A stretch of DNA of 38,369 nt from Paragemmobacter kunshanensis (GTDB lineage: Bacteria > Pseudomonadota > Alphaproteobacteria > Rhodobacterales > Rhodobacteraceae): positions 1 to 38,369 of the forward strand of contig NZ_JAALFE010000027.1 of NCBI RefSeq assembly GCF_011059185.1, in the 5' to 3' direction. Numbering within the stretch: position 1 is the first letter of the stretch; every line of letters begins with the position of its first letter. The notes below the pieces were generated by a model. The model did no database searches. It was not told the DNA's origin and was given only the letters and a program-made list of their open reading frames with translations. Shown in pieces: positions 1-38,369 of this stretch. A program made the translations under genes and the position numbers.

Positions 1-120
1 CATCTGCGCTGAACATCAACGGCTTTCTGCGCCACCCCGAAAGAAAGGGCTTGCAAAATGTGCTGCGATTAGACGACCCCCTGCCGGGGCAACCACGGCC
101 GCGCCCCTGTTTTCCCTATG
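1..120. other. Left edge, no gene supported
   Basis: This is the stretch beyond the stop codon of the diguanylate cyclase on the minus strand. One plus-strand frame stays open from the window edge into the antisense of the cyclase gene, but the residues become Pro/Arg-rich, as expected for an antisense shadow. I see no convincing terminator. The tail of a neighbouring gene could end here, but nothing in the sequence decides it. Confidence 0.3.
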
Positions 121-1098
121 TCATCCCGACTCCATCCACGGCTCCCACAAAAGCGCCCTGCCCCGGCCTGCGCGCTTTGCCGCGTAAAGCGCGGCATCGG
201 CATGGGCGAAAAGCTCGGAAATGGCGGCTTCCGGGGCCTGCCGGGCCAGAACCAGCCCCGCGCTGCCGCCGATCCGGCAGATCTCTGCGCCAAAGGCGAT
301 GGGCTCGGACAGCCGCTCGATGATCCGGGCAATCCGGCGCAGCGCAGGTTCCGGCGCCTTCATGCCCGGCAGCAGCAGCACGAATTCATCCCCCCCGATC
401 CGCGCCGCCGTATCCCCGGCACGGCATTCCTCGATCAGGATGCGCGCGACCTGCACCAGAACATGATCCCCCGCCGCGTGGCCAAGACCATCATTCACCT
501 GCTTGAACCGGTCCAGATCCAGATGCACCAGCGCAAAATCGCCCGTGCCCAGCGCCTCGATCGCCAGATCCAGCCCCCGGCGGTTGCGCAGGCCGGTCAG
601 GGCATCGGTCAGGGCCTGTTCTTCGGCCATCACCTTGTCGCCCTGCAGCCGGGCGTTCATCGCCCGCAACTCCTCCAGCACGGCAGTCTTGGCCTCATAG
701 AGGTAAAGCAGTTCCACCGTCAGATCCGTGGGCGCGAAATCGGCCTCTGTCAGGGCAAAGCGGCTGACGGCCTCGACCACGCCGATGCCGAAGGACAGGT
801 TGATCAGCGCCCCCTCCCCCATCGGCACGGCAAGGCCGCGAAAGGCCAGGTCCGCCCGCAGGCGCGATTGCAGATGCACCCGCCCCCCGCCCGCCAGCAG
901 ATCCGGGACCGATGTCACCGCCGCGCCATGGCGCAGGGTGAACAGGTCGCCCGCCTGCGCGCCCTCTTCGCCCGCTTCGGGGATCAGTCGCGCCAGCGTG
1001 CTGCCGGCCGAGATCACCCCCCCCGCCGCATCCAGCGCCAGATGCATGGGCATCAGCCGGTTCAGCGCCGCGCAGTCCAGTTCAAGGCGCCGGGTCAT
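121..1098 (-). CDS. HNOBA-GGDEF diguanylate cyclase
   Basis: This 325-residue protein is predicted to make cyclic di-GMP from two GTP. Residues 1-130 resemble the H-NOX-associated (HNOBA, PAS-like) domain that follows H-NOX in soluble guanylate cyclases. A helical linker (about 130-160) leads into a GGDEF domain with an intact GGDEF motif at 235-239. The RxxD product-inhibition site (RAGD, 226-229) lies exactly five residues before it, so both activity and feedback inhibition look preserved. There is no transmembrane segment, so it should be cytoplasmic. The start codon overlaps the stop of the upstream H-NOX-like gene by 4 bp (ATGA), which implies translational coupling and a two-protein signalling complex. 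Domain assignment is family knowledge; control by the neighbour is inference. Confidence 0.9.
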   Translation of the reverse strand: MTRRLELDCAALNRLMPMHLALDAAGGVISAGSTLARLIPEAGEEGAQAGDLFTLRHGAAVTSVPDLLAGGGRVHLQSRLRADLAFRGLAVPMGEGALINLSFGIGVVEAVSRFALTEADFAPTDLTVELLYLYEAKTAVLEELRAMNARLQGDKVMAEEQALTDALTGLRNRRGLDLAIEALGTGDFALVHLDLDRFKQVNDGLGHAAGDHVLVQVARILIEECRAGDTAARIGGDEFVLLLPGMKAPEPALRRIARIIERLSEPIAFGAEICRIGGSAGLVLARQAPEAAISELFAHADAALYAAKRAGRGRALLWEPWMESG

Positions 1099-1682
1099 TC
1101 CCGCGCCCCCAGCGTGAAGCTGCGCCCTTCGGCATGGGCCGGGTCCAGCAGCCGGATCGTCACCTCTGCCGCGCCGGCACTGCCCTCCGGTCCCGCCTCC
1201 AGCAGGGCGAGCGCCCCATAATCATCCGCCATCGCCCGCAACAGCCCCCGCGCCACCGCCCCGGCCCCGGGAAAACCGTCGCCGATCCGCAAGACGAAAC
1301 GCTGGTCGCCCAGCACCGTGACACGCATCGCAGGCAGAACCAGATCCGGCAGGGCAAGCCGCGCCCGTGCGGGCAGGTCTTCCAGCGATTGCAGGAAATC
1401 GGGGAAATCCGTGCCCCCGAAACGCAGCAGCCGCCGCACCGCCGCCCGCGACGGATGCGAGACCAGATAGGTTCCCAGATCCTCCAGCAGGCAATCGCGA
1501 TCCCGGTTCAGCCGGTCCGCGGCGACCTGCAGCAGACGTTCGGTCACCTCGGGCGGATAGGTCAGCATGGGTTCGAACCCACGCGCGGGCACGCCGGATG
1601 CCCGCGCGGCATCCTGCCAGGCCGCAGCCCCCCAGCCATCGCGCAGAAAGCACTGTATCGCCCTGTTGATCAGCCCGTTCAT
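1095..1682 (-). CDS. H-NOX (HNOB)-like sensor lacking heme ligands
   Basis: The 195-residue protein matches the H-NOX fold along its length. It opens MNGLINRAIQ like the beta subunit of soluble guanylate cyclase, and the block around 83-120 (RRLLRFGG, DFLQSLEDL, PDLVLPAMRV) is family-typical. By alignment from memory, the proximal heme histidine falls at residue 104, which is Pro here. The YxSxR heme-propionate motif region (about 131-140) reads FVLRIGDGF, so Tyr, Ser and Arg all appear missing. The fold therefore seems kept while heme binding is probably lost. It is coupled by a 4-bp overlap to an HNOBA-GGDEF cyclase, the usual H-NOX partner in bacteria. The gene may be cotranscribed with the DUF4153 gene 66 bp upstream. 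Fold is confident; the ligand, if any, is unknown. Confidence 0.85.
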   Translation of the reverse strand: MNGLINRAIQCFLRDGWGAAAWQDAARASGVPARGFEPMLTYPPEVTERLLQVAADRLNRDRDCLLEDLGTYLVSHPSRAAVRRLLRFGGTDFPDFLQSLEDLPARARLALPDLVLPAMRVTVLGDQRFVLRIGDGFPGAGAVARGLLRAMADDYGALALLEAGPEGSAGAAEVTIRLLDPAHAEGRSFTLGARE

Positions 1683-1748
1683 CGCCTGCGCGGCCTCCCT
1701 GTCCTGCCGGTCCGCAGCACAGGATCACGCAATCGGATCAACAAATCC

Positions 1749-3524
1749 TTACGGCAGCAGCAGAATGCCCCCGGCCATGTCCAGCATGTTCACGGGCGCA
1801 GGCTGCAGGCCGGGCACGCCTTCCTGCAGGGAAGCGATCAGCGCGGCACCCGCCTCGCGATCTGCCAGCATGCCCGTCATCGCCGCGACAGACCGGCGCT
1901 GCACCGCGCCGCCCTGAAGTGCCAGCCCTTCATAGCGCATGAACCCCTCGGGGCCGCGCAGCAGGACCAGCGCCTCCTCGCCCGGCAGATCGGGCAGGAA
2001 ATCGGCCAGCAGCATCACGCAGCCGGGCCGCTCTGCCTGCCCCGGCAGGGGCGTCCGGCAGGCATCGACCCAGGCCTGCAACTCCTGCGCCCCGATCCCC
2101 GCCAGCAGCCGGTCACGGCCCGCCGTCGCCCCGGCAGGCTGCACCGGCAGGATGGCCCGCAACTGCGCCAGCATCGCCTCGGCCTCCTGCGCGGCGGTCT
2201 GCGGGTCGGCACTGCCCGCGCGCTCGCCCTGGCGTGCCTCCAGCCGCGCGGCCAGGTCCGCCTGCCCCGCATCCTGCGCCAGCACCTCCAGCCGCGCCAG
2301 CGCCGCGCGCCCCGGCAGGCCCCAGCGCTCCAGCGCCGCCAGGTCCAGATCCGCCGCCGCAACCTCCCCCGCCTCGAACCGCAGAACCTGCGACCGCGCC
2401 GAAATCGCCTCGGCGTTCAGAAGCGGGCTCAGCCACAGCGCGGCCGCCGCCATCGCCGCCCCCGCCATCACCATGTTCGCGCGCCGCAGCCCGCCCCGCC
2501 AGGCGGCAGCGCCCCGCAGCCCGCCCTGCAGCAGCGCCAGAAGATACAGCGCCGCATGGCCAGCCGCCAGCAGCACCAACCCCGCCACGAAAACCCGCCC
2601 CGGCGTCCAGCCATGCTGCGCCACCCGCAGCCAGACCGACCATGCCGCCAGCGCCACGGGCAAGGGCAGGATCGCCGCCAGCCCCTGCCCCCCCAGCACC
2701 AGCCAACGCCCCATCCCGGAGGCCTCCTCCTCATCCGTGCCGACGGTCAGCGTTGCCAGCAAGACGGCCGCCGCCGAAAGGCCCAGCAGGATCACCGCCG
2801 CGGACAGGCCCGCCGGCAGGCCCGAAAGGCCCTGCACCGGCAGCGCAAGGAAGAAGGCCAGCATCACCGCCAGAAGCGGCAGCACCAGCCAGCGCAGCGC
2901 CCGCAGCACAGGCTCTGGCGACAGCAGGTCCTCATGCTCCACCGCCAGCGCAACGCCCAGGCCCAGCGCGGCCCCCGTCACCATCCCGGGCAAGGGCCCG
3001 CCCTGCGCCAGCATCTGCTTCATCACCCCCAGCCCGACCAGCCCCATCAGGGCATCCGCGATCCAGATCACCCCCCAGACCAGCCCGGCCAGGATCCAGG
3101 CAAGGCACCCCCGCATCACCAGAAGCCAGCCTTCCCCGAAGACCGCGCCATAGTCCCGCCAGCCCGGCCCCGCCGCAGCGATCACAAAGGGCAGGGGCAG
3201 CACCGCCAGAACGAAGGCCGCGACAAAGGCAAGATCAGAGAAATGGAAGGCCGCCACCGTCTCATGCCGCATCGAGGCCATGAGCAGCATCAGCGCAACC
3301 CCCGCCGCCAGCGGCAAGGCCGCCGCGATGGCGCGCACGGTCCGCAGCGGCCCCGTCAAGGCCAGCAACAGGCCGAAGAACACCACGACAAGACTGCCCA
3401 GAAGGAACTGCATCCGCTCCGTCAGGGCCGCCTGCAGGGCAGGCAGGTCCACCAGCCACAGCGCCAGCCCCGCCAGGGCCCCGATCACAACCGGAACGGT
3501 CCGCCCCTGTTTCGGGTTCTCCAT
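1749..3524 (-). CDS. DUF4153 polytopic membrane protein
   Basis: A 591-residue inner-membrane protein resembling DUF4153 family members. The first two-thirds contain about a dozen hydrophobic segments. The last third (about residues 385-591) is a mostly soluble Ala/Leu-rich region with helical repeats. The function of the family is not established. I chose the ATG at 3524 because a GGGGGG purine tract lies just upstream and the first membrane helix follows shortly after. A longer reading to 3701 would overlap the 3' end of the methyltransferase gene and adds only Arg/Pro-rich sequence. The gene lies 66 bp upstream of the H-NOX-like gene on the same strand, so readthrough into the c-di-GMP pair is possible but not shown. 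Confidence 0.75.
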   Translation of the reverse strand: MENPKQGRTVPVVIGALAGLALWLVDLPALQAALTERMQFLLGSLVVVFFGLLLALTGPLRTVRAIAAALPLAAGVALMLLMASMRHETVAAFHFSDLAFVAAFVLAVLPLPFVIAAAGPGWRDYGAVFGEGWLLVMRGCLAWILAGLVWGVIWIADALMGLVGLGVMKQMLAQGGPLPGMVTGAALGLGVALAVEHEDLLSPEPVLRALRWLVLPLLAVMLAFFLALPVQGLSGLPAGLSAAVILLGLSAAAVLLATLTVGTDEEEASGMGRWLVLGGQGLAAILPLPVALAAWSVWLRVAQHGWTPGRVFVAGLVLLAAGHAALYLLALLQGGLRGAAAWRGGLRRANMVMAGAAMAAAALWLSPLLNAEAISARSQVLRFEAGEVAAADLDLAALERWGLPGRAALARLEVLAQDAGQADLAARLEARQGERAGSADPQTAAQEAEAMLAQLRAILPVQPAGATAGRDRLLAGIGAQELQAWVDACRTPLPGQAERPGCVMLLADFLPDLPGEEALVLLRGPEGFMRYEGLALQGGAVQRRSVAAMTGMLADREAGAALIASLQEGVPGLQPAPVNMLDMAGGILLLP

Positions 3525-3633
3525 CCGCTGCCCCCCATCTGGCCCGGCTGACGCGGGCCTTGCATCCCGCAAGGCTAGCCCGCAGGGATCGCCCCGGAAA
3601 GCGCAAACTCTGCCGGCCGGGGCGCGGCCTGCC

Positions 3634-5187
3634 TCAGAAATCGGTCGGCGCGCCGCCTTCCTGCTTGCGCCGGGCGACAAAGCGGCGCAGCTCCTCGGCA
3701 TGGTCGCCGTTCATCTCGGGCGCCTCGAATTCCTCAAGGATCTGGCGATAGATCCGATGCGCCCGCTCGGGCGTCCAGACCGATCCGCCCTGCTGCCAGG
3801 CCTCGTAATTGCGCCAGTCGCTGACGAAGGGCGCATAGAAGGCGGTCGTATAGCGGTCCTGGGTATGCTGGCAGCCGAAATAATGCCCGCCCGCCCCCAC
3901 TTCGCGGATCGCGTCAAAGGCCAGATCCTCGTCCGTGGTGGCAAAGGTCGCCTCTTCGAAATAGCGCTGGATCATCTGCAGCACTTCGCAATCCATCACG
4001 AACTTCTCGGGGCTCGCGATCAGCCCGCCCTCCAGCCAGCCCGCCGCGTGATAGACCATGTTGGTCCGCGACTGCACCGCCGCCCACAGGCTGTTCGAGG
4101 TTTCCCACATCGCCTGCCCGTCCGGCACATTCGCGGCGCAAACCCCCGAAGACCGCAGGGGCAGCTTGTAGAAGCGCACCAGTTGCCCCGTCATCTGCGT
4201 GGCGCGCATGTATTCCGGCGTGCCAAAGGCGGGCGCGCCCGACTTCATGTCGACATTTGATGTGAAAGTGCCAATCGCAACCGGGCAACCGGGGGCAATA
4301 TATTGCAAAAGGGCAATCGCCGCCAAAGCCTCGGCCAGCGACAGCGCCACCGCCCCCGCCATCGTGACCGGCGCCATCGCACCGGCCAGCGTGAAGGGCG
4401 TCACCACCACGGGCTGCCCCCGCCGGGCCAGCCGCATCGCCCCGTCCAGCATCGGGAAGTCATGCTTCAAGGGCGAGACAGAGTTGATGTTGGTATACAT
4501 CCGCGGCTTGGCGCGGAACTCCTCCTCGCTCAGCCCCCCCGCGATGCGCGTCATCTCCATGACGTCTTCCACCCGCTCCGCGCCCAGCGAATAGGCGTGA
4601 ACGACCTTGTCCGTCAGCGTCAGCTTTTCATACAGGCAGTCGAGGTGGCGCACCGAGGGGTGGATGTCGATCGGCTCCACCGGATAGCCGCCCGCGATAT
4701 GGATGCAGTTGAAATACTGCGTCAGCTTCATGAATTCCTTGAAGGTCTCGAAATCGCCAGACCGCTTGCCGCGCTCCATGTCCCAGGCATTCGGCGGGGA
4801 CGAGACATTGACAAAGACCATGTGCTTGCCGCCGATCACCAGTTCCCGCTCGGGATTGCGCGGGGTGATGGTGAATTCGGAAGGTGCCTTCGACAGCATC
4901 TCCATGACAAACTCTTCGTCCATGCGGACATTCGTGCCATCGACACGGCATCCCGCGCGGCGCAGATGCTCCACCGCCTCGGGGTTCAGGAATTCGATCC
5001 CGATCTCCTTCAGGATGCGCATCGCCGTCTTGTGGATCCGCAGCACACCCTCGGCATCCAGCGGCTCCACCGGCGCATCGGGATTGACGGGGATGCGCCA
5101 GGGCATCTGGTCGATCACCGCCGTCCCCGCGCGCAGCTTGTTTCCGGCACGCCCCCCGGCGCGGCGTTTGCGCGGCTCTTCGTTCAT
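3634..5187 (-). CDS. MttB-family corrinoid-dependent methyltransferase
   Basis: This 517-residue protein belongs to the trimethylamine methyltransferase (MttB, COG5598) superfamily, whose members move a methyl group from a quaternary or tertiary amine to a corrinoid protein. The reading frame is uninterrupted, with no in-frame amber codon, so it is a non-pyrrolysine member. Characterised relatives of that type act on compounds such as glycine betaine. The segments IPVNPDAP, GGYPVEPIDIHP, VTPFTLAGAMAPVT and VGAGGHYFGCQHT fit the TIM-barrel family. I set the start at 5187 because GGAGGG lies about 7 bp upstream; the longer frame to 5313 adds unrelated Cys/Arg-rich sequence. No corrinoid protein or corrinoid:folate methyltransferase gene is nearby, so the substrate and partners are unknown. 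Confidence 0.87.
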   Translation of the reverse strand: MNEEPRKRRAGGRAGNKLRAGTAVIDQMPWRIPVNPDAPVEPLDAEGVLRIHKTAMRILKEIGIEFLNPEAVEHLRRAGCRVDGTNVRMDEEFVMEMLSKAPSEFTITPRNPERELVIGGKHMVFVNVSSPPNAWDMERGKRSGDFETFKEFMKLTQYFNCIHIAGGYPVEPIDIHPSVRHLDCLYEKLTLTDKVVHAYSLGAERVEDVMEMTRIAGGLSEEEFRAKPRMYTNINSVSPLKHDFPMLDGAMRLARRGQPVVVTPFTLAGAMAPVTMAGAVALSLAEALAAIALLQYIAPGCPVAIGTFTSNVDMKSGAPAFGTPEYMRATQMTGQLVRFYKLPLRSSGVCAANVPDGQAMWETSNSLWAAVQSRTNMVYHAAGWLEGGLIASPEKFVMDCEVLQMIQRYFEEATFATTDEDLAFDAIREVGAGGHYFGCQHTQDRYTTAFYAPFVSDWRNYEAWQQGGSVWTPERAHRIYRQILEEFEAPEMNGDHAEELRRFVARRKQEGGAPTDF

Positions 5188-5350
5188 GGCACCCTCCGTC
5201 GGGCAGACCAGCCCGCTTTCGGCCACCATGGCGAAGCCGCAGCGCAAAGGACACTCCAGCCACGACGCGGATATGTCGTTTTTCGCTGCAGCCCCGCCCG
5301 ATGCCCGGCCCATGGCGGCACCACGGAACGCAAAGGCGCGACATCCGCCC

Positions 5351-5372
5351 CTTCATCTTGGCAAAAATACCC
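5351..5372 (+). repeat. Intergenic repeat CTTCATCTTGGC, copy 1
   Basis: The 22-bp element starts CTTCATCTTGGC and ends AAAATACCC. It recurs almost unchanged at 14310-14331 and 19304-19325. It lies between the HAD gene's 3' end and the MttB-family gene's 5' end, both on the minus strand. Its orientation is therefore antisense to both genes, unlike the other two copies. No strong hairpin follows this copy. Confidence 0.75.
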
Positions 5373-5418
5373 AATCCACCGCCCCCACCCCGCGCAGGTG
5401 CCGGATCGGGGCGACGGG

Positions 5419-6114
5419 CTATCCCGCCAGGGCGTCGATCCAGCCGCCCAGATGGCCGATATCGGGCAGGACGGCATCGGCATGGGGGGCCAGTTCCTCG
5501 GCCCCCGCGATGCCGGTCAGCACCGCCACCGTCCGCATGCCCGCCGCGCGCCCGGCTTCCAGGTCATGGCGGCTGTCGCCCACCATCACCACCCGCGCCG
5601 GATCCAGCCCCAGTTGCCGCGCAAAGGCCGCGCACATGCCCGGCCCCGGCTTCGGCCCGTGGCCGCTGTCATATCCTGCCACATAGTCGAACAGGTCCGT
5701 CACCCCATGCGCCGCCAGATGGGCATGGGCCGTCACTTCCACATCATTGGTGGCAAGCCCGATCTTCAACCCGCGCCCGCGCAGCCCGCCCAGCACGGCG
5801 GGCAGGTCCACCGCGGGCAGCATCGGCGCGCCTTCGGCCATGCGGTTCATCCGGTCTTCCAGATCGCGCGCATCCGCCCCCGGCACCAGCGCAGCCAGCG
5901 CTGCCGAAATCTCGCCCGAAGTGCCCGCGATCACCACGCTGTCAGGCGCAAAGCGCCGCGCCACCGGATCAAAGCCGATCGCCGCGCCCAGAACGCGCGC
6001 ATCCATCCCGCTTTCCCGGGCCAGCAGATCCAGCAGATCGGCCGCCCAGGCCCCCCAACTGGCCCGGAAATCGAACAGCGTCCCGTCCTTGTCGAAGATC
6101 ACCCCGTCAATCAT
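5419..6114 (-). CDS. HAD hydrolase, phosphoglycolate phosphatase-like
   Basis: A 231-residue haloacid-dehalogenase-superfamily phosphatase. Motif I is DKDGT (Asp8 nucleophile, Asp10 acid/base). A helical cap spans roughly 15-85. Motif II is the ATND stretch, motif III is the Lys of KPGPGM, and motif IV is GDSRHD. The architecture resembles phosphoglycolate phosphatases (Gph/PGP), but these motifs alone do not fix the substrate. I chose the ATG at 6114 because motif I then lies at the usual N-terminal position and GGGAG precedes it; the extension to 6180 would abut the DUF3572 gene. That gene sits 66 bp upstream on the same strand, so the two are likely cotranscribed. Confidence 0.88.
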   Translation of the reverse strand: MIDGVIFDKDGTLFDFRASWGAWAADLLDLLARESGMDARVLGAAIGFDPVARRFAPDSVVIAGTSGEISAALAALVPGADARDLEDRMNRMAEGAPMLPAVDLPAVLGGLRGRGLKIGLATNDVEVTAHAHLAAHGVTDLFDYVAGYDSGHGPKPGPGMCAAFARQLGLDPARVVMVGDSRHDLEAGRAAGMRTVAVLTGIAGAEELAPHADAVLPDIGHLGGWIDALAG

Positions 6115-6180
6115 CCCGCGCGCTCCCGCCTGCCTGCCCTGCTCGCCGCCATCTTTGGCCCCTGCCCCGCGCATTTGCAA

Positions 6181-6459
6181 TCACGTCCAGTGCATCGCCT
6201 GCCCGCCCGGCAGCGCCGCGCGCGCCTGCATCGGCATCCCGTAGCCGATCCCCGCCGCATCGCAGAAGTCGATGATCCAGGCATCCTCCATCAGCAGGAA
6301 ATCCAGCACCGCGCCCAGAAAGGCCGCATCCCCCGCCGCCACCGCGATATCCTGCGCCGTGGCCCCGCTGTCGCCCAGGAACCGCGTGAAAAGCGCCTCC
6401 TGCCCCGCCAGCCATCCCAGCGCCTGCAAGGCCAGCGTCTCTGCCCCGTCTCGTGTCAC
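6181..6459 (-). CDS. DUF3572 protein
   Basis: This small cytoplasmic protein of 92 residues matches DUF3572, a family common in alphaproteobacteria. Recognisable stretches are ALGWLAGQE, FLGAVLDFLLMEDAW and the C-terminal ARAALPGG followed by HWT. It begins with GTG at 6457-6459, preceded by a GGGGGGTAAG ribosome-binding site. No function is established for the family. It is divergent from the PleD-like gene, and the 147 bp between them holds an ordered repeat array (6508-6562) that could serve either promoter. Confidence 0.85.
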   Translation of the reverse strand: MTRDGAETLALQALGWLAGQEALFTRFLGDSGATAQDIAVAAGDAAFLGAVLDFLLMEDAWIIDFCDAAGIGYGMPMQARAALPGGQAMHWT

Positions 6460-6507
6460 CTTACCCCCCGGAAACCGCCGGCCACCTCACAATGGCCGGA
6501 AAAAGAT

Positions 6508-6525
6508 CAGATTGAACCCAATCTG
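6508..6525. promoter_or_regulatory. Inverted repeat in divergent promoter
   Basis: CAGATT and AATCTG form 6-bp arms around a 6-bp spacer, directly next to the 11-bp-period half-site array. It lies between the DUF3572 and PleD-like genes. It may be an operator half of the same control region, but no regulator is identified. Confidence 0.35.
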
Positions 6526-6562
6526 GTAACAAGTCGTTAACAGGTTGGTAACGGTTGCTGAA
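6526..6562 (+). promoter_or_regulatory. CtrA-like tandem half-sites, 11-bp period
   Basis: Four half-sites occur at exact 11-bp steps: GTAAC (6526), TTAAC (6537), GTAAC (6548) and TGAAC (6559). The CtrA consensus in alphaproteobacteria is TTAA-N7-TTAA, which also has an 11-bp step. Here the overlapping pairs read GTAA-N7-TTAA and TTAA-N7-GTAA. The array ends 44 bp before the PleD-like start codon. CtrA control is inference from spacing and half-site identity. Confidence 0.5.
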
Positions 6563-6606
6563 CCAAACTCTCGCACGGATGCAGGGAAAGGTTGCCAGGT
6601 TTCGCG

Positions 6607-7941
6607 ATGGCAGGCAGGATTCTGATCGTGGACGATGTCGCGACGAACCGCATCGTGATGAAGGTGCGTCTTGCGACCAGTAGGCACGCCACCCTTCTCG
6701 CCGCCGACGGGATCGAGGCGCTGCGCCTCACCCGCGAATGCCACCCCGATCTCGTGCTGCTCGATCTCGACCTGCCCGCGATGGACGGCCTCTCGGTGCT
6801 GCGGGCCCTGCGCGCCGATCCGGCCAGCCGCGACATTCCCGTGATCGTCCATACCGCCACCCCGCTGGCCGAGGCCCGCCTCGCCGCGCTGCGGGCCGGG
6901 GCGGATGATGTCTTTGCCAAACCCGCGGATGAACGCCTGCTTCTGGCCCGCATCCGCAACCTTCTGCGCCGCCGCGACCCGGCCGAGACGATGCAATCCC
7001 CGCTCTTTGCGTTGCAGGAACAGGCCGATCCCTTCGATTGGCCAGGCCTTGTGGCGATGACGGGCTTCGCGGCCGAAGGCGGGCACCGCCTCGCCCGGTT
7101 GCTGGCCCCCCTCCTGCCGCATCGCCTGCACCCTGTCGCGGCGGCGGGCCTGCCCGCCGATCCCCCTGACGCCTGGCTGATCGACGCGACCGCAGGCCCC
7201 GTCAACCCCGCCTATGCCCTGCTGTCGGAACTGCGCTCGGCCCCCGACAGCCGCCATACCGGCATCGCGGTCCTTACCGATGGCCCCGACAGCGCCGCCA
7301 TGGCCTATGATCTCGGCGCGGACGAGGCGATCTGCCCGCGCAGCCAGCCCGAGGAAATGGCCCTGCGCCTGAACGCCATGATCGCCCGCAGCCGCGCCGC
7401 CGCCCGCCATCGCGCGCAACTGCGCGACAATGTCCGCCTTGCGATGATCGACCCGCTCACCGGGCTGTTCAATCGCCGCTACGCCCTGCGCCGGATGGGG
7501 GAAATGTCGCTCGGTTCCGTCGGCGGCGGCATCGGCACCGCGACGATGATCGTGGATATCGACCGTTTCAAGCAGATCAACGATCGCTTCGGCCATGCCG
7601 CGGGCGATGCCGTCCTGGTCGAGGTGGCGCGCCGCCTGCAGGATCACCTGACCGAAGACGATCTCATCGCCCGGATCGGCGGGGAAGAGTTCCTGATCGC
7701 CCTGCCCGACCGCGCCCTGACGCAGGCGCGCGATCTGGCCGACCGGCTGCGCGCCGCCATCCATGACCGGCCGATCGCCCTTGCCGCAGGCGAAGCCGTG
7801 ACGCTGACCATTTCCATCGGCCTCTGCCTCGCACCGCCCGGCACCCTGCCCGATGATGCCATCGACCGGGCCGACCGCGCCCTCATGTCGGCCAAGCTGC
7901 AGGGACGCAACCGCGTCATCGTCGGCCGCTCGGCGGCCTGA
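6607..7941 (+). CDS. pleD: PleD-like response regulator diguanylate cyclase
   Basis: This 444-residue protein has PleD architecture. An N-terminal receiver domain has acidic residues in VDD and phospho-acceptor Asp53 in LLDLDLP. A second, degenerate receiver-like domain spans about 140-265, and a GGDEF domain with GGEEF at 358-362 follows. It should make cyclic di-GMP when phosphorylated and dimerised. The position that normally carries the RxxD inhibition site, five residues before GGEEF, reads TEDD (349-352), so the Arg is missing. I chose the ATG at 6607, which gives the family-typical MAGRILIVDD opening; a TTG at 6592 is in frame but less likely. No cognate kinase is encoded nearby. Confidence 0.9.
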   Translation: MAGRILIVDDVATNRIVMKVRLATSRHATLLAADGIEALRLTRECHPDLVLLDLDLPAMDGLSVLRALRADPASRDIPVIVHTATPLAEARLAALRAGADDVFAKPADERLLLARIRNLLRRRDPAETMQSPLFALQEQADPFDWPGLVAMTGFAAEGGHRLARLLAPLLPHRLHPVAAAGLPADPPDAWLIDATAGPVNPAYALLSELRSAPDSRHTGIAVLTDGPDSAAMAYDLGADEAICPRSQPEEMALRLNAMIARSRAAARHRAQLRDNVRLAMIDPLTGLFNRRYALRRMGEMSLGSVGGGIGTATMIVDIDRFKQINDRFGHAAGDAVLVEVARRLQDHLTEDDLIARIGGEEFLIALPDRALTQARDLADRLRAAIHDRPIALAAGEAVTLTISIGLCLAPPGTLPDDAIDRADRALMSAKLQGRNRVIVGRSAA

Positions 7942-7970
7942 ACGCCCGTGTCACGCCGCCCGACCTGGCC

Positions 7971-7988
7971 GCCGCCCAAGCGGGCGGC
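7971..7988. terminator. GC-rich hairpin between convergent genes
   Basis: GCCGCCC and GGGCGGC form a 7-bp stem around the loop AAGC. The hairpin fills the gap between the PleD-like stop and the stop codon of the converging sensor gene. There is no T tract, so it would be a weak intrinsic or bidirectional terminator. Confidence 0.4.
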
Positions 7989-8551
7989 TACTCGTCCCCG
8001 CCGTCGCGGCCTTCCTCGCGGCCTTCGCCCTTTTCCCCACCACGGCGCAACCGCCGCTCCAGCCGGTCGGCAAAGGCCAGCCGCTCCTCGCGCGTCATCT
8101 GCGAAAGCCGTTCCAGCAGCAGGTCCTGCCCCAGATCCACCCGCCGCGACAGCCGCTCGCGCTGGTTCGCCAGCACCCCGGCCAGCGCCTCGGCATCCAG
8201 GGGATCGCTGCGCAGGATCTGCAGGAAGGCCCCCAGATCCGCCCGCATCTGCCGGCGCACATCGCGCATTTCCGGCGCGCGGGTCAGAAAGTCGCGGCGC
8301 AGCGCCTCGCGGTCCTTCGGCGACAGCGCCTCGGTAAAGGGGCCGAAATCCAGATCGCGCACCATCCGCGCCCGCGGATCGCCGTCGCGCAGCAGGGCGC
8401 CCGCGACAAGCCCCGCCACCAGCAGGTTCAGCGCCACCGAAACCCCCAGCGCGATGCGCAGGCCCCTGCCGCTGCGGGCGGGCGGGGCGATGGGCGGCGG
8501 CGGAGGAGGAGTGGCCACGGGTCCGGCAAGATCGTCTCGGCTCTCGGTCAT
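7988..8551 (-). CDS. CnrX-like periplasmic sensor of an ECF system
   Basis: A 187-residue membrane-anchored protein. A Pro-rich cytoplasmic N-terminus precedes one transmembrane helix (about 32-54), and a highly helical, charged periplasmic domain follows. This fits the heavy-metal-resistance (Metal_resist, CnrX/CpxP-like) family. Its place as last gene after an ECF sigma factor and a putative anti-sigma factor mirrors the cnrYXH logic, where the sensor relieves anti-sigma inhibition. The protein contains no His and no Cys, so the metal ligands known from CnrX are absent and nickel or cobalt sensing is unlikely. It starts 3 bp after the anti-sigma stop. The signal is unknown. Confidence 0.75.
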   Translation of the reverse strand: MTESRDDLAGPVATPPPPPPIAPPARSGRGLRIALGVSVALNLLVAGLVAGALLRDGDPRARMVRDLDFGPFTEALSPKDREALRRDFLTRAPEMRDVRRQMRADLGAFLQILRSDPLDAEALAGVLANQRERLSRRVDLGQDLLLERLSQMTREERLAFADRLERRLRRGGEKGEGREEGRDGGDE

Positions 8552-8554
8552 GTC

Positions 8555-8941
8555 TCAGTTCCCGGCAAAAAGCATGTCGACATCGGGGATCAGTTCCACC
8601 GTTTCAAGCGGGGTTCCCAGAACCGCATCCCCCAGCAGGGAAAGGCCCTCGGGTTGCACGAAACCGATGAACAGCCCGGCCACCGCCGCCGTTCCCATCC
8701 CCGCCAGCGCCCCCGCCCCGCCGAAGAGGCCCGCCAGACGCCGCCACAGGCCCGGCCGCACCGCGACACCCGCCCCGACCTCCGCCGCCACCGGCAAGGC
8801 AGGGCGCGGCTGATGGGCCAGCGCATCGGCCAGAACCCGCGCCATCAGGGCATCGGAAGGCGGCACCCGTTCCTCGCGCATCGCGGCGAACAGATCCTCC
8901 AGCCCCTCGCGGCCCTGCATCCCGTCAGTCTTCCTCGCCAT
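8555..8941 (-). CDS. Putative single-pass anti-sigma factor
   Basis: The 128-residue protein overlaps the 3' end of the ECF sigma gene by 17 bp and precedes the CnrX-like sensor gene. Residues 1-45 form a soluble amphipathic region (LEDLFAAMREERVPPSDALM) that could hold the sigma factor. One hydrophobic segment lies around 75-95, followed by a short periplasmic tail. I recognise no zinc anti-sigma (HxxxCxxC) motif. The call rests on gene order and topology, not on close sequence similarity. The start at 8941 has a GAGGAG ribosome-binding site; an internal ATG at 8920 lacks one. Confidence 0.65.
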   Translation of the reverse strand: MARKTDGMQGREGLEDLFAAMREERVPPSDALMARVLADALAHQPRPALPVAAEVGAGVAVRPGLWRRLAGLFGGAGALAGMGTAAVAGLFIGFVQPEGLSLLGDAVLGTPLETVELIPDVDMLFAGN

Positions 8942-9533
8942 ATCCCAGCTCCTCGCGCCGCCCGGCCAGGATGGCCGTCAGCGCCCTCTTGGCCCGGGCG
9001 GTCAGACTCTCCACCGCCTCGATGCCTATGTCCATCACCTCGGCGATCTCGGGATTGGTGAACCCCTCGATATGCCGCAGGATCACCGCCTGCCGCTGCC
9101 TGTCGGGCAGCGCGTCCAGCGCGGCCTGCAGGGCGGCCATGCGGTCCGCCTCGATCAGCCCGGCCTCGGCCCCCTGCGCGCCGTCGGCCACCTCGGGCGC
9201 CTCGTCCAGCGCGGCGGCAGGCCGCCGCTTGCGCTGGCGCAACCGGTCGGTGCAAAGGTTCGTCACCACCCGGTAAAGCCAGGTGGAAACCTGCGCCTCG
9301 CCCGCGCGCCAGCCGGGGGCCGCGCGCCACAGGCGCAGCATCGCCTCCTGCACCACATCCTCGGCCTCGGCCCCGTCGCCCAGCATCCGCGCCGCATAGC
9401 CCATCGCCCGCGGCACCAGCCGCAGCGTCAGCGCCCGCGCCGCCGCCGGATCCCCGGCGGCATAGCGGGCCAGAAGCGCCTCATCCGGGGCGGTGGCCGG
9501 ATCCTCGGCCTGCATGTCGCGGGGCATGTCCAT
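8925..9533 (-). CDS. ECF-type RNA polymerase sigma factor
   Basis: A 202-residue extracytoplasmic-function sigma-70 factor. Region 2 spans about 18-100, with the core-binding stretch EAEDVVQEAMLRLWR and the -10-recognition stretch WLYRVVTNLCTDRLRQ. An acidic linker precedes region 4 (about 130-195), with LDALPDRQRQAVILRHIEGF and the helix-turn-helix NPEIAEVMDIGIEAVES. The gene sits between an EF-hand protein gene 88 bp upstream and the putative anti-sigma and sensor genes downstream, suggesting one membrane-signal-responsive operon. Autoregulation would be usual for the type, but I could not assign a promoter motif with confidence. Confidence 0.93.
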   Translation of the reverse strand: MDMPRDMQAEDPATAPDEALLARYAAGDPAAARALTLRLVPRAMGYAARMLGDGAEAEDVVQEAMLRLWRAAPGWRAGEAQVSTWLYRVVTNLCTDRLRQRKRRPAAALDEAPEVADGAQGAEAGLIEADRMAALQAALDALPDRQRQAVILRHIEGFTNPEIAEVMDIGIEAVESLTARAKRALTAILAGRREELGYGEED

Positions 9534-9621
9534 CCTGTATCGGGCTTACCGCTTCCGGAACCGTGCTGCAAATCCCGCGCGCCCATCCCGTCCCGGGATC
9601 CGGGCGCGCGGGCCTGTTGCC

Positions 9622-10161
9622 TTACTCGTTGAAGAACCCGCCGCCATGCTGCCCGCGGCCCTTGCCATGGCCGCGCCCCTCGCGCATCTCGGCCATCCTT
9701 TCGCGCGCGGCGTCGATCTCTGCCTCGCTCAGGGCACCGTCGCCATCGATATCGGCCATCTCGAACAGCCGGTCCGGCGCGGGCCGGGTCAGCATCTCGG
9801 CCGCCGTCAGCATGCCATCGCCATCGGCATCATGCCGCTCGATCATCCGCGCGGCCATCCGCTCGGCCCGTTCCTGCATCCGCGCCATGTGCATGGCCGA
9901 AAGCTCCGCGGCCGAGATCTTGCCATCCTTGTCGGCATCCGCCGCCGTCACCTGCGCGCTGCGATAGGCGTCCATCTCGGCCGTGGTGATCTTGCCGTCC
10001 TTGTCGGCATCCACCGCCGCGAAATCCAGCCCCGCCATCGGCCCGCCCATGCCGCCCATCGGGCCATCGCCCATGCGATCGGCCATGGCCGCCGTGGACA
10101 GGGCCGCGCCCGACAGGGCCAGAACGGCCATCAGGGCCAGGCTGCTGCGTGTCTTGCTCAT
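9622..10161 (-). CDS. Secreted protein with four EF-hand loops
   Basis: This 179-residue protein has an N-terminal signal peptide (about 1-27, ending STAAMA) and is predicted periplasmic or secreted. It carries four canonical 12-residue calcium loops at 51-62, 75-86, 111-122 and 137-148. Each has Asp at positions 1, 3 and 5, Gly at 6 and Glu at 12, so all four look able to bind calcium. The tail is Gly/His/Arg-rich. I chose the ATG at 10161, with GGAGA about 8 bp upstream and a signal peptide directly following; the longer frame to 10440 runs antisense through another gene. It is the first gene of the probable sigma/anti-sigma/sensor operon and may be its effector or a calcium buffer. Confidence 0.9.
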   Translation of the reverse strand: MSKTRSSLALMAVLALSGAALSTAAMADRMGDGPMGGMGGPMAGLDFAAVDADKDGKITTAEMDAYRSAQVTAADADKDGKISAAELSAMHMARMQERAERMAARMIERHDADGDGMLTAAEMLTRPAPDRLFEMADIDGDGALSEAEIDAARERMAEMREGRGHGKGRGQHGGGFFNE

Positions 10162-10366
10162 CTTGGATCTCTCCATCCTGATCCGGCGCGGGCGCCCTGC
10201 CCCGCCTTCATGTCCGTCAAACGCCGCACGCCCGGCTTTCCGTCGCCCGGCTTGCAACTTTCCCTCTGCCCCCGCAAAGATGCCGATGTGGCGATCTGTC
10301 CCCTCCCAAAGCGGCGCGCCACGCGCTACCCATGCACCTTCTGCTGCGAACCCACAGGACGATCCG

Positions 10367-10780
10367 ATGCCCGACGGCCAAATCCCGCAAGACAGCCTGC
10401 GCGAGGATCTTCTCGAAGATCGCCCGATCGGCCCGGCCATGCTGCGCGGCTGGCGGCGGCGCTGCCCCTGCTGCGGCTCTGGCCCGCTGCTGCGCGGCTA
10501 TCTCAAGGTCCGCGAAAGCTGCCCCGTCTGCGGCGAGGCGCTGCACCACCAGCGCGCCGATGACGGCCCGGCCTACCTGACGATCCTGATCGTCGGGCAT
10601 CTGATGGCCCCCATCATCCTCTGGGCCTTCGTCAAGTGGCGCCCCGATCCGCTGATCCTCGCCTCGGTCTTCTCGGTCGGCACGGTGGCGCTGTCGCTCT
10701 ATCTTCTGCCGCGCCTCAAGGGGGCGCTGGTGGCGGTGCAATGGGCAAAGCGGATGCATGGCTTCGGGGGCCGGTCGTGA
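10367..10780 (+). CDS. DUF983 membrane protein with zinc ribbon
   Basis: A 137-residue DUF983-family protein. A CxxC pair at Cys33/Cys36 (CPCCGSGPLLRGYLKV) and another at Cys52/Cys55 (CPVCGEAL) form a likely zinc ribbon on the cytoplasmic side. Two transmembrane helices follow at about 70-90 and 96-116. The molecular function of the family is not known. An AGGA ribosome-binding site precedes the ATG. The stop overlaps the GTG start of the Nudix gene (GTGA), so the two are translationally coupled. Confidence 0.88.
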   Translation: MPDGQIPQDSLREDLLEDRPIGPAMLRGWRRRCPCCGSGPLLRGYLKVRESCPVCGEALHHQRADDGPAYLTILIVGHLMAPIILWAFVKWRPDPLILASVFSVGTVALSLYLLPRLKGALVAVQWAKRMHGFGGRS

Positions 10781-11436
10781 CAGCGCCGGGGTCCGATGCC
10801 GCAGGCAGCCCCAAACCTGATGCCCCCAAACCCGAAACGATCCGCCCCGCGGCAACCACCGTCCTCTTGCGCCAGGGCCCCGACGGCCCGCAGGTCCTGA
10901 TGGGCCAGCGCGGCGCGGGGGCGGTGTTCATGCCGTCGAAATACGTCTTCCCCGGCGGCGGCGTGGACCCCGCCGATCACCGCGCGCCGACCCCGGGCCT
11001 GCTGGGCGATGCCTGCCTTGCCCGCTTGGGCCAGCACCTGCCCGAAGCCGCGCCCTCGCCCGCCGCACTCGCCACCGCCGCCCTGCGCGAACTGGCCGAG
11101 GAGACGGGCCTCACCCTCGCCCCCACGGCCGCCCCGGCCCTGCGCTTCATCTTCCGCGCCATCACGCCGCCCGGCCGCCCGCGCCGCTTTGACGCGCGCT
11201 TCTTCCTGATCGACGCCCGCCACATCGCGGGCGACCCCGACGATTTCTCCGCCGCCTCGGATGAGTTGTCGCATCTGCACTGGATCGGCACGGGGGCGGC
11301 CCGCGCGCTCGACCTGCCCTTCATAACCGAGGTGGTGCTGGCCGAAATCGCCGCCCTCGCCGCGGGCCACCCCGATGAGGGCGTCCCCTTCTTCGATAAT
11401 TCCGGCCCCGTCCCCACCTTCCGCCGGCTGGTCTGA
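10777..11436 (+). CDS. Nudix hydrolase
   Basis: A 219-residue Nudix pyrophosphohydrolase. The catalytic helix REUxEExGU is intact as RELAEETGL at 104-112. The leading glycine stretch GGGVDP at about 60-65 is separated from it by an insertion longer than in the classical 23-residue box. The segment FMPSKYVFPGGG is typical of alphaproteobacterial Nudix proteins with such inserts, some related to coenzyme A diphosphatases. The substrate cannot be read from sequence. I set the start at the GTG overlapping the DUF983 stop; an in-frame ATG at 10741 is an alternative that would lengthen the overlap. It converges with the next gene with 6 bp between stops. Confidence 0.88.
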   Translation: MTAPGSDAAGSPKPDAPKPETIRPAATTVLLRQGPDGPQVLMGQRGAGAVFMPSKYVFPGGGVDPADHRAPTPGLLGDACLARLGQHLPEAAPSPAALATAALRELAEETGLTLAPTAAPALRFIFRAITPPGRPRRFDARFFLIDARHIAGDPDDFSAASDELSHLHWIGTGAARALDLPFITEVVLAEIAALAAGHPDEGVPFFDNSGPVPTFRRLV

Positions 11437-11442
11437 CCCGCC

Positions 11443-12294
11443 TCAGCCCGGCATCCGCCCCCGGCCCGGCATGGGCCGCATCGGGATGATGTCATCCGCC
11501 CGCTCCGACGGGGCCCAACCGAACGGGTTCACCGCGATCAGCGCCTCCAGATCAATCCGGATCGGACGGTCATCGAAGGGGAAGGCCGCCAGCACCTCAT
11601 CCAGCGTCAGATCCTTCCGGCGAAAGTCGAAGGCCGTCGGATGCCGGACCTTGTCGACCGAAATCAGATAGTCCCAATACTTGAAGTTCAGCCCCCAGGG
11701 CGACCGGGAATCCAGCCAGGCATTGGGAATGCCATAGGCATCCGCAAGGATCAGCCCGTGCAGGGACGAGGTCACGATGCGCTTGCAACTCAGCATCGCA
11801 TCCAGCGTTTCCTCGATCCGGTCCGTCTTCAGGTCGATGGTCTTGATGCCGCTTTGCGCCAGCGCATTGCGCCAGTCGCCTTCGGAATGCCGGATGACCA
11901 CCCCCACCTCATGGCGCGGCGTGATCTTCGGCCGATAGAAATACGGGGTAAGCAACGCGGGATCGCCATAGATCGCCGGGCACTCCGCCTTGAGGATGCG
12001 GATCCGGTTGCGCGTCAGCGGCCCCCGCACGGCGGTATATTGCGCGGCCAGGCTGACCTGGGCATCCGTTTCCGTTCCGAAGCTGCCCGTTCCCCAGACG
12101 ATGGAACCAGATCGCACATGGCTCAGGATCGACCCGATCAGAACGTAATGCGGCTTCTTGGGCGCCTCGGCCTCCTTCACCAGATGCACCGGCCTGCCGG
12201 TCATCTTCTCCACCAGCCAGGGTGCCAGAAGATCGCCGAAATTCGGATGGATGTCCCAGTAATGGATCGGGATGGATGCGCCGTCGCCCATCAT
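11443..12294 (-). CDS. Polysaccharide pyruvyl transferase family protein
   Basis: This 283-residue protein matches the polysaccharide pyruvyl transferase family (ExoV/CsaB-like). These enzymes add ketal pyruvate from phosphoenolpyruvate to surface sugars. Signatures are the N-terminal NFGDLLAPWLVEKMTG, the segment VWGTGSFG, VRGPLTRNR, IYGDPALLTPY and the conserved SSLHGLILADAYGIP. It looks cytoplasmic. I prefer the ATG at 12294, with a GGGGTGG tract upstream; a GTG at 12303 and an ATG at 12291 are alternatives. It stands alone, with no exopolysaccharide glycosyltransferases around it, so the acceptor sugar is unknown. Confidence 0.88.
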   Translation of the reverse strand: MMGDGASIPIHYWDIHPNFGDLLAPWLVEKMTGRPVHLVKEAEAPKKPHYVLIGSILSHVRSGSIVWGTGSFGTETDAQVSLAAQYTAVRGPLTRNRIRILKAECPAIYGDPALLTPYFYRPKITPRHEVGVVIRHSEGDWRNALAQSGIKTIDLKTDRIEETLDAMLSCKRIVTSSLHGLILADAYGIPNAWLDSRSPWGLNFKYWDYLISVDKVRHPTAFDFRRKDLTLDEVLAAFPFDDRPIRIDLEALIAVNPFGWAPSERADDIIPMRPMPGRGRMPG

Positions 12295-12399
12295 CTTGGC
12301 CACCCCGCCGCGGGGCCACCCGCCCCGATCACCGATGCTGTGGCCAAAGCCGGGCGTCCTGGGCGGGCCGCCCGATCCGGGAAAGACTGATGCGTCATG

Positions 12400-12438
12400 G
12401 ATGCACTCGTTACCTTACTGCGGGCATGTAACTGCATC
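12400..12438. promoter_or_regulatory. Imperfect inverted repeat upstream of pyruvyl transferase
   Basis: GATGCA and GTTAC on the left pair with GTAAC and TGCATC on the right. The left arm has a 3-base bulge and the spacer is 14 bp. It lies between the imuA stop and the pyruvyl transferase start. It could be an operator for the latter or a weak hairpin after imuA; no T tract follows. Confidence 0.3.
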
Positions 12439-12488
12439 GCCCGCGGCAGTTCAGATCGTTTCTGGCATCCCTCCCCCGGGCGGACGGA

Positions 12489-13121
12489 TCATTCCGCCGC
12501 CGCCTCCAGCACCGCCGCGCCCCCCGCGCGCCGCAGCGTCCAGGCCGCGGGCACCGCCCCCCGCGCGCGCTGCCGCGCCAGATGCCAGATCTCGCCGCGC
12601 TCCTCCAGCAGGGCCGAAGGCCGCGGCAGGGGATGCATGTGCCAGCGGCTCTCTACCCCCGGCGCGCCCTCCTCGCCCCCCGTCAGCAACAGGCCCAGCG
12701 GCGCCCCAGCCCCCGCCACCGCCCCCGCCTCGGCCGCCAGGTTCAGCCGCCGCACCGGCGTCAGGCCCGGGGCGGCCGGCATCTCGGCCACGACCAGCGG
12801 CACCGCCCCCGATCGCAGCGCCTCTTCCATCGCCCACAGGATATCCTCCACCCGCCGCGCCCGCGCACAGATCAGCCGCCCCGGATCGGCAAAGCGCGCC
12901 ACCCCGTCGGGATAAAGCCGCTCGGCCTGCCAGCCCGGGGTGATCCACAGCACGGGCCCCGCCCCCTCCCCCATCACCTGCACCGCCAGCGCCACCCGCG
13001 ACGGGCCGCGGAATTCATGCACACGTCCCCGCGCAAGCCCGATACCCGCCGCCGCCCCGCCGGGCATCGGCAGCACCCCCCGCGACGACGCGGCATGGCT
13101 GGAAAGGATCGGCAGACTCAT
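12489..13121 (-). CDS. imuA: ImuA-like SOS mutagenesis protein, isolated copy
   Basis: The 210-residue protein resembles alphaproteobacterial ImuA, the RecA-like accessory of the ImuA-ImuB-DnaE2 mutasome for damage-induced translesion synthesis. Family-like stretches are ARGRVHEFRGPSR, WITPGWQAERLYPDGVA, VEDILWAMEEALRSGAVPLV, LTPVRRLNLAAEAG and the VESRWHMHPL segment near residues 155-165. As in this family, no Walker A motif is visible. A perfect LexA box lies 18 bp upstream of the start, supporting SOS control. imuB and dnaE2 normally follow directly; here the next gene in the same direction is a pyruvyl transferase, so the partners must be elsewhere or missing. Confidence 0.78.
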   Translation of the reverse strand: MSLPILSSHAASSRGVLPMPGGAAAGIGLARGRVHEFRGPSRVALAVQVMGEGAGPVLWITPGWQAERLYPDGVARFADPGRLICARARRVEDILWAMEEALRSGAVPLVVAEMPAAPGLTPVRRLNLAAEAGAVAGAGAPLGLLLTGGEEGAPGVESRWHMHPLPRPSALLEERGEIWHLARQRARGAVPAAWTLRRAGGAAVLEAAAE

Positions 13122-13138
13122 GCATCACATCCTAGTTT

Positions 13139-13153
13139 GTTCTTCTTTTGTTC
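13139..13153. promoter_or_regulatory. LexA (SOS) box, GTTC-N7-GTTC
   Basis: GTTCTTCTTTTGTTC is an exact match to the alphaproteobacterial LexA operator, a direct repeat of GTTC spaced by seven bases. It sits 18 bp upstream of the imuA start codon and 65 bp upstream of the divergent aldo/keto reductase. It most simply represses imuA, but could also affect the divergent gene. Confidence 0.8.
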
Positions 13154-13217
13154 TCAACCCCACCCTTGCCCCCGCCCGCCACCCCGCTAGGCTTGGCGGC
13201 AACGAAAGGAATGCACG

Positions 13218-14261
13218 ATGAAACAGATCCGCCTCGGCAACAGCGACCTGACGGTGTCCGAACTCTGCCTCGGCACGATGACATGGGGCAGCCAGAACAG
13301 CGAAGCCGAAGGCCATGCCCAGATGGACATGGCGCTCGATCACGGCTGCACCTTCTGGGACACGGCGGAAATGTATCCGGTGAACCCCGTCAGCGCCGAA
13401 ACCGCCGGCCGGACCGAGGAAATCATCGGCACCTGGCTGGCCACGCGCGGCGGGCGCGACCGGATCCAGCTTGCCACCAAGATCACCGGCGAAGGCCAGA
13501 AGGCCGTCCGCGACGGCGCCCCCATCACCGGGGCCACGCTGCGCGCCGCGGTCGATGCCTCGCTCCGCCGCCTGCAGACCGATGTGATCGACCTCTACCA
13601 GATCCACTGGCCCAATCGCGGCAGCTATCACTTCCGCCAGATCTGGGACTATGACCCCGCCCCCCTCGACCGCGCGCAGGTGACCGACCACATGCTCGAC
13701 ATCCTGCACACGGCGCAGGATCTGATCGCCCGGGGCAAGATCCGCCACCTGGCCCTGTCCAACGAATCCGTCTGGGGCACCGCGCGCTGGCTGCATCTGG
13801 CCGAAACCCAGGGCCTGCCGCGCGTCCTGTCGGTCCAGAACGAATACTCCCTCCTCTGCCGCCAGTTCGACAGCGACTGGGCCGAGCTTTCGGTGGCCGA
13901 GAACCTGCCCCTCCTGGCCTTCTCGCCCCTGGCAACCGGCCTGCTCACCGGGAAATATGCAGGCGACGTCATCCCCGATGCCACCCGCCGCAGCCTGAAC
14001 CCCACGCTGGGCGGGCGCATCACGCCGCGCGTCTTCCCCGCCGTGGCCGCCTATATGGGCATCGCCGCGCGCCACGGGCTTGACCCTGCGCAGATGGCCA
14101 TCGCCTTCTGCCGCCAGCGCCCCTTCCCCTGCATCCCGATCTTCGGCGCCACCAATACCGACCAGCTTCGCATCGCCCTCGGCGCGGCCGATCTCACCCT
14201 GACGGATGAGGTTCTGGAAGACATCGCACAGGCCCATCGCGACCATCCCCAGCCCTATTGA
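13218..14261 (+). CDS. Aldo/keto reductase, Tas-like
   Basis: A 347-residue NADPH-dependent aldo/keto reductase related to E. coli Tas. The catalytic tetrad is visible: Asp48 and Tyr53 (FWDTAEMYPVNP), Lys88 (ATKITG) and His130 (LYQIHWPNR). The insert containing NPVSAETAGRTEEIIG is characteristic of the Tas subgroup. The C-terminal IPIFGATNTDQL is the usual cofactor-phosphate region. It is cytoplasmic. An AAGGA ribosome-binding site precedes the ATG. It is divergent from imuA across a 96-bp region holding a LexA box. The physiological substrate is not known. Confidence 0.9.
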   Translation: MKQIRLGNSDLTVSELCLGTMTWGSQNSEAEGHAQMDMALDHGCTFWDTAEMYPVNPVSAETAGRTEEIIGTWLATRGGRDRIQLATKITGEGQKAVRDGAPITGATLRAAVDASLRRLQTDVIDLYQIHWPNRGSYHFRQIWDYDPAPLDRAQVTDHMLDILHTAQDLIARGKIRHLALSNESVWGTARWLHLAETQGLPRVLSVQNEYSLLCRQFDSDWAELSVAENLPLLAFSPLATGLLTGKYAGDVIPDATRRSLNPTLGGRITPRVFPAVAAYMGIAARHGLDPAQMAIAFCRQRPFPCIPIFGATNTDQLRIALGAADLTLTDEVLEDIAQAHRDHPQPY

Positions 14262-14309
14262 TCCGCCCTGCCCCCGCACCGGGCCGGGGGCCGAAGGAAA
14301 GCCCTGCCG

Positions 14310-14331
14310 CTTCATCTTGGCAAAAATACCC
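14310..14331 (+). repeat. Intergenic repeat CTTCATCTTGGC, copy 2
   Basis: The 22 bp are identical to copy 1. It lies 49 bp past the stop of the aldo/keto reductase, in the same sense as that gene, and is followed within 8 bp by a GC hairpin. That arrangement suggests a 3'-end or transcript-processing role. Confidence 0.75.
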
Positions 14332-14338
14332 CGGGGGT

Positions 14339-14356
14339 CCGGGGGCAGGCCCCCGG
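14339..14356 (+). terminator. GC-rich hairpin after repeat copy 2
   Basis: CCGGGGG and CCCCCGG make a 7-bp stem around the loop CAGG, immediately after intergenic repeat copy 2. No T run follows, so it would be a rho-independent-like structure or a 3'-end stabiliser. Confidence 0.45.
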
Positions 14357-14450
14357 TCCGACGCCGCAGATCGTGATCCCGGCGGCGCGCTGCGGGCTTG
14401 CAACGGGGCGCGGCTTCTGTCCTTCTGCGGCCAGTTCCGCAGGAAGACCG

Positions 14451-14999
14451 ATGCCGCGCGCCCGCCTGATCCCCGCCCGCCTGATCCTTGCCCTCGCCCT
14501 TTCGCTGCTGGCCGCCTGCCAGCTGTCCCTGCCGGGCCGCAAGGATGCGGCGACAGCCGCGCCGCCCGCCTCTGCCGGAAGCATCACGACAACCACCCTC
14601 GATGCCCCCGCCGCACCTGCCCCGCCCGCCGCCCAGCCCGCCGCCGCCGACCCCGGGACGGATACCGCGTCCACCCCCCCCGCCCCCCCCGGCGCGAAGG
14701 GGACGGACGCCCTTTCCGAAGCCGAACCGCCGCCGCCCCCTGCCGCCTCTGCCCCGCCGAAATCGGCGGGCCAGATTGCCTGCGAAAAGGATCGCGGCAC
14801 CTGGGCAAGGGCGGGCGAAGGCGGCGGCATGGCCTGCATCCGGCAGACGCGCGACGGCGGCAAGCGTTGCGACAGCAAATCCGATTGCCAGGGCGAATGC
14901 CTCGCCCGGTCGCGCAGTTGCGCGCCGATCCAGCCCCTCTTCGGCTGCAATGACGTCCTGATGGACAATGGCGCGGCGGTGACCCTGTGCATCGACTGA
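14451..14999 (+). CDS. Lipoprotein with Cys-rich C-terminal domain
   Basis: A 182-residue predicted lipoprotein. A basic N-terminus and hydrophobic stretch end in the lipobox LAAC, with the lipidated Cys at residue 23. A long low-complexity Ala/Pro/Thr linker (about 35-110) follows. The compact C-terminal domain has eight cysteines (segments such as CEKDRGTW, CDSKSDCQGEC and LFGCNDVL), enough for four disulfides. It is presumably periplasmic and membrane-tethered. I know of no function for this domain. The ATG at 14451 has AGGA upstream and gives a standard lipoprotein signal. The gene overlaps the next lipoprotein gene by 13 bp. Confidence 0.8.
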   Translation: MPRARLIPARLILALALSLLAACQLSLPGRKDAATAAPPASAGSITTTTLDAPAAPAPPAAQPAAADPGTDTASTPPAPPGAKGTDALSEAEPPPPPAASAPPKSAGQIACEKDRGTWARAGEGGGMACIRQTRDGGKRCDSKSDCQGECLARSRSCAPIQPLFGCNDVLMDNGAAVTLCID

Positions 15000-15511
15000 T
15001 CCCCGCGCTTCTGCTCCTCCTCCTCCTTCCGGCCTGCCTCGCCCAGCCAGCACGCCTGACGGGCTTTCGCGCGGCAGGCCCGATCTATTCCAACGCGGTG
15101 CTGGATCCGACCACGATCGACGGCCGCTGGCAGCAGGTCGCCGCCTTCGCCGCCCCCGGCGCGCCCGCCTGCGCCCCCGGCGGGGCGGATATCCGGCGCG
15201 CAGCGACAGGCCTCACCGTCGCGCTGCGGCTCTGCCTGAATGGCGAGGTTCTCTCCTGGTCCGGCCCCCTCGCCGTGACAGGCCCCGGCCGCCTGACCCC
15301 CGCCACCCGCGCCCCCCGCCCGCTGGACAGGGAATGGTGGCTGCTCTGGGTCGATGGCGATCTGCGCACCATGGTCATCGGAACGCCGGACGGCAGCTTC
15401 GGCTTCGTGCTGAACCGGCGTGGCCCGATCCCTGCGGACCGGCAGAGCGCCGCGCGCGAAATCTTCGACTGGAATGGCTACGACACAGGCCGCCTCGTCG
15501 CCTATTGGTAG
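14987..15511 (+). CDS. Lipocalin-like lipoprotein
   Basis: A 174-residue predicted lipoprotein. A hydrophobic Leu-rich signal ends in the lipobox LPAC. The first lipocalin signature follows as DGRWQQVAAF (GxW-type), and the later WWLLWVDGDLRTMVIGTPDGSFGFVLNR fits the beta-barrel strands of bacterial Blc-type lipocalins. Such proteins bind lipids or other hydrophobic molecules at the envelope. It starts with a GTG inside the end of the Cys-rich lipoprotein gene, so the pair is probably translated together. Confidence 0.78.
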   Translation: MHRLIPALLLLLLLPACLAQPARLTGFRAAGPIYSNAVLDPTTIDGRWQQVAAFAAPGAPACAPGGADIRRAATGLTVALRLCLNGEVLSWSGPLAVTGPGRLTPATRAPRPLDREWWLLWVDGDLRTMVIGTPDGSFGFVLNRRGPIPADRQSAAREIFDWNGYDTGRLVAYW

Positions 15512-15610
15512 GCGAAACCGCCCCGCCGAAAGGGTGCCTCGTGGTATGCACAGCCGTCTGCACCAACCGTCTGCACCGGGCGTTGCACGGGCAAAAGGCC
15601 CTTTTCCGGC

Positions 15611-16459
15611 CTAAGCGCCGATGCTGTCGCGCAATCTGGCCAGATGCCCCGGCACATCCCGCGCGCTGAAGGCCGCCTCCTTCACCAGCCAGTCGAAGTG
15701 CTGGCTGATCGATTCCACCCGCGCGGAATCGCGAAAGGCCAGGTAGTGCCGCCCCAGATAGACCACCGCCAGAAGCGGCCCGAAGATCGTGACAGGGGCC
15801 GAAAAAACCCTTTTTGCATCAAACAGATACAACCGAAGCGACGGGTAGAGCTGGTCCGTCAGCTGGATCAGCCGGTCGATCTGCTCGATCCGCACGGCGC
15901 GCGGCAGGCCCTCGTAATAGCCCGTCCCTGCGGCAAAGGCCGCCAGTTCATGCAAGGGCAGCGCGATCTCGTAATCCGACCGGGCGCTGCGCATCCATTG
16001 CAGCCGATCCTCGAACGCCCCCAGCGCCTGCTCCGCCGTCCGCCCCAGCTGCGGCCGATATTCCCACTCCACCATCGCCCGTGTCTTCAACATGTCGGGC
16101 AAAGTGGCCGGAACATGCCGTATCTTGTATCCCGCCGCCTCGCGATGCCAGCCAAAGATCGTTTCGTCGATCAGCGCGCGGGGCGCTTCCGCAACGGTAA
16201 GACTTGTCGCCAATAGATCGGCGATGGGTTCCGGTCGCCCGGTCAGGCCCAAAAGCCAATCCGCCGAAATGCCCAGGGCCTGCGCGCAATCGGCGGCAAG
16301 CTGGGCATTCGGCAGCCGCGTGCCGGGGGCCAGAAGCTGCGAAAGGGTGGACCGGTCCACCCCCGCCGCCCGCGCCAGCGCCGCCCGGCTCATGCCCTTG
16401 TCGGCCATCGCCTCTGCCAGCCGCGCCCGAAACAAAGCCGAGCGATCGCGCTTGTCCAT
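15611..16459 (-). CDS. XRE-family transcriptional regulator with C-terminal sensor region
   Basis: A 282-residue DNA-binding protein. Residues about 12-67 form a Cro/C1-type helix-turn-helix (LAEAMADKGMSRAALARAAG, then VDRSTLSQLL). The remaining 200 residues, with FGWHREAAGYKIRHVPATLP and a helical C-terminus, are probably a ligand-binding or oligomerisation region that I cannot assign. I chose the ATG at 16459, which has GGGGG 7 bp upstream. A longer start at 16480 would lie inside a perfect palindrome that is likely the regulator's own operator. It is divergent from a fatty acid desaturase, the obvious candidate target. Confidence 0.87.
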   Translation of the reverse strand: MDKRDRSALFRARLAEAMADKGMSRAALARAAGVDRSTLSQLLAPGTRLPNAQLAADCAQALGISADWLLGLTGRPEPIADLLATSLTVAEAPRALIDETIFGWHREAAGYKIRHVPATLPDMLKTRAMVEWEYRPQLGRTAEQALGAFEDRLQWMRSARSDYEIALPLHELAAFAAGTGYYEGLPRAVRIEQIDRLIQLTDQLYPSLRLYLFDAKRVFSAPVTIFGPLLAVVYLGRHYLAFRDSARVESISQHFDWLVKEAAFSARDVPGHLARLRDSIGA

Positions 16460-16470
16460 TTTGGCCCCCA

Positions 16471-16490
16471 ATGGTGACATTAGTCACCAT
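16471..16490. promoter_or_regulatory. Perfect 20-bp palindrome, probable XRE operator
   Basis: ATGGTGACATTAGTCACCAT has 8-bp arms and a 4-bp spacer. It lies 11 bp upstream of the XRE regulator's start and 88 bp upstream of the desaturase. A TTGACT at 16493-16498, just beside it, could be a -35 element for the desaturase, though no convincing -10 follows. Dual control by the adjacent regulator is inference. Confidence 0.65.
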
Positions 16491-16577
16491 AATTGACTTT
16501 ATGTTGCGCATCCTCCAAGTTCTGCGCGCTGGGTGCAAGTGCTATTTTCCCCTTGTCTTTCAAAGGGAAACCCCATC

Positions 16578-17483
16578 TTGCGCAACGCCGCATCCGCCAT
16601 CGAATGGCCCACGCTGCTTCTCCTTCTTGTCACCTATGCCCTCTGGGCCCTTGGCACCACCGCAGCCTTCGGCCTCTCCCCCATCCTCGGCATCGCGCTC
16701 ACCGGCCTCGCCATCGCCCAGTTCTCCTCGCTGCAGCACGAAATCCTGCACGGCCACCCCTTCCGCTCCCGCCTGCTGAACGAAATACTGGGCTTTCCCG
16801 CGCTGAACCTGACCGTGCCCTATGGCCGCTTCCGTGACACCCACCTTGCCCATCACCACGATCCGATCCTGACCGATCCCTATGACGACCCGGAATCGAA
16901 CTACCTCGACCCGGCGGTCTGGGCGCGCCTGCCCCGCATCCACAAGGCATTGTTCCGCTTCAACAATACGCTCTTCGGCCGCATCACGATCGGCCCCATC
17001 CTCGGCAACATCCTCTGGCTGGTGACCGAGGCAAAGGCGATCCGCCGCAACGATCCGGGCGTCCGCCGCGACTGGGCGCTGCATCTGGGTGGCCTGTCCC
17101 TCGTGGCGGGCTGGCTCTGGCTGGCGGCGATGCCCTGGTGGGCCTATCTCCTTGCCGCATGGTTCGGCCATGCCCTGCTGAAGATCCGCACCTTCCTCGA
17201 ACATCGCGCGCACGAGGCCGCCCGCGCCCGCACCGTGATCATCGAGGATCGCGGCCCCCTCGCCCTACTTTTCCTCAACAACAACCTGCATGTCGTCCAC
17301 CACATGCACCCTGCCGTGCCATGGTACCGCCTGCCCGCCCTCTATGCCGCCAACCGCGACCATTACCAGCGCCGCAACGAAGGATATGTCTACCGTTCCT
17401 ACCTCGACATCTTCCGCGCCTATCTGTTCCGCGCCAAGGATCCGGTTCCACACCCCCTCATGCCGGGGCCAGATCGGCGATAG
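16578..17483 (+). CDS. Membrane fatty acid desaturase
   Basis: A 301-residue integral-membrane di-iron desaturase. The three histidine boxes are present: HEILHGH (54-60), HLAHHH (89-94) and NNNLHVVHHMHP near residue 245. Four hydrophobic helices surround them. It would introduce a double bond into fatty acyl chains at the inner membrane, but regioselectivity and acyl carrier cannot be read. I favour the TTG at 16578, preceded by AAAGGGAAA; a GTG at 16533 is in frame but gives an untypical Cys/Lys-containing leader. It is divergent from an XRE regulator with a palindromic operator between them. Confidence 0.9.
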   Translation: MRNAASAIEWPTLLLLLVTYALWALGTTAAFGLSPILGIALTGLAIAQFSSLQHEILHGHPFRSRLLNEILGFPALNLTVPYGRFRDTHLAHHHDPILTDPYDDPESNYLDPAVWARLPRIHKALFRFNNTLFGRITIGPILGNILWLVTEAKAIRRNDPGVRRDWALHLGGLSLVAGWLWLAAMPWWAYLLAAWFGHALLKIRTFLEHRAHEAARARTVIIEDRGPLALLFLNNNLHVVHHMHPAVPWYRLPALYAANRDHYQRRNEGYVYRSYLDIFRAYLFRAKDPVPHPLMPGPDRR

Positions 17484-17577
17484 GCCCGCCGGAATCTTCG
17501 CCCCGCATGGCAAGCCTCTGGCCCTTGCCCCGACACCGCGCTAAACAACGCCCGCATCGGGACGAAAGGCGCACGAC

Positions 17578-19296
17578 ATGGCACGGATTCTGATCACCTC
17601 CGCCATCCCCTACATCAACGGGATCAAGCACTTGGGAAACCTCGTCGGCTCCCAGCTGCCCGCCGACCTCTTCGCCCGCTACATGCGCGCCCGCGGGCAT
17701 GAGGTGATGTTCATCTGCGCCACCGACGAACACGGCACCCCCGCCGAACTCGCCGCCGCCAAGGCAGGCAAACCGGTCGAAGAATACTGCGCCGAAATGC
17801 ACAAGGTGCAGGCCGATCTGGCCAAGGGCTTCCGCCTGTCCTTCGATCATTTCGGCCGCTCTTCCAGCCAGCGCAACCACCGCCTGACCCAGCATTTCGC
17901 AGGCAAGCTCGCCGAAAATGGCCTGATCGCGGAAGTCTCTGAAAAACAGGTCTTTTCCATCGACGACAACCGCTTCCTGCCCGATCGCTACATCACCGGC
18001 ACCTGCCCGAATTGTGGCAACACCTCGGCCCGAGGCGACCAGTGCGAGGAATGCACAAAGCAGCTTGATCCGACCGACCTGATCAACCCGCGCTCCTCCA
18101 TCTCCGGCTCCACCAACCTCGAAGTGCGGGAAACCAAACACCTCTACCTCCGCCAGCGCGCCCTGAAGGACAAGCTGGAAGCCTGGATCGACTCCAAGAC
18201 CGACTGGCCGATCCTGACCACCTCCATCGCCAAGAAGTGGCTGAACGACGGCGACGGGTTGCAGGATCGCGGCATCACGCGCGACCTCTACTGGGGTATC
18301 CCGGTGAAGAAGGGCAGCGAGGATTGGCCCGGCATGGAAGGCAAGGTCTTCTACGTCTGGTTCGATGCCCCCATCGAATACATTGCAGGCACCGCCGAAT
18401 GGGCCGACGCGAACGGCTTGGACGACGCCGCATGGGAACGCTGGTGGCGCACCGACAAGGGCGCATCCGACGTCACCTATTACCAGTTCATGGGCAAGGA
18501 CAACGTCCCCTTCCACACCCTCTCCTTCCCCGCCACCATCCTCGGGTCGGGCGAACCGTGGAAGCTCGTCGACTACCTCAAGTCCTTCAACTACCTCAAC
18601 TATGACGGCGGCCAGTTCTCCACCTCGCAGGGTCGCGGCGTGTTCATGGATCAGGCACTGTCGATCCTGCCCGCCGACTACTGGCGCTGGTGGCTCCTCT
18701 CCCACGCCCCCGAAAACTCCGACAGCGAATTCACCTGGGAAAACTTCCAGGCCTCGGTCAACAAGGACCTTGCCGATGTCCTTGGCAACTTCGTCTCCCG
18801 CGTCACCAAGTTCGCCAAGTCGAAACTCGGCGAAACCGTCCCCGCAGGCGGCGACTTCACCCCCGCCGAAACCGCCCTGATCGCCGATCTCGGCGCGCGC
18901 ATCCGCGACTACGAATCCCTGATGGCGCAGATGGAGGTCCGCAAGGCCGCCGCCGAACTGCGCGCGATCTGGGTGATCGGCAACGAATACCTGCAATCCG
19001 CCGCGCCGTGGTCCGCCGTCAAGACCGACCCCGCGCGGGCCGAGGCGATCGTCCGCCTCTCGCTCAACCTCATCCGCGTCTACGCGATCCTGTCGCAACC
19101 CTTCATTCCCGACGCCGCCGCCGCGATGATGCAGGCGATGGGTTCCGACGACTGGACATGGCCCGAAGACGTCCCCGCCGCCCTGCGCGCCCTGCCCGCG
19201 GGCCATGCCTTCACCATCCCCGAAAACCTCTTCCGCAAGATCACCGACGAAGAACGCGCCGACTGGCAGCAGAAGTTTTCGGGCGTCAGAACCTGA
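17578..19296 (+). CDS. metG: Methionyl-tRNA synthetase
   Basis: A 572-residue class I aminoacyl-tRNA synthetase that charges tRNA-Met in the cytoplasm. The HIGH-like motif is HLGN (18-21). A zinc knuckle has Cys143, 146, 156 and 159. [10 protein letters not shown] and the [13 protein letters not shown] segment match MetRS. The KMSKS loop is degenerate, reading QFSTS (346-350) followed by QGRG, so both lysines are absent. The helical anticodon-binding domain starts at about 390, and there is no C-terminal EMAP-like tRNA-binding domain. This is the compact form. It is followed by repeat copy 3 and twin hairpins. Confidence 0.95.
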
Positions 19297-19303
19297 TCCA
19301 CGG

Positions 19304-19325
19304 CTTCATCTTGGCCCAAATACCC
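19304..19325 (+). repeat. Intergenic repeat CTTCATCTTGGC, copy 3
   Basis: Same element as copies 1 and 2, with CC replacing AA after TTGGC. It begins 7 bp past the metG stop, in the sense direction, and two GC-rich hairpins follow. Like copy 2, it marks a gene 3' end. Confidence 0.75.
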
Positions 19326-19336
19326 TCAGGGGGAGG

Positions 19337-19370
19337 CGCCCGGAACGGGCGACGGGGGCGGAACGCCCCC
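19337..19370 (+). terminator. Twin GAA-loop hairpins after metG
   Basis: Two consecutive hairpins lie two bases apart: CGCCCG-GAA-CGGGCG (19337-19351) and GGGGGCG-GAA-CGCCCCC (19354-19370). Both close on a GAA triloop. There is no T tract. They could be a 3'-end structure for metG mRNA or part of a larger intergenic repeat. Confidence 0.5.
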
Positions 19371-19454
19371 CAGGCGGAGCCGACGCGGCAGCGGAGGCGA
19401 CAGGAAAGGAATGCGGGCCGGAACGGACCGTGCAATTCGGCAATGGAGCGTGAC

Positions 19455-20447
19455 ATGACCCTTTCGACCACCCAATTCGGCAAGACCGGCAAAGCCGTCA
19501 CCCGCATCGGTTTCGGCGCATGGGCCATCGGCGGCAGCTGGGGCGACGTGTCGGAAGGCGAGGCAAAAGCGACACTTGAAGCCGCGCTCGACGCGGGCAT
19601 GACCTTCATCGACACGGCCGATGTCTATGGCGACGGCCGCTCCGAACGCATCATCCGCGACGTGCTGAAATCGCGCGGCGGCGCGCGCCCCTTCGTCGCC
19701 ACCAAGGCCGGCCGCCGTCTCTCGCCCCATATCGCCTCAGGCTACACGACCCAAAACATTGAATCCTTCATCGACCGCAGCCTGACGAACCTCGGGGTGG
19801 ATTGCCTCGACCTCGTGCAACTCCATTGCCCGCCGACCGAAGTCTACTATACCCCCGCCCTCTTCGATGGGCTGGAAACCCTGAAGGCAAAAGGCAAGAT
19901 CGCCCAATGGGGCGTCTCTGTCGAAAAGGTCGAAGAGGCGCTGAAGGCCATCGAATATCCCGGCTGCGCCTCGGTCCAGATCATCTACAACCTCTTCCGC
20001 CAGCGGCCCGCATCGCTCTTCTTCCGCGAAGCCCGCGCCCGCAACGTGGCCACCATCATCCGCGTCCCCCTCGCCTCCGGCATGCTGACGGGCAAGATGA
20101 CGGCGGCCAGCACCTTCGCCGCCGACGACCACCGCAACTTCAACCGCCATGGCGAGGCCTTCGATGTGGGCGAAACCTTCTCGGGCGTCCCCTATGACGT
20201 GGCGCTTCAGGCGGTCGAGGAACTGCGCCCCCTCGTCCCCCAAGGGGCCACGATGGCGCAATTCGCCCTGCGCTGGATCATGATGGAGGACGCGGCCACC
20301 GTCGTCATCCCCGGCGCCCGCACGCCTGCCCAAAGCATCGCCAATGCCGGAGCCGATGCGTTGGCCCCCTTGCCCGCCGCCACGATGGACGCCTGCCGCG
20401 AGATCTATGCCCGCCTCATCGCGCCGCATGTCCATCAGCGCTGGTAG
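19455..20447 (+). CDS. Aldo/keto reductase
   Basis: A 330-residue aldo/keto reductase, cytoplasmic and NAD(P)H-dependent by family. The tetrad is Asp53 and Tyr58 (FIDTADVYGDGRSE), Lys84 (ATKAG) and His124 (QLHCPPTEVYY). The C-terminal VVIPGARTPAQSIAN fits the cofactor-binding end. It is only distantly like the Tas-like reductase at 13218. The ATG at 19455 has GGAG 6 bp upstream; another ATG 12 bp earlier overlaps that ribosome-binding site. It may be read through from metG past the hairpins. The substrate is unknown. Confidence 0.88.
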   Translation: MTLSTTQFGKTGKAVTRIGFGAWAIGGSWGDVSEGEAKATLEAALDAGMTFIDTADVYGDGRSERIIRDVLKSRGGARPFVATKAGRRLSPHIASGYTTQNIESFIDRSLTNLGVDCLDLVQLHCPPTEVYYTPALFDGLETLKAKGKIAQWGVSVEKVEEALKAIEYPGCASVQIIYNLFRQRPASLFFREARARNVATIIRVPLASGMLTGKMTAASTFAADDHRNFNRHGEAFDVGETFSGVPYDVALQAVEELRPLVPQGATMAQFALRWIMMEDAATVVIPGARTPAQSIANAGADALAPLPAATMDACREIYARLIAPHVHQRW

Positions 20448-20459
20448 GCCCGGACGCGC

Positions 20460-21098
20460 CTAGTAGCCCAGGTCCCTGGCCTTCAGGGCCGCCTCCACAC
20501 GGTTTCGAACCTGCAGTTTCTGCAGGATATTCGTCATGTAATGCTTGACGGTCTTTTCCTGCAGATCAAGTTCGCGGGCGATCTCCTTGTTCGAACGCCC
20601 GGTCGCGACCAGGCGCAGGATCTCGGCCTCGCGGGGGGCAAGGGCTTCGGCTTCGGGCACCTCGCGCGTGCCGCGCCCCTGCATGGAGGCCAGCACCCGC
20701 GCCGCCAATGTCGGCGGCACGTAAGACCCGCCCGTTGCCACATTCTGCAGGACCTCGATCAACTCTGCTGCGGATACTCCCTTCAGCACATAGCCCCGCG
20801 CACCGGCGCGCAGCGCCTCCAGCAGGTCGTCATCGGCCTCGGAAATGGTCAGCATGACGATCTTGATTGCCGGAAACCGGGCCGAGATGATGCCCGCCGC
20901 CTTCAACCCGGACCCCGGCATGGACACATCCAGAAGCACGATATCGGGCATATGCTCCTCGACCTTTGCCACGGCTTCCTCGGCTGTCCCCGCCTGCCCC
21001 ATGACGGCAAATCCCCCGCTTTCGATCAGCGAAAGAACGACGCCCTCCCGCAGAAGGGGATGGTCGTCTGCAACAACGATCTGAATCGGTTCGGTCAT
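20460..21098 (-). CDS. NarL/LuxR-family response regulator
   Basis: A 212-residue response regulator. The receiver domain has the acidic pair at 11-12 (VADDHP), phospho-acceptor Asp57 (LLDVSMPGSG) and the conserved Lys in GYVLKG. The C-terminal LuxR helix-turn-helix covers about 147-205 (LAPREAEILRLVATGRSNKE, then TVKHYMTNILQKL). Its start overlaps the stop of the sensor kinase gene by 4 bp, making a cotranslated two-component pair. The pair's divergent neighbour, a small secreted protein gene, is a plausible target, but no binding site is recognised. Confidence 0.93.
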   Translation of the reverse strand: MTEPIQIVVADDHPLLREGVVLSLIESGGFAVMGQAGTAEEAVAKVEEHMPDIVLLDVSMPGSGLKAAGIISARFPAIKIVMLTISEADDDLLEALRAGARGYVLKGVSAAELIEVLQNVATGGSYVPPTLAARVLASMQGRGTREVPEAEALAPREAEILRLVATGRSNKEIARELDLQEKTVKHYMTNILQKLQVRNRVEAALKARDLGY

Positions 21099-22591
21099 GA
21101 CATCCCGTCCAGCACAAGCCGGATCGTCAGGCGGGTTCCCCGGCCCGGCGCGGTGTCCAGCTCGAAGACGCCGCCAATACTCTCCACGCGTTCGCGCAAC
21201 CCGGCCAGACCCAAACCCTTGGCATGCATGTCGCTGGCCTTGCCCGCGATGCCCGGCCCTTCATCCGCCACAACCACCGTCACGCGCCCGGCCTGCTGGT
21301 GACAGCCCACAAGGACAGAGGCACCCGGCGCGTGGTGAAAGGCATTCATCAGCCCCTCCTGGACGAAGCGATAGACGCAGATCAGGATCGGATGCGATGG
21401 CCTGATCTCGGGCCATGGCCCCCCGGAAACATCTCGCCCCACGATGACACCCGTGCGCCGCTCATGCGCGCCAATGGCGCGTTCAAGCGCTTCGCTGATG
21501 GATTGGCCCTGAAGTTCCGGCAGGGTCAAACCCCGGCAAAGATCGCGCACATCGCGCAGCGCGCCGTCAAGCACCTCTCGCAGGGCACGCGCTTCCGGGT
21601 CATCAGCGGCCACCGAAACCCGCCGCATCAGCGTATCCAGCCGAAGCGACGCAAGGGCCAGCGCCTGCGCCGGACCGTCATGCAATTCCGCACTGATCCG
21701 GCGCATCTGGCGTTCGTTCGTCTCGCTCACCCGTTGCGCCGCGCCCTGAACGCGGGCGCGCAGGGCTTCGTTCATCGCCGATACGCGCGCGAGGTCTTCC
21801 AGCTGCCCGGCCAGCTTGCGGTTCTGCGTGTCGATCATGCGGCTGCCAGCGCGGACGATGCCGAACAGCGCCGCAAAGGTGGCGGCCGTCACGGCAGCCA
21901 TGATCGCCCAGGCCCGCGCCTTTGCGTCCCACAGGTCCGCCTGCAACTCCGCAGCCTCCAGATAGAATTCCGCCACGGCGATCACTTCGCCGGTGACGAT
22001 GGAGTGGATCGGATTGTAGACCTCGAACAGGGGCACCCCAGTTTCGCGTTCAGGGGCGCTTTCCTCTCCGTCCAGATCATCGAAACTGGCGGAAAGCTCT
22101 CCCTCCCAGGCCGCGCGCAGGGGGGGATCCTCCGGGAAGACCTGGCCGATCATGTTGCGGTCACTGGCAAAGGCAATCAGCCCGCCCTCGCGCCATATCT
22201 TGACGGATTTCACGCGGTCGGAAAGCGGTTCGCGTTCCAGAAGACTGCGCATCTTTTCCTGTGTCTCGGCCGAAAATTCCTGTCCTTCGGCCAGTTCCTG
22301 CGACAATGGGGCGATGAAGCTTTCCATGTAGACCGCACTGGATATCGCCGCATTCCGGACGACCCCGGATTCGATGGAATCGCTGACGACTTCGCCTATG
22401 GCGGCCATGCCAATCAGACTGACCAGGCTGCCCACGACGGCAAATCGGTGATGCAGCGCAAGCGCCGCAAAGCGTTTGCGCAGGGACCGGCTTTCATGGG
22501 CGTCATCATCCGCGCCATGTGCCGCCAGAGAGGACGTATCATGGATGGTCATCCGCAAAGGATGTCCGACTTTGCGCCACCGCGCCAGCAT
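21095..22591 (-). CDS. NarX/DesK-type membrane sensor histidine kinase
   Basis: A 498-residue sensor kinase. A cytoplasmic leader precedes TM1 (about 51-70). A periplasmic sensing domain of roughly 155 residues reaches TM2 (about 228-248). A coiled linker leads to a HisKA_3 dimerisation domain with phospho-accepting His304 (RRISAELHDGPAQ), and a HATPase domain has DEGPGIAG and GLGLAGLRERV. The periplasmic domain resembles small cache/PAS-like sensors, with the segment GLIAFASDRNMIGQVFPED; its ligand is unknown. The start is uncertain: ATGs at 22591 and 22552 are both possible and neither has a strong ribosome-binding site. Confidence 0.9.
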   Translation of the reverse strand: MLARWRKVGHPLRMTIHDTSSLAAHGADDDAHESRSLRKRFAALALHHRFAVVGSLVSLIGMAAIGEVVSDSIESGVVRNAAISSAVYMESFIAPLSQELAEGQEFSAETQEKMRSLLEREPLSDRVKSVKIWREGGLIAFASDRNMIGQVFPEDPPLRAAWEGELSASFDDLDGEESAPERETGVPLFEVYNPIHSIVTGEVIAVAEFYLEAAELQADLWDAKARAWAIMAAVTAATFAALFGIVRAGSRMIDTQNRKLAGQLEDLARVSAMNEALRARVQGAAQRVSETNERQMRRISAELHDGPAQALALASLRLDTLMRRVSVAADDPEARALREVLDGALRDVRDLCRGLTLPELQGQSISEALERAIGAHERRTGVIVGRDVSGGPWPEIRPSHPILICVYRFVQEGLMNAFHHAPGASVLVGCHQQAGRVTVVVADEGPGIAGKASDMHAKGLGLAGLRERVESIGGVFELDTAPGRGTRLTIRLVLDGMS

Positions 22592-22706
22592 GCAGAATGG
22601 TCGATCAGACCTTGGTCCGAAACCGCATCAGCCCGTGGTCGCAGACCGCGCGGATGAAGTCCGGCCCGGATAGCCAGGCGCATCGCATTCGGACTTCAAT
22701 CCCTTA

Positions 22707-22724
22707 TCGGGCACTTCCGCCCGA
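22707..22724 (+). promoter_or_regulatory. Hairpin just upstream of small-protein RBS
   Basis: TCGGGC and GCCCGA form a 6-bp stem around a 6-base loop, ending two bases before the CGGGAG ribosome-binding site of the small secreted protein gene. It could modulate mRNA stability or translation. A chance hairpin is possible in GC-rich DNA. Confidence 0.3.
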
Positions 22725-22736
22725 CGGGAGAAAACC

Positions 22737-23000
22737 ATGATCACGACTTCCCTTCGCGGTGTCGCCGTTGCGACCCTCACCCTTGGCCTCATCACCGCTG
22801 TGGCCCCCCTGGCAGCGCAGGCGCATGCCATTGACTCCGTTCCTTCGGCGGAACTGCTGTCGGTCCAACCGTCGGACCCCGGCTTCGAAGGCTTCGAGAC
22901 CGCGCGCCGTGGCCGCGGCGCCGATGATGCGCCTGGCCATGTGCGCGGCGGCGGCAAGAAGCGCGGCCGTGGCGCGGATGACGGCCCGAACCACAGCTGA
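22737..23000 (+). CDS. Small secreted Gly/Arg/Asp-rich protein
   Basis: An 87-residue protein with a clear signal peptide (1-29, cleavage after AQA). The mature part of about 58 residues is hydrophilic and holds an imperfect repeat: RRGRGADDAPGH near the middle and KRGRGADDGPNH at the end, separated by VRGGGK. I do not recognise a family. GGGAG sits 6-10 bp before the ATG. It is divergent from the NarX/NarL-type pair across 145 bp and followed by a strong hairpin terminator, so it is a monocistronic gene. Regulation by that pair is inference. Confidence 0.7.
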   Translation: MITTSLRGVAVATLTLGLITAVAPLAAQAHAIDSVPSAELLSVQPSDPGFEGFETARRGRGADDAPGHVRGGGKKRGRGADDGPNHS

Positions 23001-23036
23001 GGCCCCCCTCACACGGCACCACCCACCCCACAAAGC

Positions 23037-23060
23037 AATGCCCGGGTCACCCCGGGCATT
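23037..23060. terminator. Strong hairpin terminator, possibly bidirectional
   Basis: AATGCCCGGG and CCCGGGCATT form a perfect 10-bp stem with the loop TCAC. It lies 37 bp after the small secreted protein gene and 55 bp beyond the converging ilvD stop. Only a short T stretch follows on the plus strand. Confidence 0.75.
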
Positions 23061-23114
23061 TGCCATTTCGCAGACCCGCCGGGGACCGCCTGTCGAACGG
23101 GCGCTTCCGACCGA

Positions 23115-24956
23115 TCACACCCCGTCCGGCAGCACGCGAACAGCACCCCTGTCCGCCGATGCCGCAAAGGCCGCATAGGCCTTCAATGCCGTGGAAACCT
23201 TGCGCGGCCGATGCTTGGCGGGCTTCCAGCCCTTTTCATCCTGCTCGGCGCGGCGCTTGGCCATTTCGGCCTCGGGAACGCGCAGATTGATCGTGCGGTT
23301 GGGGATGTCGATGTCGATCATGTCGCCATCCCGCACAAGCCCGATCGCCCCACCCGACGCCGCCTCGGGCGAGGCGTGGCCGATGGAAAGGCCCGATGTC
23401 CCGCCCGAGAAACGGCCATCCGTCAGCAGCGCGCAGGATTTCCCAAGACCCTTCGATTTCAGGTAGCTGGTCGGATACAGCATTTCCTGCATCCCCGGCC
23501 CGCCCTTCGGCCCCTCATAGCGGATCACCACCACGTCGCCCGCCTTCACCTCGTTGTTCAGGATGCCCGCCACCGCGTCATTCTGCGATTCATAGACCTT
23601 GGCCGGGCCGGAGAAGACGAAGATCGACTCGTCCACCCCCGCCGTCTTCACGATACAGCCATCCAGCGCGATATTGCCCTTCAGAACGGCCAGACCGCCC
23701 TCCTTGGTGAAGGCATGTTCGGCCGATCGGATCACGCCCTTTTCGCGGTCAAGGTCCAGTTCCCTGTAACGCTTGTCCTGCGAAAAGGCCGTGGCAGACC
23801 GCACATTGCCGGGTGCTGCCTTGAAGAAATGGCGGACATTCTCGTGGTTCGTGCGGCTGATATCCCAATGGTCCAGCGCGGCGCCCATGCTGGAGGAATG
23901 CACGGTTACGCAGTCCCGGTTCAGCAGGCCCGCATTGTCCAGCTGGCCCAGGATCGCCATAATCCCACCCGCGCGATGCACGTCTTCCATGTGAACATCC
24001 GACTTCGCCGGTGCCACCTTGCACAGGCAGGGCACCTTGCGGCTGAGACGGTCGATATCATCCTGATCGAAATCAATCTCGCCTTCATGCGCGGCGGCCA
24101 GAATGTGCAGGATCGTGTTGGTCGATCCGCCCATGGCGATATCCAGCGCCATCGCATTCTCGAACGCGGCCTTGTTGGCCACGTTGCGCGGCAGGATACT
24201 GGCATCGTTCTGTTCGTAATAGCGCTTTGCCAGATCGACGATCAGATGCCCCGCCTCGACGAACAGGCGCTTGCGATCCGCATGGGTGGCCAGCGTCGAT
24301 CCGTTCCCGGGCAGCGAAAGGCCAAGCGCCTCGGTCAGGCAGTTCATGGAATTCGCCGTGAACATGCCCGAGCAGGACCCGCAGGTCGGGCAGGCGGCTT
24401 TCTCGACCTCGGCCACCTCTTCATCCGTGTAGGCTTCATCCGCCGCGACAACCATCGCGTCGATCAGATCCAGCGCCAGTTCCTTGCCCTTGACGATGGC
24501 CTTCCCGGCCTCCATCGGGCCGCCGGACACGAAGACCGCCGGAATGTTCAGCCGCATCGCGGCCATCAGCATGCCGGGGGTGATCTTGTCGCAATTCGAG
24601 ATGCAGACCATCGCATCTGCGCAATGGGCGTTGACCATGTATTCAACGCTGTCGGCGATGATCTCGCGCGAGGGCAGCGAATACAGCATCCCGTCATGGC
24701 CCATCGCGATGCCGTCATCCACCGCGATGGTGTTGAATTCCTTGGCCACACCACCGGCCGCTTCCACCTCGCGGGCCACCATCTGACCCAGGTCCTTCAG
24801 GTGAACATGCCCCGGAACGAACTGGGTGAAGCTGTTCACGATCGCGATGATCGGCTTGCCGAAATCGTCATCCTTCATGCCGGTCGCGCGCCAGAGGCCA
24901 CGGGCCCCGGCCATGTTGCGGCCATGGGTGGTAGTGCGGGAACGATAGACAGGCAT
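23115..24956 (-). CDS. ilvD: Dihydroxy-acid dehydratase
   Basis: A 613-residue IlvD-type enzyme. It dehydrates 2,3-dihydroxy-3-methyl acids to 2-oxo acids in isoleucine, valine and coenzyme A precursor synthesis. The opening [20 protein letters not shown] and the conserved [17 protein letters not shown] closely follow E. coli IlvD. Iron-sulphur cysteines are seen in [11 protein letters not shown] and [16 protein letters not shown]. The length matches the family (about 616). The ATG at 24956 has GGAGGAAA upstream. The close match argues for the true amino-acid enzyme rather than a sugar-acid dehydratase relative, despite the FAH-family neighbour 70 bp upstream. Confidence 0.96.
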
Positions 24957-25026
24957 GGTGGTTTCCTCCGGCAAGTCACCCATGCGACATGGCACCCGCG
25001 CCCTGTCGGGTCAAGTCAGTGGCCAA

Positions 25027-26166
25027 TCAAAGTAGGGATCGGGATGCAAGATTCCGCATCAGCGCCGCTGTGCCAAAGGTCCATTCCGGCACCTCGGTGG
25101 CCAGCCTTACCGTGTTGCGCAGCGTTCCCAGTTCGGCCGAGGCGATGGTGACCACGTCGCCCGTATGATGCGTGAAGCCCTGCCCCTCGACATCGCGATC
25201 CTGAACGGGCGCAAACATCGTGCCGCAATACAGCACGAAGCCATCCGGATACTGATGATGCCGCCCCCGGGTCTGGGCAACCAGATCGGCCGGATCGCGG
25301 CTGATCTCGGCCATTGAAGACCGGCCTTCCAGCACAAAGCCATCTTCGCCCCGCACGTCGAGAACCAGGTCCATCCTGCGGACATGGTCCAGCGAGAAAC
25401 TGTCATCGAACAGCCGGATGAACGGGCCGAGACTTGCAGAGGCGTTGTTGTCCTTCGCCTTGCCAAGCAGAAGGGCCGAGCGGCCCTCGACATCCCGCAG
25501 GTTCACATCATTGCCAAGCGTCGCCCCGACAATGCGCCCCGTGCTGTCGACGACCAGCGCGACTTCCGGTTCGGGGTTGTTCCATCGGCTGACAGGATGC
25601 AGGCCGACACTGGCCCCCCACCCTACGGCAGCCATCGGCTGTGCCTTGGTGAAGACCTCGGCATCCGGGCCGATTCCCACCTCGAGATATTGGGACCAAA
25701 GCCCTTCGGCCAGCAGCAGGCGCTTTACCTCTTCGGCCTGATCTGACCCGGGAACCAGATCGCGCAGGCTTTCGCCGATCACCCCCGCGACCCGTTCGCG
25801 GATCTCATGGGCGCGGACAGGATCCCCCGCTGCACGCTCCTCGATCACCCGTTCGACCATGGACCGCGCGAATGTGACGCCACAGGCCTTCACCGCCTGA
25901 AGGTCGACGGGCGCAATCAGCCGTGTCGTTCCACCCGAAACCTCGACCGAAGTCTGCGCCAGGGTGGAAAGTGGGCAGATCACCTCTCCCTCGATCGCGT
26001 TCAGGAAAGACAGAATGTCCGGCTGTTCCAGCAGGTCGCGCATGGTCGGGGCTTCGCGTGTGGTGATGTCCACCACATCCCCGTTCCGGACTGTCACAAC
26101 TGCCGGACCGATGCCACGGCGCCAGACACGCCCGACAAAGGCCCCCGACTCCGGCAGGTCTAGCAT
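25027..26166 (-). CDS. Fumarylacetoacetate hydrolase-family protein
   Basis: A 379-residue FAH-superfamily enzyme. The metal-binding acidic residues are in WNNPEPEVALVV, and the downstream GNDVNLRDVEGR and GKAKDNNASASLGPF segments are family-typical. Within the superfamily its size and N-terminal extension resemble the sugar-acid dehydratase branch (2-keto-3-deoxy-aldonate dehydratases such as AraD1/XylX). That branch is a hint rather than a proof. The ATG at 26166 has GGGGGAA upstream; 12 extra residues are possible from 26202. It lies upstream of ilvD on the same strand, so cotranscription is possible. Confidence 0.8.
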   Translation of the reverse strand: MLDLPESGAFVGRVWRRGIGPAVVTVRNGDVVDITTREAPTMRDLLEQPDILSFLNAIEGEVICPLSTLAQTSVEVSGGTTRLIAPVDLQAVKACGVTFARSMVERVIEERAAGDPVRAHEIRERVAGVIGESLRDLVPGSDQAEEVKRLLLAEGLWSQYLEVGIGPDAEVFTKAQPMAAVGWGASVGLHPVSRWNNPEPEVALVVDSTGRIVGATLGNDVNLRDVEGRSALLLGKAKDNNASASLGPFIRLFDDSFSLDHVRRMDLVLDVRGEDGFVLEGRSSMAEISRDPADLVAQTRGRHHQYPDGFVLYCGTMFAPVQDRDVEGQGFTHHTGDVVTIASAELGTLRNTVRLATEVPEWTFGTAALMRNLASRSLL

Positions 26167-26340
26167 GCGTTCCCCCAGATTTCCCCTCTCCGTCGGGCGC
26201 ATATTTGCAAAAGCTTTCGGGAAAGGGCAAGCACGCGCCCCGGTTTTCCATCGCCACGCGGGGCCGGGCGGGGGCGCACCGCCCTTCGCATCCCAAAGGA
26301 TGTAGTCGACTCCCGCCTGTCATGTTGCCCCCAACCGTTC

Positions 26341-26352
26341 AAATGATCATTT
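26341..26352. promoter_or_regulatory. 12-bp palindrome AAATGATCATTT
   Basis: A perfect AT-rich palindrome in an otherwise GC-rich divergent region, 41 bp upstream of the peptidase start. It could be an operator or simply an AT-rich promoter segment. No matching regulator is known from the window. Confidence 0.3.
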
Positions 26353-26393
26353 TGGCAATAATGGACAAGGCCCGCGCGCGCGAAGGGGGGGAC

Positions 26394-27098
26394 ATGCTCA
26401 GACTGCTGACCGCCGTCGCGCTGCTCATGGCGCCAGTGCCGGCTTTGGCGACAGAGACGCTTCCTCAGCCGGGTGGCGAGGTCATTCCGGTGCCGCAAGC
26501 CAGCAAGATGGCGAGAAGCTTTCACGATATCGGCGACTGCAGCCCCTATGCGGCGGCCTATGCGGCGGCCGGATTGCCGCGCGGGAACGGGGTCGAGACC
26601 ATTCGGCAGATCGACAGCCTTCTGCGCCAGAGGATGCGTCTGCGCGATGATCGGGGGCCTGACAGCTGGACACCCCTGCTATCGGTTCTGGTGGCGGGCA
26701 AGCGCCCCGTCGGCGATTGCGAGGATATGGCCATCACGACGGCACAGATGGCGGTCTGCGCCGGAATTCCCGCCGATCGCCTGGGCCTTCTGATCACGAC
26801 CAGCCCCAAGGGGGGCACGGCCGAAATGCACATGCTGGCCTTCTACAAGGACGCCTCTGACAAGACCTGGGTCTTCGGGGATACCTTTGCCCGTCCGCGG
26901 CCCTTGTCAAAGGTCCGCGAAAGGCTGGTCTTCATGGCCTACATGACCGATGTGACGCGCTGGCAGGGGCTTTTGGGGCTCCGGGATCTGCCTGCCGGCA
27001 CGAGCAGCCTGCCATCGAACCCCTCGGTTGCTGCTGCATCCACCGTTGAAGCGACGCCCCGGCAATGCCAACCCGAAGGCCCGATCCTACGGCAATGA
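26394..27098 (+). CDS. Transglutaminase-like cysteine peptidase (BTLCP)
   Basis: A 234-residue secreted protein of the bacterial transglutaminase-like cysteine proteinase family (DUF920, related to LapG). A signal peptide covers 1-19 (ending PALA). The catalytic triad is visible as Cys109 (VGDCEDMA), His146 (EMHMLAF) and Asp163 (VFGDTF). LapG relatives cleave adhesins at the cell surface under c-di-GMP control, but no LapD or large adhesin is encoded here. GGGGGG lies 4 bp before the ATG; longer in-frame starts lack a signal peptide. It converges with the sugar kinase gene. Confidence 0.88.
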   Translation: MLRLLTAVALLMAPVPALATETLPQPGGEVIPVPQASKMARSFHDIGDCSPYAAAYAAAGLPRGNGVETIRQIDSLLRQRMRLRDDRGPDSWTPLLSVLVAGKRPVGDCEDMAITTAQMAVCAGIPADRLGLLITTSPKGGTAEMHMLAFYKDASDKTWVFGDTFARPRPLSKVRERLVFMAYMTDVTRWQGLLGLRDLPAGTSSLPSNPSVAAASTVEATPRQCQPEGPILRQ

Positions 27099-27213
27099 AC
27101 CTTCCCCCGGGCTGATCCATGCCGCGTCTTGGGCGGCAGTCCGTATCGGCGTTCACCTGAAGGCGGCCACCCCGCAAGGCAGGCAACTTTCCCTGCGCGC
27201 CTGCAAGCCCGGC

Positions 27214-27855
27214 CTAGCCGTTGGGAAGCCTGAAATCCTCGCCCCGGCTTTCGGCCATGACGAAGCGCCCGTTCGGAAGATCGTTGCCGTCCAACTTCCA
27301 TGCGATCTCGTCGGGCGTCAGGTCATAGTGCTTCCAGCGCGCCGTCAGACGCGCGCGCAGCACGTCCTCTGGCACATCGACCAGCACTGCCACATCGAAC
27401 AGCGGCCGCAGCCGCGACCACGGCTCCTGCCCCAGAAGCAGGTAATTCCCCTCCACGATGATCACCGGCACCTCGGCCGGGATCATCCGCGCCCCCGCCC
27501 GCGCAATCTCGATATCGCGGTCAAACACCGGCACCGCCACGAACTCCTCGTCCCGTGCGCGGATGCGCTTCAGCGTGTGGAAGAGCCCCCCAACATCGAA
27601 CGTCTCCGGCGCACCCTTCCGTGGCCGCAGCCCCGCAGGCACCAGATGCAGGTCGTCGTAATGATACCCATCCATCGGCAGCACCGCCGCCAACCCCGCC
27701 TGACGCGCGTTCAGCGCGTCGCACAACCGCTCCGCCACGGTGGACTTGCCGGATCCCGGCGCCCCGGCAAGGGCCGCGACCACGCGCCCCCCGCCCTTCG
27801 CCTTTTCCGCCAGAAGGTCCGCCAGACCCGCGATGTCGATGGAGGATGCCGTCAC
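27214..27855 (-). CDS. Uridine-kinase-like (FrcK-type) sugar kinase
   Basis: A 213-residue P-loop kinase of the uridine kinase/pantothenate kinase fold. Walker A is GAPGSGKST at 31-39. The substrate-side segment PMDGYHYDD, then VPVFDRDIEIAR, EGNYLLL and LTARW fit the nucleoside/nucleotide kinase family, which includes FrcK of the rhizobial fructose operon. As last gene of a sugar importer operon it probably phosphorylates the imported or epimerised sugar. I chose the GTG at 27855, with GAGG upstream; a TTG at 27867 overlapping the epimerase stop is possible. The exact sugar is unknown. Confidence 0.82.
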   Translation of the reverse strand: MTASSIDIAGLADLLAEKAKGGGRVVAALAGAPGSGKSTVAERLCDALNARQAGLAAVLPMDGYHYDDLHLVPAGLRPRKGAPETFDVGGLFHTLKRIRARDEEFVAVPVFDRDIEIARAGARMIPAEVPVIIVEGNYLLLGQEPWSRLRPLFDVAVLVDVPEDVLRARLTARWKHYDLTPDEIAWKLDGNDLPNGRFVMAESRGEDFRLPNG

Positions 27856-27863
27856 CTTGCGCC

Positions 27864-28712
27864 TCAAATCAGCCGATACTGCTTGGCCTTATTGCGCAGG
27901 AAGGGCAGCCCCTTGTCCATCACCTCCTGAAAGTTTTCCGCCACGGGCCGCCAGACCGCCAGCCCATAGCCCACCTCCGGCGGCATGTTGATGAAACTCT
28001 CCATCGCCAGCCCGCCCTTGAACCCGATTGCGGCAAGGGTCGCGTAAACCTCATCCCAGTCGCAGGTCCCCTCACCCGGCGTGCCGCGATCCGACTCCGA
28101 CAGGTGGATGTAGCGCAGATGCTCCCGCGCATCGAGGATGCCGTTCCCCGCCCCCTTCTCCTCAATATTCATGTGATAGGTGTCGAGGTGGATGAAGATG
28201 TTGTCCGCCCCCACCTTCTCGATCATCCATTTGGCCTGCCAGCCCGTGTTGATCAGGTGGTTCTCATAGCGGTTCACGGGTTCGATGCCGAAGGCGATCC
28301 CCTTCTTCTTCGCGTGCTTCGCCGCCGCCGCCAAGGCGCGGGCGATGTTGTCATATTCCGCCATCGTCGGCGGCGACCCCGTCCGCTGCCCGATCCCGCC
28401 ATAGGTCACGCCCGACAGCGCCTCGGCCCCCATCTCGGCCGCCTTGTCGATGCTGTCGCACAGCTGCTCGATCGCCCCGTCGGGGTTCACCGATGCCCAG
28501 TTCCTTTCCGGCAGGCCCAGCGAACAGACCGCCCGCATGCTGTGCTTTTCCAGCAAAGCCCGCGTATGCGCGGCGTCCACAATGGACGTATTCAGCAGCG
28601 CGATCTCGATGAAATCCATCTTGTAGGCGGCGGCGGCGGGAATGGTCTTTTCCGCCCCTGCGCGATCCCAGTGCATCGTCCACATGGACGTATGAACGCC
28701 GAACCCTTCCAT
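27864..28712 (-). CDS. D-tagatose/D-allulose 3-epimerase-family enzyme
   Basis: A 282-residue TIM-barrel sugar epimerase. The metal ligands are Glu144, Asp177, His203 and Glu238, with spacings 33, 26 and 35. These are the same spacings as Glu150, Asp183, His209 and Glu244 recalled for Agrobacterium D-psicose 3-epimerase. Glu150 and Arg209 here also line up with its substrate residues. Motifs are GIEPVNRYENH, HLDTYHMNIEE, HLSESDRGTPG and AMESF. It would interconvert ketohexoses at C3. It follows the second permease with no gap, and its stop is 8 bp before the kinase start, placing it inside the importer operon. Confidence 0.88.
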   Translation of the reverse strand: MEGFGVHTSMWTMHWDRAGAEKTIPAAAAYKMDFIEIALLNTSIVDAAHTRALLEKHSMRAVCSLGLPERNWASVNPDGAIEQLCDSIDKAAEMGAEALSGVTYGGIGQRTGSPPTMAEYDNIARALAAAAKHAKKKGIAFGIEPVNRYENHLINTGWQAKWMIEKVGADNIFIHLDTYHMNIEEKGAGNGILDAREHLRYIHLSESDRGTPGEGTCDWDEVYATLAAIGFKGGLAMESFINMPPEVGYGLAVWRPVAENFQEVMDKGLPFLRNKAKQYRLI

Positions 28713-29699
28713 TCAAACTCTCCCTCGTTTTCGTTCTTTCCATCGTCCCGCGCCCCAGCGCAGGATCATCACGCCGACCAGAAACAGCCCCCAGACCGCC
28801 GTAGACAGGTGCTGGTTCGCGCCCAAAAGGTTCAGCCCCGACGACAGCACCTGCAGCACGACCAGCGCGATCACCACGGGCACCACGCGGCCAAATCCCC
28901 CGAACGGGTCCACCCCGCCAAGGAAACAGGCCAGCACGGTAACAAGCAGAAGCGCCTCGCCATGCCCCACGCGGACGGAATTGAAGCGCGACAGCATCAG
29001 GATGCCCGCAATCGCGCACATCACCCCCGACAGGGTGTAGATCAGCACCAGCGTCCGCTTGGTATGCACGCCCGAATAGGTGGTGGCCCGCAGGTTCGAC
29101 CCGATCATCCGCGCGGCAAAGCCATGCCGCGTGCGGGTCAGCAGGATATGCCAGGCCAGCGCGCACAGCCCGAACAGGATCAGCGGCACGGGGATACCAA
29201 GGAACGACCCATGCCCCAGCACCGCCAGATATTGCGGAAAGCCGGATATATCCCCGCCCTTGGTCAGGAACTCCCCCAACCCCCGCAGAAAGATCATCAT
29301 GGCCAGCGAAACGAGGATCGGATGCGCCCCGATATAGGCGATCACCGCCCCCATCGCCGCGCCACTCAACGCGCCGACCAGCAGCGCCAGCACGGTGCCA
29401 AGGAGGAACGGTCCCACCCCCGCATCCACACCCCCGAACTGCATCAGCACGAAGGCCAGCGTCAGCCCTGCCATGTTCGCCGTATAGATGATCGCCAGAT
29501 TGAACCCGCCCGAGATGATGGGGATCAGCATCGCCAGCGTCAGTATCCCCAACTCCGGCAATTGGAACGCGATGGAGCCAAGGTTCGCCCCGGTCAGGAA
29601 ATTCGGCGCAGTCACCCCGAAGACCACGACGACCAGAAGAAGGAAGCCCAGAAGCCCCGGCACCTCCGGCCCGAAGGCCTGTTTGATGCGGTCCATCAT
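28713..29699 (-). CDS. Sugar ABC transporter permease 2
   Basis: A 328-residue RbsC-family inner-membrane permease with eight to ten hydrophobic helices. The family segment GAHPILVSLAMMIFLRGLGE and the AIAGILMLSRFNSVRVG loop are recognisable. The C-terminus ends in basic WKERKRGRV on the cytoplasmic side. Its ATG overlaps the stop of the other permease gene by 4 bp, and its stop touches the epimerase start. Two different permeases imply a heterodimeric channel rather than the RbsC homodimer. Confidence 0.92.
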   Translation of the reverse strand: MMDRIKQAFGPEVPGLLGFLLLVVVVFGVTAPNFLTGANLGSIAFQLPELGILTLAMLIPIISGGFNLAIIYTANMAGLTLAFVLMQFGGVDAGVGPFLLGTVLALLVGALSGAAMGAVIAYIGAHPILVSLAMMIFLRGLGEFLTKGGDISGFPQYLAVLGHGSFLGIPVPLILFGLCALAWHILLTRTRHGFAARMIGSNLRATTYSGVHTKRTLVLIYTLSGVMCAIAGILMLSRFNSVRVGHGEALLLVTVLACFLGGVDPFGGFGRVVPVVIALVVLQVLSSGLNLLGANQHLSTAVWGLFLVGVMILRWGAGRWKERKRGRV

Positions 29700-30688
29700 T
29701 TGCGGTCCCTCCGCTTGGGCGCCAGCATCGCGGCAAGGTCGATGTTCGATGTGGAAATCGCGGCAAGGATGATGATTCCCACCACCATCTTGAAGGCATA
29801 GGGCGACACCCCCAGCAGGTTCAGCCCGTTCTGCGCCACCGCCACCAGCGCCACGCCCAGCACGCAGCCCAAGACCGACCCGCGCCCGCCCCCCAGCCGC
29901 GCCCCGCCCAGAACCACGGCGGCCAGCACGTCAAGCTCGCGCCCGATCAGGGCATTCGGCACCACCTCCTTGGTGATATGCGCCTGCATCAGCCCCGCGA
30001 TGCCCGCCATCATCCCGCACCAGCCGAAGGCAATCGCCTGCATCAGCCAAATGTTGATCCCCGCCCGCCGCGCGCCTTCGGGGTTGTCGCCAAAGGCGTA
30101 AAGCTGCCGCCCCGTCGTCGTCCGCCGGATCAGAAACCATGTGGCGAAGAGGCAGACCGCCATAACCGCGACCGGAAGACGGATGTCGGCCCAGCCGATC
30201 TCGGTCTGCAATTCCCACAGGTAGATGGGCCGCGACAGCCAGTCCGGCAGGCTATAGATGCTCTTCCCGCTGGTGAAGAACATCAGCAACCCGAAGAAGG
30301 CGTTGAAGGTCGAAATCGTCACGACGATGGAGATGATCCTGAACCCGTGGATCAGGCCTGCATTGATCAGCCCCAGCCCGATGCCAAAGGCCATGGCCAG
30401 CGCGATGCCAACAGCCCAGCCGCCCCCGCCCATCCCGATCAGGGCGCTGACCACAAGGTATTGCACCACCGACGCCCCCACCGCGAAGGAAATGTCGATC
30501 CCCCCCGCGATCAGCACGACCAGCAGACCCACCGCCCAGATCAGGTTCACCGCGTTGTTGTTGATCAGCGAGGTGATGTTGACCAAGGTCAGGAACTCCG
30601 GCGAGGCGACCGAAAGCCCCGCTACCAGCAGGACCAGCACGGCCAGCAGCTTCGCCTCGGCCGGATAGGCGCGCAGGAAGTCACGCAT
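29696..30688 (-). CDS. Sugar ABC transporter permease 1
   Basis: A 330-residue RbsC-family permease. About nine membrane helices are visible, and the conserved GGIDISFAVGA, ALIGRELDVLAAVVLGGARLGG and GDNPEGARRAGI segments match sugar permeases of this class. I set the start at 30688, which overlaps the ATPase stop by 8 bp; a frame open to 30733 adds Arg/Trp-rich residues. It pairs with the adjacent permease to form the channel. Confidence 0.92.
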   Translation of the reverse strand: MRDFLRAYPAEAKLLAVLVLLVAGLSVASPEFLTLVNITSLINNNAVNLIWAVGLLVVLIAGGIDISFAVGASVVQYLVVSALIGMGGGGWAVGIALAMAFGIGLGLINAGLIHGFRIISIVVTISTFNAFFGLLMFFTSGKSIYSLPDWLSRPIYLWELQTEIGWADIRLPVAVMAVCLFATWFLIRRTTTGRQLYAFGDNPEGARRAGINIWLMQAIAFGWCGMMAGIAGLMQAHITKEVVPNALIGRELDVLAAVVLGGARLGGGRGSVLGCVLGVALVAVAQNGLNLLGVSPYAFKMVVGIIILAAISTSNIDLAAMLAPKRRDRK

Positions 30689-32186
30689 AGACCGCAGCCT
30701 CCAAAGCCTCCAGCGTGGTCGCCCGCGGGTCATATTCCCCCACGATCCGCCCGCCCGCCATGTGCAGCACGCGGTCCGCGTTCACATGCACCTCCGACAC
30801 CTCGTCCGATATCAGCAAGATCGCCAGACCCTTCGCCGCCAATTCCCGTACGATGCGGAAAATCCCCGCCCGCGCGCCCACATCCACGCCCACCGTGGGG
30901 CAATCGAGGATCAGCACCTTCGGCTCTGTCGCCAGCCACTTGGCCAGCACCACCCGCTGCTGGTTCCCCCCCGACAGGGTCGACACCGCATCGCCGGGCT
31001 TGCCGATCTTCACCGCCAGTTCCCGCACCCAATGCGCCACCAGATCCTCCTGCCGCTTGGGCGACATCAGGCCCGACGCCCCCGTGATCCGGCGCAGCAC
31101 CGACAGGACGGCGTTATCCGAAATGCTCTGCGGCTGGATCAGGCCCAGCGCCAGACGGTCCTCGGACACATAGGCCACGCCCGCCGCCACCGCGTCGCGG
31201 TTCGACGCGAAACGCACCTCGCGCCCCCCCAGCACGATCCGCCCCGCCTCCGGCGCGGCCATCCCGAACAGCACATGCGCCAGTTCCGTCCGCCCCGCGC
31301 CGATCAGCCCGGTCAGGCCCAACACCTCACCCCGCCGCAGCTGGAACGACACATCGCGGAACTCGCCCCGCCGCGTGAGGCCCGCAACCTCCATCACCAC
31401 CGGATCGGCGGATGTATCCCGCGCCATCACCTGATGGTCGAAAGTCTTGCCCGTCATCAACTCGGTCAGGCGGCCTTGCGTCATGCCTGCAGTGGGATAG
31501 ACCCCTACCAACCGCCCATCCCGCACCACCGTCACGCGCGACGCAATTTCCAGCACCTCGGCCAGACGGTGACTGACAAACACGACTGCCACCCCTCGCG
31601 CCGACAGCGTCCGCACCACGGCCAGCAGCGCATCCGTCTCGGCCTGCGTAAGCGAAGCAGTCGGTTCATCCATGAAGATCAGCCGCGCATCGGAAACCAA
31701 GGCCCGCGCAATCGCCACCACCTGCCGCTGCGCAATCGGCAGCGTCCCCAGCCGCGCGTCGAGGTCCAGCGAAACCTCCAGCCGCGCCAGCGCCGCCTCG
31801 GCCCGCGCCCTGAGCGCGCCGTAATCGACGAAACGCGGGCGGTTGCCCAGCATCGTCTCGAAGGCGATATTCTCGGCCACCGTCATCTCGGGGAACAGCG
31901 CCAGATCCTGCCAGATCACCGCGATCCCCATCTGCCGCGCCACATTGGGCGTGATGGCCGACAGCCGTTCCCCGAACAGCTCCATCTCCGTGCCGGGTTC
32001 GGGCTGATAGACCCCTGTGATGATCTTGATCAGCGTGGACTTGCCGCAGCCGTTTTCCCCGGCCAGACAATGCACCTCGCCCTGCCCTACCTCGAAGGCC
32101 ACATCCTGCAACGCCTTCACGCCGCCAAAGACCTTGGACACCTTGGAAAACCGTATGGCGGGGGGCAGGTCGGTCACGTCAGACAT
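30681..32186 (-). CDS. Sugar ABC transporter ATPase, two domains
   Basis: A 501-residue RbsA-type double ATP-binding protein. Domain 1 has Walker A GENGCGKST (43-51), signature LPIAQRQ and Walker B FMDEP. Domain 2 has a degenerate Walker A (GLIGAGRTE), signature LSGGNQQ and Walker B LILDCP, where Cys429 replaces the catalytic Glu. Asymmetric catalysis, with domain 1 as the active site, is therefore likely. The segment WQDLALFPEMTVAENIAF is typical of one sugar-transporter subgroup. It follows the binding-protein gene after an 83-bp gap that contains strong stem-loops. Confidence 0.94.
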   Translation of the reverse strand: MSDVTDLPPAIRFSKVSKVFGGVKALQDVAFEVGQGEVHCLAGENGCGKSTLIKIITGVYQPEPGTEMELFGERLSAITPNVARQMGIAVIWQDLALFPEMTVAENIAFETMLGNRPRFVDYGALRARAEAALARLEVSLDLDARLGTLPIAQRQVVAIARALVSDARLIFMDEPTASLTQAETDALLAVVRTLSARGVAVVFVSHRLAEVLEIASRVTVVRDGRLVGVYPTAGMTQGRLTELMTGKTFDHQVMARDTSADPVVMEVAGLTRRGEFRDVSFQLRRGEVLGLTGLIGAGRTELAHVLFGMAAPEAGRIVLGGREVRFASNRDAVAAGVAYVSEDRLALGLIQPQSISDNAVLSVLRRITGASGLMSPKRQEDLVAHWVRELAVKIGKPGDAVSTLSGGNQQRVVLAKWLATEPKVLILDCPTVGVDVGARAGIFRIVRELAAKGLAILLISDEVSEVHVNADRVLHMAGGRIVGEYDPRATTLEALEAAVYA

Positions 32187-32195
32187 TCCATGAAG

Positions 32196-32252
32196 GCCCG
32201 CTGCCTGCGGGCGAAAGGCGTCCGGGGATGCGGGAGCGGCACCCCCGGACGC
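32196..32252 (-). promoter_or_regulatory. Stem-loops between binding protein and ATPase genes
   Basis: A 14-bp stem (32218-32231 with 32239-32252, one G-U pair on the minus strand) with a 7-base loop lies just after the binding-protein stop. A second, smaller hairpin lies at 32196-32212 (GCCCGC with GCGGGC). In importer operons such structures often stabilise the upstream binding-protein mRNA and attenuate downstream expression. That role is inferred here. Confidence 0.65.
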
Positions 32253-32269
32253 AGGCCATCACCGGGGGA

Positions 32270-33265
32270 TCAGAGGCCGAGGTCGGCCAGACCGTCAACG
32301 GTTTCCGCGTTGATGGCGATCAGGTTGTTGGTGATGATGTCCTTGTTCGCGGCATCAGGCGACACGACGCCCAGACCCGGAATGTCGGTGCCTTCCGCGA
32401 TCTCGGTCCCGTCCACCAGCATCTTGCCGATGGTCACGAAGACGCGGCCCGCCTCGGCAGGGTTCCACATGAACCCGCCCGAAATCGCGCCCGACTTCAC
32501 CAGATCACGCCCCTGCCCCGGCGAGAACGGCCCGATCACATGGACCGACCCCACCTTCCGCTGCTCCTCGATCGCGCGACCCGCACCGATGGGGCCTTGC
32601 GACCCGAAGGCAAGGAAGCCGCCAAGGTTCGGGTTCGCCGCCATCAGATCGAGCGCCGTCTTGCGGCTGTCATCCACGTTTTCGGCCACGCCGTAGCGTT
32701 CGCCCACGGGCTTCATGTCCGGATACTTCTCGGCCAGATAGGCAATCGCCGCATCGGCCCAGGCATTGTGCAGCGGCACGGTCAGCGAGCCGACGAAGAC
32801 GCCATATTCACCCTTGCCGCCCATCTTCTGCGCCAGCAACTCGGCATGCGTCTCGCCAAAGCCTTGGGCCGAGGCCATCTCGAAGTTCCAGTCGACATTG
32901 TTGATGCCGGGTCCTTCGTGGCTGACGACCTTGATGCCCGCCGCGCGTGCCTTCTCCAGCACCGGCTCCAGCGCGGCCTCGTCATTCGGCACCACGCCGA
33001 TCACGTCCACGCCCTTGGCGATCAGGTCCTCGATCGCGCGCACCTGCAACGCGGGGTCGGCGCTGGTCGGCCCGATCATCGTGGCATCGACGCCCAGTTC
33101 CGCGCCCTTTTCGGTGATTCCCGTTTCCATGGCGTTGAACCACGGGATCCCGCCGATCTTCACCACGACGCCCATCGTCGGCTTGTCCTGCGCGAAGGCG
33201 GCCCCCGAAAGGGTGGCAGCAAAGGCAACACCCGCCATCAAGGCGGTCAGAGTACGTCTTTTCAT
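32270..33265 (-). CDS. Periplasmic sugar-binding protein (RbsB-like)
   Basis: A 331-residue periplasmic solute-binding protein. The signal peptide covers about 1-25 (ending GAAFA). The rest shows the two-lobe periplasmic-binding-protein fold of the ribose/galactose group, with VVVKIGGIPWFNAMETGI, GVDVIGVVPNDEAALEPVL, VVSHEGPG and GGFLAFGSQGP. It captures the sugar and delivers it to the permeases. A GGGAGGAAG ribosome-binding site precedes the ATG at 33265. It is the first gene of the operon and is divergent from the LacI-type regulator, with two operator-like sites between them. Confidence 0.94.
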   Translation of the reverse strand: MKRRTLTALMAGVAFAATLSGAAFAQDKPTMGVVVKIGGIPWFNAMETGITEKGAELGVDATMIGPTSADPALQVRAIEDLIAKGVDVIGVVPNDEAALEPVLEKARAAGIKVVSHEGPGINNVDWNFEMASAQGFGETHAELLAQKMGGKGEYGVFVGSLTVPLHNAWADAAIAYLAEKYPDMKPVGERYGVAENVDDSRKTALDLMAANPNLGGFLAFGSQGPIGAGRAIEEQRKVGSVHVIGPFSPGQGRDLVKSGAISGGFMWNPAEAGRVFVTIGKMLVDGTEIAEGTDIPGLGVVSPDAANKDIITNNLIAINAETVDGLADLGL

Positions 33266-33305
33266 TTTCTTCCTCCCATGTTGGCACCGTGCAGGCACCA
33301 GATGC

Positions 33306-33323
33306 AGCGCCATCGATTGTGCA
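33306..33323. promoter_or_regulatory. LacI-type operator-like palindrome O1
   Basis: An 18-bp site with a central CG in ATCGAT. Its right half, GATTGTGCA, is the exact reverse complement of the left half of O2; its left half is weaker. It lies 41 bp upstream of the binding-protein start. Assignment to the adjacent LacI protein is inference. Confidence 0.6.
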
Positions 33324-33399
33324 GCCGATCCTCGAATACGGATCCTCCTCAAGATCCGAATTTTCAACGGAAGCAGCGCAAGTCTCTGCGTTGCGACTT

Positions 33400-33417
33400 T
33401 GCACAATCGATGTTGCA
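33400..33417. promoter_or_regulatory. LacI-type operator-like palindrome O2
   Basis: TGCACAATCGATGTTGCA is an 18-bp near-palindrome with a central CG. Seven of nine positions match between halves. Its centre is 94 bp from that of O1, close to nine helical turns, which would allow repression by looping. It lies 69 bp upstream of the regulator start. Confidence 0.65.
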
Positions 33418-33485
33418 CATGAAGCCAACAAACCTCTAGACTCGTCAAGAAGATTCTTGGACGCTCCGCGCCAGCAGGAACCGCC

Positions 33486-34538
33486 ATGACAAGCCAGGGC
33501 CGCAAGGCGACAATTTTCGATATCGCAAAGCTGGCGGATTCTTCTCCGTCAACGGTCAGCGCAGCGCTTTCGGACGCGTGGAAGACGCGCAGGATCAGCC
33601 AGAAGAAGGTGGACCTGATCCGCCGCATCGCCGAAGAACAGGGCTATTCCACCAACATGCAGGCCCGCGGATTGCGTCAGGCGCGGTCGGGTCTTGTGGG
33701 CATGATCATTCCGGTTCACGACAACCGCTATTTCAGTTCGATGTCGCAAAGCTTCGAGGCCTTCGCCCGTGACCGCGGACTCGTGCCCGTCATCGCCTCG
33801 TCGATGCGGGACGGCGAGGAAGAACGTCGCATCGTCCAGACGCTGATTTCCTATGCGGTCGACTATATCTTCATCGCGGGCGCGACAGATCCCGGCGCCA
33901 TCTCCGAACTCTGCCGGGCGGCGAATCTGAGGCACGTCTTTGTCGACCTGCCCGGTCCCGGTGCGCCTTCGGTGATTTCTGACAACTATCATGGCGCCGC
34001 CACGCTGACCCGCACGCTGCTGTCGCACATGCGCCCCGATCCGGATGCCCCGGCACGTGATCGGATCTACTTCATCGGCGGGGTTGCGACAGACTACGCC
34101 ACCGCCCGGCGCATCGAAGGCTTCCGCCACGTGCTGACCGAGGCCGGATGCCCCCCCCAGCCTGAACAGATCATCGCCTGCGGCTATCCGCCCCGCCGTT
34201 CCATGAAGGAAATCGCTGCCCTCTGTGACCGACTTGGTGGCCTTCCAGCCGGTCTTTTCGTGAATTCGCTGACGTCCTTCGAAGGGGTTCTGGGACATTT
34301 CGTTCATCTTCCCCCGGGCAGCTTCGATGAAACTGTCGTGGGCTGCTATGACTATGATCCCTTCGCGGCCTATCTGCACTTCCCTGTCCACATGGTCCGG
34401 CAGGACAGTCATCGCCTGATCGAAGAGGCCTACCGCCTTATCGACACGCCACCAGCAGGGCCATTCGTAAAGGAAGTGGAACCGTCCCTCATTCCACCCC
34501 GCACGATCTATGCGGGACCTTTCGGCGAACATGGTTGA
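33486..34538 (+). CDS. LacI-family transcriptional regulator
   Basis: A 350-residue LacI/GalR-type regulator. The N-terminal helix-turn-helix reads IFDIAKLADSSPSTVSAALS, followed by the hinge region GYSTNMQARGLRQARSGLVG. A periplasmic-binding-protein-like effector domain runs to the C-terminus. An AGGA ribosome-binding site precedes the ATG. It is divergent from the sugar importer operon and very likely represses it, with the imported sugar or a derivative as inducer. A hairpin terminator begins right after the stop codon. Confidence 0.92.
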   Translation: MTSQGRKATIFDIAKLADSSPSTVSAALSDAWKTRRISQKKVDLIRRIAEEQGYSTNMQARGLRQARSGLVGMIIPVHDNRYFSSMSQSFEAFARDRGLVPVIASSMRDGEEERRIVQTLISYAVDYIFIAGATDPGAISELCRAANLRHVFVDLPGPGAPSVISDNYHGAATLTRTLLSHMRPDPDAPARDRIYFIGGVATDYATARRIEGFRHVLTEAGCPPQPEQIIACGYPPRRSMKEIAALCDRLGGLPAGLFVNSLTSFEGVLGHFVHLPPGSFDETVVGCYDYDPFAAYLHFPVHMVRQDSHRLIEEAYRLIDTPPAGPFVKEVEPSLIPPRTIYAGPFGEHG

Positions 34539-34560
34539 AGGGCGGGCAAAGACCCGCCCT
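34539..34560. terminator. Hairpin terminator after the LacI-type gene
   Basis: AGGGCGGG and CCCGCCCT form an 8-bp stem around a 6-base loop, beginning directly after the regulator's stop codon and followed by CCTTTGCC. It also lies beyond the stop of the converging PepSY gene, so it may work in both directions. Confidence 0.7.
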
Positions 34561-34583
34561 CCTTTGCCAGTCGTGCTGCCGGA

Positions 34584-35132
34584 TCAGTCTTCCAGGTGCT
34601 GCCGGAGGATCGTTCCCGTCGGAACATCGACATACATCTCAAGCCGCTGCCCGGTCGGATCAATCACGTCCATTTCGACGACGGACCCATCTTCGCGGTC
34701 GATGTCGAGGACACGATACCCCTTGCCTTCCCAGTCGGCCACCACACCGGCGAGATCGGCCATGATCACCCCGGGCATGGTGCCCTGACCACCCGCCACA
34801 AGGATACCGTCATCCGCACCGTGCCCGCCATGGCGACGACCATGGTCATCAAAGCCGACATCATCCGCACCATGCCCGCCGTGCCGACGGCCATGATCAT
34901 CGGACCCGCTGTCATCACTGCCGCGACCCCGGCTGTCATCCCCGCCGCGGTCATCGCTGCCGCGGTCATCGCTGCCACGGTCATCGCTGCCACGGTCATC
35001 GCTGCCACGGTCATCGCTGCCGCCATAGGCCGTGCTTCCGACCGACATCAGCGACAGTGCTGCCACGACCGCAGCGACCAGCGCGAAACCCATCGAAATA
35101 TCTCCGGCGCGGCGAAACTGATTGGTATCCAT
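34584..35132 (-). CDS. Secreted SDDRG-repeat protein with PepSY domain
   Basis: A 182-residue protein. A signal or anchor segment (about 12-37) is followed by five tandem SDDRG units (39-63). A 17-residue repeat occurs twice (about 76-92 and 93-109, core DDHGRRHGGHGADD). A C-terminal PepSY-like domain spans about 125-180 (YRVLDIDREDGSVVEMDVID, then VPTGTILRQHLED). The repeat region is dense in Asp, Gly, His and Arg, which suggests metal or polyanion binding; this is inference. I chose the ATG at 35132, with AAGGATGAG upstream. It is divergent from a PepSY-RR-HK operon and is a likely target of that system. Confidence 0.8.
   Translation of the reverse strand: MDTNQFRRAGDISMGFALVAAVVAALSLMSVGSTAYGGSDDRGSDDRGSDDRGSDDRGSDDRGGDDSRGRGSDDSGSDDHGRRHGGHGADDVGFDDHGRRHGGHGADDGILVAGGQGTMPGVIMADLAGVVADWEGKGYRVLDIDREDGSVVEMDVIDPTGQRLEMYVDVPTGTILRQHLED
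34948..35022 (-). repeat. Five tandem 15-bp units coding SDDRG
   Basis: The core CGGTCATCGCTGCC starts at 34948, 34963, 34978, 34993 and 35008, each 15 bp apart, with only A/G variation at the remaining base. Near-identity at DNA level, including silent positions, points to recent slippage expansion. Copy number may vary among strains. Confidence 0.85.
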
Positions 35133-35196
35133 TGTCTCATCCTTTCGTTTTCGGTTGCCCGGTGTTCCGGGATGACACAGCTTTGGCATGAGTCGA

Positions 35197-35235
35197 CTGA
35201 CAGCGATCTGACCGGGCCTGTCAGCCAATTGTCAG
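35197..35235. promoter_or_regulatory. Two opposed 11-bp direct-repeat pairs
   Basis: GTCAG occurs at 35220 and 35231 on the plus strand, and at 35201-35197 and 35212-35208 on the minus strand. Each pair therefore has an 11-bp step and the two pairs face opposite ways. OmpR/PhoB-type regulators bind such repeats, so the adjacent response regulator could control both divergent PepSY genes. Ownership of the sites is inference. Confidence 0.6.
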
Positions 35236-35259
35236 GTTTATTGTGGTATCGCCTTGCGC

Positions 35260-35649
35260 ATGACACGCACCATCCTTGCCTTCCTGATTGCCCTGATGCT
35301 GGCCGCCCAGCCGGTCGCGGCCAAGGATGGCGGCGACAGCGACAACAGCGGCCATGGCGGCGGCGGGGATGATGATAATGGTGGCGACAGCATCGATCAC
35401 GACGATGATGACGACGCCGAAATCGACCGCGCTCGCTCTGGCGTGAAATCCGGACAGATCCTTTCCCTGTCCGCGATTCTCGCACAGGTCAGGACCCGCC
35501 TCGATGCCCGCATCATAGATGCCGACCTTCAAAGAAAACATGGCCGGATGATCTATGATCTGGAAATGCTTGCCCCTGATGGCCGGATCATCGACCTGGA
35601 GGTCGAGGCCGCGACGGGCCGGATCCTGAACCTTGAGGCGAATGATTGA
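35260..35649 (+). CDS. Secreted acidic PepSY-domain protein
   Basis: A 129-residue protein with a signal peptide (about 1-21, ending PVAA). An extremely Asp/Gly-rich segment follows (about 23-55, including DHDDDDDAE). A PepSY domain at about 65-128 contains IIDADLQRKHGRMIYDLEML and ATGRILNLE. PepSY domains often occur in periplasmic partners of two-component systems. The acidic stretch could bind cations. The stop overlaps the response regulator start by 1 bp (TGATG). No strong ribosome-binding site is seen. Confidence 0.82.
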   Translation: MTRTILAFLIALMLAAQPVAAKDGGDSDNSGHGGGGDDDNGGDSIDHDDDDDAEIDRARSGVKSGQILSLSAILAQVRTRLDARIIDADLQRKHGRMIYDLEMLAPDGRIIDLEVEAATGRILNLEAND

Positions 35650-36311
35650 TGCGCGCCCTCATTGTCGAGGATGACCAACGAATCGCCGATCTCGTTTCCG
35701 CAGCCCTGACAGCGGCAGGATTCCGGACCGAGACGCTGAGCGACGGCGAATCCGCATGGTTCCGGGGCGGCACCGAGGATTTTGACCTTGTGATACTGGA
35801 CCTTGGCATTCCGCGCCTTGATGGTCTCACACTTCTGAAGCGGTGGCGAAGCGAAGGGCGGGGCTTTCCCATCCTGATTCTTTCTGCGCGGGGGACATGG
35901 TCCGAACGCGTCGAGGGGATCGAGGCAGGGGCGGATGACTATCTACCCAAACCCTTCATGGTCGAGGAACTGACCGCAAGGTCGCGCGCGCTGATCCGGC
36001 GTGCAGCCGGACAGTCGCAGGCCCTGCACCAGCTTGGCCCGATCAGCGTGGATCTCAATCGCATGGCGGTTCATCGCGATGGCCTGCCCGTGGCCGTCAC
36101 CCCGCTTGAGTTCCGCCTGCTGGCCTATCTCCTTCTGAACCGCGACAGGATCGTTGCCCCATCCGAGTTGATCGACCATCTCTACGGAACCGAAGATGGC
36201 CGCGAGGCAAACGCGGTCGAGGCGATCATTGCCCGGATGCGCCGCAAGCTTGGCGCCACGCTGATCCGGACGCGCCGCGGCTTTGGCTATACGCTCGGGG
36301 TGGAACCGTGA
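35649..36311 (+). CDS. OmpR/PhoP-family response regulator
   Basis: A 220-residue response regulator. The receiver domain has acidic residues at 8-9 (VEDD), phospho-acceptor Asp51 (LVILDLGIPRLDGL) and the conserved Lys in YLPKPF. The C-terminal winged helix spans about 125-218, with VAVTPLEFRLLAYLLLN and the terminal RTRRGFGYTLG. The ATG at 35649 overlaps the PepSY stop. A GTGA overlap couples it to the kinase gene. A likely DNA target is the 11-bp-period repeat region about 430 bp upstream. Confidence 0.94.
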   Translation: MRALIVEDDQRIADLVSAALTAAGFRTETLSDGESAWFRGGTEDFDLVILDLGIPRLDGLTLLKRWRSEGRGFPILILSARGTWSERVEGIEAGADDYLPKPFMVEELTARSRALIRRAAGQSQALHQLGPISVDLNRMAVHRDGLPVAVTPLEFRLLAYLLLNRDRIVAPSELIDHLYGTEDGREANAVEAIIARMRRKLGATLIRTRRGFGYTLGVEP

Positions 36312-37678
36312 GGCGCGTCTCACTGCGGGCCCGTCTTGCGATTGCGGGCGGGATCGCGTTGATCGTCACGCTCTTTGCGGCGCAGGTTGGCCTGTCGACC
36401 TTGTTCAGCCGACATGCGGAACGCGCCATCGCGGCAGATCTTGCCGATGTTTCGGACTACCTGATCGCCGCGCTGGAACCCGGGCCGGACGGGCAGCTTG
36501 GCCTTTCCCGGCAGCCACCCGATCCTGCCTATCATCGCCCCTATTCCGGCCGTTACTGGCAGGTCTCCAGCGCGGACCAGGATTGGTCCTCACGTTCGCT
36601 ATGGGATTATTCGCTGCCCTTGCCGGACGCCCCCCCTGCAGGTGAGGACGCCCTGCTCACCCTCGCTGGTCCAGATGGCACTGCCCTTCTTGCCCTGGAT
36701 CGGACGATCATAAGTCCCGGCCCGTCAGGCGACCGGATCCTGCGCATCACCACGGCCCTTGATCGCGGGCGCATCGACAGTGCGCGGGATGCCTTCACGG
36801 CCGAGATGCGCCCCTGGATCGTGGCGCTGGGGCTGCTGATCCTTGCATCCGGTGCGCTGCAGATCCGGATCGGCCTCGCCCCCCTCGCCACATTGAGGCA
36901 ACGCCTTGCCGCCATCAGCACCGGCGAACAGGACCGGATCGGAGAGGACGTTCCCCTTGAACTCTCTCCCCTTGCGCAGCAAATCGACCATCTTCTCGAT
37001 GCGCGATCCAAGGAGATCGATCGCTCTCGCCGACGTGCGGCGGACCTTGCGCATGGCCTGAAGACACCGCTTCAAGCCCTGCTTGGCGATGCTGCCCGCC
37101 TGCGCGAAAGGGGCCACAAGATCGAGGCCGAAGGGATTGAAACCGTTGCACAGGCCATCCGTCTGCAGGTGGATCGGGAACTGGCCCGCGCGACAATGGC
37201 CGGCGGGTTGCCCGGGGCGAATGCAGATGTCTGCCGCGCCGTGCAGGGGGTGGTTGCCGTCTTGCAGCGCACACCTGCCGGGGCACGGCTGCGCTGGGAA
37301 CTGAATGCAGACAAGGATCTTGTGGCGCGGATTGATACAGCCGATCTGATCGAAGCCCTCGGGGCCTTGATCGAAAACGCCGCGACGCATGCCCGCTCTG
37401 TCGTGCGCCTGAAGGCCGAAACTCGCTTGGGCCAGATCGCGGTGATCATTCAGGATGATGGCCCCGGCCTGCCGCCGGACCAGATCGCGCGCCTGTTGCA
37501 ACGGGGGCAGCGCCTTGACACCACCGCCGGAGGCAACGGTCTTGGCCTGTCCATCGCAAACGAATTCGCCGATCGCTCGGGCGGGAGTCTGGAGATTGAC
37601 GCCGCGCCCGAAGGATTGCGCGTGACCTTGCTGCTTCCCGCTGCAACCGAACGATCAGGCCAGAAATCTGCGCCCTGA
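36308..37678 (+). CDS. PhoQ-like sensor histidine kinase
   Basis: A 456-residue membrane histidine kinase. TM1 (about 8-28) and TM2 (about 170-188) bracket a periplasmic sensor of about 140 residues. The phospho-accepting His249 is in the family-variant motif DLAHGLKTPL, and the ATPase domain has ALIENAATHA, DDGPGLPPDQ and GNGLGLSIAN. The DLAHGLKTPL form is typical of the PhoQ-type group. The start is a GTG overlapping the response regulator stop by 4 bp. Its signal may be a cation or envelope stress, consistent with the acidic PepSY partners, but this is inference. Confidence 0.93.
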   Translation: MRRVSLRARLAIAGGIALIVTLFAAQVGLSTLFSRHAERAIAADLADVSDYLIAALEPGPDGQLGLSRQPPDPAYHRPYSGRYWQVSSADQDWSSRSLWDYSLPLPDAPPAGEDALLTLAGPDGTALLALDRTIISPGPSGDRILRITTALDRGRIDSARDAFTAEMRPWIVALGLLILASGALQIRIGLAPLATLRQRLAAISTGEQDRIGEDVPLELSPLAQQIDHLLDARSKEIDRSRRRAADLAHGLKTPLQALLGDAARLRERGHKIEAEGIETVAQAIRLQVDRELARATMAGGLPGANADVCRAVQGVVAVLQRTPAGARLRWELNADKDLVARIDTADLIEALGALIENAATHARSVVRLKAETRLGQIAVIIQDDGPGLPPDQIARLLQRGQRLDTTAGGNGLGLSIANEFADRSGGSLEIDAAPEGLRVTLLLPAATERSGQKSAP

Positions 37679-37695
37679 ACGGTCTGCGCTCCGCC

Positions 37696-37875
37696 CTATT
37701 GGATCGGTTCTCCCAGCCGGCATTGAAGCAGCGCCAGAAACTTCTCACGAAACTCGGGCTGGCCGGACAGGATCATCATGATCTCGTTCGCGCGCCATTC
37801 GCCGACATCGACCTTGCCGGTCCTCGACCATTCCCCGATCAGCGACTGGAGTTCCGTCAATTCACGCTCATACAT
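37696..37875 (-). CDS. Small 59-residue hypothetical protein
   Basis: A short frame of 59 residues ends 17 bp past the kinase stop on the opposite strand. The protein begins MYERELTELQSLIGEWSR and continues with VGEWRANEIMMILSGQPEF and REKFLALLQCRL. The composition looks like a soluble amphipathic helical protein, unlike the Arg/Pro-rich shadows around it. GGAC lies about 9 bp upstream of the ATG. I do not recognise a family. It faces the two-component operon tail-to-tail. It could be a helical adaptor, but no function is supported. Confidence 0.55.
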   Translation of the reverse strand: MYERELTELQSLIGEWSRTGKVDVGEWRANEIMMILSGQPEFREKFLALLQCRLGEPIQ

Positions 37876-38292
37876 TCGGAGTCTGTCCTTCTTGCCCGTG
37901 GCTGCCTGCCGTCTTTTCTGCGGTCAGGTGCCCCGTTCCGCTTGAATGGGCTTTGCCGGGAACCGCCGTCCACAAGACCCGTGGATCGCCCCGACTTCGG
38001 CCACCCTCCGAAAATCCCGCGGGAAGGGGGGGAAAGGCAACCGGCAAGAGTCTGACAACGTCTTGAATTGGGTCGTGTTTTCATTCGACCAAAGTCCGGA
38101 TCAGCCGTGATCACCCTCCCAGGGCAGGATCGAAAGACCCAGTCTTCTTGCCTTCGACAAGCGTGGGGGTGGCGAATGGAACGCCCCGGACTGTCGCGCC
38201 AACCCCTTCTCCAGCAGGGCGCAGAAGCCTTCGACCCCCGCCCTTCTCCCCTCTTCGGAAAAGAAGTCTCCGCGAACATGGATTGTCGCGGC
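37876..38292. other. Intergenic stretch without a supported gene
   Basis: About 420 bp upstream of the 59-residue gene. The open frames here translate to Arg/Pro/Ser-rich strings with no recognisable domain. A lone TTGTCAG on the minus strand (about 38055) matches the half-site of the two-component repeats near 35.2 kb. A GGGAAGGGGGGG tract near 38020 is the only striking composition. No RNA gene is recognised. Confidence 0.4.
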
Positions 38293-38369
38293 TGTTGATT
38301 TGCGCTGAGAGCTGACCCGGTTGGGCTGAAGATTTCCATTGAGATTTGACCCATGTGACCCTTCCCCGA
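38293..38369 (+). mobile_element. Possible IS21-like element end, cut by the window
   Basis: The last 77 bp contain CTGAGAGCTGACCC (38305-38318) and TTGAGATTTGACCC (38339-38352), a diverged direct repeat 34 bp apart, plus another TGACCC at 38356-38361. Multiple TGACCC-containing terminal repeats starting near a TGTTGATTTGCG end resemble IS21-family ends. No transposase sequence is in view. Confidence 0.35.

Follow-up and report, generated by a model that had tools for sequence, protein, structure and literature searches.

What does an H-NOX-like protein do when the residues that would hold its heme have been replaced, and is its gene still of use to the cell? The question is raised by two overlapping genes of Paragemmobacter kunshanensis, one encoding an H-NOX-like protein and the other a predicted diguanylate cyclase. 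The window, by which we mean the whole stretch of DNA analysed, comprises 38,369 nt of contig NZ_JAALFE010000027.1, and we refer to its H-NOX-like protein as the window protein.

Fold, heme-ligand positions and cyclase partner

The gene for the window protein is a complete open reading frame on the reverse strand (1095-1682), encoding 195 residues. The protein scores 66.6 bits against the HNOB family (PF07700; cut-off 25.5, E 3.2e-18), and no other Pfam family was found at E <= 1. Its closest solved relative by phmmer is the H-NOX protein Alr2278 from Nostoc (E 2.7e-12). The proximal region aligns to Alr2278 without gaps and places Pro104 (codon 1371-1373, reverse strand), within a predicted helix spanning residues 93-110, opposite His105, which we take to be the proximal heme ligand. 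The YxSxR motif of Alr2278, to which we presume a role in holding heme, aligns to residues 133-137 (1272-1286, reverse strand), where Ile133, Asp135 and Phe137 stand opposite the Tyr, Ser and Arg and the window protein reads IGDGF, or IxDxF. Both features of a heme sensor are therefore absent, the proximal His and the YxSxR motif. Misalignment of the proximal site was ruled out: there is no gap up to Pro117, 13 residues further on and kept as in Alr2278 (Pro117/118), and a profile of 24 orthologues, which finds Alr2278 at E 6.4e-26, agrees with the single sequence on the register. The same profile also matches the beta subunit of soluble guanylate cyclase (1.3e-16).

An AlphaFold2 model of the window protein, calculated with 24 sequences as input, has a mean pLDDT of 85.6 and a pTM of 0.81, and its top Foldseek match is the Nostoc H-NOX structure 3tf8_A (E 2.0e-12, TM 0.80/0.84). 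Profile match and predicted fold both assign the protein to the H-NOX/HNOB family. An earlier, sequence-only reading had described a complete H-NOX-like protein with Pro104 at the proximal position and FVLRIGDGF in place of the YxSxR region. The first description is upheld by the PF07700 match, the phmmer alignment and the profile register, and the second is correct for residues 129-137; the comparison of a predicted structure with a known H-NOX, which that reading had proposed, likewise recovers the fold; in the model Pro104 lies in the 93-110 helix. We regard the loss of the ligands as a real feature and not a chance one because the family match is strong (E 3e-18) and the same state is found in most orthologues.

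The partner gene lies on the same strand (121-1098) and its start overlaps the stop of hnox by four bases (1095-1098). It encodes 325 residues, comprising an HNOBA-like N-terminus, a long helix and a GGDEF domain (PF00990, E 8.5e-36). The GGDEF active-site motif (residues 235-239; 382-396, reverse strand) and an RxxD I-site, RAGD (residues 226-229; 412-423, reverse strand), are intact, as the sequence-only reading had stated along with the four-base overlap, and by these motifs the partner qualifies as a diguanylate cyclase. That reading had not mentioned the HNOBA-like region, at about residues 6-103 (790-1083, reverse strand), the outer limit of which is taken from the model. Here PF07701 gives 17.9 bits, below its cut-off of 23.4, over residues 6-56 only; an HNOBA match at E <= 0.1 is present in 18 of the 21 cyclases in alignment A2, the best at 3.5e-8. 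The AlphaFold2 model of the cyclase (mean pLDDT 86.9, pTM 0.56) shows three parts: an N-terminal domain of mixed alpha/beta structure, a single long helix over residues 123-162 (613-732, reverse strand) and the GGDEF domain. The three entries that Foldseek ranks highest for it belong to a PAS-GGDEF-EAL protein, with TM 0.46-0.48 over the query. Judged by sequence, the pair has the HNOB, HNOBA and cyclase modules of soluble guanylate cyclase, split over two genes. At loci L003, L006 and L240-L244 an H-NOX protein with His and YxSxR has as its neighbour a protein whose match to the cyclase profile falls mainly in the HNOBA-like, N-terminal half, and the HNOBA module seems to be paired with other outputs there.

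Upstream of the pair, on the same strand, are genes for a DUF4153 protein (1749-3701; PF13687, 1.8e-7), an MttB-family methyltransferase (3634-5313; PF06253, 2.5e-223) and a HAD hydrolase (5419-6180; PF00702, 9.1e-23), with similar sequences at 30, 42 and 35, respectively, of 80 named orthologous loci when flanks of up to 3 kb were considered. The MttB-family frame has 559 codons for amino acids and no internal stop, and scores 270 bits against the cut-off of 525 for the pyrrolysine-type trimethylamine methyltransferase model; its product is probably a non-pyrrolysine MttB relative. A second cyclase gene is close by on the forward strand (6592-7941), encoding a receiver domain and a GGDEF domain (PF00072, 4.4e-23; PF00990, 4.3e-41). 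In Paracoccus denitrificans a receiver-GGDEF protein, DgcB, is likewise reported besides the H-NOX-linked DgcA (PMC5588039).

Distribution and history of the His-less state

Is the missing His peculiar to the window genome? Frequencies in the other locus sets are biased by how the loci were fetched, and we therefore quote the main ones from a draw of 149 family genomes, roughly one per genus. PF07700 matches are present in 108 of these genomes and absent from 41. A larger search found matches in 296 of 394 family genomes, the loci being taken by best PF07700 score, and another locus set consists of the best 80 of 444 confirmed loci, those nearest the window. An orthologue profile run on 234 loci found an open reading frame in 232, of which 200 score at least 121 bits and 32 below 45 bits; the two loci without one, L031 and L213, were left out. 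L213 (genome G101) has a PF07700 match of 69 bits (E 8.8e-19) and yields no frame to the orthologue profile even at E 10, which by sequence makes it an H-NOX of another kind. Canonical H-NOX loci were excluded from the orthologue counts and L233 (genome G036) was included despite its seemingly broken frame; its orthologue lies in two open reading frames of differing frame, of 80 and 152 residues, through a frameshift or an assembly error.

Among the 105 orthologous loci of the draw, the proximal residue is Pro in 77 and His in 8, one of the latter being the outgroup-like L003. Another residue is present in 19 (N 4, A 3, Q 3, T 2, G 2, R 2, and K, D and E once each), and the one gap is L231, which is truncated at the proximal site. 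Over all 189 unique loci, a biased sample, Pro is found in 139 and His in 14. The low-scoring orthologue of genome G120 (L124 and L138, 195 bits) has Asn. The alignment of homologues that the sequence-only reading had called for thus finds Pro in most loci of the draw; a proximal His, whose conservation it had named as contrary evidence, occurs in 8 of the 105.

All 29 of the mostly canonical loci L002-L030, among which L002, L003 and L006 are intermediate in score, carry the proximal His together with the Tyr and Ser of YxSxR, and 28 carry the Arg. When 385 alphaproteobacterial genomes were searched class-wide with the alignment, 10 gave matches; the five outside the family all score 103 bits or less and all carry His and YxSxR. 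The orthologue group appears from these searches to be centred on the Rhodobacteraceae, and the outgroups observed are of the heme-binding type. The His-less state is real, widespread in the family and not peculiar to the window genome.

The history of this state was followed on a joint tree of H-NOX and cyclase (184 rows, without L003, L006, L081, L078 and L231), built by a quick method with the trait columns omitted. The state changes at least 8 times on this tree, and 10 times on an H-NOX-only tree that includes three canonical rows. If His is never regained, 18 losses are needed, or 12 after collapsing branches below 80. One supported clade (99) unites four His members with one Pro member, L098. 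Repeated change is thus indicated by a quick tree, on which the count depends, and its direction, a loss of His, is inferred from the outgroups.

Two possible correlates of His were considered. Residue 137, the Arg position of YxSxR, is R, H, K, Y or Q in 12 of 17 His rows compared with 35 of 174 others (Fisher 3.4e-5). Co-variation is not established, given that 6 of the 17 rows are outgroup or canonical and only one independent pair lies on supported branches. The second correlate is an NO-forming nitrite reductase, scored from either a nirK hit above its cut-off or a strong match to cytochrome d1, with the d1 classes set by us from bit scores. When the weaker d1 class is included, such an enzyme accompanies 6 of 7 His and 36 of 96 His-less draw loci (p 0.018, without L003), or 7 of 8 His loci with L003 (p 0.008). 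Under the strict d1 class the figures are 5 of 7 and 32 of 96 (p 0.095), or 6 of 8 His loci with L003 (p 0.049). Addition of six hand-picked genomes gave 7 of 10 and 37 of 99 (p 0.086); among these, the reductase is present in G290 and absent from G298 and G195, all with His, and present in G354 and absent from G372 and G188, all His-less. A tree-aware test had three supported pairs and no power. Both side tests lean the expected way, yet fail correction or enlargement, and a tie between His retention and NO-forming nitrite reductases is suggestive at most. No nirK or nirS-family match was found in the window genome, a result that counts for the reading preferred below.

It is possible, if doubtful, that within one orthologous operon a heme sensor of the NO type has repeatedly become a heme-independent regulatory subunit of a c-di-GMP synthase, with the ligand surviving mainly in cells that produce NO themselves. 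If true, the family would offer a natural set of stages in which a gas sensor can be followed as it turns into a plain subunit or a sensor of another ligand.

Conservation of the pair and a probable role of the H-NOX-like protein

A gene matching the cyclase profile adjoins 187 of the 189 unique loci, and the remaining two (L078, L231) lie on stretches that end too soon. The partners have GGDEF in 184 of 187 cases, the exceptions being L003 and L006, without the motif, and L081, which is cut; the RxxD I-site is present in 181. The two genes overlap by four bases (-4) in 84 of the 187 orthologous pairs. Invariant columns among 24 orthologues (alignment A1) include E67, D68, G70, R83-R87, G90 and A150-L158, and none of the columns that are invariant or nearly so in these 24 sequences is a Cys. 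Residue pairs specific to the class are kept regardless of the proximal residue: E67-D68 and D153-D154 each occur in all 11 in-group His members and in 136 of the 139 Pro members. R84 and R87 are found together in every one of these 11 His and 139 Pro members. The ratio dN/dS is 0.13-0.20 for the window gene compared with L032 and L033, 0.17-0.39 with L036 depending on the method, and 0.04 to 0.31 for four further pairs. It is below 0.4 in all seven pairs tested, and purifying selection on the H-NOX-like gene is evident from these comparisons.

We consider it rather probable that a group-5-type H-NOX is kept here, in a two-gene operon, as the regulatory partner of an HNOBA-GGDEF cyclase, and that it acts independently of heme and restrains c-di-GMP synthesis. 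Lacking the His and YxSxR residues, the window protein would not hold heme as a gas sensor does, and heme-independence is, from its sequence, the likeliest state. The sequence-only reading, which had inferred a repurposed, heme-independent or altered-ligand sensor controlling c-di-GMP, is upheld in part. The H-NOX would bind the HNOBA part of the cyclase through surfaces conserved with or without His, for which the conservation pattern suggests Glu-Asp 67-68, Arg84 and Arg87, and Asp-Asp 153-154. Restraint of c-di-GMP synthesis would then be either constitutive or dependent on some input; the H-NOX possibly has no sensory function and is simply a constitutive subunit. The role is probably inhibitory by analogy with P. 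denitrificans, because there the authors read the genetics that way: biofilm is partly deficient in an hnoX mutant and over-produced in a dgcAB mutant (PMC5588039).

Several observations count against this explanation. The same source models NO as acting through the P. denitrificans H-NOX despite the missing His (PMC5588039). A minority of orthologues have His, and part of the group may use heme. The HNOBA match of the window cyclase is below cut-off, and the 50 Foldseek matches listed for its model include no guanylate cyclase.

The pocket might instead have been re-used for a different small molecule, the window protein switching the cyclase as an altered-ligand sensor. The fold is predicted with confidence and the core is well kept in Pro-type members, with P117 in 138 and G70 in 139 of 139, mostly aliphatic residues at positions 5, 9, 74, 103, 131 and 148, and L, F, V or I at position 137 in 83 of 139; a hinge Gly and bulky hydrophobic residues are described by Lee-Lopez and Yukl as conserved across all H-NOX groups (PMC8738867). 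Such conservation may merely preserve the fold, however, and in the 47 columns inspected we saw no new polar position that sets Pro-type members apart. We judge this explanation unlikely.

Lower still we would place the idea that heme is still bound, either with no His ligand or by way of a different axial residue, and that the protein senses NO. A 2003 abstract by Iyer et al. reportedly mentions His-less HNOBs and proposes that they bind heme non-covalently. His76, in the SHP motif, occurs in 109 of 139 Pro members and 7 of 11 in-group His members, a somewhat higher share in the former. It does not appear to be a substitute gained upon loss of the proximal ligand, because most in-group His members already have it, and we find no support for it as a replacement. 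An NO input is assumed in the P. denitrificans work (PMC5588039), and the presumed Dinoroseobacter shibae orthologue is reported to sense NO through heme (PMC7232146, PMC8846402). However, that presumed orthologue has the His, whereas the window protein lacks YxSxR as well.

That the gene is a decaying relic is very improbable and we reject it: the ligand site is gone, 19 of 105 draw loci have neither Pro nor His and one draw orthologue lies in two frames, but the frame of the window protein is complete, many columns are invariant over 24 orthologues, motifs specific to the class are conserved family-wide, as is the partner gene, and dN/dS stays below 0.4 in the seven pairs, in line with the sequence-only reading that this is not a decayed gene.

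Relation to known H-NOX systems

The window protein shares its predicted fold with canonical H-NOX proteins, such as Nostoc Alr2278 and most of L002-L030, and differs from them in the His, Tyr, Ser and Arg that those proteins retain. With soluble guanylate cyclase the pair has in common the HNOB, HNOBA and cyclase parts; unlike that enzyme, it is encoded by two genes and its cyclase domain is GGDEF. In the alpha subunit of that enzyme the H-NOX domain carries no heme, which shows by precedent that a working enzyme can contain such a domain. Activity without heme has a further precedent in Vibrio cholerae H-NOX, which is reported to be active heme-free through a Cys-zinc redox site and belongs to groups that always keep the His (PMC7108781); unlike it, the window orthologues have no conserved Cys.

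The window locus is another member of a class already in print, of which the sequence-only reading was unaware and which we found by name in the open-licence literature only in Kumar and Spiro (2017) and Lee-Lopez and Yukl (2022). Kumar and Spiro note that the axial His is missing in P. denitrificans H-NOX and likewise in Rhodobacter sphaeroides, for which they cite Iyer et al. (2003), that the P. denitrificans H-NOX gene overlaps a GGDEF gene, and suggest that H-NOX inhibits DgcA under NO (PMC5588039). Lee-Lopez and Yukl describe a 'group 5' that includes the P. denitrificans sequence (Pden_3719), report His in fewer than 10%, Pro in most and no conserved Cys, and ask how these proteins sense anything (PMC8738867). 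The window protein has Pro, His is found in 8 of 105 loci of the draw, the 24 sequences of alignment A1 have no conserved Cys, and the window gene overlaps the cyclase gene as in P. denitrificans; no difference was found from the described features of group 5, which these authors drew as a similarity-network cluster (edges at E < 1e-47). A figure legend of the same survey lists GGDEF, MTTB and HAD among the neighbour families without assigning them to any of the five groups (PMC8738867); the window pair has MttB and HAD genes upstream.

In D. shibae, H-NOX is reported, at second hand, to bind NO via heme and then inhibit Dgc1 (PMC7232146, PMC8846402), and rcc02630 of Rhodobacter capsulatus is presented as its homologue (PMC7232146). 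We presume that L112 (genome G035) is D. shibae Hnox, Dshi_2815. It belongs to the same orthologous group as the window protein (227 bits by profile) and has the same gene order. Unlike the window protein, with its Pro, it keeps the proximal His (DDLHDRARLAV). Since this presumed D. shibae orthologue still has the ligand, its biochemistry should not be carried over to Pro-type members. This His, and the repeated changes of the His state on the quick tree, are what the present analysis adds. The group is large, and the published model of the P. denitrificans protein still treats it as an NO sensor although it lacks the heme ligand; with His and Pro orthologues in the same operon, the published question of what these proteins sense becomes directly testable.
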